Shown in pieces: positions 1-64,000 of a DNA stretch of 64,000 nucleotides; position 1 is the first letter of the stretch, and each line of letters starts with the position of its first letter. The stretch spans positions 1 to 64,000 of the forward strand of contig RIBJ01000033.1 in NCBI GenBank assembly GCA_003762715.1. The letters run 5' to 3'. Under the pieces are notes generated by a model that searched no databases, was not told where the DNA came from, and saw only the letters and a program-made list of their open reading frames with translations. Made by a program: the position numbers and the translations under genes. Source of the stretch: Muribaculaceae bacterium Isolate-104 (HZI) (GTDB lineage: Bacteria > Bacteroidota > Bacteroidia > Bacteroidales > Muribaculaceae).

Positions 1-156
1 ATACCACTTATTTTATTGAAAATCAGAGAAATGAATGCGAAAATCACCCTTTCCCATTCAGACTTCCCCCGCTATAAAATAACAGGCTTTTCGGAAGCAC
101 AAGACTTTTTTAAATGAAAGAGCCGTGCGGCATCGGCAAGAAGGGCGAGCCGGAGG

Positions 157-187
157 TTTGACAGCTCACCAAAAATCACTAACTTTG
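157..187 (+). promoter_or_regulatory. Bacteroidota-type promoter of a candidate small RNA
   Basis: TTTG at 157-160 and TAACTTTG at 180-187 are separated by exactly 19 bp, matching the -33/-7 pattern of Bacteroidota housekeeping promoters. The nearest start codon is 460 bp downstream, beyond a strong terminator, so the promoter most likely drives a non-coding transcript. Confidence 0.75.
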
Positions 188-192
188 CAGTG

Positions 193-412
193 TTAAAATA
201 GCAAAGACCGCGGTTGTAGAGTCAATCGCTTCAAATTTATAGGATAACATAACTTCCGCATAAGTTCTATTGTAAATCTGGACAATTTATAAGAACGAGC
301 TTGGCGTGATGCTTATGCTATGCTTACCGCATAGCGTGCATACACGGCTAAATCGTTCAAGGCAGTCCAGAGCCATCAATAGAGTTAGCGTGAATTGCAC
401 GCTATTTTTTTT
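193..412 (+). ncRNA. Candidate structured small RNA of the integrative element
   Basis: This is a roughly 220-nt unit between a full promoter (157-187) and an intrinsic terminator (386-412), with no convincing open reading frame. A perfect 7-bp hairpin (GCTATGC, loop TTACC, GCATAGC, 317-335) sits inside a longer interrupted stem that starts near CGTG at 305. A second weaker stem (GTTCT.../...AAGAAC) covers about 265-297. The 5' end is inferred as about six bases after the -7 box. The family is not recognised. A regulatory RNA of the mobile element, or a leader with premature termination, are both possible. Confidence 0.5.
386..412 (+). terminator. Intrinsic terminator
   Basis: A perfect 7-bp stem (TAGCGTG / CACGCTA) with a 5-nt loop is followed directly by eight T residues. 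It closes the candidate RNA and separates it from the gene at 651. Confidence 0.8.
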
Positions 413-650
413 GCCTTAATCTAATCTGCCATTTATTCATTTTAAGGATATATTTCACGCTTAATCTTCAGGTTTATTTACTATCCAGCGTGAAAGCAAA
501 AATTTAACTATTGTAAATTTCAAGCAGTTAAGAGGCTGCTATTTAGTGTGTTGTTGATTTTAACACGCCTCGGATCACCTCAATTTTCAACCATTCGGTT
601 ATAATTTCAACCGAGGGCTATTCCTCGCAAACCAAACCCAAAACAACCGA

Positions 651-872
651 ATGGAAACAAAAAATCCACCCAATGCCACCGACTTCGTAAAGAAGTCATC
701 CACAAGAAACAAAAAACGTTCATTCAAGCGTAAGTTCGACAGAAAGCAAGCATGTTCCGCTCCTGTGTGCGATGACAATGCTGAGAATATCGACTGGTTT
801 GTAGGTTGCCTCATGTTCTTATTTTTGAGCGTGGCACTCAGAGAGATGTTCAGCACCACAGACGCGGAATGA
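651..872 (+). CDS. Small hypothetical protein with a C-terminal membrane segment
   Basis: This 73-residue protein is unrecognised. Residues 1-35 are strongly basic (KKSSTRNKKRSFKRK) and carry a few Cys. Residues 49-63 are hydrophobic (WFVGCLMFLFLSVAL), suggesting one membrane segment with a positive cytoplasmic tail. It lies four bases upstream of an HTH gene in the same direction, so the two probably share a transcript. The basic N-terminus could also bind nucleic acid. The 230 bp between the terminator at 412 and this gene show only short AT-rich inverted repeats. Confidence 0.5.
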   Translation: METKNPPNATDFVKKSSTRNKKRSFKRKFDRKQACSAPVCDDNAENIDWFVGCLMFLFLSVALREMFSTTDAE

Positions 873-876
873 CATT

Positions 877-1239
877 ATGGGCAACGTAACATCCACCGAA
901 GCGGATTTCAAGACCGCTGTGATTGCAGGCATGGCTCTCGCCGGCATCAGAACTCACAATGACGACATTCGCGCATCTCCCGAATTATTTTACCACGGTA
1001 AGCGTATCATATCCCTTGATGATGTGACATTAGGGTTGCACATCTCCAAAAAGACAATGCGCAAATACCGTGACGAGGGAAAGATTGAGATCCACGAAAG
1101 TCTGACCTGCGGGGCGGCATTCGTGACACAGGAAGCCTTCAATGATTTCATAGACAATCACTTCATCAGCTCCCGGCATCCGGACTATCCCAAGATGAAG
1201 AAAAAACATAACAACACCGGTGGAAACACCGATAAATAA
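877..1239 (+). CDS. Helix-turn-helix (excisionase-like) protein
   Basis: This 120-residue protein has a winged-HTH core of the excisionase/HTH_17 kind at about residues 45-95: an entry strand (RIISLDDVTLGLHIS), a recognition helix (SKKTMRKYRDEGKI) and a beta wing ending in ...FVTQEAFNDFI. Such proteins on Bacteroidales integrative elements act as directionality factors or local regulators, so a DNA-binding role is inferred. Two further HTH proteins of related design occur at 4649 and 4935. The C-terminal tail is Lys/Asn-rich and probably unstructured. Confidence 0.6.
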   Translation: MGNVTSTEADFKTAVIAGMALAGIRTHNDDIRASPELFYHGKRIISLDDVTLGLHISKKTMRKYRDEGKIEIHESLTCGAAFVTQEAFNDFIDNHFISSRHPDYPKMKKKHNNTGGNTDK

Positions 1240-1264
1240 TCACCGCTAAATCTTTAATTCACTC

Positions 1265-2686
1265 ATGGAAGAAAATCCAAAGGAAGAAGTGCTGATTGCC
1301 CGCGACAATGAAACCGGGCAGGTAGGCGCGGTCGTCGGTCAGAACCCCGACGGTACCCCAAAAATGGCCGATGTAAAATCGACCCCGTTAAGCGAACTCA
1401 TCAAGTTCACCAAAGGGCAAAACCCCATCGAGGCATTCATCGCCAACTTCATGCGTCAGGCGAAGAACCCGACCACCTTCGGCATATTCAAGATGTCGGC
1501 CGCCGACTACGAGGCTCTGAGTCAGCCTATGGCGGAAATGCTCAACGACCCAGAAACCAACAGGGAGATGCTTGACAAATACCGTGTCAAGATGAAGGCT
1601 CCCGCCGCAAAAATCAAACCGGTTGACCCCGACAAGGTGAACTGGGCGGAGATAGAAAAACAATGGGGCATCAGCCGGGAGGATCTTGAAAAGTCAGGCG
1701 CGCTCCAACAGATGGTTTACCATCACAAGTCGCCGGAACTACATAAAGTCAACGACCCCGACGGAAGCGGCGAAAAGCTGGACGCACGTCTGTCATTCCG
1801 CACCAATCCCGACGGCACATATTCGCTCACGCCCCATTTCGTCAGGAAAGAACCGTTGTTTGACCAGCCATTCCGGGGCTACACATTCACCACCGAGGAC
1901 AAGGTGGAGTTATCCAACACGGGCAATCTCGGCAAAGCCGTTGACCTCAAAGACCCCGCGACGGGAGAGGTACACAAATGCCTCGTGAGCATAGACCGCC
2001 TCACAAACGAGATCGAGAGCATACCTGTCGATAAAATCTTTATCAAACAGAAGGTTGCCAATATAAATCTGACAATGCAGCAGATAGGCATACTCAAAAA
2101 CGGCGGTCTTATCAAGGAACAGCACGTCGAACTCCCCAACGGACAGAAATTCACCGCCGACCTGCAATACAACGCATCCAAGCGTGACATCGCCTTTGTC
2201 AACTCGGCTCAGTACCGTCAGCAGAACGAGCAGGAGGCACAGCAGGCACAGCAGAACCGGCAACAGGGCGAGCAACAATCCGGGCAAAGCCTCAAAGACA
2301 ACTGGCATGACGCCAACGGCAACCCCAAGCGTCTGACTCAGTGGTACCATATCCCGCTCGACGAGCAGAAACAGGCAGACTACCTCGCCGGGAAGCAGGT
2401 GCTTGTCGGTGAGGGCAAGGACAGGAGTGGCAACGACTGCACCATATACCTGCAATATGACCCCAAAGAGCGAAAGCCTCAGACCACCCGCGTATATCCC
2501 GACCGCGACAAGGTGGTGGGCATCGCCGAGGAAAGCAAAACACAGATGGCGGTAAACGATGACGGCAAGACCAACGAGGCGACCAAGAACGTGAATGAAC
2601 CGCTCCAGCGCGGACAGACACAGCCTAAGGACGAGGCGCAGCAGAAAAAGCAGCACCAGCCCAAGCCCAAGACTCCAAAGCCGTAG
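1265..2686 (+). CDS. DUF3945/DUF4099-type mobile-element protein
   Basis: This 473-residue soluble protein resembles the DUF4099/DUF3945 proteins common on Bacteroidales conjugative and integrative elements. The N-terminal half holds the acidic segment WAEIEKQWGISREDLEKSG (about 126-144), typical of the DUF4099 part. Repeated DUF3945-like units follow (KVANINLTMQQIGILKNGG near 263, and a second after 347 with WYHIPLDEQKQADYLAGK). A Gln-rich linker (about 320-345) and a Lys/Pro/Gln-rich tail look disordered. The molecular function of the family is unknown to me. It precedes the topoisomerase-like gene in the same direction, and the pair is a common arrangement on such elements. Confidence 0.75.
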   Translation: MEENPKEEVLIARDNETGQVGAVVGQNPDGTPKMADVKSTPLSELIKFTKGQNPIEAFIANFMRQAKNPTTFGIFKMSAADYEALSQPMAEMLNDPETNREMLDKYRVKMKAPAAKIKPVDPDKVNWAEIEKQWGISREDLEKSGALQQMVYHHKSPELHKVNDPDGSGEKLDARLSFRTNPDGTYSLTPHFVRKEPLFDQPFRGYTFTTEDKVELSNTGNLGKAVDLKDPATGEVHKCLVSIDRLTNEIESIPVDKIFIKQKVANINLTMQQIGILKNGGLIKEQHVELPNGQKFTADLQYNASKRDIAFVNSAQYRQQNEQEAQQAQQNRQQGEQQSGQSLKDNWHDANGNPKRLTQWYHIPLDEQKQADYLAGKQVLVGEGKDRSGNDCTIYLQYDPKERKPQTTRVYPDRDKVVGIAEESKTQMAVNDDGKTNEATKNVNEPLQRGQTQPKDEAQQKKQHQPKPKTPKP

Positions 2687-2907
2687 CCGCCTCACCACTT
2701 CATCCGTTATCCACAGTCAAAACGACTGCGATTCGCTGACACGTCTGCCGGAACATAGATCCGACCACTGAATCCATAAATCCACTGCGACAAATATCCC
2801 GCCTCCGGCAACCTGTCAATATCCTGACAAGTATCTTCACGACATGGGGAGGTGCGCGCGGCCTCCCCGTGTTTTCAAAACATTCACCAACTAAACCCAC
2901 AAAAATT

Positions 2908-4443
2908 ATGACACAACTGATTGTATGCGAAAAATACCGCATAGCCATAGCCGTCGCCAAAGCGTTGAAGGCGACACTTAACCCGGCATACGGGGTATAT
3001 ACCAACGGCGACATCACCGTCGCCTACGTTCACCGAGGCTTCATCAAGCCTGTCAGTCTTGACAAGGCTGCTAACGGCTGTCTGCCATTCGTGCCGGAGA
3101 AATTCAAGATCGCCGTCACCGACAAGAAACGTGACCGCGTACTCAAACCGCTGTTCCGCAATGCGAAAGAGGTTGTCTTTGCCTCAGACGAGGGAGCCGA
3201 CGCACAGGCGCGTTTCTTCAACATCTGCCGTCACTTCCGTGTCGGGCATCCGACGAGCCGAATGTGGCTTCCCCGCATTACCCGTGCATCTATCCGGCGT
3301 TCATTCTCCAAGCGAGAGAAGGGCCGTCACCTGCACAATCTCGCCCAGTCAGGTCTTGTGGCAGGCGCGATGGACATGATGTTTGAATATAATTTCGCCG
3401 GGGTTCTCAAACGCTGGTATTACGAAGGCGAGCCGCTGACACGCAAGGAGGTCGTAGCCATGCAGTATCTCGGTGACATGGATGAACAGGCGGCTCAATA
3501 TGACGCCCAGCCGAAGGCGTACAGAATCTTCCTCGATTACGGAGGGCTGCACCTCGTTTCTGATCAGTCTTGGCAGAGCGAGAGGGTCTGCGCCGCAATC
3601 GTTGACACCATCCCTGTCGGCGAACCCGTCAAGGCGCGGATGACCGTCACGGAGGAAGATGCGCCGGCAGTCAGACTCCACACGATGCTCACTCTCCAGA
3701 TGGACGCATTCGACAATTTCGGCTTTATGCCGTCACTCACCGTCAGGACTGCGGAGAAGCTCTACGAGCAGGGCTTTATCTCATCGCCATACGTTACTGC
3801 ACCGGACGCCGGCAACGGCATAACCGTGTTGCGCCGACTGTCCAAACGCGCCACAAAGACCGAGCGCAGCCTGTACAGACTTATTGCAGGGCGCATGGAA
3901 GTGGCGGCAATGCCATCGGAAAAGAAACAGTATGCCACTGTGACGGCTGAAATCACCGGACTGACATTCACCTGCCGATGGGAGGTGAGAAAGCCGAAGC
4001 CCGAATACCCCGGCACATCGGAACAGACAATCACCATAGTCGAAAAGATGATGGCTCCGGTCAAAGAGGTATCGCCCATTTCATACAGCTTTGTTCCGAC
4101 ACTTGCCAACCTCACCGGATATGCGACGCTGACCGCAGACACTACGCACCCCGATATGCCTTACTGCCACACCGTACACCAATACGGCACGGCACTCGAA
4201 GGTCTTATGCGCAAGGGCTTCATCACGATAGAGGACAGCACTATCGCTTGCACGCCAGAAGGCGACCGTCTGCTGCTTGACCTCGCTCCCTACAATCTTG
4301 CCCACAGCATACTGGTGGGGCAATACGGAGCTGACGAGATACCCTACGGCACAATAACAGGCAGAAAAGCCGTCAAGGGCTTCGGCGAATGGCTCACCGA
4401 TACTGTCACCGACATTCTGCGCTACATACCCAAAAACGAATGA
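2908..4443 (+). CDS. Degenerate type IA topoisomerase homologue
   Basis: This 511-residue protein follows the TopB/topoisomerase III layout. It has a Toprim start (LIVCEKYRIAIAVAKAL, first Glu at residue 8), a segment equivalent to 'AtDadREGE' near 92-101, an R-x-W-L-P-R-I-T motif, then the core around RTAEKLYEQGFISS. Key residues are missing. The Toprim acidic motif reads SDEGADAQ, without the REGE sequence. The active-site segment reads GFISSPYV at 289-296, where the family has G-(F/L)-I-(T/S)-Y-P-R-T, so Ser293 occupies the catalytic Tyr position by ungapped alignment. It is also shorter than usual TopB (about 600-700). ATG 2908 is chosen over the upstream ATG at 2869 because homology starts there. 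It may be a non-catalytic DNA-binding relative. Confidence 0.7.
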   Translation: MTQLIVCEKYRIAIAVAKALKATLNPAYGVYTNGDITVAYVHRGFIKPVSLDKAANGCLPFVPEKFKIAVTDKKRDRVLKPLFRNAKEVVFASDEGADAQARFFNICRHFRVGHPTSRMWLPRITRASIRRSFSKREKGRHLHNLAQSGLVAGAMDMMFEYNFAGVLKRWYYEGEPLTRKEVVAMQYLGDMDEQAAQYDAQPKAYRIFLDYGGLHLVSDQSWQSERVCAAIVDTIPVGEPVKARMTVTEEDAPAVRLHTMLTLQMDAFDNFGFMPSLTVRTAEKLYEQGFISSPYVTAPDAGNGITVLRRLSKRATKTERSLYRLIAGRMEVAAMPSEKKQYATVTAEITGLTFTCRWEVRKPKPEYPGTSEQTITIVEKMMAPVKEVSPISYSFVPTLANLTGYATLTADTTHPDMPYCHTVHQYGTALEGLMRKGFITIEDSTIACTPEGDRLLLDLAPYNLAHSILVGQYGADEIPYGTITGRKAVKGFGEWLTDTVTDILRYIPKNE

Positions 4444-4520
4444 CCGCCACGACAGCGATAATTTATATCGTGATTGAAAAATAGCCGCTTGACCATAGCG
4501 CATAATCCGATAAAAATCGC

Positions 4521-4607
4521 TAACTTTGCCACTGAATCGCAGTCATAATTTATTTTGATTGTGGATTTAGTGGTGAGAAGGCGGGAGGGATACCCGCCTT
4601 CTTTTTT
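4521..4607 (+). ncRNA. Possible short leader or small RNA ending in an attenuator-like terminator
   Basis: A TAACTTTG -7 box (4521-4528) is followed after about 50 bases by a strong intrinsic terminator (4577-4607). The next start codon is at 4649. A matching -33 box is not seen at 19-21 bp, so the promoter is weaker evidence than the one at 157. The element is either a transcript of about 75 nt or a terminated leader controlling the HTH pair at 4649-5225. Confidence 0.35.
4577..4607 (+). terminator. Strong intrinsic terminator upstream of HTH genes
   Basis: A perfect 9-bp GC-rich stem (GAAGGCGGG / CCCGCCTTC) with a 7-nt loop is followed by TTTTTT. It may end transcription from the topoisomerase-like gene or from the local -7 box at 4521. 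Confidence 0.8.
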
Positions 4608-4648
4608 CAAACACATATCCCATCCACCACTTAATCCACCAATAATTT

Positions 4649-4957
4649 ATGCCAGAGTTTGTTCAAATCGAAAAATCCGAACTTGAAGAAATATTCAGCC
4701 GAATGTCATATTTGAAGAAAGTATTTATCACTTTCTTCGAGCGCGTAAGAAACAAAGAGCCTGATGATTGGCTTACGTTGCAGGAACTCTGTGAGTTGCT
4801 ACATATCTCCGAGTCCAAAGCGCGCTCACTCAAAAAGAGCGGACGTATAGGGTTCATCAAGAGCGGAAAAGGGTCTATGTTCCTCGCCGGAGATGCTTTC
4901 GGATTACTTGAACGGGTAGAGGCTGTACCGAGAAATGGGAACAATATATACCCGTGA
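4649..4957 (+). CDS. HTH_17 excisionase-like protein
   Basis: This 102-residue protein has an N-terminal amphipathic helix followed by an HTH_17/excisionase-type winged helix at about residues 40-90 (DDWLTLQELCELLHIS, then ESKARSLKKSGRIGFIKSGKGSMFLAGDAF). Small proteins like this next to an integrase usually bend DNA during excision or regulate the excision operon; that role is inferred. It overlaps the next gene by 23 bp, indicating translational coupling. Confidence 0.7.
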   Translation: MPEFVQIEKSELEEIFSRMSYLKKVFITFFERVRNKEPDDWLTLQELCELLHISESKARSLKKSGRIGFIKSGKGSMFLAGDAFGLLERVEAVPRNGNNIYP

Positions 4958-5225
4958 CAGCAATGAAATAGGGAATTTCCATGCCGACAGTCTTACAGTG
5001 CTTGAAATCGTTGAGAGATTGAATACTGAAATACATCCGTCGTTCTTGGGTAAAAAGTTTTATACCGATGCCCAACTCTCGGAAAAGCTCAACATTTCAA
5101 GACGCACATTGCAGGAATACCGAGATAACAGGCAGATAGCCTATTACAGGCTTGACGGCAAGATACTCTATGCAGATGATGATGTGGAGGAGTTTTTGAA
5201 ATCCACATACCGCCCCAAATACTGA
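4935..5225 (+). CDS. Second HTH excisionase-like protein
   Basis: This 96-residue protein has an HTH at about residues 43-85 (FYTDAQLSEKLNISRRTLQEYRD, then NRQIAYYRLDGKILYADDDVEEFL). The fold matches its upstream neighbour, but the sequences are clearly different, so this is a pair of related DNA-binding proteins rather than a recent duplication. It is convergent with the integrase across a shared terminator. Likely roles are recombination directionality factor or regulator of the integrase region. Confidence 0.7.
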   Translation: MGTIYTRDSNEIGNFHADSLTVLEIVERLNTEIHPSFLGKKFYTDAQLSEKLNISRRTLQEYRDNRQIAYYRLDGKILYADDDVEEFLKSTYRPKY

Positions 5226-5231
5226 AACCGA

Positions 5232-5267
5232 AAATGCGGCCACCGGATAATACCGATGACCGCATTT
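5232..5267. terminator. Bidirectional terminator between HTH operon and integrase
   Basis: An 8-bp stem AAATGCGG / CCGCATTT has an additional inner CGG/CCG pairing, with AT-rich flanks on both sides. It lies between two convergent genes, so it can serve both strands. Confidence 0.6.
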
Positions 5268-5290
5268 ATTTCATTCAGTGACAGTCGAAT

Positions 5291-6523
5291 TTATACCACC
5301 TGCACATTGTTGAATTTGCTGCGCATGGTTGCCATACCATCATACACGGCTTGATCCTGCATCTTGGCGTATATTTGCGTTGTCTTTATGTCGCTGTGTC
5401 CGAGCATCTTGGATATTACCTCGATGGACACGTTGTTGCAGAGCGACATAGAGGCGAATGTATGGCGCGCCACATGGGTTGTCAGATGCTTTTTGATTTT
5501 CGCCAAATCTGCAATCTCTTTCAGATAGGCGTTCATCTTCTGGTTGGTAATCACCGGCATGACTACTCCCGTAGCCTTCACAACAGGATGATCCGAATAC
5601 TTTTTGATGAGCTGGCGGGGTATGTCAAGCATCGGGATTATACACATTTCTCCTGTCTTGGCACGGGCCTTGCGTATCCAAGTATTGCCTTTGTCATCGT
5701 CTTGTATGTCGTCAATGGTGAGTGATTTCATGTCGCAAAAGGCAAGTCCGGAGAAGCAGCAGAACACGAAGGTGTCACGCACTACTTCCAATCGTGGCAA
5801 CTCCTTCAGGTCAAGATCCATAATGGTCTTTATTTCAGCCTCGGTCAAGAACTGACGCTCACTATATGTACGCTGGTATTTCTTGCCGATAAACGGGTCG
5901 TGGTCTATCCACTTGTGGGCGAGAGCATACTGCAACACGTTTTTTACGCAGCGGAGATAACGCACGGCAGCGTTGTTGGCGCAGGATTTCTTCATGCGAA
6001 GGAAATGCTCGAAGTCGTCAAGCATCCCCGATGTAACCTCCTTTATCGGAATGTCGTCGGTCTTGTAGTGGAGTTTGAAGAAGTCTTCCAGATAGTCAAC
6101 GCAACGAGTCCAGCGCTGATAGGTGGGCTTCACGATGTCTCCACGGTCAAGTTCCTCCTTGCGTTTCTCGTTTGCCTCGCGGAACACCTCGCACATCATT
6201 TTGGGCTTCTCCATAGTTCCCATGTAATGCGCTTTAAGGACAGCCGGATTTACCAGCTTGTTCTCACGGATGAGCATGTTGTGAATTTCGCAGAAACGGG
6301 CGCGCACCATCTCAAGAAATTTGTTCAGCTCCTTGTCGCGGCGCGATGTGCCATCGCTCTGGTTGCGTTTCTGGTTCCAGTGTTTAGGGTTCACTGAACG
6401 ACCGATTGTAAACTCCGTCATCTGGCCTCCGACCGAGATACGGGCGTAGAGCGGATATTCGCTCTTTTCTGTCTTTGGCTTCCTTGCGTAGAAAGTCAGA
6501 GTAAAATAAGAATCTGGTGTCAT
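5291..6523 (-). CDS. Tyrosine recombinase (integrase)
   Basis: This 410-residue site-specific recombinase has an N-terminal arm-binding region (about 1-100), a SAM-like core-binding domain (about 105-205) and a catalytic domain (about 220-400). Catalytic residues seen are Lys289 in RAKTG, His350 and Arg353 in HVAR, His376 in LGHSD and nucleophile Tyr385. The first Arg of the usual pentad is absent: the motif reads SGLAFCD with Ala261. The same loss is known in the Bacteroides CTnDOT integrase group, so activity is still expected. Its start faces a repeat-rich region and the 3' end of tRNA-Lys 0.5 kb away, the usual layout for an element inserted in a tRNA gene. Confidence 0.92.
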   Translation of the reverse strand: MTPDSYFTLTFYARKPKTEKSEYPLYARISVGGQMTEFTIGRSVNPKHWNQKRNQSDGTSRRDKELNKFLEMVRARFCEIHNMLIRENKLVNPAVLKAHYMGTMEKPKMMCEVFREANEKRKEELDRGDIVKPTYQRWTRCVDYLEDFFKLHYKTDDIPIKEVTSGMLDDFEHFLRMKKSCANNAAVRYLRCVKNVLQYALAHKWIDHDPFIGKKYQRTYSERQFLTEAEIKTIMDLDLKELPRLEVVRDTFVFCCFSGLAFCDMKSLTIDDIQDDDKGNTWIRKARAKTGEMCIIPMLDIPRQLIKKYSDHPVVKATGVVMPVITNQKMNAYLKEIADLAKIKKHLTTHVARHTFASMSLCNNVSIEVISKMLGHSDIKTTQIYAKMQDQAVYDGMATMRSKFNNVQVV

Positions 6524-6644
6524 TTCTCTGTGGGTTTAATGGTTATATAAATATAATCATTTTCGCCGACATCACCAAACGAGAAAGAACATCAAATATC
6601 ACGGATATGACTGATTGGACGGCTCACGCCTGTATTCCACCAAA

Positions 6645-6665
6645 ACCGTGAGTCCGGCTCACGGT
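6645..6665. repeat. Perfect inverted repeat, likely recombination or regulator site
   Basis: ACCGTGAG and CTCACGGT are 8-bp perfect arms around TCCGG. It lies about 120 bp upstream of the integrase start and shares the GTGAG/CTCAC core with the repeats at 6863-6937 and with the tRNA T-stem. Confidence 0.7.
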
Positions 6666-6770
6666 GCAAAATGGTGCAAATCGCAGAAATCGGCTTCAAA
6701 CAGCGTTTTGAGCGGGGATTTATGGTTAAAGAATATTTCAAGAGTTAAATAGTGTTTAGAAGCTCTGAAA

Positions 6771-6781
6771 ATTGCGACCCC
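6771..6781. repeat. Imperfect copy of the tRNA 3'-end sequence
   Basis: ATTGCGACCCC repeats ATTGTGACCCC at the tRNA-Lys 3' end (7033-7043) with one mismatch, in the same orientation. It could be an att remnant from an earlier or tandem insertion, but 11 bp is short and chance cannot be excluded. Confidence 0.3.
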
Positions 6782-6862
6782 AACCGGGTCAAAGGTTCGT
6801 TCCCATACTCAAAACCCCACTTTGTGAGGCGTGATAACGGCTTAACTTTCGGTGTTTCAGCC

Positions 6863-6937
6863 GACTCACTGATGATTTCTGCCAACCGTGAGTCGAATTA
6901 CTCACAAACGTGAGTACTCACTAATGACTCACTCACC
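6863..6937. repeat. Cluster of GTGAGT/ACTCAC repeats (putative arm-type sites)
   Basis: In 75 bp there are at least six copies in both orientations: GACTCAC 6863-6869, GTGAGTC 6888-6894, ACTCAC 6900-6905, a perfect 12-bp palindrome GTGAGTACTCAC 6910-6921, and GACTCAC 6926-6932 with a further TCACC. The density and the position between integrase and attachment site suggest binding sites for the integrase or its accessory HTH proteins (inference). Confidence 0.65.
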
Positions 6938-6979
6938 ACCTCTGTATTCTGCGCCATTCTGAAATTTTGGCAAAAATAA

Positions 6980-7012
6980 AAAGCACTGAAAATCAAGCGA
7001 TTTCAGTGCTTT
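6980..7012 (-). terminator. Intrinsic terminator downstream of tRNA-Lys
   Basis: The perfect 12-bp stem AAAGCACTGAAA / TTTCAGTGCTTT has a 9-nt loop. Read on the minus strand it is followed by a T-rich tract (TTTTTATTTTTG). It lies 25 bp past the tRNA 3' end, so it ends the tRNA transcript; if the element begins at the tRNA end, the terminator was brought in by the element. Confidence 0.75.
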
Positions 7013-7036
7013 ACGGCGTTTTGCCATTTTTGATTG

Positions 7037-7109
7037 TGACCCCGGTGAGGCTCGAACTCACGACCCAATGATTAAGAGTCATTTGCTCTACCAACTGAGC
7101 TACGGAGTC
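7037..7109 (-). tRNA. tRNA-Lys (anticodon CUU)
   Basis: On the minus strand the 73-nt sequence has the acceptor stem GACTCCG / CGGGGTC with discriminator A, a D-arm (AGCTCAGTTGGTAGAGC), an anticodon stem-loop AATGA-CTCTTAA-TCATT giving anticodon CUU, and a T-arm GTGAGTTCGAGCCTCAC. The CCA end is not encoded. Its 3' end faces the integrase, so it is the likely attachment site of the element to the left. Confidence 0.95.
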
Positions 7110-7148
7110 TTTGGGTCTGCATCATTGCCTAAAAGCAATTTTGCGCTG

Positions 7149-7179
7149 CAAAGGTAGCGTTTTTTTTAATGATAGCAAA
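7149..7179 (-). promoter_or_regulatory. Promoter of tRNA-Lys
   Basis: On the minus strand, TTTG (7176-7179) and TACCTTTG (7149-7156) are separated by exactly 19 bp. This is a full Bacteroidota -33/-7 promoter about 40 bp upstream of the mature tRNA. Confidence 0.8.
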
Positions 7180-7336
7180 ATTTTTGCCGTTTTTTTGTTT
7201 TCTAATTCTCTATTGTCGTTTTAACTAATTTGTAAATGCGTGATTTTTAACAAAATAAACAAACTTATTCGGTTTGTTTTTCGTTTTTACTTACAGAGCG
7301 TTCTTCGCCTTCCTATCAATTTAAACATTGTATTAG

Positions 7337-8275
7337 ATGATTACTGACAACAAAAGGGTTATCAACAGCAAGTTGCTCATTGATGCTAATTGCACAAACT
7401 AGGTTTCTGAAATTATAGACTCTGTCTTGGCTCCAGGTTTCAGAAACAAGGCTACACACTGCGCTTTTTTACTTCAAAGCAGTTCGCGACAAGCATTCTA
7501 TACGGAATGTTTTGCAGTAAATCCTACATTTTTTCCGGGTGGAAACATTGGAAATATCGCTGTAAACCGCACGGTGAACAATATATTGTGTTCGGGGGCG
7601 ACTCCCCGCTATCTGTCTGTCGGCTTTTTAATTGAGGAAGGGTTTGCCTTAGCTGATTTAAGGCAAATAGCCGCTGCGGTTTCTGATGCCGCGAGATTTG
7701 CAGAGGTGGAAATTGCCGCCTGTGATTTCAAGGTTGTGAAACGCTGCGCGACAGGCGGCATCTGCTTGACTGCGGCATGTATCGGAGAGTTGCCGCCCGA
7801 CATTGATCTGAGCCCTGAAAATATACGCTGCGGAGACAAAATCCTCATAAGCGGGGATATTGGTCGGCACGCGGCGGCAGTAGCCTCTTTAAACGAAGGG
7901 GAGGCTACGCTTTTTGACACGATTAGCGACACCGCCTCGCTCGGCGATATTGTGCATAATCTGCTTGATGTGTGCGGCAATGACATCCGTGTGCTTGGTC
8001 TGCTCTCTGAAAGGGGGGTAGGCAAAACTATCGGCAGGCTGGAATCAGTTTGCGGAGCAGATATTGTCTTAGACCGGGAAGCTATTCCTGTAACACCCGA
8101 TGTGGCAGCGGTGTGCAGTCGGTTCTACACAGACCTGCTGCATTGTTCAAGCGAAGGTGTCATCATTGCCGTTATACCGGAATCGCTCGCAGATGCAGCT
8201 CTTGCTGCGATGCGGCGCAGCGCTCACGGACAAAACGCTACCATAATAGGCTACGTTGCAGGCTCTCAGACTTGA
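7337..8275 (+). pseudogene. HypE / AIR-synthase-like gene, apparently decayed
   Basis: The translation resembles HypE, which makes the cyanide ligand of NiFe hydrogenases: FFPGGNIG and AVNRTVNN correspond to the family's FFPGGDIGkLAv-GTVND, followed by SDTASL and a C-terminal EG segment. Several features argue for loss of function. Similarity continues upstream of the first usable start (TTG 7427) as VSEIIDSVLAPGF, back to an in-frame TAG at 7400; the reading frame before it opens at ATG 7337. The RD-x-TRGG motif is replaced by LLSERGV, and the C-terminal PRIC tail carrying the essential Cys is missing. No other hyp or hydrogenase gene is nearby. A shorter product from TTG 7427 (282 aa) with another role is possible. 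Confidence 0.6.
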
Positions 8276-8277
8276 CT

Positions 8278-9264
8278 TTATTTACCGGTTTCGTAATCGT
8301 CGGGCAACTCAAAGCCGTTGCGCTCAAACATTGTATAGTCCTGGTCGATGTTGTTGCCTATTGTTGTTAGCATATCTCCGACAAGCGCTCCGTTCATGCC
8401 GCCTCTGAGGATTCTTTCAGTAGCGGCAGCAGACAGGCGCGAGCGGCCACCGGCAAAACGCAACGTGCAGTCAGGTGCTACAAATTTCATCAACGCCACG
8501 GTGCGCACTATTTCTTCTTCGCCGATAAGCTCCTGATTTTCAAGCGGGGTGCCTTTAATAGGCTGAAGTATATTCACCGGAATGGATGCCGCTCCGGCTT
8601 CTCTTGCCTCCTGCGCCAGTTCGAGACGCTGCGCCAGTGTCTCGCCCATTCCGATTATTCCTCCGCAGCACACTTCCATGCCCACCTCGACAGCCGCTTT
8701 TATTGTTCGCAGCTTGTCCTCATGAGTATGAGTTGTACATAGTTCCGGAAAATAACTTGCCGATGTTTCCAGATTGCAATGGTAGCGTTTCACTCCGGAG
8801 TCTCTGAGCTTAATCAGTTCTTCCTTGCCCAACAGTCCCATAGAAGCGCACAGGTAAATGCCTGACTCGCCGGCTGCTTTTTTGTATAGGTCGCAGAAAC
8901 GGTCAATCTGCGCGGCTGTAACACGGCGACCGCTCGTAACCATGGAAAAGCGCTTGACTCCCCGGCGGCTATTTGCATGAACGGCGTTCATCAGCTCTTT
9001 TTCAGATATTATGTCGTACTCCTGTATGCCTGTTTTATGACGGGCACTCTGCGCGCACCATTTGCAGTCCTCCGGACAACGCCCTGAACGGGCATTGACA
9101 ATAGAACATGTATCTATTTCGTTTCCGCACCTTGCCGCGCGCACTTCATCGGCGGCATCGCAAAGTTCGTCCACGGTATATTTGTCGTTAAGAGCAAGCG
9201 CCTCTTCTACTGTCGCCGCAATGCCCTGCAGCGCACGCGCCTTTACTTCTTCCAGCAATCGCAT
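8278..9264 (-). CDS. bioB: Biotin synthase
   Basis: This 328-residue radical-SAM enzyme inserts sulfur into dethiobiotin, the last step of biotin synthesis. The CxxxCxxC motif binding the SAM-cleaving 4Fe-4S cluster is Cys63, Cys67 and Cys70 (SGRCPEDCKWC). The second cluster environment (YHCNLET, EVCCGGIIGMGE, RFAGGRS) is present, and the length is normal. It is convergent with the HypE-like remnant, three bases away, and no other biotin gene is in the window. A TAAATTTG -7 box lies at 9293-9300 on the minus strand. Confidence 0.95.
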   Translation of the reverse strand: MRLLEEVKARALQGIAATVEEALALNDKYTVDELCDAADEVRAARCGNEIDTCSIVNARSGRCPEDCKWCAQSARHKTGIQEYDIISEKELMNAVHANSRRGVKRFSMVTSGRRVTAAQIDRFCDLYKKAAGESGIYLCASMGLLGKEELIKLRDSGVKRYHCNLETSASYFPELCTTHTHEDKLRTIKAAVEVGMEVCCGGIIGMGETLAQRLELAQEAREAGAASIPVNILQPIKGTPLENQELIGEEEIVRTVALMKFVAPDCTLRFAGGRSRLSAAATERILRGGMNGALVGDMLTTIGNNIDQDYTMFERNGFELPDDYETGK

Positions 9265-9292
9265 AATAATTATCCTAATTTTTGTGAGGCTG

Positions 9293-9300
9293 CAAATTTA
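9293..9300 (-). promoter_or_regulatory. Putative -7 box for bioB
   Basis: TAAATTTG on the minus strand lies 29 bp upstream of the bioB start. No -33 box is seen at the normal distance. An inverted repeat (TTGTTG-N11-CAACAA, 9325-9347) begins 24 bp further upstream and could be an operator. Confidence 0.4.
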
Positions 9301-9324
9301 CGGTAATTGCTGTTCGCTGATTCT

Positions 9325-9347
9325 TTGTTGATGTTTTTTAACAACAA
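9325..9347. repeat. Inverted repeat between bioB and the namZ-like gene
   Basis: TTGTTG and CAACAA are 6-bp arms separated by 11 bp in the divergent intergenic region. The position fits a regulator site for bioB or the divergent operon, but the sequence is too simple to assign a factor. Confidence 0.3.
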
Positions 9348-9419
9348 GAGGCTTGATAAAGGCACGAGTTGTTGATTTTTATCCATACCTTTACAACCTC
9401 ATTATCACTGTAAACGGAT

Positions 9420-10586
9420 ATGAAACATACAGCTGTTATAGTTTTAGCCATGTCTCTGCTATCGTTGATGCCGGTTCGCGCGAAGGTAACAGTAGGAGCC
9501 GCACGGACTGAAAGCTATGTGCCCCTGCTCAAAGGAAAGCGCATCGCCCTGTTAAGCAACCACACCGGCATGGTCGGCAAAGAACACACCCTTGACATAA
9601 TGCTTGCCAAAGGGCTCAATGTCACCACAATATTCTCACCCGAACATGGTTTCAGAGGCAATGCCGATGCCGGCGAACATGTAGGCAGCGGCAAGGATGC
9701 CAAGACCGGCATTCCGATAGCGTCGCTGTACAACGGCGGCTCGCGGATGCCCGCAAAAAAAGTTATGGACAATATTGACGTGATAGTCACGGATATACAG
9801 GATGTCGGGCTGAGGTTCTACACTTATTACTGCACAATGACCGACCTAATGAATGCCGCCGCCGCATATGGCAAAGAATTCATGGTGCTTGACCGACCTA
9901 ACCCCAACGGCATGACTGTTGACGGTCCGGTGCTTGACATGAAGTATGCCAGCGGAGTGGGACGGCTGCCGATACCTACTCTTCACGGCATGACACTCGG
10001 CGAGCTTGCCACAATGGCAAACGGCGAGGGCTGGCTCAAAGGTGGAAAGACTGTGCCGCTGACTGTTATAAAATGCACCGGCTACACCCATGCTACCCGC
10101 TATGAACTCCCTATAGCCCCCTCTCCCAATCTGCCCGACATGAAAGCGGTGTACATGTACCCGTCCACATGCTATTTCGAGGCTACAGATGTAAGCCTCG
10201 GCAGGGGCACTGACACCCCCTTTACCATTTACGGACATCCGCAGATGAAAGAGGGTGACTTCTATTTCACCCCACGGAGCCGACCGGGAGCCAAGACCCC
10301 TCCACAGCTGGGCAAAAGATGTCGCGGACGCAACCTGAGGTATATGACCGAAGAGGAAATGATAGCGCAAGGGGTCAACTTCGAATATATTATCGACGCA
10401 TACCGTGCCATGGGTCGACCGCAAAAATTTTTCACATCATTCTTTGAACTGCTCGCCGGCAACGGCAAAATCCGCGGCATGATAGAATCCGGAGCCACAG
10501 CCGCCGAAATAAAAGAGTCATGGAAAGATGAGGTGGAAGCTTTCAAAATCAGGCGCAAGCCGTACCTTCTTTATCCCGAATCATGA
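9420..10586 (+). CDS. namZ: Secreted exo-beta-N-acetylmuramidase, NamZ/DUF1343 family
   Basis: This 388-residue protein has an N-terminal signal peptide (VIVLAMSLLSLMPVRA) and a full DUF1343 domain. Family motifs visible are LLSNHTG (45-50), FSPEHGFRG (72-80), YTYYCTMTDLM, LDRPNPNG and LHGMTLGE. Characterised NamZ enzymes release N-acetylmuramic acid from the non-reducing end of peptidoglycan fragments. It overlaps the start of a sodium-solute symporter by 4 bp (ATGA), which suggests coupled translation and a shared job: release, then import, of a wall sugar. Confidence 0.85.
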   Translation: MKHTAVIVLAMSLLSLMPVRAKVTVGAARTESYVPLLKGKRIALLSNHTGMVGKEHTLDIMLAKGLNVTTIFSPEHGFRGNADAGEHVGSGKDAKTGIPIASLYNGGSRMPAKKVMDNIDVIVTDIQDVGLRFYTYYCTMTDLMNAAAAYGKEFMVLDRPNPNGMTVDGPVLDMKYASGVGRLPIPTLHGMTLGELATMANGEGWLKGGKTVPLTVIKCTGYTHATRYELPIAPSPNLPDMKAVYMYPSTCYFEATDVSLGRGTDTPFTIYGHPQMKEGDFYFTPRSRPGAKTPPQLGKRCRGRNLRYMTEEEMIAQGVNFEYIIDAYRAMGRPQKFFTSFFELLAGNGKIRGMIESGATAAEIKESWKDEVEAFKIRRKPYLLYPES

Positions 10587-12052
10587 GTCCTATAGCCGTC
10601 ATAGCCACTGTCGCCGCCTATTTTGCCGTACTTATGGCAATATCGGCAATAGCATCGCGCGGCAGCGACAACGCCACATTTTTTACAGGCAACCGCAAGG
10701 CTCCGTGGCCACTGGTAGCCTTTGCCTCCATAGGGGCAGCCATTTCCGGAGTAACATTTATCTCAGTGCCGGGAATGGTAGCGGCAAAAGGTCATGCGTA
10801 TCTGCAAATGGTTCTGGGCTTTATTGTCGGTTATATAGTTATAGCCGTTGTACTTGTGCCAATGTTCTACAGGCGCAACCTTGTGTCAATCTACGGCTAT
10901 CTCGGACAACGTTTCGGCATCAGAAGCTACCGTAGCGGCGCATGGATATTCTTTATATCCAAGATGCTCGGTGCCTCCGTTCGCTTTTTTGTGGTATGCG
11001 CTGTGCTGCAGTCGCTGGTGTTCAGTCCGTTAGGCATACCATTCGAAGTCAATGTCATTGCAACGGTGGCGCTTATATGGCTTTACACTGTCAACGGTGG
11101 TGTAAAGACGCTTATCTGGACCGACACCATAAAAAGCATTTGCCTTATAGGCAGTGTTGTTCTAAGCATTGCCTTTGTGTCTCACATCATGGGATTCGAT
11201 TTCCATACGGCAGTCGGCAGCATATCCGCACACGAAAGCTCACGCATATTCTTTTTTGACGACCCCTTTTCCGGTTCCTACTTCTGGAAACAATTTGTTG
11301 CCGGAGTGTTCATGGCAATCGCCACCAACGGGCTCGATCAGGACATGATGCAACGCCACCTTGCATGCCGCGACTCTGTAAGCTCTCGCAAAAACATGAT
11401 AATAAGCGGCATCATGCAGTTTTTTGTCATAGCACTGTTTCTTGTGCTCGGAACCCTGCTGGTGATGTATGCCGAATTTGCAGGCATTTCCTTTCCGGCA
11501 AAAAGCGACGAGCTGTTCGGCATTATAGCCACTCATGAGACCATGCCTGTTGCCGTAGGCATAGTGTTCATAATCGGGCTGATAGCTTCGGCGTACTCCG
11601 CAGCCGGCTCTGCCCTTACTTCTCTGACCACCTCCTTTACTGTCGACATCCTTGACGCGCCCTCGCAGCTGGACGAATCAAAACTGAGAAAGACACGGCA
11701 AAAAGTACATGTGATGATGGGAATCATAATGGGAGCTGTAATTATAGCGTTCTATCACATGAGCGATTCCGATGCCATAAGCGCCGTATACACCCTTGCC
11801 TCATACACCTACGGCCCCATACTCGGTCTGTTCGCTTTCGGGCTATTGACCCGTCAGCGTGTGCGCGATGCCGCCGTACCTGCCGTGTGCGTCTGCGCCC
11901 CGGCAATCGCCTGGGTCATTCAGGCCGCGCTATACCATTTCCTGCTGTACGAGACCGGCTTTGAGCTTCTTGTGTTGAATGCGGCGCTGACAATGGCAGG
12001 GCTCCAGATAACCTCTCTGAAAACAGAAAAAATCAGTCAATATGTCCCGTAA
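10583..12052 (+). CDS. Sodium:solute symporter (SSS family)
   Basis: This 489-residue inner-membrane protein has about 13 hydrophobic helices and SSS hallmarks: FFTGNRKAPW near the N-terminus, GAAISGVTFISVPG, and the VNGGVKTLIWTD segment. Substrate specificity cannot be read from sequence. Because it is coupled to a NamZ-like muramidase, an amino sugar such as MurNAc or a related wall fragment is the natural guess. It overlaps the next gene by 11 bp. Confidence 0.85.
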   Translation: MSPIAVIATVAAYFAVLMAISAIASRGSDNATFFTGNRKAPWPLVAFASIGAAISGVTFISVPGMVAAKGHAYLQMVLGFIVGYIVIAVVLVPMFYRRNLVSIYGYLGQRFGIRSYRSGAWIFFISKMLGASVRFFVVCAVLQSLVFSPLGIPFEVNVIATVALIWLYTVNGGVKTLIWTDTIKSICLIGSVVLSIAFVSHIMGFDFHTAVGSISAHESSRIFFFDDPFSGSYFWKQFVAGVFMAIATNGLDQDMMQRHLACRDSVSSRKNMIISGIMQFFVIALFLVLGTLLVMYAEFAGISFPAKSDELFGIIATHETMPVAVGIVFIIGLIASAYSAAGSALTSLTTSFTVDILDAPSQLDESKLRKTRQKVHVMMGIIMGAVIIAFYHMSDSDAISAVYTLASYTYGPILGLFAFGLLTRQRVRDAAVPAVCVCAPAIAWVIQAALYHFLLYETGFELLVLNAALTMAGLQITSLKTEKISQYVP

Positions 12053-12950
12053 CCTGTTCAGCCGATACATTTGGCTTATAGATACAATCCGCCGACATGG
12101 CTCGTTGACCCGTGACGAGCTTAATACTCTTTGGAAAAAAACAGATTTTTCAAATGGCGAGAATCTGCCGCGACGCACCTTCTACAATTACAGAAATGCC
12201 ATAGAGGAACTGTTCAAGGTCAATATCGACTGCAATCCAGCCACTTTCGAGTATTTTATAAACGACGGAGACTCCCACTGCGAAAGCGTTACAGACTGGA
12301 TGCTCAACGCTGCCTCCATGAGCAATGTTCTCACAGACGCGCGAAGTGTTTCCGACCGCATTTTTCTTGAAGATGTACCGTCTTCGCGCTACCACCTTGA
12401 AACTGTGCTTACAGGCATGAAAGAGCTGAAAGCCCTTAATTTCACATACAGCCCGTACAACCGCACAAACCCGAGCCGCGATGTGGCGGTGGAACCCTAC
12501 TTCCTCAAACTCTTCAAACAACGCTGGTACATGACGGGGAGAAATGTCAGAGACAACGCCATAAAGACATATTCTCTCGACCGCATGAGCGAAGTGCTGC
12601 TTGACCAGAACTCAGCTTTCGAACTGCCCGAAGATTTTAACGGCGAGGAGTATTTCAGAGACTGCTACGGCATTGTATATTCCCACGGAGAATCCAAACA
12701 GGTGTCTCTGCGCACAGACCCGCGCCAGGCAAAATATTTCCGCGCACTGCCCCTGCACCCGTCACAGAGCGAGATGGTTCATGACGAATACTCCATTTTC
12801 ACATACAGGCTGAAACTGACACCCGACTTTGTCCAGGAACTGCTTTCCTACGGACCCAAGGTCACAGTAATTTCCCCTCCGGAACTTAGGGCTATGATGG
12901 TAACGAGCCTCGAAGAAAGTCTTACCAACTACAACAAAATCATCGGTTGA
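12042..12950 (+). CDS. WYL-domain transcriptional regulator
   Basis: This 302-residue protein has an N-terminal HTH ([26 protein letters not shown]) and a WYL-type ligand-sensing domain (about 120-220). The domain carries [28 protein letters not shown] and [11 protein letters not shown], matching the W-Y-L strand pattern. It is translationally linked to the symporter, so it may sense a wall-derived metabolite or nucleotide and control this operon (inference). Confidence 0.85.
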
Positions 12951-12976
12951 AACACATCGGGGACGCTGCTCCGGTA

Positions 12977-13007
12977 TTGTGTCAGTCACCGACAATGACT
13001 AACTTTG
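12977..13007 (+). promoter_or_regulatory. Promoter of trmD
   Basis: TTG 12977-12979 and TAACTTTG 13000-13007 are 20 bp apart. The expected start site is about 12 bases before the trmD ATG, which supports the ATG at 13025 over the earlier in-frame ATG at 12947. Confidence 0.75.
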
Positions 13008-13024
13008 CACAAAACCGTTTACAA

Positions 13025-13702
13025 ATGAGAATAGACATCTTAACTGTGCTGCCGGAAATGCTTGAATCACCTCTCGGCTGTTCCATCATAAAACGTGCAA
13101 GAGACAAAGGACTGGTTGACATACAGGTACACAACCTGCGTAGTTTCACAACCAACAAGCACCGCAAAGTAGACGACTACCCGTTCGGCGGCGAAGCCGG
13201 AATGGTGATGCAGATAGAACCTGTCGACAGAGCCATATCGCATCTTAAATCACAGCGCAAATACGATGAGGTCATATTCACTTCGCCCGACGGCGAGCGG
13301 TTTGACCAGCCTATGGCAAATTCACTGTCTCTCCTTGAAAACATAATAATTCTCTGCGGTCATTACAAAGGGGTCGATTACCGCATTCGCGAACACCTTA
13401 TTACCAAGGAAATATCCATAGGTGACTATGTGCTTACAGGCGGAGAGATGCCCGCAATCGCCATAACCGACGCAATAGTCAGGCTGATACCGGGTGCAAT
13501 AGGCGACGAACAGAGCGCTCTGAGCGACTCGTTCCAGGACAACCTGCTTGCCCCTCCGGTGTACAGCCGCCCGGCTGTGTACAATGGCTGGGAAGTGCCT
13601 GCGATACTTCTTTCCGGTCATCAGGCACGCATTGACGAATGGCGCCACGAACAGGCTCTCGAACGCACCCGCCGGCTGCGTCCCGACCTTCTTGACGACT
13701 GA
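13025..13702 (+). CDS. trmD: tRNA (guanine37-N1)-methyltransferase
   Basis: This 225-residue SPOUT methyltransferase forms m1G37 in tRNAs reading CNN codons and prevents frameshifting. Motifs seen are [12 protein letters not shown] at the start, [27 protein letters not shown], and the knot segment [15 protein letters not shown], with a C-terminal helix ending in RRLRPDLL. The length is normal for the family. Confidence 0.95.
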
Positions 13703-13741
13703 CATCAGAATAAAAACTGCAACAATATCATATTTTTGGCG

Positions 13742-13763
13742 GATTGTGACAAATGTCACAATC
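13742..13763. promoter_or_regulatory. Perfect 22-bp palindrome, Crp/Fnr-type operator
   Basis: GATTGTGACA and TGTCACAATC are perfect 10-bp arms around AA. The core reads TGTGA-N6-TCACA, the textbook Crp-type site. It is followed by a -7 box TAAATTTG (13782-13789) without a -33 box, placing the palindrome centre near -42 from the predicted start. That geometry fits an activator site of class II. A Crp/Fnr-family gene lies downstream at 15292. Confidence 0.75.
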
Positions 13764-13781
13764 AAAGTGATTGTTTCCCGC

Positions 13782-13789
13782 TAAATTTG
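13782..13789 (+). promoter_or_regulatory. -7 box of the secreted-protein cluster
   Basis: TAAATTTG lies 31 bp before the start codon at 13820. No TTTG or TTG occurs at 19-21 bp upstream; the palindrome at 13742-13763 occupies that place instead. Confidence 0.55.
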
Positions 13790-13819
13790 CATTGAACCAC
13801 TCATATTGCGCGCCACATT

Positions 13820-14452
13820 ATGATTACCTGTACAAAACAACTGAGACACCTGTTGACAGCACTCGTCCTGACGCTGTCTGCCCTTATGCCGGAAAATGCG
13901 GCAGCCGAAAAACTGTTAGGTCTCATGTGTGGCAAAGTATATTTATCGGGCGGCGATGTTGTAGAGCTTAACGACTCGGACAGAATTGCCATGCCGGTAA
14001 AGAAAAAACAGCTGTGCCTGGTTGAAAACGCATATTCTTCCCGTCAGAAAGTGTCTCAGAGAATCTCTCCGGAAACAGTCGACTCTATAGTGCTGTGGAA
14101 CGCGACATCACCCGGACACACCCACACTCTCCGCTACATACCTGAGTTCGGATGGTGCTGGCAGCTTGAAAAAGCTACAGGAATAGCAGTGTACGCGTTC
14201 TCCCCTAAAGGCTATCACATATCCGGCAACGGAGGAATGTGGACGAGAGGCAAAAGCATCATGATTGTAGACAGAAACGGAACACTGCACAGGTTTTCTG
14301 ACCATTCGAAAAACGCGAATGACAAATTCAGACAGCAGGTTGCCGATATGGTCAAGGATGACCCCGTTCTCGTCAGTAAAATCGTATCGTCCCGACACAG
14401 ACGCGACAAGACTCTTAGAATGCTGGGATTGTACAATCCCGCAATATTATGA
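13820..14452 (+). CDS. Secreted hypothetical protein
   Basis: This 210-residue protein has a signal peptide (LLTALVLTLSALMPENAAA). The mature part opens with GKVYLSGGDVVELNDSDRI and reaches ISPETVDSIVLW near residue 92, a pattern also seen in the next gene (LFSGDTIEG ... YSASEVKEYRF). The function is unknown. The C-terminal third is basic and rich in short helices. It is first in a cluster with 14497 and a Crp/Fnr-like regulator, and its promoter carries the 22-bp palindrome. Confidence 0.6.
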   Translation: MITCTKQLRHLLTALVLTLSALMPENAAAEKLLGLMCGKVYLSGGDVVELNDSDRIAMPVKKKQLCLVENAYSSRQKVSQRISPETVDSIVLWNATSPGHTHTLRYIPEFGWCWQLEKATGIAVYAFSPKGYHISGNGGMWTRGKSIMIVDRNGTLHRFSDHSKNANDKFRQQVADMVKDDPVLVSKIVSSRHRRDKTLRMLGLYNPAIL

Positions 14453-14496
14453 ATACACCCGACAATATATTCCAATCACCTTAAACATCAGCTACT

Positions 14497-15246
14497 ATGA
14501 GATTTAAGTATTTAATCGTCATTTGTGCAGCATTGTCCGTATGCATTTCCGCAATGGCTAAAGACAATGCGGAGGACAGGCATGTCAGAGCTATTTTATT
14601 TTCAGGCGACACTATCGAGGGGTATCTGCGCAATGATTTGAAAACAGGATTGAAAAACATTTTTTCAAAAACAGGCTCCATACACCAGTACATCAATATC
14701 GGAGTTGAACCTAAAGGAGGGGAGACAAAACGCTATAGCGCAAGTGAAGTGAAAGAATACCGTTTTCTGGAACCTACGGAGGGCTATCCTGAGGGAGCTG
14801 CCGTTGTAAGCGAAAAGATAAATTCTCCGCTTATATTCAAGCCTCACAGTTGTGTGAGAGGATTTGCATTTGAACTTGACCGGCGTGAAAGCGGCTCAAT
14901 TCTGGAGTGGAAAGTATGGGAAGACACCGGAGGAAAAAACAGTACCAGACGTCTTGTGCCGGTGGTAGGGGTGAAATTCAACGGAGCCAAAGCCGCGTAC
15001 TGCATTTTACACAACGGGAGTATCTCAACCGCCCTGCTGATGCACTACCTTAAAAAACAGAGTCCTGAATTCAGGGAAGTGCTGGATAATTATTACAACA
15101 AAGGCAAAGACTCGAAAGCCCACAGAAAGGAGCTTAAAGACAATCCATCCACAATACTGCTGCTGTACGAGAATTTTATAAAGGACAACAAGCCGCTGGA
15201 TGACCCCGAAGCCAATGACGAACCTCAGCAGGAGGGAAAAAAATAA
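14497..15246 (+). CDS. Secreted hypothetical protein related in layout to its neighbour
   Basis: This 249-residue protein has a signal peptide (YLIVICAALSVCISAMA). A beta-rich region starts with AILFSGDTIEGYLRNDLKTG and reaches RYSASEVKEYRFL, resembling Bacteroidales secreted proteins of unknown function with a gain-of-strand core. The C-terminus is charged and ends in a Glu/Lys-rich tail. It lies 44 bp after the first secreted protein. No function is assigned. Confidence 0.6.
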   Translation: MRFKYLIVICAALSVCISAMAKDNAEDRHVRAILFSGDTIEGYLRNDLKTGLKNIFSKTGSIHQYINIGVEPKGGETKRYSASEVKEYRFLEPTEGYPEGAAVVSEKINSPLIFKPHSCVRGFAFELDRRESGSILEWKVWEDTGGKNSTRRLVPVVGVKFNGAKAAYCILHNGSISTALLMHYLKKQSPEFREVLDNYYNKGKDSKAHRKELKDNPSTILLLYENFIKDNKPLDDPEANDEPQQEGKK

Positions 15247-15280
15247 CCTGTGCATTGCCGCATTTTCCGGTAATAAAACT

Positions 15281-15288
15281 TATCTTTG
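15281..15288 (+). promoter_or_regulatory. -7 box immediately before the Crp/Fnr-like gene
   Basis: TATCTTTG ends only three bases before the ATG at 15292. With the normal spacing the transcript would begin at or next to the start codon. A TTG at 15255-15257 is 23 bp upstream, slightly too far for a standard -33. Confidence 0.4.
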
Positions 15289-15291
15289 GTC

Positions 15292-15840
15292 ATGACAAAG
15301 TTCAATGATTTTGAAAAAAACATAGACTTCTCCTTCTGGAAAGAACTGTGTCATACCAAAGGCAAGCTCCGGAGTTATCGCCGTGGAGAGTGTTTCGCCC
15401 ACACGGGCGATATTATAAAACGTGTGGGATGGGTTGAGACAGGCAGCTTCAAGCATTCGCTTATAAATGAGAAAGGAGAGCGTAAGAGCATCGGGTTCGT
15501 ATTTGCCGGAAGCGTTCTCGCAAATTATCAAAGCGCCATGATGCACAAGCCTTTGCCTAACGACATTGTAGCGCTTGAAAATTCCGAAGTGCTGGAGATT
15601 CCGGTAAACATTATACGCGACCATATAGTGAACGACCCCACTATAAACCTGAAACTCGCACAAGAGCTTTTCGCACAGGCGTACGAAAGCATACTTGACA
15701 ATTACAGATACTCCGCACAGCAGAGATATGAGATGCTTGTCAGACGCTGTCCCCGTATTCTTGACACAGCTACTGTCGGCGACATAGCCTCATTTCTAAA
15801 TATATCGCGAAGACAGCTTCACCGCTTCATGAAACGGTGA
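15292..15840 (+). CDS. Crp/Fnr-family transcriptional regulator
   Basis: This 182-residue protein has a cyclic-nucleotide-binding-like barrel (about 15-110: GECFAHTGDIIKRVGWVETGSFKHS, then SIGFVFAGSVLANY), a dimer helix, and a C-terminal HTH (TVGDIASFLNISRRQLHRFMKR) that ends right after the recognition helix. Cys residues of the Fnr type are absent. The ligand is unknown. It could bind the palindrome at 13742 and control its own cluster (inference). ATG 15292 is preferred to the TTG at 15286. Its 3' end overlaps the convergent ldcA gene by 14 bp. Confidence 0.85.
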   Translation: MTKFNDFEKNIDFSFWKELCHTKGKLRSYRRGECFAHTGDIIKRVGWVETGSFKHSLINEKGERKSIGFVFAGSVLANYQSAMMHKPLPNDIVALENSEVLEIPVNIIRDHIVNDPTINLKLAQELFAQAYESILDNYRYSAQQRYEMLVRRCPRILDTATVGDIASFLNISRRQLHRFMKR

Positions 15841-16753
15841 CAGGTACGCTCTGGAATATATCCGTGACACCCGGTGTTACAGTAAGAGTCACGGGAGCAC
15901 CCTCTACCAGAGGCAGATTCTCGTCCACATGCCCCACAGGCACCCCGTAAGCCACCGGATAGCTGTAGTCGCTCACCATATCCGCTATCATCTCTTCCAT
16001 GCCGCAGCCGTCCACACCCGGCTTATACTCGGTGAACTGCCCCACTATAAGACCGCTCAGCTTTTCAAGCACACCGCTCAGTTTAAGCTGGTACATTATA
16101 CGTTCGGTCTTGTACACCGGCTCAGATATATCCTCTATAAAAAGTATGGTGCCAGGTTCGAAAATGTCAAACGGCGTTGAAATTAAATCGGCTATCACAG
16201 CCAGATTTCCACCCACCAGTTTGCCTGAACCCCTGCCACAGCGGTTAAGAGCATGAGATTTGACACTATACTCAGGCATATTGCCTTCAAGTATGCTGAA
16301 CAGAGACTGTGAATACTCGTCCTTGCCCTTGAACGACGCAAGATGCTTAGCCATGGGAGCATGGATGCTCGCTATGCCGTGGCGGTTCATAAGCGCGTGC
16401 AGCGCGGATATATCACTGTAGCCGATAACCCATTTGGGGCTGGAACGCAGAGGCAGTCTGTCCAGTTTTTCAAGCAGATGCACCACCCCGTATCCGCCGC
16501 GTGAGCAGAAAATCGCCTTAACCTCATCGTCAAGCAACGCTGAAGATATATCCGCATAGCGTTCTGCGGCAGTGCCGCTGAATGTGCGCCATTTGCCCAG
16601 TGCATGCGGGCTTATGGCTACATTCCACCCGCGCTCCCGCAACACAACCGCCGCATCCTCGACAAAAGCGCTCTTTACCGTGCCCGCCGGCGACACAAAC
16701 ACAACCTTGTCGCCTTTCTCTAGAGGCTTCGGTATTATAAGACTATCCTTCAT
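15827..16753 (-). CDS. ldcA: LD-carboxypeptidase (S66 family)
   Basis: This 308-residue serine peptidase removes the terminal D-Ala from tetrapeptides during peptidoglycan recycling. Visible signatures are SRGGYG (84-89), the nucleophile in GYSD (Ser113), the Glu region GTILFIEDISEPVY and the His segment GHVDENLPL. No signal peptide is seen, so it acts in the cytoplasm. The NamZ-like muramidase 5 kb away belongs to the same wall-turnover theme. Confidence 0.92.
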   Translation of the reverse strand: MKDSLIIPKPLEKGDKVVFVSPAGTVKSAFVEDAAVVLRERGWNVAISPHALGKWRTFSGTAAERYADISSALLDDEVKAIFCSRGGYGVVHLLEKLDRLPLRSSPKWVIGYSDISALHALMNRHGIASIHAPMAKHLASFKGKDEYSQSLFSILEGNMPEYSVKSHALNRCGRGSGKLVGGNLAVIADLISTPFDIFEPGTILFIEDISEPVYKTERIMYQLKLSGVLEKLSGLIVGQFTEYKPGVDGCGMEEMIADMVSDYSYPVAYGVPVGHVDENLPLVEGAPVTLTVTPGVTDIFQSVPVTVS

Positions 16754-16787
16754 GACACCATATTATAAATAAATTATAAATAAGCAC

Positions 16788-17564
16788 TCAGCTGACAAGA
16801 ACCTTTATGCCCTCAGCCCTTATTATCTCCGCAATCCGTTCGAGTTCCTCTTTATCCACCTTTACAAGCGCCTGCTCAGGTGTTTTCCTGTCAATGGAAT
16901 ACAACATCACCTCTTTAGGGCGGATTTTCTTATAAGCGTCGACAAGCGCGGCAATCTCCTCAGGAGTGGTATTGTCCACATTCATGCCATTGTGGCTGCC
17001 CCTGAGAATCATTGTCTGCACTATACACTCGCCTCCAAAACCGGCAAGCTGTTCTATGACCTTCTCCGAAGTAAACGCAGGAGACACCGGACGGTCTATC
17101 AGACGCATTGTAGAGGTAATAGCCGAATCGAGTTTCAGAATATTGTTGTCTACTTTGGTCAGGGCAGCGCGCACTTCGTCGCGGTCAATTCTGGTGGAAT
17201 TTGACAACACACTTATTCTGACTTCCGGAAAATATTTGTCTCTGAGCGCAACAGTGTCCTCTATGACTCCGGCGAAATCCGGATGCAGAGTCGGCTCGCC
17301 GTTTCCTGAAAACGTGATTACATCAAGACTCTCGCCGGCATCTTTCATTGATGCGAGTTTCTGTTCAAGCAGAGTCCTTACCGTTTCTCTCGAAGGCAAC
17401 CCCGAAGTACCGGGTCCCTGAGCATTGAAACCCGCCTCGCAGTACAGACAATCGAAAGAACACACCTTGCCGTCTGTCGGCGAAAGGTTCACTCCCAGCG
17501 ACGTGCCGAGACGGCGGCTGTGAATCGGACCGAAAATTACTGAATGAAAGAGGACTGTTTGCAT
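16788..17564 (-). CDS. Radical SAM protein
   Basis: This 258-residue protein has a CxxxCxxC cluster motif (VCSFDCLYC) near residue 34 and the radical-SAM barrel features ITFSGNGEPTLHP, SVLSNSTR and LDS. The N-terminal FGPIHSRRLGTSLGVNL matches a widespread group of small radical SAM enzymes without an established substrate. It lies nine bases before the glycosyltransferase stop codon in the same direction, so it may be co-transcribed with the envelope genes upstream. Confidence 0.85.
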   Translation of the reverse strand: MQTVLFHSVIFGPIHSRRLGTSLGVNLSPTDGKVCSFDCLYCEAGFNAQGPGTSGLPSRETVRTLLEQKLASMKDAGESLDVITFSGNGEPTLHPDFAGVIEDTVALRDKYFPEVRISVLSNSTRIDRDEVRAALTKVDNNILKLDSAITSTMRLIDRPVSPAFTSEKVIEQLAGFGGECIVQTMILRGSHNGMNVDNTTPEEIAALVDAYKKIRPKEVMLYSIDRKTPEQALVKVDKEELERIAEIIRAEGIKVLVS

Positions 17565-17572
17565 ATTGTAAA

Positions 17573-18814
17573 TCAGATTAATTCTTTAAACAGACTTATA
17601 TACTGCCGCGCTATCTCAGAAGCCGAAAAACGCCTGCTCACACTTCTGTGAAGCTCGTCGCGGTCTATCTCCGCATCAAGAGCCCATATTATGCCTTTGG
17701 CAATATCCTTGTGATTTTTGTACTCGGCAATATATCCGTCCTTGAGATGTGTGACTATGTCGCGCTGACCGCCCAGACCGAATGTCACCGGCACACAACC
17801 GGAAGCCTGTCCTTCTATCAGAGTGCCGGGCAGTGTCTCGTACAAAGATGTGCTGAGCACCACCTTTGCCGACGAATACAGACAGCGCAACGACTCTGAA
17901 TCGTTTATTCTTCCTGTCCATACATACGGAAAACGAAGTCTGTCAAGGACTTCCGGATTATTCATATTGCCAAAGAAAACGGCTGTCGAACGCTTTGCCA
18001 CTGAAGGATGATTGTCAAAAATATAGTTAAGGGCATCAATGGCGTAGTCAATACCTTTTATAGTGTCATCAAGCCTTGCCGCTCCCATAAGTATGAGATT
18101 TTTGTCTTCGGGAACCCCGAGCAGTGACAGATTGCCCTGAACCTCTGTAGTAAATGATTCAACCGGAAAAGCATTGTGAATCACATTCACATCACGGTCG
18201 CGCAACAGCGAGCTTGCCGCACACCTGTCTGCAAGCCAGTTACTTACCGCTACAAAACGAATCGGCACACTGTCGTACAGCTCTTTTTTCTTCTGCCACA
18301 CTGTGTGTGACAGGTCATTCTGCCTGTCACTGTTCAGAAACGGACACATGCCGCACGAATGCTTGTAACGGTCGCACTCATAGGCGTGATGACATATTCC
18401 GGTACAATTCCACATATCGTGCATTGTCCATACAACAGGCTTGCCTGCCTTATGCAGATGCTTTATGCCGTTCAGGGAGGCGAGTCCCTGATTGACCCAG
18501 TTCAATGCCACTACATCAGCCTCCTTTACCCACGGATGCCGGTGCAACGGATAGCCGACATTGGCTATGGACACCTTGAACAGCCTGTCATAGCTCAGAC
18601 CGTTTGCCATAAAAATGCGCAGACGCTCCCACATGAAATACACGCCACGCATAAAACGGTTGCCTACAACCTTGACTTCAGAACTGTTGCTGAGTTTTGT
18701 ATACACTATCATCCTCGCGTCAACACCCTGGTGGCGCAACGCCTGCATCAGACGGTAAGTGACTACAGCAGCTCCGCCCAGAAGGTCACTGTTACATATC
18801 AGCGCTACTTTCAT
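17573..18814 (-). CDS. Glycosyltransferase family 4
   Basis: This 413-residue GT-B enzyme opens with KVALICNSDLLGGAAVVTYRL. Its acceptor-side half contains a Cys/His cluster (WTMHDMWNCTGICHHAYECDRYKHSCGMC), seen in a subset of Bacteroidota glycosyltransferases. The donor half has the nucleotide-sugar signature ETLPGTLIEGQASGCVPV. The ATG at 18814 is used because homology starts there; the earlier ATG at 18844 overlaps the upstream gene by four bases. The likely role is lipid-linked surface polysaccharide synthesis. Confidence 0.88.
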   Translation of the reverse strand: MKVALICNSDLLGGAAVVTYRLMQALRHQGVDARMIVYTKLSNSSEVKVVGNRFMRGVYFMWERLRIFMANGLSYDRLFKVSIANVGYPLHRHPWVKEADVVALNWVNQGLASLNGIKHLHKAGKPVVWTMHDMWNCTGICHHAYECDRYKHSCGMCPFLNSDRQNDLSHTVWQKKKELYDSVPIRFVAVSNWLADRCAASSLLRDRDVNVIHNAFPVESFTTEVQGNLSLLGVPEDKNLILMGAARLDDTIKGIDYAIDALNYIFDNHPSVAKRSTAVFFGNMNNPEVLDRLRFPYVWTGRINDSESLRCLYSSAKVVLSTSLYETLPGTLIEGQASGCVPVTFGLGGQRDIVTHLKDGYIAEYKNHKDIAKGIIWALDAEIDRDELHRSVSRRFSASEIARQYISLFKELI

Positions 18815-18840
18815 GGTCTGTTTTTTTGTTTTTGTCAGAA

Positions 18841-20211
18841 TCATAATTTTGTTACCGACGGCGACACCTCGACAATGCTTATCTGCCGGATACCGAGACG
18901 CGCTTTGAGATATTCCTCGAACTTCTCTCTCTGAGAAGCATTCAGCCTCGAAGAATAACTTACCAGCGCAACATTCACAGTGTCAAGCTCCTCGCTCTCT
19001 ATTCCCGCAAAAACAGGCGAAACAACAGCTATGTCTTTTATCTGCGGAAACAATACTTTAAGTTCCGGCGATATTTTCAGTCCTACACTGCGGGCTGAAG
19101 ACTCGCTGCCTAAAATCTGCCTTAAAGAATCTATCTCCGTCTGCTGGCGTGTTATTGTAGCCTGAGCCAACTGATATATATCGCTTGCGCTCGATGTCAT
19201 GGTAGAACCGGTGTTTACCGCATCGCCCTGCACTATTATGAGCTTGGTGCCCTTGAGATTGAAAAATTCAAGCCTCGAACTGAGTGCCGAATTCAAAGAA
19301 TCTGCCGGCAATATCTTGCCCATTAGAGCTATACGGATATACTTCTGCCCGTTTTCTATGTACGCCTCGCGGCTAAGCACCTGTGTCGAGGGAAAAACAC
19401 ACTCCCTGCTCACAAAATTATTGGCGTTGACAATAAATTTATTGTCCTGTAGCATTCTGTAAGTCAGCCATATGCTCGGCAGCATGGTCAGAACAGCAAC
19501 AGTATACACTATTTTGCGCACCCTGTTTGCCCGCGCGTTGTCAACAGTATCCTGCCCCTTGTATTTGAATAGCTTCACGCCGATGAATGTGGCGAAAGCT
19601 ATATATATGGAATTGATCAAAAACAGATAGAAAGCACCGAAAAAGTAGTTCAGTTGCCATGTGGCGAGTCCGTAACCTGCAGTACACAACGGAGGCATAA
19701 GAGCGGTGGCAATAGCAACACCGGGTATCACATTGCCTTTGTTCTTGCTTCCGAGACCTATTATACCGGCTGCTCCGCCGAAAAAGCCTATCAGAACATC
19801 ATATATTGTCGGCGATGTACGGGCAAGAAGCTCGCTGTGCCCCTCATTTACAGGCGATATGAGAAAATATACTGTAGAGGCGAGCACACTGAACCCCGCT
19901 GCCATGCACAGATTGCGCACGCACCTCTTTATAAGCTCGTAATCATGCACTCCAACACCAAGACCAAGACCTATGATAGGACCCATAAGCGGCGATATAA
20001 GCATTGCGCCAATAATCACCGCCGTGGAATTGGTGTTCAGCCCGAGCGACGCTATAAGCACAGCCACTATAAGAATCAGTATATTTGTGCCGCGAAAAGA
20101 AACGCCTTCGCGAATAGACTGCTCTGCCTGCTCCTGCGGTTCAAGATCGGGTGTGAGGGTAAAATAATTGATGAAAAAATTGGATATACGGCTGGCTAAT
20201 CTGGTATTCAT
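18841..20211 (-). CDS. DUF389 membrane protein
   Basis: This 456-residue protein has an N-terminal membrane domain of about six helices (NILILIVAVLIASLGLN, AVIIGAMLISPLMGPIIGLG, ALMPPLCTAGYGLA), the classic DUF389/TIGR00341 core. A soluble C-terminal domain of about 190 residues follows a last membrane segment near 240. The function is unknown; transport has been suggested for the family. It sits between a glycosyltransferase and a flippase. Confidence 0.88.
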   Translation of the reverse strand: MNTRLASRISNFFINYFTLTPDLEPQEQAEQSIREGVSFRGTNILILIVAVLIASLGLNTNSTAVIIGAMLISPLMGPIIGLGLGVGVHDYELIKRCVRNLCMAAGFSVLASTVYFLISPVNEGHSELLARTSPTIYDVLIGFFGGAAGIIGLGSKNKGNVIPGVAIATALMPPLCTAGYGLATWQLNYFFGAFYLFLINSIYIAFATFIGVKLFKYKGQDTVDNARANRVRKIVYTVAVLTMLPSIWLTYRMLQDNKFIVNANNFVSRECVFPSTQVLSREAYIENGQKYIRIALMGKILPADSLNSALSSRLEFFNLKGTKLIIVQGDAVNTGSTMTSSASDIYQLAQATITRQQTEIDSLRQILGSESSARSVGLKISPELKVLFPQIKDIAVVSPVFAGIESEELDTVNVALVSYSSRLNASQREKFEEYLKARLGIRQISIVEVSPSVTKL

Positions 20212-20216
20212 GACAA

Positions 20217-21707
20217 TTATTTTTTAGCATTAGGTATAAAGGAGCTGACACTGAGATGCTCGCGCCTGAGCGCAAAAATGACAAACACAGCGAGCAGAGC
20301 GGTGCGAAGCGGCAGGTTGACCCATTGGCTCGAAACTGTAGCTGCCACTGATACGCCATACAACAACAGTGCGGCAAAGAAATATATAAGTATCGATTTC
20401 ACATCATAGTCTATCGGATGCTTGCGCCTGCCTATGAAATAGGAAAGCAGCATCATCACACCATAGCATGTGAATGCAGCCCAGGCACACGCCATATAGC
20501 CGAAACGCGGCACAAACAGCAGGTTCATCACAACAGTTACTCCAAGTCCAATCAATGAAAACCATGTGCCCCATATAGTGCGATCGGTAAGCTTGTACCA
20601 TAACGACAGATTGAAAAACACGCCGAAGAAAAATTCAGCGAGCATAACCACCGGCACCACTTTCAGTCCTGAAAAATACGCCGGCGCTATGAAATGGCGC
20701 AATATGTCAAGGTAAAACATCACACCGAGAAATATCACCATGGCAAAAATGACAAAATACTTCATGGCATCGCAGAAAGCCTTGTTTCTGTCACCTCCGG
20801 CAGCCTTGTTCTGCGCGAATATGAATGGCTCGTAGGCAAACCTGAACGCCTGGATGAACATCACCATCACAACAGCTATCTTGTAGTTGGCTCCGTAAAT
20901 ACCCACCTGAGCCATGGCATCGGCTCTGTCGGGAATAAGCCACGGCAATAGAATTTTGTCTACCGTCTGATTCATCACTCCGGCAACACCGAGTATCAAC
21001 AACGGAAATGAGTACACTAACATTTCACGCCACAGAGATGTGTTCCATTTCCATACAAAACCTGTGAAGTCAGGAACAAGCAGCAGCAACATTGCTGCCG
21101 AACTGATGAAGTTTGCAAGAAATATGTATCCTATGCCGAAATCCGGGTCATAAAACCATTCTATAGTACCCGGAGCCTCTTCCCACAGCCACGGACACAC
21201 AAGAATGAAAAACAGATTCAGACCTATGTTCAGCCCTATTCCCGTCAGTTTCAGTGCCGCGAACCTCAAAGGACGCCTGCGGTAACGAAGATAAGAGAAC
21301 GGCAATGCGGTAAAAGCATCAATGGCTACTGTCGCCGCCATAAGTAGGGTGTAGGAATTGTGTCCGGCACATCCCATTGCCCCGCTCACCGGGTCTATGA
21401 ACACAAATATCAATAACATGAATATGGAAGAACTCACCCCAAGCGATATCATCGAAGTGGAATATACTTCCATGGGGTCTGAGTAACGCTCATGGTTGGC
21501 AAAACGGAAAAAACCCGTTTCCATGCCATATGTGAGCACAAGAAGCGCTATAGCCACTATGGCATAGACATACGTCACCACACCATACTGCGCTTCGGCA
21601 AACATATTTGTGTACAATGGTACCAGCAGCCAGTTCAGAAATCTTCCGATAATGCTGCTGAGTCCGTACACCGCTGTGTCTTTTGCAAGACTTCTTACTG
21701 TAGCCAT
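20217..21707 (-). CDS. Polysaccharide flippase (MOP superfamily, Wzx-like)
   Basis: This 496-residue protein has about 14 hydrophobic helices. The N-terminal LAKDTAVYGLSSIIGRFLNWLLVPLYTN matches polysaccharide-exporter flippases of the Wzx/RfbX group. It probably moves lipid-linked oligosaccharides across the inner membrane. The substrate is unknown. It lies five bases from the DUF389 gene. Confidence 0.88.
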   Translation of the reverse strand: MATVRSLAKDTAVYGLSSIIGRFLNWLLVPLYTNMFAEAQYGVVTYVYAIVAIALLVLTYGMETGFFRFANHERYSDPMEVYSTSMISLGVSSSIFMLLIFVFIDPVSGAMGCAGHNSYTLLMAATVAIDAFTALPFSYLRYRRRPLRFAALKLTGIGLNIGLNLFFILVCPWLWEEAPGTIEWFYDPDFGIGYIFLANFISSAAMLLLLVPDFTGFVWKWNTSLWREMLVYSFPLLILGVAGVMNQTVDKILLPWLIPDRADAMAQVGIYGANYKIAVVMVMFIQAFRFAYEPFIFAQNKAAGGDRNKAFCDAMKYFVIFAMVIFLGVMFYLDILRHFIAPAYFSGLKVVPVVMLAEFFFGVFFNLSLWYKLTDRTIWGTWFSLIGLGVTVVMNLLFVPRFGYMACAWAAFTCYGVMMLLSYFIGRRKHPIDYDVKSILIYFFAALLLYGVSVAATVSSQWVNLPLRTALLAVFVIFALRREHLSVSSFIPNAKK

Positions 21708-21757
21708 CTGTCTGTATCAGATAAATATTCGGGTATCATCCACCTCGTTGGCAACCT

Positions 21758-22786
21758 CTAAAAAAGAGACCCCGTAGCAGAAGCGCGGTTGTGTCCGAGA
21801 TGAATATACGCCAGGTCTGTCACTTCCCTGCCCCGCGGAGTGCGTTTTATAAACCCTTCCTTTATAAGGAACGGCTCATAAACTTCCTCCAGTGTGCCAG
21901 GGTCCTCTCCGAGTGCGGTTGCTATAGTGCCAAGCCCCACGGGCCCGCCGTTGAATTTTGTAATTATGGTTGTAAGAATCTTGTTGTCAATCTCATCAAG
22001 TCCATATTTGTCAATATTCAGCGCCTCAAGAGCATAGCATGCTATCGGCGGGTCTATTTCACCGGAGCCCTTGACCTGGGCGAAATCGCGCACACGCCTC
22101 AGCAACGCGTTGGCAATACGCGGAGTGCCGCGGCTGCGCAAAGCTATCTCACGCGCCGCCTCGGAAGTGCATTTAACGCCAAGCAACGATGCCGAACGGA
22201 GAATAATACGTTCAAGCACTTCATGGTCGTAGTACTCCAGATGACAGTTTATGCCGAAACGCGCTCTAAGAGGCGATGTCAGCAATCCGCTGCGGGTAGT
22301 GGCTCCTACAAGAGTGAAAGGGCTGAGCGAAAGCTGCACCGAGCGCGCTCCGGGTCCTTTGTCTATCATTATGTCTATCCGATAGTCCTCCATAGCCGAA
22401 TAAAGGTACTCCTCAACTACCGGACTAAGACGGTGAATCTCGTCAATGAAAAGCACATCATTCTCTTCAAGCGATGTGAGAATGCCGGCAAGGTCGCCCG
22501 GCTTGTCAAGCACCGGACCGGATGTAACCTTGAATCCTACTCCGAGCTCATTGGCTATTATGCCGCTGAGCGTTGTCTTGCCCAGACCGGGAGGACCGTG
22601 CAGAAGCAAATGGTCAAGAGCCTCGCCGCGCATTCGGGCGGCGGCAACAAATACCTTAAGATTCTCCACTATCTTGTCCTGACCGCTGAAAGAGTCGAAT
22701 TCAGATGGACGCAGAGCCTTTTCAATATCCTTCTCCCGGTCAGACGCGTCTCGCGCCGACCTTATGTCAAAATCTTCCTGAGTCAT
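21758..22786 (-). CDS. ruvB: Holliday junction branch-migration helicase RuvB
   Basis: This 342-residue AAA+ motor drives branch migration with RuvA. Motifs are Walker [10 protein letters not shown], Walker [11 protein letters not shown], sensor [18 protein letters not shown] and the C-terminal winged helix ([17 protein letters not shown]). The start is placed at MTQEDF (22786); a GTG seven codons upstream is possible. It is divergent from dapB. Confidence 0.95.
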
Positions 22787-22995
22787 TTTTTTGTAAGCGC
22801 ACACCACAGATTCCGTACCGAACCATTGCTTATATTCAACCGACGCGAATCAATATCCTCCACAGCTGCACTGAATATTTTACTGCATTTTTCTGCGAAA
22901 TCCATAATATACGGTGTTGTTTTGCACAAAAATAGTCACAATATCCGAATTAACCCAATTTCAGTGCCAAAATGCAGGGCAAACACCAAACATAA

Positions 22996-23028
22996 TTTGG
23001 CTTTGCGACCAACTTATTTGTAACTTTG
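22996..23028 (+). promoter_or_regulatory. Promoter of the dapB-lepB operon
   Basis: TTTG 22996-22999 and TAACTTTG 23021-23028 are separated by 21 bp. The predicted start site is about 20 bases before the dapB ATG at 23055, which supports that start. Confidence 0.75.
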
Positions 23029-23054
23029 CACCTGATATATACTTACACTTACTT

Positions 23055-23807
23055 ATGAAAATAGCTCTTATAGGTTATGGCAAGATGGGGCATGTTATTG
23101 AACGCATAGCCCGGTCGAGAGGTCATGAAATTGTGTGCATAATAGATGCCGGCAACACAGCCGATTTTGATTCCCCCGCCTTTGCAAGCGCGGATGTGGC
23201 TATAGAGTTTTCCATTCCTTCAACCGCTTTCAACAATTGCGTCACTGCACTTGAAAGAGGAGTCAAGGTTGTGAGCGGCACCACTGCATGGACAGACAGA
23301 CTGCCTGAGGTAAAGGCTCTTACCGAACGCATAGGTGGCACATTTTTCTGGAGTTCAAACTACAGCATAGGGGTTAATATCTTTTTCGCCCTGAACCGCT
23401 ATCTGGCTACTATGATGGCAGGCTTCAGCCAGTATTCTCCGGAAATGACCGAAATTCACCATGTTCACAAACTTGACCATCCGAGCGGCACTGCCATAAC
23501 TCTTGCTGAGGGCATAATTGAAAGCGACCCCGCCGTGACAGGATGGACTGAAGAAAAAAATTCCTCAGCAAGCGAACTCACCATAAACCATATCCGTGAG
23601 GGAGAAGTGCCGGGCACCCATATAATAAAGTGGGATTCGCCTGTCGATACCATCACCATAGAGCACTGCGCCAAAAGCCGCGAAGGCTTTGCACTGGGTG
23701 CGGTCGTTGCCGCCGAATGGATTGCCGGTCGCAGCGGTTTCCTTACTATGGACAACCTGATGCACTCTTTCATAAGCAACACCGCACTTCTTGATATTTT
23801 GAAGTAA
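23055..23807 (+). CDS. dapB: 4-hydroxy-tetrahydrodipicolinate reductase
   Basis: This 250-residue enzyme performs the NAD(P)H-dependent step to tetrahydrodipicolinate in lysine and meso-diaminopimelate synthesis. Seen are the Rossmann start MKIALIGYGKMGH, VVSGTTAW, SSNYSIGVNIF, and the substrate-binding/catalytic segment EIHHVHKLDHPSGTA with its His and Lys. It is shorter than the E. coli enzyme but typical for Bacteroidota. It is followed 26 bp later by lepB. Confidence 0.94.
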   Translation: MKIALIGYGKMGHVIERIARSRGHEIVCIIDAGNTADFDSPAFASADVAIEFSIPSTAFNNCVTALERGVKVVSGTTAWTDRLPEVKALTERIGGTFFWSSNYSIGVNIFFALNRYLATMMAGFSQYSPEMTEIHHVHKLDHPSGTAITLAEGIIESDPAVTGWTEEKNSSASELTINHIREGEVPGTHIIKWDSPVDTITIEHCAKSREGFALGAVVAAEWIAGRSGFLTMDNLMHSFISNTALLDILK

Positions 23808-23833
23808 ACCCGTAACTACAAAAAAACTCGGAA

Positions 23834-25321
23834 ATGAATAACGGCAAAAACACCGATACCAAAACCGGAAATTTCAAGGAAGATTTTTTAAAACGCATAT
23901 CCGACACAAAAACCACCCGGTGGTGGCGTTTCGGCATTGTGGCTGCACTGTTCATAGCCTGGGTTGCATGGCTCGGCAACTGGTGGTTCGCACTGTTGCT
24001 GATACTTCTGTTTGACATATATATAACAGGCTACATACCGTTCACCTGGTGGAAAAAAAGTAAAAACAAAGCGGTTAAAGCCATAATGAGCTGGGTTGAC
24101 GCTATTGTGTATGCCCTTATACTCGTTTATTTCGTATTCGCATTCATAGGTCAGAACTACCAGATTCCCACCTCATCGCTCGAAAAAACTTTGCTTGTGG
24201 GCGACTATCTCTGGGTAAACAAGATGGCTTACGGACCGAGAGTACCCATGACTCCCATACACTTTCCTCTGGTGCAGAACACTTTGCCCGTTATCAACAC
24301 CAAAAGCTACCTTGATAAACCGCAGGTTGCATACAGACGCCTTAAAGGATTCGGAAGCGTGCAGCGCGGCGACATAGTTGTGTTCAATTTTCCGGCAGGC
24401 GACAGCGTTCTCTCAAAAATATCAGATCCCTCAAGCAATTCTCCGTTCAGAGGCATAGACTACTACTCGCTTGAAAAAATAATCGGGCGGCAGGCTATTG
24501 AAAACAACAAAAACGAATTCGGCGAGCTGATTTACCGCCCTGTAGACCGCAGAGACAACTATGTAAAGCGCTGTGTTGGTCTCCCCGGCGAAAGAATCTC
24601 CATAAAGGACGGTGTAATACACATCAACGGCAATCCCCTGCCCCAGCCGCAGAATGTACAGTTCACATACTGGTTTCAGACAAAATTTCCTCTTATAGAC
24701 TCTCAGTGGGAGGAATTTGAAATTGCTCCTGACGACCGCAAGAGCGCTGACATTTCAATCGAGGACATGTCTCTGCTTCAAAACAACGGCTTTATTGCCG
24801 GCGACAATACCAAACCGGTATATGCCGCTCCCCTCACCGCCGAAATGTATGAAAAAATAAAATCTTCTCCTGCCACAGTCGCTATAGTGAAAGCTCCTGT
24901 AAGGTCTGACGAGTTTCTTTTTCCTGAAGGAATTTCCGGCGGATGGACTCATGCCGATTACGGTGAACTGTGGATACCCAAGAAAGGAGAGTCCATAAAA
25001 CTTGACTGGAACACATGGCAAATATACAACCGTGTTATCCGCAATTACGAAGGTCATGACAACGCGTACCTCGGAGAGGACGGAATTGTGTTCATAGACG
25101 GCAAGCCGGCTGAAGAATACACCTTCGCCATGGACTATTATTTCATGATGGGTGACAACCGTGACAACTCTCTTGACAGCCGGTACTGGGGTTTTGTACC
25201 GGAAGACCATATTGTGGGCAAACCTATGAGAGTGCTTGTGTCTTTTGATAAAGACAAGAGTCTGTTCAACGGCGGAATACGGTGGAACCGTATTCTTAAA
25301 GACGCAAATCCTGACGACTGA
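23834..25321 (+). CDS. lepB: Signal peptidase I
   Basis: This 495-residue inner-membrane serine peptidase cleaves signal peptides. Two or three N-terminal membrane helices (to about 105) precede the catalytic Ser115 in IPTSSLEKTL. The general base is Lys245 in DNYVKRCVGLPGE, and the late box GDNRDNSLDSRYWGFVP is intact. The protein is long because of insertions between the Ser and Lys boxes and before the last box, as usual in Bacteroidota. Confidence 0.93.
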   Translation: MNNGKNTDTKTGNFKEDFLKRISDTKTTRWWRFGIVAALFIAWVAWLGNWWFALLLILLFDIYITGYIPFTWWKKSKNKAVKAIMSWVDAIVYALILVYFVFAFIGQNYQIPTSSLEKTLLVGDYLWVNKMAYGPRVPMTPIHFPLVQNTLPVINTKSYLDKPQVAYRRLKGFGSVQRGDIVVFNFPAGDSVLSKISDPSSNSPFRGIDYYSLEKIIGRQAIENNKNEFGELIYRPVDRRDNYVKRCVGLPGERISIKDGVIHINGNPLPQPQNVQFTYWFQTKFPLIDSQWEEFEIAPDDRKSADISIEDMSLLQNNGFIAGDNTKPVYAAPLTAEMYEKIKSSPATVAIVKAPVRSDEFLFPEGISGGWTHADYGELWIPKKGESIKLDWNTWQIYNRVIRNYEGHDNAYLGEDGIVFIDGKPAEEYTFAMDYYFMMGDNRDNSLDSRYWGFVPEDHIVGKPMRVLVSFDKDKSLFNGGIRWNRILKDANPDD

Positions 25322-25331
25322 CATACACAGG

Positions 25332-25973
25332 ATGGCATCACCTCTTGTAATACACGGCGACAGCAGTGTTGTTCTGCCACCGCAGTTTTTCGGCAGCATA
25401 GCATACTACGCTTTGCTTGCCTCATACAGGCATGTGTACATCCACGACGGCATGAGATTTGACAAAAGATTCAAATCCACTCACCGTACAACCATTGCCG
25501 ACACCAGGGGAATACTCGACCTTACTGTTCCCGTAACAAAACCGCACTCCTCATCACAGGCAACATGGAATGACATTTCAGTTTCACCGCACGGTGCATG
25601 GTGGAATGTTCATTTGACCGCATTGGAATCATCATACGGACGCACACCCTTTTTTGAGTTCTACATAGATTCTCTGATGCCGGTGTTCGGTGCCGGTGTA
25701 TGCGGCAGACCCATAACCGAGCTTGACGCTCTTGCCGATGAAACCGTACGGAAACTGCTTTACCTCGACAATGAGGTGACTCATTTAAACGAAAGGGATA
25801 TTCCCGGTCATGCCGCTGACATGCGTCATATAATGCCTGACACTCCGCAACATCACCAGTACTATCAGGTCAGAGCCGGTAAACTTGGCTTTATAAGCGG
25901 ACTCAGCATTCTGGACCTGCTTTTCAACATAGGACCCGAGGCTCCGCTCTATCTGAAAAAACTTATCGGTTAA
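25332..25973 (+). CDS. WbqC-family protein
   Basis: This 213-residue protein resembles the WbqC-like family: PPQFFGSIAYYALLASYRHVYIH at the start, then THRTTIADTRG and a W-N-D-I-S-V segment. Members occur in O-antigen loci but have no settled reaction. The ATG at 25332 follows the lepB stop by 10 bp. Its 3' end overlaps the convergent gene by four bases. Confidence 0.8.
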   Translation: MASPLVIHGDSSVVLPPQFFGSIAYYALLASYRHVYIHDGMRFDKRFKSTHRTTIADTRGILDLTVPVTKPHSSSQATWNDISVSPHGAWWNVHLTALESSYGRTPFFEFYIDSLMPVFGAGVCGRPITELDALADETVRKLLYLDNEVTHLNERDIPGHAADMRHIMPDTPQHHQYYQVRAGKLGFISGLSILDLLFNIGPEAPLYLKKLIG

Positions 25974-26497
25974 AGAGTAGAAAGAGCACGCAGAGCCTCA
26001 AGAATTTCAAGACGGCTCATTATGCGCCGGCGCTTGAATGTATCGGCAAAATCATGCACAATGCCGTGCACGCCGGTATGATTGAAAACTCTGAACAACA
26101 CAGTGTATTCCTGATTGAAGATACGGCTTATCTCGTCATCGTCCAGACCACAGCTCTCACGACCCTCCTCGGCTACAACTTCATATATGCGCTGACGCAT
26201 TTCGGCACTCACTGACGACCGGTCAAGAACCATGCTCCTGCACATCACATTGCTTATCAGCATAGCCACAGTAAGCCCGTAGTTGGCTTTGATGCGCTGC
26301 CAGGCGCTCTTGGCGGATAATCCCGGATTGCCGTTGAAGTAAAACATGTCGCGCATATCCATGATAGCACCCGGATTGGCATCAAGGTTCATGGAATCGA
26401 GCATATCCTCGCCGTTGAACACCATCAGACCTATAGCCATGCCTGTGGCGCCGTAACATTTGTCATCTTCGTTGCTGTATGAGAGCTTGCCGTTCAT
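25970..26497 (-). CDS. Conserved hypothetical protein
   Basis: This 175-residue soluble, mostly helical protein has no recognised catalytic motif. It opens with GKLSYSNEDDKCYGATGMAIGLMVFNGEDML. The acidic start and the helical C-terminal half look like a conserved Bacteroidales protein of unknown function. A TAACTTTG -7 box on the minus strand lies at 26530-26537. Confidence 0.6.
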   Translation of the reverse strand: MNGKLSYSNEDDKCYGATGMAIGLMVFNGEDMLDSMNLDANPGAIMDMRDMFYFNGNPGLSAKSAWQRIKANYGLTVAMLISNVMCRSMVLDRSSVSAEMRQRIYEVVAEEGRESCGLDDDEISRIFNQEYTVLFRVFNHTGVHGIVHDFADTFKRRRIMSRLEILEALRALSTL

Positions 26498-26586
26498 ATG
26501 AAAATGTAGACTGATAATTTACATTGATACAAAGTTACAACAATTGCCGCAATAAAGTTACTCAGCCGGCACCCAAAAAAACATTT

Positions 26587-28965
26587 TCAGTTAATGACCA
26601 TGATTTTGGCAACAGCTCCTTTGGAAGAACCTCCGGCATTTGACGAAGCCAGCACATAGTACACTCCGCTGCGCACCCTTCTGCCAGCGCTGTTTTCAAT
26701 ATTCCAGGTAATCATACCGCCCTCTGCCCTGCCCTGCCAGACTACTGCGCCTGACGAGTCGGCTATCTTTACCAGAGAACCGTCCATAAGACCGTCTACA
26801 GTCACAATCCCGCCATATTCCGGTGTTACCGGATTGGGATATACCCTTACGGAAGAAAAACTGTCAGAGGGCACCATAGCGTCCCCGCCGTACTCTATAA
26901 CACCCCCGGGGGTGGCAAAGAACACGGAATTGCTGAGAACATCGGCATAAACCGCATTGACACGCTGGTCGGGCAACGGCGAATTGTCGGAAGTGAAATG
27001 TCTGACAATCTCGTTTCCATAATCATTCAGCAGATACACCCCGCTTGACTGTGTGGCAACCCACTTGCGGTTGGCTCCGTCTACACATATATCAAGCACA
27101 ACGTCTGTGCCGGCGAAATAATCGGCAAGCCCCGTGCCGTCGCCATGGTCAATCTTGAGCCTTCTCACCTTCATGGACGGATTTATTGCCTCGTTCGGAC
27201 TACTTATTTCAAAGACTCCCTCTGTAGTTCCCATCCACACCTTGCCGTCATTGTCTTCAGCTATAGCGGTGATATAGTATGGCTTAAAACTCTTTCCGTC
27301 GGTATCTGAAAGCTCACTCCATGTAAGCGCGCGGTCATCATTGAAATTGTCCGGGGTGCCGTTTGTGTGGTATGCTACAAAATTTTGCTCGGTGTTATAC
27401 GAAAATATGAATATCATGTCGGATTTACGACAATGAAAAATTCTTATGTCTTTCTGATTTTTAAATCCGTCAATATAAGGTATCACCCAGTCGTTTTTAG
27501 TTACATCCTCGGGAGATAAACCGAGCTTGGATGCCGGAAGCACTATTGCCGACTGAGTAGAAGTAATGCCGTCTGTTCCTACCCACATGTTTCCGGAACG
27601 GTCAAAACTTACCTCATACACCCTGCTGCCCCACGGAGTGCCCATAGGTGAATTGGATGAATCGTATCTTCCGGCATACTTTCCGTCAACAATCTTATAC
27701 AGTCCGTCATTGCCTGTTCCTATGTAATAGACATTGCTGTCAAACGGATTCTCCGCAAGCCGTGTAGTTGCTGCCGCGCAGCCGCTCGCCGCAGGAGGAA
27801 ATTCCGAAGCAACCGTTCCGGCAGACACATCTCTGGCTCTCACATCATAAATGCCGTTTACATTCTTCATAGTTGTAGCCTGCACGGTAAATATACCTTC
27901 GTTGGCTGTAGAAGCCGTCTTACGGTAGTTTGTCGGTCCGAGACAGGTAAAATATATTCTTTCTCCGGAAACGGAAGGTATGATAAATGTAGCCTCCCTT
28001 ATGGACATTGAATACGGTCTGTACTTTTCTTTTATACATGCCCATTCGTTGCCCGAGCGCATGTATGAAGCTATACCGTCTTCGTCAAGCGCCCATATGT
28101 TCTGCTCAGGATTAATTCCTCCTATTATTTTTTGCCGGGCGGCTTCAGGCAGATAAGAAAGCATTTGATTCTCACCCACATACACGCCGTTACAATATCT
28201 CACATTGCCTCCGGACAACAGAAAATGCTGATTGCTTTCTCCTATATCTTTAATTTCAGTGACTCTGTTGCCTTCTACAGTCATTTTTATGACCCTTGAC
28301 AGGTTGCGCCCTATTATGAAACCATCTTTATCTGCGGCAAGCTCTATAAAAGAGCCGGGAGAAGCCGCCACATTCCAGTTTTCAAGTCTGTTTATCCTCG
28401 AATTACTGTCAATCACAAGCAAATCGTCGCCCACCGATATGGCAATCTTACCGGAAGCGGCAGCTATGCCTGTAACAGGAGTATTGTAGTTGCCTGAATC
28501 AATAACTTTTCTTGAAGCGCTGTCAAATATGACAACTCCGAAATCTGTAGCCACATAAATTCTGCTGCCTTGAACCGCAACATCATTTATAGACTTTGAC
28601 AATGTGGCAGAGGCATCTTTTATATCTGACAGATTGCTCACAGAGCCGTCAGGATAAAGCAAATCAATATTGCCGGTCGAATAGCATATCACAAGAAATT
28701 CATCCTGCGGATGAGGATATACAGCGTCTATTATATAGTCGCTGAGAGAATTGTCAACCGTATACGCGAATGTTTCCTCATAAGCCTTGTCATATGAAAA
28801 AAGACCGCCGCCTGCAAGAAAATATACTTTCTCACCTGTTTCCACAACCTGCGCCGCAGGGTAAGAAAAGGCTGGATGCACTTTCCAGCTGCCCGCAGGT
28901 ATTGCCGCACATAAAGACAAAGCCAATGTCAGTGACACCAGCACTACTGACAAACGCAATCTCAT
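26587..28965 (-). CDS. porZ: PorZ-like double-propeller protein with T9SS C-terminal domain
   Basis: This 792-residue exported protein has a signal peptide ([17 protein letters not shown]). It has two stretches of propeller-type repeats (about 30-290 and 330-690, with [30 protein letters not shown] and [13 protein letters not shown]). It ends with a C-terminal type IX sorting-like domain ([15 protein letters not shown] ... [12 protein letters not shown]). Length and layout match PorZ, which helps attach anionic LPS to type IX cargo at the cell surface. It overlaps rdgB by 4 bp. A general surface sensor propeller is the alternative. Confidence 0.8.
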
Positions 28966-29543
28966 TTCTTCAACAGATAGTCCATAAGTCGGGCAGTGGC
29001 TCTTCCCCGGTGACTGATTGCGTTTTTGGCATCGGCATCCATTTCGGCAAAAGTAACATCACTTTCAGCAGGCTTGAACACCGGGTCATAACCAAATCCG
29101 CCACATCCGGCAGGCGAAGTTGTGATACTTCCCTCCACAACCCCTTCAAACAGGTGAACTTCATTGCCCTGCACCAATGCTATGACTGTGCGGAAACGTG
29201 CGGCGCGGTTGGCAACTCCTTCCATATTTTTAAGAAGAAGTGACATGTTTGCCTGCGAATCATGACCGTCACCGGCATATCTTGCGCTGTACACACCCGG
29301 AGCACCTCCGAGAGCGTCTACCATAAGTCCGGTATCGTCCGCAAAACAGTCATAACCGTATTTTTCCTTGACCCAGCGAGCCTTGATTACGGCATTGCCT
29401 TCAAGAGTATCGGCTGTTTCGGGAATATCATCGTTACACCCTATGTCTTCAAGAGACAGTATTTTCCAGGAATCTCCGGCTATACGCCGGAGTTCCTGAA
29501 GTTTGTGTCGGTTGTTAGTCGCGAATACTATTTTCCTTTCCAT
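28962..29543 (-). CDS. rdgB: Non-canonical purine NTP pyrophosphatase
   Basis: This 193-residue Ham1/RdgB enzyme hydrolyses dITP and XTP to the monophosphates and keeps deaminated purines out of DNA. Family motifs seen are [45 protein letters not shown] and ISHRGRA. The length is normal. It is translationally coupled to the PorZ-like gene by an ATGA overlap. Confidence 0.95.
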
Positions 29544-29571
29544 ATAATACAGTAACGCGAATAATACAATT

Positions 29572-32343
29572 CTATTTTACAACTACGTTGACAATTTTAC
29601 GCGGCACAACTATAACCTTGACTATAGTCTTGCCCTCTGTCCACTTGGCTGCTCCTTCATGTTCAAGAGCTATTTTCTGAACATCATCCACAGGCATATC
29701 GGCAGGAACCTCAATGTTGTATCTTGCCTTGCCGTTGAACGACACGGCATAGGTGACATTGTCCTCTTTAAGGTATTCCTCGTTGTGTACAGGCCATGCG
29801 GCATCACATACAGTGCTGTCATTGCCTAACACATGCCACAATTCCTCGCACACATGGGGAGCAAAGGGAGCCAAAAGTACAACAAGCTGTTCAAGAACGA
29901 GTTTTTTGTGACATTTAAGCTGTGTCAGTTCATTGACACATATCATAAACGCGCTTATGGATGTATTGAAAGAGAAGTTTTCAATATCGGCTGTCACTTT
30001 CTTAATGAGCTTGTGTATGGATTTAAGTTCGTCTTTAGAAGGCTCTCCGTCAGTAACAAGCAGTGTGTCGCCTTTATAGAACAGATTCCACAGCTTGCGT
30101 ATGAATCTGTTCACACCGTCAATGCCGTTTGTATCCCACGGTTTGCTTTGCTCCAGCGGACCGAGGAACATTTCATACAGACGGAGTGTGTCCGCTCCGT
30201 AACGTTCAACTATATCATCGGGATTGACAACATTGAACATTGATTTTGACATTTTTTCCACCGCATAGCCGCAAACATATTTGCCATCCTCCAGTACAAA
30301 CTCCGCATTGTTGAACTCAGGACGCCATGCACGGAAAGCTTCAATGTCGAGAATATCATTGCTCACTATGTTCACATCCACATGAATCGGCGTAACATCG
30401 TAGTCGGCTTTGAGATTATAGCTGACAAAAGTGTTTGTATCTTTGATTCTATACACAAAATTGCTTCTGCCCTGAATCATTCCCTGGTTAATGAGTTTTC
30501 TGAAAGGCTCTTCCTCACACACAACGCCTGTGTCAAACAGAAACTTATTCCAGAAGCGGCTATAAATAAGGTGACCTGTGGCATGTTCGGTACCACCTAT
30601 GTACAGGTCTACATTACGCCAGTAATCATTTGCCTGACGACCTACAAGCTCGTTGTTGTTTTTCGGATCCATATAACGGAGATAGTAGGCTGACGAACCT
30701 GCGAATCCGGGCATTGTACAGAGTTCAATAGGGTATCCTTCCTCCGTTTTCCAGTTTTTAGCTCTGCCCAGCGGAGGTTCTCCGGTTTCGGTAGGCAAAA
30801 ATTTATCCACTTCGGGCAAAAGCAACGGCAGACTGTTTTCATCCATCATGTGGGGCACTCCATCCTTATAATATACAGGGAATGGTTCACCCCAATAGCG
30901 CTGACGGCTGAAAATAGCATCGCGGAGACGATAATTTACCTTCACCTTGCCTATTCCTTTTTCACTGATAAACTTCTTTGCCGCTGCAATAGCCTCCTTC
31001 ACTTCCATTCCGTTCAAATCAAGCTCCGGACCCTTTGAGTTTATCATTTTGCCGCTCTTGGCATCAAAACTTTCCTTGCTTACATCAGCACCCTCTATTA
31101 GAGGTATGACAGGCAAATCGAAATTGCGTGCAAAAGCATAGTCGCGGCTGTCGTGTGCAGGCACAGCCATAATGGCTCCTGTACCGTAACCGGCAAGAAC
31201 ATAATCGCTCACCCATACCGGTATTTTGTCTCCTGTAAGAGGATTGACGGCATAAGCGCCTGTGAACACTCCTGTTACTTTTTTGTCAATCATGCGCTCG
31301 CGCTCGGTTTTGTGCCTTATGCTTGAAATATAGGCGTCTACCTGAGCTTTCTGCGATGGAGTAGTCACCATGTCCACATACGCGCTTTCAGGAGCGAGAA
31401 CCATGAATGTCACACCAAACACTGTATCGGCGCGTGTAGTGAAAATTTCAAGTTCAACATCGCTGTCGGCTACCTTGAATATCATTTCGGCACCTTCTGA
31501 ACGACCTATCCAGTTGCGCTGAGTCTCTTTCAGCGAGTCAGTCCAGTCCACGGTGTCCAGCCCGTCAAGAAGACGCTGCGCGTACGCGCTCACTCTGAGA
31601 CACCACTGATACATGAGCTTTTGTTCGACAGGATATCCTCCACGGATGCTCACACCCTCGCTCACCTCATCATTGGCAAGAACGGTACCGAGTTTGGGAC
31701 ACCAGTTTACCATAGTGTTTCCAAGGTAGGCTATACGGTAGTTCATGAGAGTGTCGCTCTTGCTCTTCTCATCCATATTGTTCCATTCGTCGGCTGTGAA
31801 CTCCAGATTTTTGGTACATGCCGCATTGACGCCTTTGCTGCCTTCTGTAGCGAAAACTTTTTCAAGATCATCTATAGGCTTAGCCATTTGCGAGTTGTTG
31901 TCGTAGTACGAATTGAACATGCGTATGAACGCCCACTGTGTCCATTTGTAGTAATCAGGATTGCATGTACGCACTTCTCTGTCCCAGTCGTAGCAGAAAC
32001 CTATTTTGTCAAGCTGACTGCGGTAGCGGTCAATATTTACTTTTGTGGTTATTTCAGGATGCTGACCTGTCTGTATGGCATACTGTTCGGCAGGAAGACC
32101 ATACGCATCGTAGCCCATAGGATGCAGCACATTGAAACCCTGCAGACGCTTGAAGCGGGAATATATGTCAGATGCTATATAACCTAAGGGGTGACCTACA
32201 TGCAGCCCGGCTCCGGAAGGATACGGAAACATGTCAAGCACATAAAATTTCTTGCGTGCTGTATCTATCTCTGTTTTATAGGTTTTGTTGTCTTTCCAAT
32301 ATTTCTGCCATTTGGCTTCGATATCCTTATGATTGTATTCCAT
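29572..32343 (-). CDS. leuS: Leucyl-tRNA synthetase
   Basis: This 923-residue class I synthetase has the HIGH motif as HVGH in [13 protein letters not shown], the KMSKS loop in EKMSKSMFN, and the large CP1 editing domain between them ([17 protein letters not shown], then [16 protein letters not shown]). The C-terminal anticodon domain ends [14 protein letters not shown]. It has normal bacterial length. Confidence 0.97.
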
Positions 32344-32361
32344 ATTATTATAGAGGTATAT

Positions 32362-33315
32362 TTATTTTTTAGATGAGAGTTCCAGCATTTTTTCAATAGG
32401 TTTTCTTGCCTTTTGTGCAATGTGGCTGTCTACTGTCACTTCCGGAGCCATGTCTCTGAGACAATTTCTTAGTTTTTCCAGAGTGTTCAGTTTCATATAC
32501 GCACATTCGTTGCAGGCACATGTTGAATCGGACGGAGGAGCAGGTATGAAGGTCTTTTCGGGACATTTGCTTCTCATCTGATGCAGTATGCCGCTTTCTG
32601 TAGCCACTATGAACTTGTCTGCACTGCTTTCTACGGCGTATTTCAACAAAACGGCGGTTGAACCTATACAGTCGGCAAGAAGGCGCAGCGGATTTGTACA
32701 CTCCGGGTGAACAAGCACTTTTGCATCAGGATGCTGTGCCTTGAGCTGCGCGGTCTTCTCTACTGAAAATTTTTCATGAACATGACAGGCTCCATCCCAA
32801 AGCAGCATGGAACGTCCTGTGACACTATTTATATAGTTGCCCAAATTACGGTCCGGACCGAATATTATTTTGGCATCCTTGTCAAAAGTATCTACTATTT
32901 CTTTTGCATTGCCAGATGTTACCACTACATCGGTAAGTGCCTTTACAGCCGCAGAGGTGTTGACATACGATATTACTGTGTGGTCGGGGTGAGCCTCTAC
33001 GAATTTTTTGAATTCTTCGGCAGGACAACTGTCGGCCAGCGAGCATCCGGCTTCCGAATCCGGTTCGAGCACTATTTTGTCCGGGCAAAGAATTTTGGCT
33101 GTCTCGCCCATAAAATGTACTCCACACATTACTATCACTTTTTCCTTTATATCGGCAGCTATTCTCGCAAGCGCGAGCGAATCGCCTATATAGTCGGCTA
33201 TGTCCTGGATATCCGCTGTCTGATAGTAATGACCCATTATCACGGCGCCTCTCTGCTTTTTCAGAGCGGCAATCTCTTTCTTGAGTGATTCGACGGTGGG
33301 ACTTTCAACAGCCAT
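32362..33315 (-). CDS. nadA: Quinolinate synthase
   Basis: This 317-residue 4Fe-4S enzyme condenses iminoaspartate with dihydroxyacetone phosphate in NAD synthesis. Seen are MGHYYQ, the cluster-region CGVHFMGETAKILCPDK, HPEC, and CACNECAYMKLNTLEKL. No nadB or nadC is in the window. A promoter on the minus strand about 200 bp upstream implies a long 5' leader. Confidence 0.95.
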   Translation of the reverse strand: MAVESPTVESLKKEIAALKKQRGAVIMGHYYQTADIQDIADYIGDSLALARIAADIKEKVIVMCGVHFMGETAKILCPDKIVLEPDSEAGCSLADSCPAEEFKKFVEAHPDHTVISYVNTSAAVKALTDVVVTSGNAKEIVDTFDKDAKIIFGPDRNLGNYINSVTGRSMLLWDGACHVHEKFSVEKTAQLKAQHPDAKVLVHPECTNPLRLLADCIGSTAVLLKYAVESSADKFIVATESGILHQMRSKCPEKTFIPAPPSDSTCACNECAYMKLNTLEKLRNCLRDMAPEVTVDSHIAQKARKPIEKMLELSSKK

Positions 33316-33735
33316 ATATTATTTATTTTAGAATTAAAATCTTAAAAAATTCTTTTTCATGAATAATAATAAGCGATGTCAATAAGCATCATAACTTTAT
33401 TGAAAAACACTTGGATATTAAGTTACTTGTGTCATGTATAAGCGTTGTCTTCATTTTATAAACATGGCAAATACCTGAATATCAATATACTTATTACTAT
33501 TATTTACATTATGTTTATAATCTGCAAAGTTAGTAACTTTCACCGGACTGGCAATCCAATAACTCTTTAAAATAGAGTTGGCAACCGTTTTATAACAGGC
33601 TGCCAACTTATTTTGAGTTTCAATAATGATGCTTATATGGATAGAGTTACGGAATCTCCAAATTATTTATCGTAAATGTTTATCCAAGTTATGAGTGGTT
33701 TTAAACAGTGTTTTGAACATCATTATAAACATGGT
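33316..33735. other. 420-bp AT-rich intergenic region
   Basis: No gene is seen. It contains the nadA promoter (33525-33554, minus strand), an approximately 200-nt AT-rich leader, and an unexplained hairpin (AGTTGGCA / TGCCAACT, 33576-33608) upstream of the promoter. The leader shows no riboswitch class that I recognise. Confidence 0.6.
33525..33554 (-). promoter_or_regulatory. Promoter upstream of nadA with a long leader
   Basis: On the minus strand, TTG (33552-33554) and TAACTTTG (33525-33532) are exactly 19 bp apart. The transcript would run about 200 nt before the nadA start. Confidence 0.7.
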
Positions 33736-34389
33736 CTATTCTTTGACTCCGTAAGCCAGGTCGCCGGCATCTCCGAGTCCGGGCACTATGTATGAATGGG
33801 AGTTGATTTCGTTGTCTATGGCTCCTATCCAGAGTGTTGTGCGGTCGGCGGGGAAAGTGGCTTTTATATAGTCGACAGCTGCCTTGGAAGCTATGACGGA
33901 TGCTATGTGTATTTTGGCGGGGTTGCCTTTTGTGAGGAGAGCTTTGTAGCTTAATTCCATGGAAGCGCCTGTGGCGAGCATGGGGTCGGCAAGAATCAGT
34001 GTTTTGCCGTCAAGGCGCGGAGAGGCTATGTACTCTATGAATATGTCGAAGTTTTCTTTTTCCTTATACTTGCGGTAGGCAGACACGAAGGCGTTCTGTG
34101 CTTTGTCGAAATACGACAGAAAGCCTTGATGAAAAGGAACTCCGGCGCGAAAGATAGTGCCGAGTACAATCTGTTCTTCTATTACATTGCATTGGGCTGT
34201 GGCAAGCGGAGTGGCAATTTCTTCTTTCTTGTATTTAATGGTCTTGCTTATTTCATAAGCCATTATCTGACCTATTCTCTCAAGGTTGTGACGAAAGCGG
34301 AGAGGGTCGGTCTGAACGGTGATATCGCGCAGTTCCGCCATGTACTGGCTTACTAAAGAGGGGGTTTCATCGAAATTGATAATTTCCAT
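33736..34389 (-). CDS. upp: Uracil phosphoribosyltransferase
   Basis: This 217-residue salvage enzyme makes UMP from uracil and PRPP. The PRPP-binding loop appears as LILADPMLATGASM and the uracil-binding C-terminus as GLGDAGDLAYGV. The N-terminal half has the usual FRHNLERIGQIMAYEISK region. It stands alone between the long nadA leader and the MATE gene. Confidence 0.94.
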   Translation of the reverse strand: MEIINFDETPSLVSQYMAELRDITVQTDPLRFRHNLERIGQIMAYEISKTIKYKKEEIATPLATAQCNVIEEQIVLGTIFRAGVPFHQGFLSYFDKAQNAFVSAYRKYKEKENFDIFIEYIASPRLDGKTLILADPMLATGASMELSYKALLTKGNPAKIHIASVIASKAAVDYIKATFPADRTTLWIGAIDNEINSHSYIVPGLGDAGDLAYGVKE

Positions 34390-34415
34390 GGTTGTATTTT
34401 TATTAGTTTGTTAAT

Positions 34416-35888
34416 TCAAGCGTTAGGGTCAGGCTGCGGGGGAGCAGTTTCATTAAGTGATGCTGTGTCAAGTCCATGTTTGAGCCAGTATCCGCGCATG
34501 AGCCGGTAAAGAAATATTGCACCTCGAAAACAGAGTTCGCAGCACATGGCTATGAACACTCCGGCGAGTCCCATTGAAGGCGCGAGAGCGGCTGCGAGGG
34601 GCAGACGTACAAGCCATATACTGCCGAAGTTCATGATAGCTGGCATGTATGTGTCACCCACTCCTATCATGGCTCCATATGCCACTATCGAAGCGGCAAA
34701 CATTGGTTCCGCCCATGCTTCTATGCGCAGTGCTTCGGTTCCTAAAAGCGCTATTTCTTTTACAGGTGTGAAGAGTTCCATAACAGCCGGTGCGGCAATC
34801 CACATTATCACTCCCATCAATGTCATCACTGTCATGCCGAAAGCCACAGTAATGTAGCCGAAACTTTTTACAAGGTCTTTTCTTCCGGCACCGAAACTCT
34901 GACCGGTCAGAGTGGTTGCTGCATCGGCAATGCCGTAACCGGGCATATAGCAGAGAGCTTCGGCTGTAACAGCAAAAGAGTATGCGGCAATTGACATGAC
35001 CCCGAGAGGAGCCACAATTACTATCACCATTATCTGTGCTCCGGATATTACCGCGTGCTCGACAGTCATGGGTATAGATACCTTAAACGCGTTATTCAGA
35101 ACTCTGCGCGAGGGCAAAAAGCGTTTGAATTCGGTTTTATATATGTCCTGACATTTTTTGCCGAATATAGCAATTCCTTTTTCATGCAGGCACAAATACA
35201 AAATGACAGATACAGTGGCTACCAGCTCTGCGGCTACTGTGCCCAATGCTGCTCCAAGTACACCGAGTCCGGCTCCTGGAAGGGTATAGGAACTGTTTCC
35301 TATTACAATGTCATGATTAGGGAAAATGAGGAAAAAGTTGAATACAACATCAAGCACGCACATCATTATATTAAGCGCTCCCGGCACCTTCATATTGCCT
35401 GCGGCGCGCAAAGAAGCGCATCCTAGATAATTAAGGGTGAGTATAGGCAAAGCCGCAACAAATACCGTGAAATAGAGCGATGCCTGTTGCGCTACATATC
35501 CCTCACCTCCAAGCCAGTAGGGCAAAAAATGGGCTATAGCCACTCCTGTTGCTCCTATTAAAGTGCCGAAACAGAGTGCTGAAAACAACCCCTGACGCAG
35601 CACAGACCTTGCCGTGGTGTAGTCTTTGGCACCTACTCTGTGGGCTATCTGAACAGAAAATCCCACTATCGAAGCCGAGCAGATGCCCCAGAACAGCCAT
35701 AGGCTCGTTGAAACCAAACCGACAGAAGCGCTGTCTTCAGCACCGAGTCTTCCCACCATTGCAGCATCTATGTATTGCATAAGAATGCTTGACAGCTGAG
35801 CCATTATTGCGGGAAAAGACAGTTTAGCCGTCAGAACGGCTTTCTGGTGGAGACTTAGCGGTTTGCCGGATTGAATAAGCGATATCAC
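34416..35888 (-). CDS. MATE-family efflux transporter
   Basis: This 490-residue protein has 12 predicted helices and MATE features in both halves: AKLSFPAIMAQLSSILMQYIDAAMVGRLG at the start, GLFSALCFGTLIG, and ATTLTGQSFGAGRKD. It is a drug/cation antiporter or a metabolite exporter; the substrate is unknown. It is the last gene of a three-gene operon with 4-bp overlaps. Confidence 0.9.
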   Translation of the reverse strand: MISLIQSGKPLSLHQKAVLTAKLSFPAIMAQLSSILMQYIDAAMVGRLGAEDSASVGLVSTSLWLFWGICSASIVGFSVQIAHRVGAKDYTTARSVLRQGLFSALCFGTLIGATGVAIAHFLPYWLGGEGYVAQQASLYFTVFVAALPILTLNYLGCASLRAAGNMKVPGALNIMMCVLDVVFNFFLIFPNHDIVIGNSSYTLPGAGLGVLGAALGTVAAELVATVSVILYLCLHEKGIAIFGKKCQDIYKTEFKRFLPSRRVLNNAFKVSIPMTVEHAVISGAQIMVIVIVAPLGVMSIAAYSFAVTAEALCYMPGYGIADAATTLTGQSFGAGRKDLVKSFGYITVAFGMTVMTLMGVIMWIAAPAVMELFTPVKEIALLGTEALRIEAWAEPMFAASIVAYGAMIGVGDTYMPAIMNFGSIWLVRLPLAAALAPSMGLAGVFIAMCCELCFRGAIFLYRLMRGYWLKHGLDTASLNETAPPQPDPNA

Positions 35889-37051
35889 AATTTTTCCAAA
35901 TAATTACATAATCTGTCAAGACCTTCGGCAAGGGATGAGCGCGGACATGCTATGTTGATGCGTATGTAGCCTTTCTGACCGTACATGTCACCTGAATTTA
36001 TCCACACTTTGGCTTCTTGCTTAAGTTTCTGTTCAAGCAGTGAGGAGTTGTCGGTAATGGAAGATACGTCTATCCATGGAAGGTATGTGGCTTCAAGAAC
36101 CGCAATTTTGCATTTCGGCAGCCTTCTGTTTAAGGTTTCCTTCAGATAAACCCAGTTGTGCCACAGATATTTTTTAAGTGCCTCAAGCCATTCTTTGCCT
36201 TCATTGCTGTATGATGCTTTTAAGGCTACTGGTCCGAAAGGATTGACATCGCACACTTCATTTATGTTTATAGCCTTGTCCACAGCTTTTCTTATGTCGG
36301 CGTCAGGGCATATTATGTTTGCAATCTGTAGCCCGGCTGTATTGAAAGCCTTGGAAGGGGAGACGCACACTATTGCTTCGGGGTCGACAGTGGCATAGGG
36401 AATATATCTGTGTCCCGGCATGGTAAGCTCGCAATGAATTTCGTCGCTTACAACTCTGACACCGTGGCGGTGTGTTATCTCCGCAACTTTTTCAAGTTCA
36501 TTTCTTGTCCAGCAGCGTCCGGCAGGGTTGTGGGGATTGCACAGCAGCATCAGTTTTACATTTTCATCGGAGCATACTCTTTCCAGAGCGTCGAAATCCA
36601 TGAGGTATGTAAAAGCCTCAGCACCTGTGTCTACCCTTTTCAGCGGCGCATCGGCTATAATGCATCCGTTGTTTCTTACAGATGAGAAAAAGCAGTTGTA
36701 AACCGGTGTCTGCAAAGCCACTTTGCTGCCTTCCGGCGCCAATGCCTTTATAATTGCAGATAGTGCGGGTACAACTCCAGAGGTGTATATGACTTGCTTT
36801 CTGTCAAACCGGTATCCGTGGCGGGTGTTGAACCATGTTGTAAGAGAGTCGTAGTAGGAATCGTCTACAAGAGTGTAACCGAACACACCGTGTTCAACAC
36901 GTTTGCGCAGCGCTTCAATGACAACCGGAGCTGTGCGGAAGTCCATATCAGCCACCCACATGGGTATGATTTTCGAATCCGGTGTGTCATCCCATTTGTA
37001 TGAGCCTGACGCGTGTCGGTCAACAGGTGTGTCGAAGTCAAACCCGCTCAT
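35885..37051 (-). CDS. PatB/MalY-type PLP enzyme (C-S lyase)
   Basis: This 388-residue fold-type I PLP protein has the Lys in SPSKAFNTAGLQ, the substrate-side CNPHNPAGR, SDEIHCEL and the C-terminal Arg region YIRINIACPRS. Members are cystathionine beta-lyases or aminotransferases. It overlaps both neighbours by ATGA, so the three genes are translated together. Confidence 0.9.
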   Translation of the reverse strand: MSGFDFDTPVDRHASGSYKWDDTPDSKIIPMWVADMDFRTAPVVIEALRKRVEHGVFGYTLVDDSYYDSLTTWFNTRHGYRFDRKQVIYTSGVVPALSAIIKALAPEGSKVALQTPVYNCFFSSVRNNGCIIADAPLKRVDTGAEAFTYLMDFDALERVCSDENVKLMLLCNPHNPAGRCWTRNELEKVAEITHRHGVRVVSDEIHCELTMPGHRYIPYATVDPEAIVCVSPSKAFNTAGLQIANIICPDADIRKAVDKAININEVCDVNPFGPVALKASYSNEGKEWLEALKKYLWHNWVYLKETLNRRLPKCKIAVLEATYLPWIDVSSITDNSSLLEQKLKQEAKVWINSGDMYGQKGYIRINIACPRSSLAEGLDRLCNYLEKL

Positions 37052-37890
37052 AGTGTTTCAATTTTACAGTCGGCTGGAGCCTTGATGTTGGCATCTATAA
37101 TTATTTCTCCATAGCCTTTGGCGCGTATAATACCCGATGAGGGATTTTTAACGCTGGTAATCACGCTGTTGACTGTAGCGTCAAGAGTACTTTCTTCAAA
37201 AGCGAGGTCGCAGTCAGCTTCAAATGTACAGTCTTCAAGAATAAGATTTCTGGCGTAGCACAGCGGTTGAGTGCCCGAAATTTTGCACCGTACCAGTCTG
37301 AGGTTGTTTGAGTGCCATCCGAGATATTCGCCTGTGAGTGTGCTGTCAAATACAGTAACGTTGTCGGTGTTCCAGAAGGCGTCTTTTGAATCTATCACAG
37401 CATTATGTATTTCGACATTGCTGCAGTACTGAAAAGAGTAGTTGCCTTGCTGGCGCCAGTCGTCAAGTTTTATATTGTTGCAATGCATGAACAGATAGTC
37501 GGCATTTGCCACTTCCACGTTGTTGCACTCTATGTCTGAGCAGTGCCACAATGTTTCCTGAGCGTCGGGTATTTTCACTCCGTCAAGTTTCAATCCCTGC
37601 ATTTCGCGAAACATTTTTGGCGCCTCCACCAGGGTGACGCTCATTTCAAGATTGCGTGAGTACCATAAGGCTGCTCTTGCCCCGGGTGTAAAAACACAGT
37701 TTTTAATTTTAAAGCCGTCTACATGCCAAAACGGATATTTTCCTTCAAACCGGCAGTGTACAGCTTCAATGTCCTTGCACTCTTTGAGTGCTGACTCTCC
37801 CGCATGTACGGTAACATTCTCAAGTCGCAGACTTTTAGTAGCGAAAAGGGGACGTTCACCCCCGAATTCTTCGTTTCTGATTGTTTTCAT
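37048..37890 (-). CDS. DUF3737 right-handed beta-helix protein
   Basis: This 280-residue protein has repeated short coils rich in Cys, Asn and Trp (CKDIEAVHCRFEG, FKIKNCVFTPGA, CSDIECNNVEVANA, CNNIKLDDW, CSNVEIHNAVID), characteristic of DUF3737. The function is unknown. It opens the operon with the PLP enzyme and MATE exporter. A TAACTTTG -7 box on the minus strand lies at 37914-37921, close to the insertion point of the IS66 unit. Confidence 0.85.
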   Translation of the reverse strand: MKTIRNEEFGGERPLFATKSLRLENVTVHAGESALKECKDIEAVHCRFEGKYPFWHVDGFKIKNCVFTPGARAALWYSRNLEMSVTLVEAPKMFREMQGLKLDGVKIPDAQETLWHCSDIECNNVEVANADYLFMHCNNIKLDDWRQQGNYSFQYCSNVEIHNAVIDSKDAFWNTDNVTVFDSTLTGEYLGWHSNNLRLVRCKISGTQPLCYARNLILEDCTFEADCDLAFEESTLDATVNSVITSVKNPSSGIIRAKGYGEIIIDANIKAPADCKIETL

Positions 37891-37995
37891 TTAAAGAATA
37901 GGGTTTATGTTTGCAAAGTTAGGCAAAATTAGAAATACAGGCTATTATACGCTTACCCGTATTGCTGAAATCTTTTACATTATTAATTGACAATC

Positions 37996-38003
37996 TTTTT
38001 ACA
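37996..38003. repeat. Left 8-bp target duplication of the IS66 composite element
   Basis: TTTTTACA lies directly before the GTAACTATTCAGC end and is identical in sequence and orientation to 43704-43711. Confidence 0.8.
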
Positions 38004-39587
38004 GTAACTATTCAGCGAAAACAAAGGATGCGAAGATATAGCCCGTCAGTTTAGACGAGCGCCAATATAGCATCGAGAGGAGATTGTCCGTTTTTCCAGG
38101 CCGTGTCAGCAATGGAATGTAGTGCGTGGAAGGCATCGGCACCGGTACCGGAGCGGAAGCATCCGGATATTTTCTGCTTGACCTTGAGTTTTCGGATTCC
38201 TCGTTCCGACGCGTTGTTGTCAGATGGTATGGCCGGATTCTCAAGGAAGTTGAATATGTAATCCCGACATCTGATTATTCCCCGTTTCAACTCATTAAAC
38301 TCTTTGCGCAGACTGTCAAGGTTCTTTTTGAGCAACTCATCCAGCCTCGTCAGCCAACTGTCTTTAGGGATTACCTCATCGGGTTTCTCATTCCTCAGGT
38401 GTATGGCTCCCCGCAACAGTGTCTGCACATCTTTTGCCCAGGTCTGTTTCTTGTCTATATCATTTAGATATTCGAGATTCCTCAGCAGATGAGCCAGACA
38501 TATCTGATTGTTGAGGAAGTCAATGGCGAAGTACGCGCTGTGGCGGTCTGTCACCGCGACCAAATTCTTCAGTGAGTCGCCGAGGCGCTCCTCAAGGACC
38601 TTGGCGCCACGGCCGGCTCCACGAAACACTAGAGTCAGATACGTTGTCTGCGCAATCCATGACCAGTTGAGTTTCCCATTGGTGTAACATCCCGATTCAT
38701 CGAAGCCCACTACTGCGGATGCCTTTATCATACGTTCTATCAAGGCAATGGCAGGACGGGATTTTTCAAGCATCTCACGGACGATATTGGCCAGCGTTCC
38801 CTGACTGATTCTGACATTGAACATCGTCTCAAACAGCGACTGCAACCGTTCGTAAGGCATGCATTGCACCACACTCAGATAGGTCGCAATGGCACGTATG
38901 TTTTTACCGAAGGTAATGGCGTTTCCGCCTCTGCGGCGCGGTGCATAATCACGATTGCAACATCCTCAGCTACAGACTTTTTTATAAAATCTGCGTTCAC
39001 GATAGATAGGCTGTATCTGAGGCAGGTCTATCTCTTGGCTGACATAATCAAGCTCACCTTCAACCCCCGACAAATCGCGCCCGCACTCACTGCAATATCG
39101 GGATAACACTTCCTGGATTTCGTCAGGCATCTCCACCTTTTTGCGTGTCGTTCCTTCATGCCCGGATTGACCGCCGACAGGTCTTTCTGATTTCTTCCGC
39201 AATGATTTTGTCCTGCGTTCCACCTCAGCCTTTATCGGTTCTTTCGATGGCGGAGTACTGCTGTTGCCGGAGTTCTTCGGCGGCTGTTCATACTTCTCCA
39301 GCCGCTTGCGTAGCTCACGGTTTTCCTTAAGTAGTTTATCTATATTTCGGTTAAGCGACCGATTTTCGGCATACAGGGAATCAATAGTTCCCCGTAACTC
39401 CTTCAGCTCAGACAATAGCCCTGCCAAAGTTGAATTTATGTCGTTAACCTGTTGTTTCACAGAGACAAAGATAGCAATTTCATCTGACATACACAAACAA
39501 AACCACTATTATTTTGATGATACTCAGAGAATTATTCTAAAATTATTGCTGACCGACCTGATTGTATTAGATTCGCTGAATAGTTAC
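38004..39587 (-). mobile_element. IS66-family insertion sequence (short, transposase-only type)
   Basis: This 1,584-bp element has 13-bp terminal inverted repeats GTAACTATTCAGC / GCTGAATAGTTAC. It encodes only the large transposase, without the tnpA/tnpB accessory genes of the 2.5-kb IS66 type. It carries no target duplication of its own, because its outer end works together with the mini-element at 43703. Confidence 0.85.
38051..39496 (-). pseudogene. IS66 transposase interrupted by one in-frame TGA
   Basis: The N-terminal part (39496-38966) has a coiled coil (ELKELRGTIDSLYAENRSLNRN), a basic linker (RPVGGQSGHEGTT) and a Cys-rich zinc-finger-like part (YCSECGRDLSG ... KKVCS). A TGA at 38966-38968 follows, and the same frame continues as GCCNRDYAPRRRGGNAITFGKNI into the catalytic part (VGFDESGCY, then DNNASERGIRKLKV near the end). 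The frame is otherwise open for 481 codons, so one nonsense change, probably in a Cys codon (CS-C-G), explains the break. Confidence 0.85.
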
Positions 39588-39640
39588 CCGGCCGGCTTAC
39601 ACAGAGAACCGTATGGTCTTGATGCAGTGTTTCATGGCTG

Positions 39641-40711
39641 TCAGCGCAAATCGTTCAGATCGTATTTGTATATGCGTTCATCTGTGCCTATTCCATAAAG
39701 TGTGGCAGTGTCTTCGTCGAATGATATGCTTTGGAGCTGTTCGGGCGCGGCAAGTATTTTTCTGACAGTTCCGTCAAACGTGATTACGTGGATGGTGGTG
39801 CCGACGGGTTGTTGTTCCGTCTCCGGAGCGATGTCACCTTCGGCCATGCCATAATAAATGGCATAGATATCGTTGTTTCCGCAGGTGGTGCTGCCGTAAG
39901 CGTAAAATTCAGGCATTCTTTCGGCTGAATTGTAGCAATTGTCGTATTTCTTGAGGTTGCCGATTGATACCGCCCGGCGTTCCATCCCGGGCAGATCGAT
40001 GATGTTGATCTGATTGAAGTATGACATGCCTATAGCCAGATGTTTGCCGTCGGGAGATACGTCAGGATTGCCGGTGTAGGCGTAGAAGTCGGAGGATGGA
40101 TGTATGTACATCTGTTCCGTATGAAGTGTGTCGGTCAGCTCTGCCAGATTGCGGTATCGAAGCTTATAGGCATCATTGTCCATCATTTCAAATACAAGCA
40201 TGTCGCCCGCAATAAGTGCGTTTATGGCGCCGAATGCTGTAGGTGCCACGGAGTCGACCTTTGTGTGACCCTCGCGACGGCTCAGGCTGATGTTGAGGCG
40301 CTTCAGAGCCTGACCGGTCACGTCGTTGATCCATAGGCAAGTGTCGCCGGCATCAGAGATGTGGGGGCGAGATATATGGGTGTTGATAAAGTCATCGGGA
40401 CCCTGACCTCTGTGGCAGAAAGATCCTAGCGGTTTCCCTGTTGAAGTGTAGATCTTCACCATGGGTTCGTCGCGAGGTGTACTTACCGCTATCAGTCCAT
40501 TGCCGGCAGTAATCCACATGGCGCCGATCACCTCGTCGATCACTGTGGTGGCGGTGATGCTGTCGGGGGTGAATGCTTCGGCCGGATATACCGTGATGTT
40601 GTCGGTGAAATATATTTCGGCAGGTGGTTCGGTTTTTACTGACGTGGAGCATGAGGATAGCGCAGCGATCGCACTCAGGCATGAGATCAGGTAATGTGCA
40701 CGGCACTTCAT
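39641..40711 (-). CDS. BF3164-type propeller lipoprotein
   Basis: This 356-residue protein starts with a lipoprotein signal (YLISCLSAIAALSSCSTS, Cys at the lipobox). It contains a six-blade TolB-like propeller of the Bacteroidales BF3164 kind (VKIYTSTGKPLGSFCHRGQGPDDF, NPDVSPDGKHLAIGMSY, IYAIYYG, LYGIGTDERIYKYDL). It is probably anchored in the outer membrane or periplasm. The function is unknown. The start is set at 40711 rather than 40768 because the signal begins there. It is cargo of the IS66 unit. Confidence 0.8.
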   Translation of the reverse strand: MKCRAHYLISCLSAIAALSSCSTSVKTEPPAEIYFTDNITVYPAEAFTPDSITATTVIDEVIGAMWITAGNGLIAVSTPRDEPMVKIYTSTGKPLGSFCHRGQGPDDFINTHISRPHISDAGDTCLWINDVTGQALKRLNISLSRREGHTKVDSVAPTAFGAINALIAGDMLVFEMMDNDAYKLRYRNLAELTDTLHTEQMYIHPSSDFYAYTGNPDVSPDGKHLAIGMSYFNQINIIDLPGMERRAVSIGNLKKYDNCYNSAERMPEFYAYGSTTCGNNDIYAIYYGMAEGDIAPETEQQPVGTTIHVITFDGTVRKILAAPEQLQSISFDEDTATLYGIGTDERIYKYDLNDLR

Positions 40712-40955
40712 AATCTTCTGATGTAAAATGGTTGGGTGGTTTACAAATACAAAAGTACATAAAAACATGATAACTTGTGCGGTTTTTTCTGATTTTCGGT
40801 GTCATGACATTTCAGACATGCCATGCAACAGGCCGTCGGTTTGCCATCAATGATTGATTTGGCTACACTTTTATAGCGGTGAAGTGTTTGGATAACTATA
40901 TCAAGTGCGATGGCAGCGTATCCTGAAGACACACTGCCATCAAACGGAAAGGTTT

Positions 40956-41339
40956 TTACTTGCTGATGGTGTTTGAGTTTTGGTTGTAGGCCTTGGCCAC
41001 GCAGTTCCATTCGCCATCGAGTTTCAGGAGCAGGAGGAAGTCGGTGAAGTCGATGGATCCGCCCCAGCCTTCTTCGAGGACACGCACCACGGCAACGGTT
41101 TCTTCCACTGCGAGCACGTCGATACTGACCTTGAATCCGTCACCGGCTCCTACGGTATCGACATTGCGATAGAACTGTTCGATAGAGCCGCGCTCAGCTG
41201 TGCCATTGAGTATGCCGAACAGTACGGCGTCGTCGGTGAACAGAGTTTTTGCATATTCGCTGTTGCTTTCGGCCACACTCTTCACAAACTTCTCGGCGGC
41301 ACGAGCCACTGTTGCGTATTCCTTGATATTGTCTATCAT
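40956..41339 (-). CDS. NTF2-like (lumazine-binding-like) small protein
   Basis: This 127-residue alpha+beta protein has the cone fold of SnoaL/NTF2-like proteins. Helix AAEKFVKSVAESNSEYAKTLFTDDAVLFG is followed by strands GFKVSIDVLAVEETVAVVRVLEEGW and FTDFLLLLKLDGEWNCVAKAYNQ. Relatives in Bacteroidota are often induced by stress. It is transcribed away from a palindromic control site, with a TTG-N20-TAATTTTG promoter at 41400-41430 on the minus strand. Confidence 0.75.
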   Translation of the reverse strand: MIDNIKEYATVARAAEKFVKSVAESNSEYAKTLFTDDAVLFGILNGTAERGSIEQFYRNVDTVGAGDGFKVSIDVLAVEETVAVVRVLEEGWGGSIDFTDFLLLLKLDGEWNCVAKAYNQNSNTISK

Positions 41340-41399
41340 ATATTTAAGTATTTGTTTTGTTTTTTTGCATCGGCAAAGTGCCAGGGCGATAACTGAATG

Positions 41400-41430
41400 C
41401 AAAATTACGCCGGTAACTGGCTGAAATCAA
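41400..41430 (-). promoter_or_regulatory. Promoter of the NTF2-like gene
   Basis: On the minus strand, TTG (41428-41430) and TAATTTTG (41400-41407) are 20 bp apart. A TACCGAA box (41432-41438) touches the -33 element. Confidence 0.6.
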
Positions 41431-41431
41431 G

Positions 41432-41472
41432 TACCGAAAAATTATTCATATACCGAAAATTTGTTCGGTATA
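41432..41472. promoter_or_regulatory. TACCGAA operator with perfect 24-bp palindrome
   Basis: TATACCGAA (41449-41457) and TTCGGTATA (41464-41472) are perfect 9-bp arms with a 6-bp spacer. A third TACCGAA copy lies at 41432-41438. The site sits between divergent promoters (TAATTTTG on the minus strand, TACCTTTG at 41495-41502 on the plus strand), so one factor could control both sides. Confidence 0.75.
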
Positions 41473-41531
41473 TGGTAGTTAGACGGTTATTGGCTACCTT
41501 TGCAGTTGGAAGGAAATATAATACTGAAACG

Positions 41532-41581
41532 ATGGCATACGAAAAGAAAATACCGTGGATCTAACTGCCAATGAATTCTAA
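41532..41581 (+). pseudogene. Possible remnant of an HxlR-family regulator
   Basis: An ATG at 41532 opens MAYEKKIP, then stops three codons later. Shifting one base gives VDLTANEF and a stop. MAYEKKIP-VDL resembles the conserved N-terminus of HxlR-type regulators (Y-E-K-K-I-P-x-D-L). The rest of the gene is absent, replaced by the rhodanese gene. Its promoter and operator are intact, so the rhodanese operon may now be driven by them. Sixteen codons is little evidence. Confidence 0.4.
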
Positions 41582-41995
41582 ATGATAATGAATACCAAGC
41601 TTATTAGTCTGATAATTATTGTGATGTGCGCAATACAGTCATGCGGATGCAGCCATACGGACAATATTGTGTCTGTTTCGGCTTCGGAATTTGAAAAGGA
41701 AATCAAGACTGACTCGGTGACATTGCTTGATGTCCGTACGCCTCAGGAATATGCCGAAGGACATATTGACGGAGCGATAAACATCGATGTAAAGTCGGAT
41801 GATTTTCAGCTACAGGTTGAAAAAGAGCTTTCAAAAGATTCTACAGTGCTGGTGTATTGCAGAAGTGGGCGGCGCTCAATGGAGGCGGCAGAATCGCTTG
41901 CAAAACTCGGATACAGGGTCGTCAATCTGACAGGCGGAATCATCGAGTGGATGGATGACGGACTGCCGGTGTCGGTTGAAGATGGTTCAAAATGA
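41582..41995 (+). CDS. Rhodanese-domain lipoprotein
   Basis: This 137-residue protein has a lipoprotein-like signal (LIIIVMCAIQSCGC) and a single rhodanese domain. The domain runs from SASEFEKEIK through LLDVRTPQEYAEGHIDGAINI to the active-site loop VYCRSGRRS with catalytic Cys and the final NLTGGIIEWMDDGLPV. Such proteins transfer sulfane sulfur or act in periplasmic sulfur and redox stress. Starts at 41582 and 41588 are both possible. It heads the plus-strand cargo operon. Confidence 0.85.
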   Translation: MIMNTKLISLIIIVMCAIQSCGCSHTDNIVSVSASEFEKEIKTDSVTLLDVRTPQEYAEGHIDGAINIDVKSDDFQLQVEKELSKDSTVLVYCRSGRRSMEAAESLAKLGYRVVNLTGGIIEWMDDGLPVSVEDGSK

Positions 41996-42018
41996 GATGA
42001 ATGCAAGTGATGCGGGTC

Positions 42019-42372
42019 ATGAATATTGAGGATATAGGAGATTACTGTCTTTCGGTGGATGACGTGACGGAGAAAACTCCTTTTGGGAAGTTCGCACGCC
42101 GCTATGACTCCATATTGGTATTCTATGTGCTTGATCACATGTTCTGCTTCGTGGATATGGACGACTTTACATCCGTCACTGTAAAGTCCACTCCCGATGA
42201 GGTTGATGAGATAAGTATGAATCATTCGTCGGTGAGCGATCCTTTGAACCAGAGCCTGCGCCACTGGATGCAGCTCAACCTGAACGGCGATGTTTCAGAC
42301 AGTGAGATTTATTCGCTTGTGCGACGCGCCTATGATATAGTCAAGGCAAAATATCAAAAAAAGAAGAAATGA
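42019..42372 (+). CDS. MmcQ/YjbR-family protein
   Basis: This 117-residue protein opens MNIEDIGDYCLSVDDVTEKTPFG and ends with VSDSEIYSLVRRAYDIVKAK, the typical length and layout of the YjbR (CyaY-like fold) family. DNA binding has been proposed but the role is not settled. Earlier in-frame ATGs at 42001 and 42010 are possible. It overlaps the next gene by 4 bp. Confidence 0.8.
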   Translation: MNIEDIGDYCLSVDDVTEKTPFGKFARRYDSILVFYVLDHMFCFVDMDDFTSVTVKSTPDEVDEISMNHSSVSDPLNQSLRHWMQLNLNGDVSDSEIYSLVRRAYDIVKAKYQKKKK

Positions 42373-42851
42373 AATCGATGAGAAAAGCCAGCAGGCAGAA
42401 GGGTTTGGAATGGGCTCTGGAGGTGTTTGACAAAGCACCATACGTAACCGTCAGCATGACGCGTACGGATGGGACTCCATACGGGCTGCCTTTGTCGCTT
42501 ATCCGAAAAGATCAAAGGATTTTTTATTTCCACTGCGCCGGAGAGGGCGAGAAACTTGACTGTCTTAAAGTCAATCCGGTCGTGAGCCTGTCGGCAGTAA
42601 GCAAGTGCACTCCGAAATTTGAGGAAGAGAAGAATAATTATACGGAATATTACCATTCAGCCATAGCTGTCGGCAAAGCTGAGATTGTCGACAATGATTA
42701 TGAAAAGATTGAGGCACTGCGACTGATCTGTCAGCGTTTCCTTCCACAATATATGGATCGTTTTGATGAGGCCATAACCCGGAGTCTTGGCATTACCACG
42801 GTTGTCAGAATAACTCTCACCGAACCTCCGGTGGGCAAGTCTAAGCAATAA
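42369..42851 (+). CDS. Pyridoxamine 5'-phosphate oxidase-family flavoprotein
   Basis: This 160-residue protein has the split-barrel start (ALEVFDKAPYVTVSMTRTDGTPYGLPLSLI) and IFYFHCAGEGEKLDCLKVNPVVSLSAV. The group includes FMN- or heme-binding proteins such as 5-nitroimidazole reductases of the NimA kind; the true substrate is unknown. It is coupled to the YjbR gene and followed by the acetyltransferase remnant. Confidence 0.8.
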   Translation: MKSMRKASRQKGLEWALEVFDKAPYVTVSMTRTDGTPYGLPLSLIRKDQRIFYFHCAGEGEKLDCLKVNPVVSLSAVSKCTPKFEEEKNNYTEYYHSAIAVGKAEIVDNDYEKIEALRLICQRFLPQYMDRFDEAITRSLGITTVVRITLTEPPVGKSKQ

Positions 42852-42876
42852 TGGCAGCGCTGATCGTTATATCTGT

Positions 42877-43499
42877 ATGGAAGAAATCAATTATCGCAAA
42901 AAGCTCTTGAAGTGAAAATAGACGTGACAAAGCAGACGCCTTAAGAACTGGCTCTTGCCAATGAGCAGGCTCAACTCATATTCAGGTTCAACCACACAAT
43001 GCCCGGCACTCCCGAGTATGACGGACTGATGCATCGCATCTTTCCCGCAATGGGCGAGGGAAGCAGAATCGGCACTCCTCTGACAGCCGTAAGGCCGCAC
43101 ATGGTCAAGATCGGGCGAAATGTGGTTGTAATGCCCGGATGTCTGATGATGTCGGCCGGTGGTATAACAATTGACGATGGCGCGATGATAGCCGCAAACG
43201 TGCAGCTCATATACAATAATTATGATCTTTATGAGCGTCAGATAATCACATGCAAGCCCGTCCACATAGGTAAAAGCGCATGGATCTGAGCCTGAGCGAC
43301 TGTGCTTCCAGGCGTCACCATAGGCTACAATGCTGTGGTAGGAGCTGCAAGTGTCGTGACCAAGGACGTTGCCGCCGATACAATCGTGGCCGGCAATCCT
43401 GCAAAGTTCATAAAACGCATTCCGGCTCGTCCCGAATGTTCTGCATCCAATGAAGAGGATGAGGCCATACAACTCGGATTGGACAGCTGCGGAGACTAA
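42877..43499 (+). pseudogene. Maltose O-acetyltransferase-like pseudogene
   Basis: The hexapeptide acetyltransferase sequence is complete in parts but broken four times. MEEINYRKKLL (frame of 42877) shifts frame to EVKIDVTKQTP. A TAA interrupts at 42942. The middle part, ELALANEQAQLIFRFNHTMPG up to GKSAWI, is open. TGA codons replace two Gly positions in AWI-G-A-G-ATVLPGVTIG (43287 and 43293), before the end VVGAASVVTKDVAADTIVAGNPAKFIKRI. GGA-to-TGA changes explain both stops. It is no longer functional as a full protein. Confidence 0.85.
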
Positions 43500-43609
43500 C
43501 CTTTTGGCGGTAACGGTTCGGGATAGGGCATAGTAGGACTAACGGATGTCTTTGTAATCATCGCATTTTCAGGTGTTTGTTGTTTTTTTAGGATTTTATA
43601 TAAAATAAA

Positions 43610-43703
43610 GTAACTATTCAGCCAAAGCCAATGGCAAGACAAGGTAGCTCGTCTAAACTGACGGGCTATATCTTCGCATCCTTTGTTTTCGCTGAATAGT
43701 TAC
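43610..43703. mobile_element. 94-bp IS66-related mini-element (right end of the composite unit)
   Basis: It has 13-bp terminal inverted repeats identical to those of the IS66 copy. Its right 57 bp are identical, in inverted orientation, to the outer end of the IS at 38004-38060, including the transposase stop codon and last codons. The remaining 37 bp differ from either IS end beyond the repeat. It is bounded on the right by TTTTTACA only. Confidence 0.85.
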
Positions 43704-43711
43704 TTTTTACA
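43704..43711. repeat. Right 8-bp target duplication of the IS66 composite element
   Basis: TTTTTACA directly follows GCTGAATAGTTAC and matches 37996-38003. Confidence 0.8.
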
Positions 43712-43762
43712 AAAGCGCTATTAATGTGGAACAAATGGGTGGCGGAAGTAAAAAAATAAGCG

Positions 43763-43770
43763 TAACTTTG
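43763..43770 (+). promoter_or_regulatory. -7 box of the phospholipase A gene
   Basis: TAACTTTG lies 26 bp before the ATG at 43797. No clear -33 box is seen. The IS66 unit ends 50 bp upstream of this box, so the insertion may have replaced native upstream sequence. Confidence 0.55.
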
Positions 43771-43796
43771 CACACTCACCATTCATTACATTGACT

Positions 43797-44645
43797 ATGA
43801 CTTGTTTGCATCGTTTTATAAGAGTGCTTTTTGTTGTGGCTTTCTTTTCAATAGCCCGGCATGTATGCGCCCAGATTGTGAATGAGCCTTCTGTTGAAAT
43901 CAGCAGTGACAGTATACGTCGAGCCATGGACGACGGTCCATATTTCGGTTTGTATAAAGATAATTATTTTATATTCGGCACTGCCGTTGGTCCCCGACCT
44001 ACAAGGCAAAATACCAATATCAAGTTTCAGATATCCATAGCCCAGCGTCTTACAAAAACGGTAATGCCCTGGCACTCATACCTTTTTCTCTTTTACAGCC
44101 AGAAGTGTTTCTGGAATGTTCTTGAGAAATCCATGCCGATGACAGACCTTAATTTCAACCCCGGCATCGGTCTTGCAAAACCGCTGTTTGTCAAAAACCG
44201 GTTCATAGGCAAGGCTCTCCTTCTGCTGGAGCATGAAAGTAATGGAAGAGACGGCACGGCATCGCGCTCGTGGAACAAGATTTCTCTTGCAGCAAATATA
44301 ATGATTAGCCCGGGTTTCATTGTTCACGGAAAAGTGTGGATACCAATCATAGACGGCGGCAACAAGGATATTCTCGACTATAGCGGCATATATGAGATGG
44401 GAACCTCTTTCTCTACTGCCAACAAACGCTTCGGGGCTTCTGTAAGTCTTACCAAGCGCCGTGGATGGAACCTGAGCTACAATACGGTAATTGAATTGAA
44501 TTACAAGATATTTCCCCGCGACAACCAGTATCTTTTCATGCAGTATTACAACGGTTATGGCGAGGGGCTTCTCGCATACAAGGAATTTCATTCACAGCTG
44601 AGGGTAGGCATTGTGATAAAGCCCACCCTCTTCAGTGAATATTGA
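43797..44645 (+). CDS. pldA: Outer-membrane phospholipase A
   Basis: This 282-residue protein has a signal peptide (VLFVVAFFSIARHVCA). The OMPLA active-site motif appears as LLLEHESNGRDGTASRSWNK, with His and Ser of H-x-S-N-G, followed by amphipathic strands to a C-terminal aromatic end. It should hydrolyse phospholipids in the outer leaflet when the outer membrane is disturbed. Calcium-binding residues follow the family pattern. Confidence 0.88.
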   Translation: MTCLHRFIRVLFVVAFFSIARHVCAQIVNEPSVEISSDSIRRAMDDGPYFGLYKDNYFIFGTAVGPRPTRQNTNIKFQISIAQRLTKTVMPWHSYLFLFYSQKCFWNVLEKSMPMTDLNFNPGIGLAKPLFVKNRFIGKALLLLEHESNGRDGTASRSWNKISLAANIMISPGFIVHGKVWIPIIDGGNKDILDYSGIYEMGTSFSTANKRFGASVSLTKRRGWNLSYNTVIELNYKIFPRDNQYLFMQYYNGYGEGLLAYKEFHSQLRVGIVIKPTLFSEY

Positions 44646-44657
44646 TTATACTGTTTT

Positions 44658-45905
44658 TCAGGAGTTTTCCACACCCAAGTATTCGTAGCCGGCAAGCTCT
44701 ACGGCATTTTTTACCGCTGAGTCATCGACATTGCCTGCAACAACGGCTATTGATTTGTCAAGAATAACTTCCACACTTTCCACACCTTCGAGGCGCATGA
44801 GTGTCTTTTCAACGTTATTTTTGCAATGGCTGCACGCCATGCCTTTGATTTTGTAGGATTTGGTCATGGTCAAACTGTGATTATGGTTGTGAAATTTACG
44901 GTTTATCATTGTATATGTTATCAGAATGCCGAGCAGTATGCTGCACAGCGTGGGAAAGAGTGCTGTTTCGGTGTGGCATGAGCCGGAGATGGCTGCTGTA
45001 CTTGAGAGTGTGAACCATGATGATGGCAGCAGTGTGTCAATGATAAGTCCGAAAGCCATTGAGGTAATCACAACCGAGCCTACATAGATGGCAGTTGCTC
45101 TGAGTCCCTGGGTTTTATGAAGTATCATAAGAGAGGCGAAGTTGGCTGCTGGACCAGCCATGAGCAGTACAAAAGCCACGCCCGGCGAGAGTCCTTTCAT
45201 CATGAGAGAAAGGGCGATGGGAATTGAGCCGGTCGCACACACATACATAGGCACAGCCACGGCTACAACGGCAAGCATTGCGAGTATGGGGTATTTGTTT
45301 AGACTGATAAACAGGGTGTCAGGTACAAACACTGTTATGAGTGCCGCAATTATAAGTCCCGATACCAGCCATGGACCTACACTCGCCACCATGTCAATGA
45401 GTCCGTAACGTATGGCTTCGCCGATTTTCGGCAGAAATCCGTGGGTCTGCGGTGTGGTGTCTGTGTCCTCGCAGATGCTTTTGCTTTGTGTTGTTTCCTT
45501 GTCGGTGGCGCTTACCGCCAGTCCTCCGGCAATCGCTCCGGCAAGAGCGGCAACGGGTCTGAGTATTGCAAACGGCAGACCGAGCAGTGAGTAGGTGGCG
45601 GCAATTGAATCAACTCCGGTCTGCGGTGTTGCTATGAGAAACGAGGTGGTGGCACCCTTGCTTGCTCCTCTGCGACGAAGTGCCACAGCTGTGGGCAGTA
45701 CTCCGCATGAACACAGCGGCAGAGGTATGCCGAAGAGAGCTGCCTTTACAACGGGTTTCCAGCCTTTGCCGCTAAGATGCCTGCTCATAGTCTTCTGATC
45801 GACAAAGACATGCAGCATTCCGGCTATGAGAAATCCGAGCAGTATGTAAGGTGACATCTCGCAGATTATCACCCAAAGTGAGTTTATGAAATGATTGAAA
45901 GTCAT
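44658..45905 (-). CDS. Metal permease with C-terminal HMA domain
   Basis: This 415-residue protein has a permease part of eight or more helices in two repeats. Each repeat has a conserved loop (GIPLPLCSCGVLPTAVALRR with Cys-Ser-Cys, and MYVCATGSIPIALSLMMKG), as in the SO_0444-type Cu/Zn efflux group. After a His/Asn linker (FHNHNHSL) comes a heavy-metal-associated domain with GMACSHCKNNVEKTL. It probably exports Cu or Zn. It lies 105 bp after an HMA-AraC regulator in the same direction. Confidence 0.85.
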   Translation of the reverse strand: MTFNHFINSLWVIICEMSPYILLGFLIAGMLHVFVDQKTMSRHLSGKGWKPVVKAALFGIPLPLCSCGVLPTAVALRRRGASKGATTSFLIATPQTGVDSIAATYSLLGLPFAILRPVAALAGAIAGGLAVSATDKETTQSKSICEDTDTTPQTHGFLPKIGEAIRYGLIDMVASVGPWLVSGLIIAALITVFVPDTLFISLNKYPILAMLAVVAVAVPMYVCATGSIPIALSLMMKGLSPGVAFVLLMAGPAANFASLMILHKTQGLRATAIYVGSVVITSMAFGLIIDTLLPSSWFTLSSTAAISGSCHTETALFPTLCSILLGILITYTMINRKFHNHNHSLTMTKSYKIKGMACSHCKNNVEKTLMRLEGVESVEVILDKSIAVVAGNVDDSAVKNAVELAGYEYLGVENS

Positions 45906-46009
45906 ATTGCAGTGTCGTTTGTTTTTTTGTTTGCACTGCAAAGTTACGGGTCTCTGTGGCTGTCGGTGTTATATGATTCGGGACACCGGTTGCATAATTT
46001 CGTAGTCAG

Positions 46010-46567
46010 TCAGATTTCATTGAGGGGAGCGCGCATGTTTTGCGAATGCTGATACTGTGTGGGAGTCATGCCGGTTTCCTGTTTGAACTGACGGCTAAGG
46101 TGGGCAACGCTCGAGTAGCCGACCTTAAACGCTATGTCTGCGAGTGACAGTTCGTTGTAGCCTATGAGTTCTTTGACAAGTTCCACTTTCTGGGCAATGT
46201 GATAACGCTCTATGGTGCGTCCCTGATTCTGGGAAAACACTCTGCTGAGTGTGTCGTACGGCGCTCCTATGTGCTGTTCTATACATGATGACAGATTGTA
46301 GCGGCATTCTGCTTCGTCACGGACATGGTGCATCACTGCCAGCTTTATTTTTTCGACCAGAATGTCGTCGGGATTCACAACTCTTTCAAATCCGGATTGT
46401 TCAAGAGCAGCGTCAAGCTGTTTTAATTTTTCGTCACCGAGCGGTTCGTCCTGGATATCCGCATGGCCGATTGACACAGAGCGATAGCGAATGTGCAGTC
46501 TGTCAAGAATTTCTGTGACGGCTGCCACGCAGTGGCGGCAGACCATGTTGCGTATATTTATTGTCAT
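46010..46567 (-). CDS. HMA-like / AraC-family fusion regulator
   Basis: This 185-residue protein has an N-terminal ferredoxin-like part with a CxxC (NMVCRHCVAAVTEIL) that resembles a degenerate HMA domain. It is fused to a C-terminal AraC HTH pair (VKELIGYNELSLADIAFKVGYSSVAHLSRQFKQETGMTPTQY). The CxxC suggests metal or redox sensing. It probably controls the downstream permease, whose own HMA domain would handle the same metal. The start is at MTINIRN (46567), five codons inside the longest frame. Confidence 0.85.
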   Translation of the reverse strand: MTINIRNMVCRHCVAAVTEILDRLHIRYRSVSIGHADIQDEPLGDEKLKQLDAALEQSGFERVVNPDDILVEKIKLAVMHHVRDEAECRYNLSSCIEQHIGAPYDTLSRVFSQNQGRTIERYHIAQKVELVKELIGYNELSLADIAFKVGYSSVAHLSRQFKQETGMTPTQYQHSQNMRAPLNEI

Positions 46568-46571
46568 GTGT

Positions 46572-46952
46572 CTACCAGTCAAAAATGTTTCTTACAATCC
46601 ACCATGCCACAAGAAGAACAAATGCCGCGCGTATAGCTACATAACCGTTCAGGCGGTTGTGCAGCGCGGGACATCTGTTGCGGGTGAATTCGGCGGCGTA
46701 CATGGCTATGGCCACCGGTATCGACAGTACAAGGGCTGCGTTGAAAGCCCAAGCGCCGGCAATGTCGCCGTGAAGCAGTGCGTGGATTGCGCGTTGTGAT
46801 CCGCATCCGGGACATTTCAACCCTGTAATCTGTAGAAAAATACAGCGCGGAAACGGAGATACCGAGGGGTCGAAAGTTGCATACACAATAATTGCCGCCA
46901 GCAGTGCTACAGCCACCACGGCACAGAGTATATTCTTGCGGCTCAGGGTCAT
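46572..46952 (-). CDS. DUF2752 membrane protein
   Basis: This 126-residue protein has three hydrophobic segments and the DUF2752 signature CPGCGSQRAIHALLHGDIAGAWAFN. The function is unknown. It overlaps the upstream GYF/CD225 gene by four bases, a pairing common in Bacteroidota. Confidence 0.85.
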   Translation of the reverse strand: MTLSRKNILCAVVAVALLAAIIVYATFDPSVSPFPRCIFLQITGLKCPGCGSQRAIHALLHGDIAGAWAFNAALVLSIPVAIAMYAAEFTRNRCPALHNRLNGYVAIRAAFVLLVAWWIVRNIFDW

Positions 46953-47482
46953 ACAAAAGCAAGCAGAATCTGAAACGGTACGGCGATAATGCCGCATACA
47001 ACCGTTACAATAATCCACATTGCAGCGTTTTCCGATGCAGCTTTCGCTCCTGCGTAATCACCCATGGAAAAGCGCGAACTTACTTTTGTGGAGTAAATCA
47101 GCGCCACTATGCCCGGTACAAGACAGCATAAAAGCATAGCTACTATGCTCCAGGCAAGATATGTGGGGGGCATAGCTTCGGCAGGCTGTTCAGTCCGGGG
47201 CGTATTAACACTGCCGCTGTAGCTGTTCATCGGGTTTGTGTACTGCGGTTGAGCCTGTTGCGCTACATAGTTCGGTGGAATGACGGGTACCGGAGGCACC
47301 GGAGCGCTTGAACATCCGTCAAGCTCCGGCAGCGACGACACGGCACACCAGTCATCCAGTCCCTGACGCCACACCGGGGTGGCGGGACCCGGGGCGAGCC
47401 TTACCAGCTCGTCCAGAGTCATCGGGCCCTTTCTGACACCGTTTATTATTACCCAGTATTTTTGGCTGTTCTGTTCTTCCAT
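46949..47482 (-). CDS. GYF_2 / CD225-domain membrane protein
   Basis: This 177-residue protein has an N-terminal GYF_2-type domain (YWVIINGVRKGPMTLDEL ... VWRQGLDDWCAV) and a Pro/Gln-rich linker. Two C-terminal membrane segments of the CD225 (interferon-induced transmembrane-like) type follow (PPTYLAWSIVAMLLCCLVPGI, YSTKVSSRFSMGDYAGA). The function is unknown. It is coupled to DUF2752 and touches deoC by one base. Confidence 0.85.
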   Translation of the reverse strand: MEEQNSQKYWVIINGVRKGPMTLDELVRLAPGPATPVWRQGLDDWCAVSSLPELDGCSSAPVPPVPVIPPNYVAQQAQPQYTNPMNSYSGSVNTPRTEQPAEAMPPTYLAWSIVAMLLCCLVPGIVALIYSTKVSSRFSMGDYAGAKAASENAAMWIIVTVVCGIIAVPFQILLAFV

Positions 47483-48366
47483 CAGAAAAATTTTGTTTCA
47501 GTGCCGAGAATCTCGCTCAGCAGGTTATTGGCAAGTCGGCTCGCACCTATGCGGAAATATTCGTTTGTCAGCCATTCTTCGCCAAGTACATTTTTAATAA
47601 TGCAGTAGTAGCCGAGAGCCTCGTCGGGTGTCACTATTCCGCCGGCGGCCTTGAATCCGACCTTACGACCGGTTGCAGCATGGTATTCTTTGATGCACTG
47701 TGCCATAACGTATGCCGCTTCAAGGCTTGCACCGGAGTACTCCTTGCCTGTTGAAGTCTTTATAAAGTCGGCACCCGAGTACATTGAAAGTATTGAAGCC
47801 GCTCTGATGTTTTCAGCTGTTTTCAAAGCGCCTGTCTCAAGAATAACCTTTAGGCGGGCGTCGCGGCATGCGTGCTTCATTTCCTCAAGTTCGTCGCATA
47901 CCTCTTCCCAGTCTCCGTCAAGGAAATTGCCGAGGTTTATCACAACGTCTATTTCGTCGGCACCGCCTTCAACGGCAAGTGCTGTCTCTGCCACCTTTAC
48001 TTCGGGAAAAGTCTGGGCGGAAGGGAATCCGCCGGCAACGCAAGCTATCTCAACTTCGCTGACATCAAGCACAGTGCGAACAATCTGCGCAAAGTTGGGG
48101 TACACGCAAATGGCTGCGACGCCGGGCAAATCTCCGTGTTCGTTCTCAAAATCGTTTACCCTTTCGGTAAATTTAGCCACACTTGCCGGAGAGTCAGTGG
48201 ATTTGAGGGTTGTAAGGTCGATGCAGCTGAACAGGAACTTCAGATTTTCAGGAGTCTTTTCAGCAGCAAGGTTTTCGCTTATAATTTTTTCGACTGCGCT
48301 TTTTACAGCCGCGTCATCTGTGGTAACGGTACTCTTAGCAACCGTATCGTGATATTTGTCAGCCAT
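47482..48366 (-). CDS. deoC: Deoxyribose-phosphate aldolase
   Basis: This 294-residue class I aldolase splits deoxyribose 5-phosphate in nucleoside catabolism. The Schiff-base lysine lies in DFIKTSTGK, and the second Lys in KVGFKAAGGI. AVCVYP-like GVAAICVYPNF and DVVINLG are present. It is longer than E. coli DeoC, as usual for Bacteroidota. It is the last gene of the dtd-mazG-deoC run. Confidence 0.93.
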   Translation of the reverse strand: MADKYHDTVAKSTVTTDDAAVKSAVEKIISENLAAEKTPENLKFLFSCIDLTTLKSTDSPASVAKFTERVNDFENEHGDLPGVAAICVYPNFAQIVRTVLDVSEVEIACVAGGFPSAQTFPEVKVAETALAVEGGADEIDVVINLGNFLDGDWEEVCDELEEMKHACRDARLKVILETGALKTAENIRAASILSMYSGADFIKTSTGKEYSGASLEAAYVMAQCIKEYHAATGRKVGFKAAGGIVTPDEALGYYCIIKNVLGEEWLTNEYFRIGASRLANNLLSEILGTETKFF

Positions 48367-48376
48367 ATATTTGTTT

Positions 48377-48727
48377 TTATTGATTTTCCGTTAGTTTTGC
48401 ATTAAAGCGGTGTCTGTCAATGTCCCTAATGCTTTTCTTGTCTATATTGTTCATGATAGCCTCAGTGAGGTTTATTCCTGTCTGGTTTGCAATAGCAGTG
48501 ACTACCCATATGACATCGGCGAGTTCATCTGCCAGGTCGCTTTTTTCGCCCGGTTTTTCAGACTGGTCTCCGTAGCGGCGTGCCATTATCCTTGCCACCT
48601 CTCCGGTTTCCTCAGCCAGAATAGCCATGTTTGTCAGTGGAGAAAAATATCTTACCCCCACTGTCTTTATCCAGTTGTCAACCGTTGACTGCAGTTGCTT
48701 TATCGTCATATTTTTGTCTGCTGTCAT
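48377..48727 (-). CDS. MazG-type nucleotide pyrophosphohydrolase
   Basis: This 116-residue protein has the MazG EExxE-type metal motif (AEETGEVARIM) and the second acidic motif EKSDLADELADVIWV. It probably hydrolyses non-canonical NTPs. It overlaps the dtd gene by 4 bp. Confidence 0.88.
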   Translation of the reverse strand: MTADKNMTIKQLQSTVDNWIKTVGVRYFSPLTNMAILAEETGEVARIMARRYGDQSEKPGEKSDLADELADVIWVVTAIANQTGINLTEAIMNNIDKKSIRDIDRHRFNAKLTENQ

Positions 48728-49176
48728 TCTCTGAGTTTTGAATCTATAATGATTGTGACAGGACCATCGTTGGTAAGCTCTATCTGCATGTCTGCACCGA
48801 ATTGCCCTCTGGCAACCTGTTTTCCGGTAAGGCTTTCAAGTTTCGCACAGAAAAAATCGTAGAGAGGTTTCGCTGTGTCTCCACCGGCTGCTCTGATGTA
48901 GCTCGGACGGTTGCCCTTGCGGGTTGAGGCGGTAAGGGTAAACTGGCTTACAGCCATTATATCTCCGTCAACTGTTTTTATGTCAAGATTCATGACCCCT
49001 TCATTGTCAGAGAATACCCTGAGCGCGGTTACCTTGGCTGCGAGCCATTCGGCATCGCTTTCAGTGTCGCCGTTTTCCACACCGACAAGTATCATGAATC
49101 CTTTGCCTATGGCAGAAAACTCATTGCCACCGATGCTCAGTCGGGCAGATGTCACTCTTTGTATAACAACTCTCAT
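48724..49176 (-). CDS. dtd: D-aminoacyl-tRNA deacylase
   Basis: This 150-residue proofreading enzyme removes D-amino acids from tRNA. Family motifs are MRVVIQRVTSARLSI, MAVSQFTLTA and the Gly-Pro dipeptide of TNDGPVTI. It has normal length and is coupled to the mazG-type gene. Confidence 0.95.
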   Translation of the reverse strand: MRVVIQRVTSARLSIGGNEFSAIGKGFMILVGVENGDTESDAEWLAAKVTALRVFSDNEGVMNLDIKTVDGDIMAVSQFTLTASTRKGNRPSYIRAAGGDTAKPLYDFFCAKLESLTGKQVARGQFGADMQIELTNDGPVTIIIDSKLRE

Positions 49177-49182
49177 GAAGCA

Positions 49183-49572
49183 TCATTCATAAAAGTGGAA
49201 CATGCGCTCCATTGGCTGCCATTTCTCTGAAGATGTTGCTCCGGGTGAGGCAAGCTGGAATTTCGACATGTAGTCTTCCCATTCCTGCTGTCTTGGCAGT
49301 GTTGCCAGAGCAGACATGGCACTGTCCCAGTCAAAGTCGGCGGGAGTCTCTACAATCATGGTAAGATTGGTGCCGTTTATGTATATCTCCATTTCCAAAA
49401 CTCCTATCTGTTTAAGACCGTCTATTATTTCCTGCCAGATATTGCCTTTGGCATGGCGGTTACGGTACTCGGCTATGAGTTCCGGGTCGTTTCGGAGAGA
49501 AAGGCATCTTACAAAGCGTTTTGTGGGTCCTGTGAATCTCTTTACAGGATAGGCTTTTAGAGTATCAGTCAT
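49183..49572 (-). CDS. rhaM: L-rhamnose mutarotase (RhaM-like)
   Basis: This 129-residue dimeric alpha/beta-barrel protein has the RhaM pattern: LSLRNDPELIAEYRNRHA with the catalytic-region His, GVLEMEIYINGTNLTMIVET, and the final EKWQPMERMFHFYE. It interconverts rhamnose (or fucose-like) anomers. No rhamnose catabolic genes are adjacent. Confidence 0.88.
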   Translation of the reverse strand: MTDTLKAYPVKRFTGPTKRFVRCLSLRNDPELIAEYRNRHAKGNIWQEIIDGLKQIGVLEMEIYINGTNLTMIVETPADFDWDSAMSALATLPRQQEWEDYMSKFQLASPGATSSEKWQPMERMFHFYE

Positions 49573-49577
49573 GGCTG

Positions 49578-50882
49578 TTATCGTTTTGGTCTTGATGAAG
49601 TGTTGGGTTTACTGTCGCGGTACAAGGCGAGGGTGTTTACAAGTTTACGCAGATCAATTTCCTCTTTGCCTTTCAGTTTTCGCAGTTCGCGCCTGTTGGA
49701 AAGGTGAGTGGGTGTTTTGTAAGCCTGCCAAATCAGTTTTACGGCTTTTTCTGCTGTCTTGTTGGTACAAAGTCCTTCGACAGCGAAGAAGTCCGAATCG
49801 GCAATCTTGTAGAGGTCGCCTTCGGCAAACAGGTCAAAAAACTCTTTGTATTTTTCGCTTTTAAGCTGTGAGCGGTTCCATATTCTGTTGGAATTCAGGT
49901 ACTCTAAGTCTTCAGCCTCATCGCTGATTTGAGAATTTTCAGCAACACCTTCAACCGTTGCGGTAGTATCTGCAACAGTTACGGTGAGAGAATCGGCAGC
50001 AATAAAGTTGGCGGGCAGGCTGTCGGCAACTTCAATAGCGGCTATATTAGCGTGAAGTTCTGACACATCTGTACTCTCTATGTTGTCGTAAGAGGTGGAG
50101 GAGGGCAGCAGTTCAGGCATGAACCGGACTATGCTCCAACCTATTGCAAGCGCAAAAACGACAAGCAGCACCGAAATTGCCGCGTTGTTGCGTTTCTTTT
50201 GTCTGCGAGGAGTGGGCTCTGACTTTTCTTCGGCGTCATCATCTGTTTCGTCTGTGTAATAATAGCTTTTTAATGAGGACTTTGGTGCCGAAGCAGGTTT
50301 TTGTACTATCTCTATTTCAAAGTCAGGCACTACAGGCTGTCTCAAGTGAGGCAGCTCATCTTCTTCTACCACTGCAACAGCTGTGGCATCTGCAATCACG
50401 AGTTTAGCCACATCGCAGTCACCTCCTATGAGGCGTGATGAAATAATTTCATTAAGCGCCGAAGTTGAAGTGAATGTACGCAGTGCCATTGATTTTGTAG
50501 CAGAGCCGGTTGCGGAGCATTCGCAAAGCTGAGGATTTGGAGTAAAACCGTAAACTTCAAACAGTTCTGTGGCTGTGAGTTCAGGCTTTAACACACATTC
50601 TCTCAATAGCCGTAAAACCGACTGAGCTTTTACTATACAATTTTTTTTGATAGCTAAAGAAGCAACTGTCACAGAACTGTCGTTGTCCTGTTTCCACAAT
50701 TGCACTACATTGTAGTTTCCTGTATTTATAAGGCAAATAACTTCATACGCGTTGACGAAAAGCCCGAGAGGGTTTTCAGAAGCGGAAATATCGGGAGCGT
50801 CACCGAACACTATGCCTGATTCAGGAGCTTTGCCGGCGGCAAATGTGGAAATTCTCAGCTTAAGATATGAATAGTCGCTCAT
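49578..50882 (-). CDS. Hypothetical protein with a single membrane anchor
   Basis: This 434-residue protein has a soluble N-terminal half with a run of small strands. An acidic linker (ETDDDAEEKSEP) and a basic stop-transfer (RRQKKRN) follow, then one membrane segment near residue 245-265 (AAISVLLVVFALAIGWSIV). A Thr/Ala/Val-rich exported part ends in a helical, charged domain. The layout resembles an anti-sigma-like or envelope-sensing protein but no family motif is seen. The start is MSDYSY, nine codons inside the longest frame. Confidence 0.6.
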   Translation of the reverse strand: MSDYSYLKLRISTFAAGKAPESGIVFGDAPDISASENPLGLFVNAYEVICLINTGNYNVVQLWKQDNDSSVTVASLAIKKNCIVKAQSVLRLLRECVLKPELTATELFEVYGFTPNPQLCECSATGSATKSMALRTFTSTSALNEIISSRLIGGDCDVAKLVIADATAVAVVEEDELPHLRQPVVPDFEIEIVQKPASAPKSSLKSYYYTDETDDDAEEKSEPTPRRQKKRNNAAISVLLVVFALAIGWSIVRFMPELLPSSTSYDNIESTDVSELHANIAAIEVADSLPANFIAADSLTVTVADTTATVEGVAENSQISDEAEDLEYLNSNRIWNRSQLKSEKYKEFFDLFAEGDLYKIADSDFFAVEGLCTNKTAEKAVKLIWQAYKTPTHLSNRRELRKLKGKEEIDLRKLVNTLALYRDSKPNTSSRPKR

Positions 50883-50975
50883 TTCTGTATTATTATACAC
50901 ATGCTGCAAAATTACAGAAGATAAATGATATAATCAACGATTTAGGCGCGGCGTGTGGCAATACACCAAATTTTA

Positions 50976-51007
50976 TTTGGCAGCATGACACGGAATGACT
51001 AATTTTA
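50976..51007 (+). promoter_or_regulatory. Promoter of the nuclease-recF operon
   Basis: TTTG 50976-50979 and TAATTTTA 51000-51007 are 20 bp apart; the last base of the -7 box is A instead of G. It lies 28 bp before the ATG at 51036. Confidence 0.5.
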
Positions 51008-51035
51008 CACTTCAATAATTAAACAAGCTCTAAGC

Positions 51036-52097
51036 ATGAATAAGTATATTTTAGGTTTTGTTCTGACAATAATCGGAATAGCTACGGCCGGCGCCACAAA
51101 TCATGTGACACTATCCGAGGACAGCGGTAAGGTCTACGGAGTGGCGTTTTATAATCTTGAGAATCTTTTTGATACCATAAATGCAAACGGCAGATACGAT
51201 TTGGAGTTTTCACCCGAAGGCGCCCGCAAATGGGACACAAGAAAATACAATATAAAACTGAATAATATTGCCAACGCCATTGCAGGGCTTGTGAGCAAGG
51301 CTACTCCCGGAGGCCCTGCCATAATAGGTATTGCCGAAGTTGAGAACGAGAGCGTAGTTGCAGATCTTGTAAACGCACGCCCGTTGAGAAAACGTAAGCT
51401 GGCTTATGTTCATCATGACTCGCCTGACTTGCGTGGCATAGATGTGGCTCTGCTATATGACCCGGAGCAGTTTGCTGTTACCGGAGTTGAGGCTCACAGA
51501 CTTTTTGTGGAGTCAAATCCGTCGTTTCTTACCCGTGACCAGCTTTGTGTATCCGGAGTTCTCGGTTCTGACACCATAAGTGTGATAGTAAACCACTGGC
51601 CTTCGCGGCTTGGCGGGCAGGAACAGTCCGAGTACTTAAGGGTTGCTGCGGCAGGTTTGTCAAAAAGTATAGCAGATTCCATACGGTCGGTATCTCCGCT
51701 GCGACCGATTATCATTATGGGAGACCTGAATGACGACCCGCAGGACAAATCATGCGCCGAAACAATAGGCGCGCGCCGAAATGCTTATGATGTGCCTCCC
51801 ACCGGTTTTTACAACCCGTGGTGGGATATTCTTGCCAAAGGCAAGGGTACTCTTACATATAAAGGCAAATGGAATCTGTTTGACCAGATTATTGTCGGCG
51901 GCATGTTGTTGCCCGACAACGGAGCTGCGCTCACATTCATGGGTGCCGAAGTATGCGACCTTGATTTTCTTAAACAGAAAGAGGCTCCTTATACCGGAAC
52001 TCCGCACCGCACCTATGCCGGCGGAAGATTCCTTTATGGTTACAGTGACCATTTTCCTACACAGATATACCTTAGAAGCAGCAAGAAGCAAGACTGA
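51036..52097 (+). CDS. Secreted endonuclease/exonuclease/phosphatase-family protein
   Basis: This 353-residue protein has a signal peptide (YILGFVLTIIGIATAGA) and a full EEP domain: GVAFYNLENLFDT, IGIAEVENES (catalytic Glu), NHWPSRLGGQEQSE, IIMGDLNDDP and the final YSDHFPTQI (catalytic His). It is a metal-dependent phosphodiesterase or nuclease acting outside the cytoplasm. It is followed two bases later by recF. Confidence 0.88.
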   Translation: MNKYILGFVLTIIGIATAGATNHVTLSEDSGKVYGVAFYNLENLFDTINANGRYDLEFSPEGARKWDTRKYNIKLNNIANAIAGLVSKATPGGPAIIGIAEVENESVVADLVNARPLRKRKLAYVHHDSPDLRGIDVALLYDPEQFAVTGVEAHRLFVESNPSFLTRDQLCVSGVLGSDTISVIVNHWPSRLGGQEQSEYLRVAAAGLSKSIADSIRSVSPLRPIIIMGDLNDDPQDKSCAETIGARRNAYDVPPTGFYNPWWDILAKGKGTLTYKGKWNLFDQIIVGGMLLPDNGAALTFMGAEVCDLDFLKQKEAPYTGTPHRTYAGGRFLYGYSDHFPTQIYLRSSKKQD

Positions 52098-52099
52098 CC

Positions 52100-53218
52100 A
52101 TGAGGCTTGAAACTCTGACTCTCACCAACTTCAAGAATATCGAGGAGGCAAAACTGGAGTTTTCTCCGAAAATAAACTGTTTTCTCGGCAATAACGGCAT
52201 GGGCAAAAGCAATCTGCTCGACGCCATATATTTCATGAGTTTCTGCAAGAGTTTTACAGGAGTGCCTGATGCTATGCTGATACGCAACGGCGAGGATTTC
52301 GCGCTCAGCAAGGGTAATTATCAACGTTCCGGAGCATCGGAAGAGCTGATATTGGGGCTGGCGCGGGGTCGCCGCAAGAGCCTGAAACGGTCCGGCAAGG
52401 AATATACCAGACTCAGCGAGCATATCGGTTTGTTTCCTCTGGTTATGGCGGCTCCTTCAGACAGTAATCTCGTGCGGGGAACTTCAGAGGAACGGCGGCG
52501 CTGGATGGATATGGTAATATCTCAGGGCGACCGGCGCTACCTTGAAGCGCTTATACGCTATAATAGTTCTCTTGAGCAGCGAAACAGACTGTTGCGCGAC
52601 GGAGTGTGCGATACGGCTCTATACGAGGCTGTAGAATTGCAGATGGACATGGCTTCCGCGTATCTGCATCCTAAGCGCAAAGCCTGGATTGCAGAGCTGC
52701 AGGAAATATTCAGCAAGTTTTACAAGGCAGTGGCAGGAGAAAATGGCGAAGAGGTGAAACTTGTTTTCAACGGGTCGCTTGACAGCGATGCGGTCGGGCA
52801 GGTGTCATTGGTTTCATTGTTGGAATCCAGCCGTCGTAAAGACGAATTGGTAAAGCATACGACAGCGGGACCCCACCGCGATGACATTGAGATGACCCTC
52901 AACGGCATGGCAATGCGCCGTACCGCATCGGAAGGGCAGTGCAAGACATTCACTACCGCACTACGTTTTGCCCAGTATGAATTTCTTCACAGAGCGTCCG
53001 GCATGAGACCGTTGTTGCTGCTTGACGACATTTTTGACAAACTTGACGCTGACAGGGTGGAACGAATTATGAAACTGGTCACAGGAGACGATTTCGGTCA
53101 GATTTTTATCACTGACACAAACAGAGAGCATCTTGCCGAGATAATGAGCCATACTGCCGGCGATTATGCAATGTGGAAGGTGAGCGGCGGCGCTTTCAGC
53201 AAAACAGATAATAATTGA
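52100..53218 (+). CDS. recF: DNA replication/repair protein RecF
   Basis: This 372-residue SMC-like ATPase has Walker A GNNGMGKSN in the opening LTLTNFKNIEEAKLEFSPKINCFLG, the signature TASEGQCKTF and Walker B LLLLDDIFDKLD. It loads RecA at gaps with RecO and RecR. It is coupled to the upstream nuclease gene and to DUF721 downstream. Confidence 0.95.
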   Translation: MRLETLTLTNFKNIEEAKLEFSPKINCFLGNNGMGKSNLLDAIYFMSFCKSFTGVPDAMLIRNGEDFALSKGNYQRSGASEELILGLARGRRKSLKRSGKEYTRLSEHIGLFPLVMAAPSDSNLVRGTSEERRRWMDMVISQGDRRYLEALIRYNSSLEQRNRLLRDGVCDTALYEAVELQMDMASAYLHPKRKAWIAELQEIFSKFYKAVAGENGEEVKLVFNGSLDSDAVGQVSLVSLLESSRRKDELVKHTTAGPHRDDIEMTLNGMAMRRTASEGQCKTFTTALRFAQYEFLHRASGMRPLLLLDDIFDKLDADRVERIMKLVTGDDFGQIFITDTNREHLAEIMSHTAGDYAMWKVSGGAFSKTDNN

Positions 53219-53220
53219 CT

Positions 53221-53511
53221 ATGAAGCGTACTTACCCGAAAAGCATAGCCGAAATAATCGATGCCGCGCTTGAGAGTGACGGCAATGCCGAGCAGCTTGC
53301 AAGGCAAAGGGCGAGTTTTGCATGGAGCGAAGTAGTGGGGCAGGGCATTAACCGCCACACCTACAAGCGCTTTGTCGAAGGCTCTACATTGCATGTTTTC
53401 ATAACGTCAGCTCCGCTGAAACACGAGCTATCGTTTCACAAACAGCGGCTTGTCGACGCTATCAACAGGGCGGTGGGCAGAAACATTATAACAGAAATAT
53501 CAATTCATTGA
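53221..53511 (+). CDS. DUF721 (DciA-like) protein
   Basis: This 96-residue protein matches the DUF721 domain: SFAWSEVVGQGINRHTYKRFVEGSTLHVFITSAPLKHELSFHKQ. Family members such as DciA help load the replicative helicase. Adjacency to recF is typical of the family and supports a replication role. Confidence 0.85.
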   Translation: MKRTYPKSIAEIIDAALESDGNAEQLARQRASFAWSEVVGQGINRHTYKRFVEGSTLHVFITSAPLKHELSFHKQRLVDAINRAVGRNIITEISIH

Positions 53512-53521
53512 CAGCATATTT

Positions 53522-53992
53522 ATGGAATCAGGAACCTTCTTAAAATCCGATAATCCCAAAGTTCCCGAAGCGAAGTTCGCTTTTCACCATTGTCTGCCGG
53601 TTCAGATGCGTTTTACAGACATTGACATGCTGGGACATCTCAACAATAATGTGTATCTGTCTTTCATGGATTTGGCGAAAGTGAACTATTTCAGCGATGT
53701 TTTGCCCGAAGGCATGGACTGGCACAGCATAAACGCCGTTGTAGTCCACATAAGCTGTGATTTTTATTCGCCGTCGTATTTCAACGAAAGTCTTGAAGTC
53801 TGGACCACAGTGACTACAGTCGGCGAGCATAGCTTTAAAATGGAGCAGCGTATTGTGAACAGCACCACCGGTCAGACAAAATGTGTCGGCACTACAATCA
53901 TGGCGGGATTTGACCCTGCGACAGCCCAGGGCAAGGCTATTGACCGTCATTGGGTGGAGTGTGTGGAAAAGTACGAAGGAAGAAAACTATAA
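53522..53992 (+). CDS. Acyl-CoA thioesterase (4HBT hot-dog fold)
   Basis: This 156-residue protein has the hot-dog helix motif RFTDIDMLGHLNNNVYLSFMDLAKVNYF with the catalytic-type Asp, and the later AVVVHISCDFYSPSYFNESLEV. The acyl substrate is unknown. It lies 10 bp after DUF721. Confidence 0.88.
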   Translation: MESGTFLKSDNPKVPEAKFAFHHCLPVQMRFTDIDMLGHLNNNVYLSFMDLAKVNYFSDVLPEGMDWHSINAVVVHISCDFYSPSYFNESLEVWTTVTTVGEHSFKMEQRIVNSTTGQTKCVGTTIMAGFDPATAQGKAIDRHWVECVEKYEGRKL

Positions 53993-54007
53993 TGCACGCT
54001 TGCCCAA

Positions 54008-54892
54008 ATGAGAAAAATAATTGTAATAGGGGAGTGTACGCTCGATTTGATTTTTCCCGAAAATTCCGATTGTGACTCTCTGGATGTGGAAGCCGCGCCA
54101 GGCGGTCGTTTGTTGAACGCTGCCGCCATGCTTGGAAAAGAGGGCAGAAATGTCTGCTATGTGAGCGAATGCGGCAGAGACCGATGCGGAGACATGCTTG
54201 TGTCTTTTTTGGAACGCAATGGCGTTAAAACGGATTCTGTTGACAGGTTTTCAGACGGAATAACTCCCTTGAATCTCCGATTTATGCCAGAGGATGAAAT
54301 ATTGTGTAGCCGCACATATCCAAAAGAGCGTTTTGATGTTGTTTGGCCGCGCATAGACCAGGACGATATCGTTGTGTTTGGCACTTATTTCAGTCTTGAC
54401 CCGCGTGTGCGGCCGCAGTTGCTCGAACTGCTGCAGCACGCAATAGAGCGCAAGGCTATTGTCATATATGTGCCGGGGCTTACCCCTGAGCCTAAAACCG
54501 GTATAACGAAGCTGATGCCTGACATACTTGAAAATCTTGAAATGGCATCGGTAGTTCTTACCAGAAGCAATGACATAAGTTTGATTTTCAATGAAACCGA
54601 GTCGGAGCGAGCTTATGAAAGGCACATCCGTTTTTATTGCAACTCGTATATAAATGTGGATTTCAAGGGCGAAACCCTGGAGTTGTATCACAGAGATGTC
54701 AAATGCAGAAAAAAGTGTACCGGTCTCAGTGACATTCTGAAAACCAACGCCGGTGTTATAGCAGGTACCGTAGCCGCAATTGATGACTGCGGGCTGCTTA
54801 AGGAGAACATGCAGGCTATCGATGCCGCAAGTATTGAAAAAATTTCAGGCATAATCGGAAGTTATGCCATGGAAACCAAAAGTATCGGTTAA
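54008..54892 (+). CDS. PfkB-family protein with altered catalytic loop
   Basis: This 294-residue ribokinase-fold protein has the N-terminal sugar-side features (IVIGECTLDLIFPE, then AAPGGRLLNAAAMLGKEG). The usual C-terminal anion-hole/catalytic motif T-G-A-G-D is T-G-L-S-D (in CTGLSDILKTNAGVIAG), so the second Gly is replaced. The ATP-side region is also divergent. It may be a weak or non-kinase relative. It starts a pair with the TPR gene. Confidence 0.8.
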   Translation: MRKIIVIGECTLDLIFPENSDCDSLDVEAAPGGRLLNAAAMLGKEGRNVCYVSECGRDRCGDMLVSFLERNGVKTDSVDRFSDGITPLNLRFMPEDEILCSRTYPKERFDVVWPRIDQDDIVVFGTYFSLDPRVRPQLLELLQHAIERKAIVIYVPGLTPEPKTGITKLMPDILENLEMASVVLTRSNDISLIFNETESERAYERHIRFYCNSYINVDFKGETLELYHRDVKCRKKCTGLSDILKTNAGVIAGTVAAIDDCGLLKENMQAIDAASIEKISGIIGSYAMETKSIG

Positions 54893-54897
54893 GAGCA

Positions 54898-55914
54898 ATG
54901 AATCAGGACATTCTTGAGCCCATATTTCTTGAACTGACTGCCGACACATCGGGCGTCGGAGCTATTCTTGACAAAGATACCGACCCTTTGGCGTTGAGGC
55001 AATGTTTTTCGTCATTGCCTTTCAATGTGGCGTACGATTACCTTCGTGGGTTTGCGCGCGACCTGACAACTGAAGAGCGTGCAGGCGAGGCGGTTGACAC
55101 GCTGAGTGAACTTGTTGATGCTGTAGAGCAGGGCATGGAGGCGAGTACTGTGCTGGCAGATGTGCATGTTGCGTTGTTGCACATACTCGCCGGGATGAAA
55201 ATCCATACAGGAGACTATGACGAGGCAATGCGGTTTGCCGGCAAATGTCTGTCGCGGCTTGCTCAGAATCCCAAAAGGCGCGACGAACCCTTTTTGAGTG
55301 TCTTGGCAGCGATTCTCTACGATGTGGCGAGGCTGCACAGCTTCAGAGGCGAGTTCAGACAGGCAGAGCGTGAGATTGAAAAATCGGCAAAGATATATGA
55401 ACGTCTCGCTCGGATGGATTCCGACCGTTATGGGGCGGCTCACCTGCTTGTAGTGGCAGCCGCAACCCGAACCTACACATCAAGGGTAAGGCAGGCAAAT
55501 ATGCTCGCGCACTTTCATACAGCCACCGGTGCTTATATGGATATGCTCGGCAAAGGAGCGGAGGGTGCTGCCGACAAGCTGGTTGAATCGCTTGAGCAGG
55601 AGGGCAAGACTCTTGCCCGTATGGGACGGCATCGCGAGGCGGTGCAGTACTTTACCCGTGCGTTGAAGTACCTTACCAAAATCAAGCCTGAAATGTCAAT
55701 ACATCAGCTTGAATTGAGTGTGAATCTCGGTGAGGCGCTGTTGCAGGTCAAGGGGTCGCGCGACAAGGGAGTTCACTTGCTTAATACCCTGCTGCACAAG
55801 GCTTCGCGGCTTAATGCCGATGAGCTGCACAAAAGAATTGTAGAAATACTGCTTAATACCAGAACCGGAGGTGTGGACATACTTGGTTTCTGGCACAAAA
55901 TTTTTCCAAAATAA
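54898..55914 (+). CDS. TPR-repeat protein
   Basis: This 338-residue all-helical protein has several tetratricopeptide-like units (ILAGMKIHTGDYDEAMRFAGKCL, SFRGEFRQAEREIEKSAKIY, ARMGRHREAVQYFTRALKYL). It probably serves protein-protein interaction. It lies between the PfkB-like gene and ribH with short gaps (five bases each), so it is likely co-transcribed. Confidence 0.8.
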   Translation: MNQDILEPIFLELTADTSGVGAILDKDTDPLALRQCFSSLPFNVAYDYLRGFARDLTTEERAGEAVDTLSELVDAVEQGMEASTVLADVHVALLHILAGMKIHTGDYDEAMRFAGKCLSRLAQNPKRRDEPFLSVLAAILYDVARLHSFRGEFRQAEREIEKSAKIYERLARMDSDRYGAAHLLVVAAATRTYTSRVRQANMLAHFHTATGAYMDMLGKGAEGAADKLVESLEQEGKTLARMGRHREAVQYFTRALKYLTKIKPEMSIHQLELSVNLGEALLQVKGSRDKGVHLLNTLLHKASRLNADELHKRIVEILLNTRTGGVDILGFWHKIFPK

Positions 55915-55919
55915 GAGTT

Positions 55920-56402
55920 ATGTCACAGTACAGACCCATAACAAAACTTGATCCGTCGCAGTACAGCGGCGCAAAAATAGCAATCGTCCAGGCAAAGTGG
56001 AACGAACACATTACGTCACGTCTTACCTCTGGCGCAGTCGAGACTCTGACTGCCAATGGAATATGTGAGAGCGACATATATGTTTACGAGGTGCCCGGTG
56101 CGGTGGAACTTACCTATGCGGCAAGCCGGCTGCTCGAATCAAAAAGATTTGATGCAGTGATAGTGTTCGGATGTGTGATAAAAGGCGACACCCCTCATTT
56201 CGATTATGTGTGCGACAGCGCCACCCAGGGCGTTACTGCGTTAAACACAAAGAACATAGCGCCTGTCATATTCGGAGTGCTTACTGTTGACACCGAGCAG
56301 CAGGCTGTGGACAGAGTTGGCGGACCGGCGGGACAAAAGGGTGCAGAAGCTGCCGAAACAGCCCTGCACATGATTGTTTTTGACCGCAGTATCAGTAATT
56401 GA
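55920..56402 (+). CDS. ribH: 6,7-dimethyl-8-ribityllumazine synthase
   Basis: This 160-residue enzyme performs the penultimate riboflavin step. Seen are AIVQAKWNEHIT, EVPGAVELTYAA, the phosphate-side VFGCVIKGDTPHFDYVCD with its catalytic His, and FGVLTVDTEQQA. It forms icosahedral or pentameric assemblies in other species. It overlaps the convergent kinase by 11 bp. Confidence 0.95.
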   Translation: MSQYRPITKLDPSQYSGAKIAIVQAKWNEHITSRLTSGAVETLTANGICESDIYVYEVPGAVELTYAASRLLESKRFDAVIVFGCVIKGDTPHFDYVCDSATQGVTALNTKNIAPVIFGVLTVDTEQQAVDRVGGPAGQKGAEAAETALHMIVFDRSISN

Positions 56403-58062
56403 AAGAGCTGCCTCCGAGAAATTCCCTTATAAGAGAAGTTGAAGGCACATACTTTTCGCTTATAGGCGCGAAATAGCTTAGAAATTTGCGCAGTCGGGAT
56501 GCCTCGCCAAATTCCGGGATGTCTCTCGGCACCTGGCGCAGAATCTCGTCGCCGCAGTCTTTCATCACACCCAGCTCAAACAGCAGCGAGGAGTTGAACA
56601 TCGAATCCGCGTTTTCCTGATAGGGAAATATCCATTTCTCTTCGCCCCGTCGCACGCTTGGCCAGCGGCGGATTGTTTCCGTCGCAGAGGTGCCACGGTA
56701 CTTGTGGTCGCGTATTATACGCCGGAGTAGGCGGTTGTCAGTTGTCGGCACCCAGTTGTGGTTGTCTATGGAGATGGTGGTGAGCGCGGATACATAAATA
56801 AGGTACTTCATGTCGCGTTCGATAGACTTTGTCAGCTCAGGGTTAAGCCCGTGAATACCTTCTATAAGAAGAACCGAGTTTGGACCGAGTTTTATTTTGT
56901 TTCCTTTGAATTCGCGGGTTCCTGAAGCGAAATTGTATCTCGGCAGTTCCACTTCCTCGCCGTTGAGCAGTGCGTTGAGATGATTGTTGAAAAGCTCGAG
57001 GTCAAGAGCGTACAGCGACTCGTAGTCATAGTCGCCGTCTGCGTCTCTTGGGGTGTTGTGACGGTCTACAAAGTAGTCGTCAAGCGATATCAGCTGTGGT
57101 TCCATGAGGTTTGTAATGAGCTGGATACCGAGCCTTTTAGTGAAAGTGGTTTTTCCGCTTGACGAGGGTCCGGCTATAAGCACCACTTTGGCGCCGCCCT
57201 CTTTGTAGCGGCGGGTTATTTCGTCGGATATGGTGGCGATTCGCTTGTTGTGCAGTGCTTCGGAGACATTGATTACCATAGCGGAGTCATCTTCCTCGAC
57301 AGCTTTGTTAAGCTCACCGACATTGCTTATGCCGACAATTTTGTTAAACTCAACGTAGTCGGTGAATGTGGCGAACATCTTTTCCTGGCACACCGGAGTG
57401 GCAGCCTTCGTGATGTCATGGGGGTCGAACGGCAACAGCAGAAAGCCGTCATGGTAGCATTGCAGGTCAAATGCGTTTATGTAGCCTGTCGATGGCACAA
57501 GCTGACCGTAATAGCTGTCACATAGGTTGTCAAGCCTGTAGTACGTAGTATACAGGTCGTGCAGAGAGTTAAGCAGCATTACCTTGTCGTCAAGCCCCTG
57601 TCGTTCAAATATCTTTACGACGTCCTTTGTAAGGCGTTCTTTCCGTTCAAACGGCAGATTCTTTTCAACAAGTTCTGTCATTCTTTTCTTAAGGCTGTCT
57701 ATGACTCGGTTGTCAATTTCTCCAATGCCTGAAAGGTGGCAGAAATAGCCGTGAGATATGGAGTGTTCTATGCGCAGGGTGGCTTTCGGAAAACACTCGC
57801 ACACGGCCTTATATAGAAGCATGCATAGCGACCGCACATATGTGCGCGAGCCGCTTGGTGTGGTTACGGGAAGAAACTCCACATGTTTGGGAGAGAACAG
57901 GGGAAAGCGCAAATCTTCCGTCTTGTAGTTGACTCTTGCGCAAACGGGCGTGAAGCTGAGTTGGTCTTTTATTCGCTCGGCAATGTCCAGCAGGGTTTCG
58001 CCTCCGGAGAAGTCTACATACTCCTCGATATTCTTGCAGTAGATTTTCAAAGCGTCTGACAT
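56392..58062 (-). CDS. Nucleoside kinase with TGS/ThrRS-like N-terminus
   Basis: This 556-residue protein has an N-terminal TGS-like domain and a threonyl-tRNA-synthetase-like second domain (IEHSISHGYFCHL). A P-loop uridine-kinase domain follows from about 280, with Walker A GPSSSGKTT, the DDYFVDR motif and IEGIHGLNPEL. This is the fused uridine kinase-like architecture common in Bacteroidota and some Firmicutes. The nucleoside substrate is not certain. Confidence 0.88.
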   Translation of the reverse strand: MSDALKIYCKNIEEYVDFSGGETLLDIAERIKDQLSFTPVCARVNYKTEDLRFPLFSPKHVEFLPVTTPSGSRTYVRSLCMLLYKAVCECFPKATLRIEHSISHGYFCHLSGIGEIDNRVIDSLKKRMTELVEKNLPFERKERLTKDVVKIFERQGLDDKVMLLNSLHDLYTTYYRLDNLCDSYYGQLVPSTGYINAFDLQCYHDGFLLLPFDPHDITKAATPVCQEKMFATFTDYVEFNKIVGISNVGELNKAVEEDDSAMVINVSEALHNKRIATISDEITRRYKEGGAKVVLIAGPSSSGKTTFTKRLGIQLITNLMEPQLISLDDYFVDRHNTPRDADGDYDYESLYALDLELFNNHLNALLNGEEVELPRYNFASGTREFKGNKIKLGPNSVLLIEGIHGLNPELTKSIERDMKYLIYVSALTTISIDNHNWVPTTDNRLLRRIIRDHKYRGTSATETIRRWPSVRRGEEKWIFPYQENADSMFNSSLLFELGVMKDCGDEILRQVPRDIPEFGEASRLRKFLSYFAPISEKYVPSTSLIREFLGGSSFNY

Positions 58063-58122
58063 AGCGTTAGGGTAGGGGAGAGGTGTCGGTGATGAATTTA
58101 TATTTATAACCGTATCAAAAAG

Positions 58123-58884
58123 CTATTTGTTCTTGGCGAGAGCCTTTGCGGCTGCTTTCCAGGCGAGAACGGTGGAGCGGTATCGCTGCGAGCAAATAGC
58201 GTTTCCGGCGATGCCGTCAAGGGCTCCGCCTTGAAGGAAGTAGCATTTAATAAAGCTTTTTATGCCTTGCAGGTATGGAGTCACAACGCTCGGTTTTATG
58301 CCTCTTGAAACAAGGTTTTTGGCAAGAAGCATGGCATGTTTGTTTTCTGTCTCGCGAAATTCCGATTCTGTCGAGCATCTGTAGTGGAGAATATCGCCGT
58401 CAACTTTTTCGGGGCGCACATTGTCGCGAAATATGACTCTTTCCTCAACATCGCTCAGATTCCAGTTGGCGTAGCGTTTGTCAAACAGTCTCACCTGGTA
58501 GTCGGGGTACCACCCGCAGTGTTTCACCGGTGTGCCGCAGTAAAAGTTCAGGCGGGCAAATGAATAGCCTCTATGTTTGAAATCGCTGTTTTTAAGTTTA
58601 ATCAAGTTGCACCTCAGTGCTGGCGACAGTACCTCGTCCGCGTCTATTGAAAGTACATAGTTGAATGTGGCAAGTGAGGTAGCGTATTGTCTTTGCGCTC
58701 CATAGCCGGTCATTTTCCTGCTCGTGACTCTGCACCCGAGCGATTCGCATATCTCTACCGTAGCATCGGTAGAGCAAGAGTCTACTACAATAATCTCGTC
58801 GGCAACTCCCTGAAGCGATTCAATGCAGCGTGCAACTCTATGCTCTTCGTTGAATGTTATTATTGTCGCGGAAATTTTACTCAT
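58123..58884 (-). CDS. Glycosyltransferase family 2 (lipid A-core type)
   Basis: This 253-residue GT-A enzyme has ISATIITFNEEHRVARCIESL, DEIIVVDSCSTD, VLSIDADEVLS (DxD) and WYPDYQVRLFDKRYANW, which resembles the WaaE/KdtX group of LPS core transferases. The exact sugar is unknown. A TAAATTTG -7 box on the minus strand is at 58917-58924. Confidence 0.88.
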   Translation of the reverse strand: MSKISATIITFNEEHRVARCIESLQGVADEIIVVDSCSTDATVEICESLGCRVTSRKMTGYGAQRQYATSLATFNYVLSIDADEVLSPALRCNLIKLKNSDFKHRGYSFARLNFYCGTPVKHCGWYPDYQVRLFDKRYANWNLSDVEERVIFRDNVRPEKVDGDILHYRCSTESEFRETENKHAMLLAKNLVSRGIKPSVVTPYLQGIKSFIKCYFLQGGALDGIAGNAICSQRYRSTVLAWKAAAKALAKNK

Positions 58885-59082
58885 AATGCAATTTTTGGAA
58901 AATTGAGGTCATGTGGCAAATTTAATAAAAAAAGACTCTTGTACAGTAAAATATTTTCGTGTAGATTATGGGGAGCCGGACAAATATTCAATTCTCAGGC
59001 GGTTAAGGTTGTATAATAGCCACAAAATCAGCGTGTTGTGGTTTTGGTGGTTTTCTTCAAAAAAATGAACCGCCAAATCTTA

Positions 59083-59113
59083 TTGCACAAACAGCACCTT
59101 TTCTGTAACTTTG
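59083..59113 (+). promoter_or_regulatory. Promoter of the ybeY-mnmG operon
   Basis: TTG 59083-59085 and TAACTTTG 59106-59113 are separated by 20 bp. It lies 19 bp before the ybeY ATG. Confidence 0.75.
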
Positions 59114-59132
59114 TGGGTTACAAAAACATAAC

Positions 59133-59573
59133 ATGAACCAGAGAATATTTTGGACAGCAGACGGAGTGGATATGCCTCCGTTGGATTATGAATTTATAGC
59201 TCATTGGCTTGAGGAGGTCGCCAAAAATCATGACCGCATGGTAGGTCCCATGAATTATATATTTTGCGATGACAAAAAGATACTCGAGGTCAATATAGAG
59301 TTTCTGAACCACGACTACTTTACAGACATTATAACTTTTGACTACAGCCGCCGGCGCCTGGTGAGCGGAGATATGTATATATCGCTCGAAACGGTTGCTT
59401 CGAACGCTTCAGGGCTTGGCGTCGATTACATGACCGAGTTGAAAAGGGTCATAGTGCATGGGCTTCTGCATCTCTGCGGCATCAACGACAAGGGCGAGGG
59501 AGAACGCGAGATTATGGAGATGCACGAAAACGAGGCTTTATTGTTGTTTAACCGATTAAGCGGACAACTATGA
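59133..59573 (+). CDS. ybeY: Endoribonuclease YbeY
   Basis: This 146-residue rRNA-maturation nuclease has the metal motif HGLLHLCG. The third metal ligand of the usual HxxxHxxxxxH is not in the normal place (GINDKGEGE), a variation I believe is typical of Bacteroidota YbeY. DIITFDYSRRRLVSGDMYIS matches the N-terminal core. It overlaps mnmG by four bases. Confidence 0.9.
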   Translation: MNQRIFWTADGVDMPPLDYEFIAHWLEEVAKNHDRMVGPMNYIFCDDKKILEVNIEFLNHDYFTDIITFDYSRRRLVSGDMYISLETVASNASGLGVDYMTELKRVIVHGLLHLCGINDKGEGEREIMEMHENEALLLFNRLSGQL

Positions 59574-61450
59574 AATTTGAATACGATGTTATAGTGATTG
59601 GGGCAGGTCATGCAGGTTGTGAGGCTGCGTCAGCATCGGCAAGGCTCGGTGCGCAGACGCTCCTGATAACCATAGACATGAACAAAATTGCCCAGATGAG
59701 CTGCAATCCTGCCATTGGAGGAATTGCCAAAGGTCAGATTGTCCGTGAGATTGACGCGTTGGGCGGTATGACCGGAATTGTTACCGACAGAACTGCAATA
59801 CAGTTCAGAATGCTGAACAGCTCCAAGGGGGCTGCGATGTGGAGTCCCCGAGCCCAGAGCGACAGGATGAAGTTCAGCGGCATGTGGCGCGAGATACTTG
59901 AGAATACCCCGAACCTGTGTATGTGGCAGGATGACGTGTCGGAGCTTATAATAGAGGAGGGGAGTCTTGGAGGAGTAGTAACAAAAAGCGGAGTGAGATT
60001 TTATGCCCGATGTGTTGTTATTACAGCCGGCACATTTTTAAACGGACTTATGCACATAGGCAGGGTTCAGATGACCGGAGGCAGAATTGCCGAGCCGGCA
60101 AGCGTAGGTCTTACCGGGCAATTGAAGTCGCTGGGACTCCGTACCGACAGGATGAAAACCGGAACACCGGTGAGAATCGACGGTAGGAGCATTGACTGGA
60201 GCAGAACTGCCGTGCAGGAGCTTGAGAATGACAATCACAAGTTCTCTTACCTGCCGGATGTGGTGCGCGAGCTTAAGCAGAGGAACTGCCATATTGTATA
60301 TACAAACGAGCGCACGCACGACGAGCTGCGTAAGGGGCTTCCGGATTCGCCCCTTTACAACGGGCAGATTCAGAGCATCGGTCCGCGCTATTGCCCGAGT
60401 ATAGAAACCAAAATAGTGACCTTTGCCGACAAGACCGAGCATCAGCTTTTCATAGAACCTGAAGGAGAGACCACTCAGGAATTTTACCTCAACGGGTTCT
60501 CAAGCTCCTTGCCGTTTGATGTTCAATTGAAGGCTTTGCAGACAATACCTGCGTTTGAAAACATCAGCGTGTATCGTCCGGGGTACGCGATTGAGTATGA
60601 CTTTTTCGATCCCACTCAGTTGAATCATACATTGGAGAGCAAGCAAATAGAGGGTTTGTTTTTTGCCGGTCAGGTGAACGGTACCACCGGATACGAAGAA
60701 GCGGCAGGGCAGGGTATTGTCGCAGGCGTTAATGCCGCGCTTAAAATTCGCGGCGAGGAGCCGTTTGTTCTTGCGCGTGACGAGGCTTATATAGGTGTGC
60801 TTATAGATGACCTTGTGACCAAAGGTGTGGATGAACCTTATAGAATGTTTACATCAAGAGCCGAGTACCGCATACTGCTGAGGCAAGACGATGCTGACAT
60901 GAGGCTTACTGAGAAGGGATACCGGATTGGTCTTGCTGATGAAAGGCGCTATTCACTGATGCTCTCAAAAAAGGAGCAGCGCGATGCCCTCATTGCTTAC
61001 GCAAGGACCACATCTGTGCGCCCTGAAATGATAAACCGGTACCTTGAAAGTATCGGTGACTCTCCGTTGAAACAGAGTGTAAAACTGTTTGACCTTATTT
61101 TGCGTCCGAGGCTGAATATAGACGTGCTTGCAGGTCAGCTTCCATTTTTTGCTGAATATATATCCGGCAATATAGAGGAGCAGAGACGTGGTGAAATTCT
61201 TGAGGCGGCAGAAATTCTGATGAAGTATGGCGGCTATATTGAACGCGAGCGCGCTCTTGCAGATAAGATGAAACGCCTCGAGGATGTTAAGCTCCGCGGC
61301 ATGGTTGACTATGAAAAAGTGCTCAGCTTGTCTACAGAAGCCCGTCAGAAGCTCATCAAAATCAACCCGGCAACAGTGGGGCAGGCATCGAGAATACCCG
61401 GAATATCGCCGAGCGATATCAGCATACTGCTGGTGCTGTTGGGCAGGTGA
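59570..61450 (+). CDS. mnmG: tRNA uridine 5-carboxymethylaminomethyl modification enzyme MnmG
   Basis: This 626-residue FAD protein acts with MnmE on wobble uridines. It shows the dinucleotide motif VIGAGHAGCEAA, CNPAIGGIAKGQIVREIDALGG, GTFLNGLMHIG, TGTPVRIDGRS, and the C-terminal helical MnmE-binding region (GYIERERALADKMKRLED). In many bacteria the gene lies close to the replication origin; here a parS site follows its stop codon. Confidence 0.96.
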   Translation: MKFEYDVIVIGAGHAGCEAASASARLGAQTLLITIDMNKIAQMSCNPAIGGIAKGQIVREIDALGGMTGIVTDRTAIQFRMLNSSKGAAMWSPRAQSDRMKFSGMWREILENTPNLCMWQDDVSELIIEEGSLGGVVTKSGVRFYARCVVITAGTFLNGLMHIGRVQMTGGRIAEPASVGLTGQLKSLGLRTDRMKTGTPVRIDGRSIDWSRTAVQELENDNHKFSYLPDVVRELKQRNCHIVYTNERTHDELRKGLPDSPLYNGQIQSIGPRYCPSIETKIVTFADKTEHQLFIEPEGETTQEFYLNGFSSSLPFDVQLKALQTIPAFENISVYRPGYAIEYDFFDPTQLNHTLESKQIEGLFFAGQVNGTTGYEEAAGQGIVAGVNAALKIRGEEPFVLARDEAYIGVLIDDLVTKGVDEPYRMFTSRAEYRILLRQDDADMRLTEKGYRIGLADERRYSLMLSKKEQRDALIAYARTTSVRPEMINRYLESIGDSPLKQSVKLFDLILRPRLNIDVLAGQLPFFAEYISGNIEEQRRGEILEAAEILMKYGGYIERERALADKMKRLEDVKLRGMVDYEKVLSLSTEARQKLIKINPATVGQASRIPGISPSDISILLVLLGR

Positions 61451-61451
61451 T

Positions 61452-61467
61452 TGTTTCACGTGGAACA
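61452..61467. promoter_or_regulatory. ParB-binding parS site
   Basis: TGTTTCACGTGGAACA fits the universal bacterial parS consensus TGTTNCACGTGNAACA at every defined base. It begins two bases after the mnmG stop. It is probably a ParB loading site for chromosome segregation and condensin recruitment, usually located close to oriC. Confidence 0.88.
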
Positions 61468-61501
61468 AAGACATAAACAAGAAAATCAAAATATTTGTGT
61501 T

Positions 61502-62020
61502 ATGGAATACATTAAAAATAAAATCAGAGATGTTATTGATTTCCCTTCAAAGGGAATTGTTTTCAAAGACCTAACAACAGCGTTCAAAGACCCGCGTGCA
61601 CTGCACATTCTGGGATGGGACCTTTCGCAGAAATATCGCGACAAAGGCATTACAAAAGTAGTGGGTATAGAAAGCCGTGGATTTATATGCGGGTCTATTC
61701 TCGCTTTTGAACTCGGTGCCGGATTTGTGCCCGCCCGTAAACCCGGCAAGCTGCCGGCGGAGACAGTGAAGGCGAGCTACTCCAAAGAGTATGGAAAAGA
61801 TACTATAGAGATTCACAAGGATGCGATTACGCCTGATGATATTGTGGTGATACATGATGATGTTCTCGCTACCGGCGGAACAATGGCTGCCGTCTATGAT
61901 TTGGTGAAAAGCATGAACCCTAAAAAGATTTATGTCAATTTCATCATTGAGTTAAGTGCGTTGGACGGACGCAAGGCGCTTCCCTGTGACGCCTCTGTTG
62001 AATCGCTGATAGTATATTGA
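61502..62020 (+). CDS. apt: Adenine phosphoribosyltransferase
   Basis: This 172-residue purine-salvage enzyme makes AMP from adenine. It has DFPSKGIVFKDLTTAF, VGIESRGFICGSILA, the PRPP loop VVIHDDVLATGGTMAA and FIIELSALDGR. The start is placed at MEYIKNK; the frame further upstream runs through the parS site and is not coding. Confidence 0.95.
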   Translation: MEYIKNKIRDVIDFPSKGIVFKDLTTAFKDPRALHILGWDLSQKYRDKGITKVVGIESRGFICGSILAFELGAGFVPARKPGKLPAETVKASYSKEYGKDTIEIHKDAITPDDIVVIHDDVLATGGTMAAVYDLVKSMNPKKIYVNFIIELSALDGRKALPCDASVESLIVY

Positions 62021-62026
62021 CGCAGG

Positions 62027-63835
62027 TTGGCGAAGCACAAAAAAACACAGGATTTAGTTGACAAAATATCAATTTTGCCGACGACTCCGGGAGTATATAT
62101 GTACTACGACTCGGAGGGTACGGTTATATATGTAGGTAAGGCGAAAAACCTCAAGAGGAGGGTTTCGTCTTACTTCAACCGCACTCATGAGAGCACCCGC
62201 ACGAATCTTCTGGTTCGCGCGATTGCAGACATGAAGTATATCGTGGTGCCTACAGAGCAGGACGCGCTCAATCTTGAAAACTCCATGATAAAGGAGTACA
62301 AGCCCCGATACAATGTGCTGTTAAAGGACGACAAGTCCTATCCCTGGATTGTGGTGACAAAAGAACCCTTTCCCCGGGTGTTCATGACCCGCAAGAAGGT
62401 GAAGGAGGGCGGACGATATTTCGGACCGTATACAGACATGGCTTCTGCCAGGACTGTTCTCGAACTTATTCACGAACTGTACCCGCTGCGCTCATGTCGC
62501 CACCTGATAACCCCTGAAAGTGTAGAGCAAGGAAAGGGGAGGCTTTGCCTCGACTATCATATAAAGAGGTGTGGCGGACCCTGTGTGGGCAAGATTGGCT
62601 GTGAGGAGTATGGCGCGCAGATAGAAAATGTGAAAAAGATTTTGCGCGGAGACCTTGCCGAGCTGCTGGAGTATCTTCATTCGGAGATGATGAGGCTGAG
62701 TTCGGAACTGAGATTCGAAGAGGCGCAGACCCTCAAAGAAAAGTATCAGCTGGTGGAACGCTATTGCAGCAAAAGCGTCATTGTGAGTCAGACCATCGGC
62801 GATATAGATGTTTTCGGTGTGTATGATGATGGCGGCGCGGAGGTCTTTGTCAATTACATGCATGTGCGCAGGGGGGCGGTTGTAAGGAGTGTGACTCTGG
62901 AGTACCGCCGCAGGATGGACGAAAGCGTGGCTCAGCTGCTGGGCTATGCCATGTCGGAGATTTCAAGAACACTTGAGGTGGAGTTTGACAAAGTTCTGTG
63001 TGCAGTGCCGCCCGATGTCGAGATGCCGGGAGTTACCTTTGTGGTGCCGCAGCGAGGAGACAAGGCGAAGCTGCTTGATGTCAGCGAACGTAATGCGAGG
63101 CAGCATAAAATCGATATGCTTAACCATATGTCGAAGAAGAATCCCGAGCAGCGCACGCAGAAGCTCCTTGAGCGCATGAAAGCAGATTTCCGTCTGTCGG
63201 AGTTGCCACGGCACATAGAGTGTTTTGACAATTCAAACATTCAGGGTACAAATCCGGTGGCAAGCTGTGTGGTGTTCAAAGACGGCAAACCGTCTAAAAA
63301 AGATTACCGTCACTTTAATATAAAAACAGTCGAGGGCCCGGACGATTTTGCTTCAATGAAAGAGGTGCTCACCCGTCGTTACAGTCGTCTTGTCAGTGAA
63401 GGACAGCCGTTGCCACAGTTGATAGTGGTTGACGGCGGCAAGGGGCAGCTCAGCTCTGCCGTCGAGGCTTTGGACGATATGGGGCTGAGAGGCACAATCG
63501 CGGTTGTAGGCATTGCCAAGCGTCTTGAGGAGATTTATTTTCCCGGCGACTCTGTTCCATTGTATGTCGATAAAAATTCCGAGTCGCTGCGGGTAGTGCA
63601 GCAATTGCGTGACGAGGCACACCGCTTCGGAATAACACACCACCGCAACCGCCGCAGCAAGAGCCAGCTTGTGAGCGAGCTTGATTCAATCAAGGGCATA
63701 GGACAGAAAACCAAAGAGGCTTTGCTGGTACACTTCAAATCTCTTAAACGGATAAAAGAGAGTGATTTGGACGAGCTTGCGTCTTTAGTCGGGCCGTCGC
63801 GTGCCTCAATAATTTACAACGCATTTCATGAATAG
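62027..63835 (+). CDS. uvrC: Excinuclease ABC subunit C
   Basis: This 602-residue nucleotide-excision-repair nuclease has a GIY-YIG domain (PGVYMYYDSEGTVIYVGKAKNLKRRV), a UvrB-binding UVR motif (ELRFEEAQTLKEKYQ), an RNase H-like domain (HIECFDNSNIQGTNPVAS, VVDGGKGQLS) and terminal HhH motifs (LDSIKGIGQKTKEALL). The start is a TTG at 62027 preceded by a GCAGG Shine-Dalgarno-like run; no ATG fits. Confidence 0.95.
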   Translation: MAKHKKTQDLVDKISILPTTPGVYMYYDSEGTVIYVGKAKNLKRRVSSYFNRTHESTRTNLLVRAIADMKYIVVPTEQDALNLENSMIKEYKPRYNVLLKDDKSYPWIVVTKEPFPRVFMTRKKVKEGGRYFGPYTDMASARTVLELIHELYPLRSCRHLITPESVEQGKGRLCLDYHIKRCGGPCVGKIGCEEYGAQIENVKKILRGDLAELLEYLHSEMMRLSSELRFEEAQTLKEKYQLVERYCSKSVIVSQTIGDIDVFGVYDDGGAEVFVNYMHVRRGAVVRSVTLEYRRRMDESVAQLLGYAMSEISRTLEVEFDKVLCAVPPDVEMPGVTFVVPQRGDKAKLLDVSERNARQHKIDMLNHMSKKNPEQRTQKLLERMKADFRLSELPRHIECFDNSNIQGTNPVASCVVFKDGKPSKKDYRHFNIKTVEGPDDFASMKEVLTRRYSRLVSEGQPLPQLIVVDGGKGQLSSAVEALDDMGLRGTIAVVGIAKRLEEIYFPGDSVPLYVDKNSESLRVVQQLRDEAHRFGITHHRNRRSKSQLVSELDSIKGIGQKTKEALLVHFKSLKRIKESDLDELASLVGPSRASIIYNAFHE

Positions 63836-63859
63836 GGTAAGTATCAGATAGTCAGCGAT

Positions 63860-64000
63860 ATGAATAGATTAACAATGGCATTTGTCGCTTTGTGTGTGTC
63901 CGTAGTGACCATGGCGGCAGAACAAAACAGGAATATTAATCTGATGTCATACAATGTGCGCAACTGTATTGGCATGGATGGTATGGTATCGGTTGACCGT
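63860..64000 (+). CDS. Secreted endonuclease/exonuclease/phosphatase-family protein (partial)
   Basis: Only the first 47 codons are in the window. A signal peptide (MAFVALCVSVVTMAA) is followed by NINLMSYNVRNCIGMDG, the typical opening strand of EEP-fold phosphodiesterases with its metal-binding Asn. The rest lies beyond the window end. Confidence 0.75.
   Translation, partial: MNRLTMAFVALCVSVVTMAAEQNRNINLMSYNVRNCIGMDGMVSVDR

Follow-up and report, generated by a model that had tools for sequence, protein, structure and literature searches.

For tetracycline resistance in gut Bacteroidales, the model carriers are the CTnDOT-type elements. In CTnDOT, RteR is encoded close to the end of the excision operon. 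RteR has been described as a 90-nt trans-encoded small RNA that acts on the tra operon (PMC7366714). Here, we analyzed a 64,000-nt stretch of DNA (the window) from Muribaculaceae bacterium Isolate-104 (HZI), in which another RNA carried by the same type of element occupies positions 157 to 412. Unlike RteR, this RNA is about 220 nt long including its promoter-proximal part and, in CTnDOT-type elements, lies between rteB and rteC. Identity with RteR, or a second strong copy of the present RNA in CTnDOT-type elements, is ruled out by the locus, by the size, and by the presence of a single strong copy in each CTnDOT-type record.

The RNA resembles riboswitches and attenuators that join a pseudoknotted sensing domain to an intrinsic-terminator platform, as it likewise has a folded leader domain, a competing terminator helix with a U-run, and a position ahead of genes. 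It departs from known riboswitches in that its downstream genes are unusually diverse and no Rfam riboswitch model matches it; none of the Rfam 15 covariance models gave a match at the gathering threshold over the window RNA or the scanned relatives. The DUF805 and DUF805b RNAs (RF03081 and RF02914) are also leader RNAs of Bacteroidota but form a separate, shorter motif with no overlap with the core described here; one or the other motif lies directly 3′ of the distant copies L090, L096, L099, and L103. Going by their main-text passages, the structured 5′ elements of Flavobacterium psychrophilum (PMC9723704) and the candidates from human microbiomes (PMC8040213) both include Bacteroidota, and some items in these lists may be copies of the present family; the same passages describe no such fold. 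The main texts of the published papers searched likewise held no description of it, and the family may already be listed elsewhere under an uninformative name.

The RNA locus has the following features (window positions):
157..187, + strand: predicted promoter TTTG-N19-TAACTTTG, from the sequence; close homologues keep the −7 box
210..229, + strand: 5′ hairpin of the GCGGTTG/CAATCGC type, from the fold, with compensatory changes in close homologues
267..382, + strand: conserved core, from covariation and the swap test (see below)
267-272/377-382, + strand: core stem P0, from covariation
278-283/365-370, + strand: core pseudoknot, from covariation
about 292-358, + strand: long core hairpin P2/P3, from covariation and the swap test
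317..335, + strand: 7-bp inner hairpin within P3 (GCTATGC 317-323, GCATAGC 329-335), from the sequence and the fold
330..405, + strand: alternative terminator helix, 330-354 with 381-405, reaching the T-run (−24.1 kcal/mol in the window), from covariation in 170 copies and close homologues
361-363/372-374, + strand: core helix P4, from covariation
386..412, + strand: local 7-bp terminator (TAGCGTG 386-392, CACGCTA 398-404) followed by T8 at 405-412, from the sequence

In the promoter, TTTG (157-160), a 19-nt spacer, and TAACTTTG (180-187) match the Bacteroidota −33/−7 consensus; the −33 box also overlaps an rteB 3′ end (129-161) at its stop codon. The terminator at 386-412 was also recovered by a pattern scan. 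All the parts named in the original prediction (promoter, structured gene-free stretch of about 220 nt, 7-bp inner hairpin, and 7-bp terminator with eight Ts) are thus present at 157-412. The predicted fold of 187-412 has an energy of −73.5 kcal/mol, versus −50.8 ± 3.8 kcal/mol in shuffled sequences (z = −5.95), and none of 200 shuffles equaled it; the opposite strand folds less significantly (z = −3.77). Judged from its sequence and that of its relatives, the RNA is real and strongly conserved, beyond what chance would give.

Covariation indicates that the core of the RNA is a pseudoknot. Compensatory changes in homologues, on which the original prediction had been staked, are plentiful: among close copies, 16 of the 32 predicted pairs had both partners substituted in one or more sequences. 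When the structure was written out for this close group, 95.8% of cells could pair, and the covariation score was 0.403, compared with 0.138 in shuffled and at most 0.087 in slid versions. For 59 diverse copies, the corresponding values were 94.4% and 0.478 (0.176 shuffled; at most 0.111 slid). Because the pattern used to collect 49 of these 59 copies predefines most of the pseudoknot as well as part of P4, the close group provides the main test of both these helices; the pattern placed no constraint on P0, P3, or the alternative helix. At five of the six P0 positions, all four Watson-Crick pair types were seen, and the pseudoknot CUGGUA/UACCAG is maintained through the variants CUGGA/UCCAG and CUGCA/UGCAG.

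The pseudoknot is surrounded by four coupled positions; of 135 pattern-found copies, 89 have AUAU there and 41 have UAUA, which suggests two subclasses of the RNA. The window itself has U-A-A-A at these positions (277, 285, 364, and 371), a rare mixed type.

G-U pairs outnumber A-C pairs (108 versus 22), which identifies the + strand as the functional one. The locus could in principle be a DNA element, such as an origin or a site of recombination or protein binding, with inverted repeats that merely resemble RNA structure. While the inverted repeats and the link with integrative elements would suit such an element, the promoter, the U-run, and the G-U excess all agree on one strand, pairing is preserved despite sequence change, and most copies are leaders of many kinds of genes. 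We therefore give this explanation next to no credence.

The 3′ strand of P2/P3 has two possible partners: its own 5′ strand or the segment ahead of the U-run. In a swap test across 170 copies, the design of which removes shared ancestry only in part, the mean helix strengths calculated with the energy model were −25.6 kcal/mol for own-strand pairing and −25.5 kcal/mol for pairing with the pre-U-run segment, and exchanging partners between copies weakened the helices to −16.5 and −17.2 kcal/mol, respectively. By this calculation, both mutually exclusive helices covary. In 166 of the 170 copies, no more than 3 nt separate the end of the alternative helix from the T-run. A segment in the first ~50 nt past the T-run can also pair with the 3′ strand of the terminator in about 45% of copies, such as L091 (CAGTCCC/GGGACTG); when this candidate third partner was put through the swap test, some copies gave a moderate signal.

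The local 7-bp hairpin was considered as the conserved terminator of the family and rejected, since hairpins of this kind are strong in a few groups only. Strong local hairpins before the T-run occur only in the group of the window and CTnDOT and in part of the RibD group; in 117 pattern-found copies, local hairpins at this place were no better than in shuffled sequences, and most distant family members lack one. In a model without the pseudoknot, the window RNA reached −59.5 kcal/mol with the core fold and local hairpin together and −46.9 kcal/mol with the alternative helix, so that both states may terminate there.

The family extends far beyond the window. Copies of the RNA were found by DNA search in many Muribaculaceae genomes as well as in CTnDOT-type records (tetQ-rteA-rteB) from Bacteroides, Parabacteroides, and Phocaeicola. 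The order in these records is rteB, the RNA, a gene of the DHFR family (RibD_C), and rteC; for most close copies, the gene immediately 5′ ends like an RteB-type regulator. A first covariance model, built from 25 core sequences, matched 84 of 392 Bacteroidales genomes, with up to 4 copies per genome, and a second model found matches in 64 of 392 genomes from Bacteroidota as a whole. The core sequence pattern was present in at least 118 stretches of genome contigs, nearly all from Bacteroidota with a few from metagenome-assembled genomes labeled Fibrobacter or Lentisphaerae, and in 17 stretches of viral contigs. At one locus (L071), two oppositely oriented copies (5069-5214, + strand, and 8766-8912, − strand) lie about 3.5 kb apart.

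The RNA belongs to a large, Bacteroidota-wide, and apparently unnamed family that stands ahead of genes for mobile elements, nutrient uptake, and defense in bacteria of the gut and the environment. The wider genome and contig searches rule out a family limited to integrative elements, and as far as the neighboring genes show, most copies lie outside such elements. The original prediction of an unreported RNA regulator of integrative elements holds for a structured, element-borne RNA with its own promoter and terminator that is missing from Rfam, but the phylum-wide spread and the mostly non-element neighbors make "small RNA" and "integrative elements" too narrow as descriptions.

We investigated the position of the copies relative to genes. 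Of 164 copies, 135 have a TAnnTTTG box 44 to 142 nt 5′ of the core (versus 20 control windows), and these boxes cluster at two preferred distances from the core. The downstream open reading frame (ORF) shares the strand of the RNA in 108 of 126 copies. In 79 of 159 copies, an ORF starts within 70 nt past the T-run, and in none of these does the gap hold a TAnnTTTG box; in CTnDOT-type records, the RibD_C gene begins ~26 nt beyond the T-run. The structure, its covariation, the two pairings, the promoter motif, and the position ahead of genes are all supported by the sequences compared.

A free-standing RNA of about 220 nt that acts in trans on messages of the element or the host, with the adjacent gene incidental, is an unlikely account of the family, because copies directly precede same-strand genes that have no further promoter motif and because the conserved pairing is a terminator switch, not an unpaired seed. 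In its favor, the window and CTnDOT group combine their own promoter with a strong local terminator, the stable state of the window RNA includes that terminator, and the nearest ORF in the window is 238 nt distant; possibly, it is for this group that action in trans is most plausible.

The genes behind the RNA are varied. TonB-receptor plug proteins are the first gene in 17 of 103 copies, and other first genes encode response regulators, RibD_C proteins, secreted proteins, sigma factors, methylases, PvuRts1I-type nucleases, and RteC. A divergent HTH_3 gene upstream is common (24 of 52). Defense-type genes follow the copies L259 (PDC-M15 pair/WYL), L261 (KAP NTPase/WYL), and L098 (a type IIG restriction-modification enzyme).

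Downstream operons that are this diverse, some of them long, along with a strongly conserved fold and conserved letters in the pseudoknot core, would also be expected of a processive antitermination or elongation-factor loading RNA (put- or EAR-like), which would bind polymerase or a NusG-type factor through its fold and so allow read-through of long acquired operons. Such an RNA has no need of the dedicated terminator that lies just after the core and covaries with a core strand, and no factor gene is consistently found next to the RNA; we consider this account improbable, somewhat more so than action in trans. A leader-peptide attenuator is ruled out, as the leader has no conserved short reading frame: no shared leader peptide was found across the copies, and a peptide start MLMLC is confined to the close group, where the sequences diverge within a few residues.

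Together, the phylum-wide spread, the unrelated genes lacking a second promoter motif, and the conserved switch point to a leader acting in cis, and we regard a transcription attenuator or riboswitch-like leader as the probable identity of the family. The copies combine a covarying structured domain, mutually exclusive terminator and antiterminator pairings (by sequence and in the energy model), and, for the family at large, a 5′ leader position. Against it, the state of the window RNA that keeps the local terminator is the more stable one, the first ORF in the window is 238 nt off rather than adjacent, and such heterogeneous downstream genes are unusual for a single metabolite riboswitch.

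We infer that termination is regulated, and in the following direction. Polymerase would initiate at the promoter (157-187) and produce the leader, the core of which would form a pseudoknot closed by P0, P2/P3, and P4. With the core fold intact, the 3′ strand of P2/P3 would be occupied and polymerase would pass; with the core absent or unstabilized, this strand and the pre-U-run segment would form the long terminator helix. A putative factor (a small molecule, protein, or RNA) would bias the choice of fold and thereby set the output of the downstream operon. In CTnDOT-type elements, the regulated genes would be the RibD/DHFR-like gene and rteC; in the element of the window, they would be the HTH/DUF3945/topoisomerase/Xis genes, and the leader would stand at the head of an excision-type operon. 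As the local terminator of the window and CTnDOT copies is compatible with the core fold, these copies probably terminate often, releasing an RNA of ~220 nt. For the window copy, the folding model likewise makes frequent termination probable and a terminated transcript of ~220 nt likely; an additional role in trans is possible.

More tentatively, and with somewhat less than an even chance in our estimate, the family may be an orphan, phylum-wide riboswitch class in which one pseudoknot senses a common cellular signal and activates operons that are unrelated to each other and in many cases horizontally acquired (those for mobile-element control, TonB receptors, and restriction and other defense genes). 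The A-U-A-U and U-A-U-A subtypes might then correspond to two ligands. If the switch is real, an RNA between rteB and rteC would add an unstudied control point to the excision cascade, and a multicopy pseudoknot leader with a covarying terminator switch would rank with the more widespread regulatory RNAs of Bacteroidota. If the signal is shared, why uptake, defense, and transfer genes have one leader becomes testable.

The surroundings of the RNA in the window comprise the following:
129..161, + strand: 3′ end of an rteB-type response-regulator gene (GIGKKGEPEV-stop), its C terminus identical to intact genes in loci L002 and L003
651..872, + strand: 73-amino-acid ORF, the first 3′ of the RNA (238 nt away)
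877..1239, + strand: HTH protein, downstream of the RNA
1265..2686, + strand: DUF4099/DUF3945 protein, downstream of the RNA
2869..4443, + strand: topoisomerase, downstream of the RNA
4649..4957 and 4935..5225, + strand: two HTH_17 Xis-like proteins, downstream of the RNA
5291..6523, − strand: integrase, downstream of the Xis-like genes
7036..7109, − strand: tRNA-Lys, near the integrase

The genes from 651 to 5225 would form one operon that can be reached by read-through from the RNA promoter. There is no TAnnTTTG box between positions 188 and 650; other such boxes lie at 820 and 4521, from which the later genes could be served. It had been argued that the promoter cannot serve the gene at 651 without passing the terminator. 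The terminator is indeed there, but under regulated attenuation this barrier would be the controlled step itself. The integrase close to tRNA-Lys (5291-7109) marks a probable attachment site and element end.

The window begins at a contig end. Positions 1-122 are an exact repeat found in five places in the genome, and the contig starts compared agree up to base 127; the repeat (1-127) is probably the end of an insertion sequence. It truncates the rteB-type gene about ten codons ahead of its stop, and the remainder of such a gene was found at the start of contig C25. On contig C7, the same repeat sits just 5′ of the promoter of another RNA copy. With the second covariance model, seven places in the source genome matched the family, and in this genome, copies stand ahead of two gene groups that each include a WYL regulator, one with a PDC-M15 pair and the other with a KAP NTPase.
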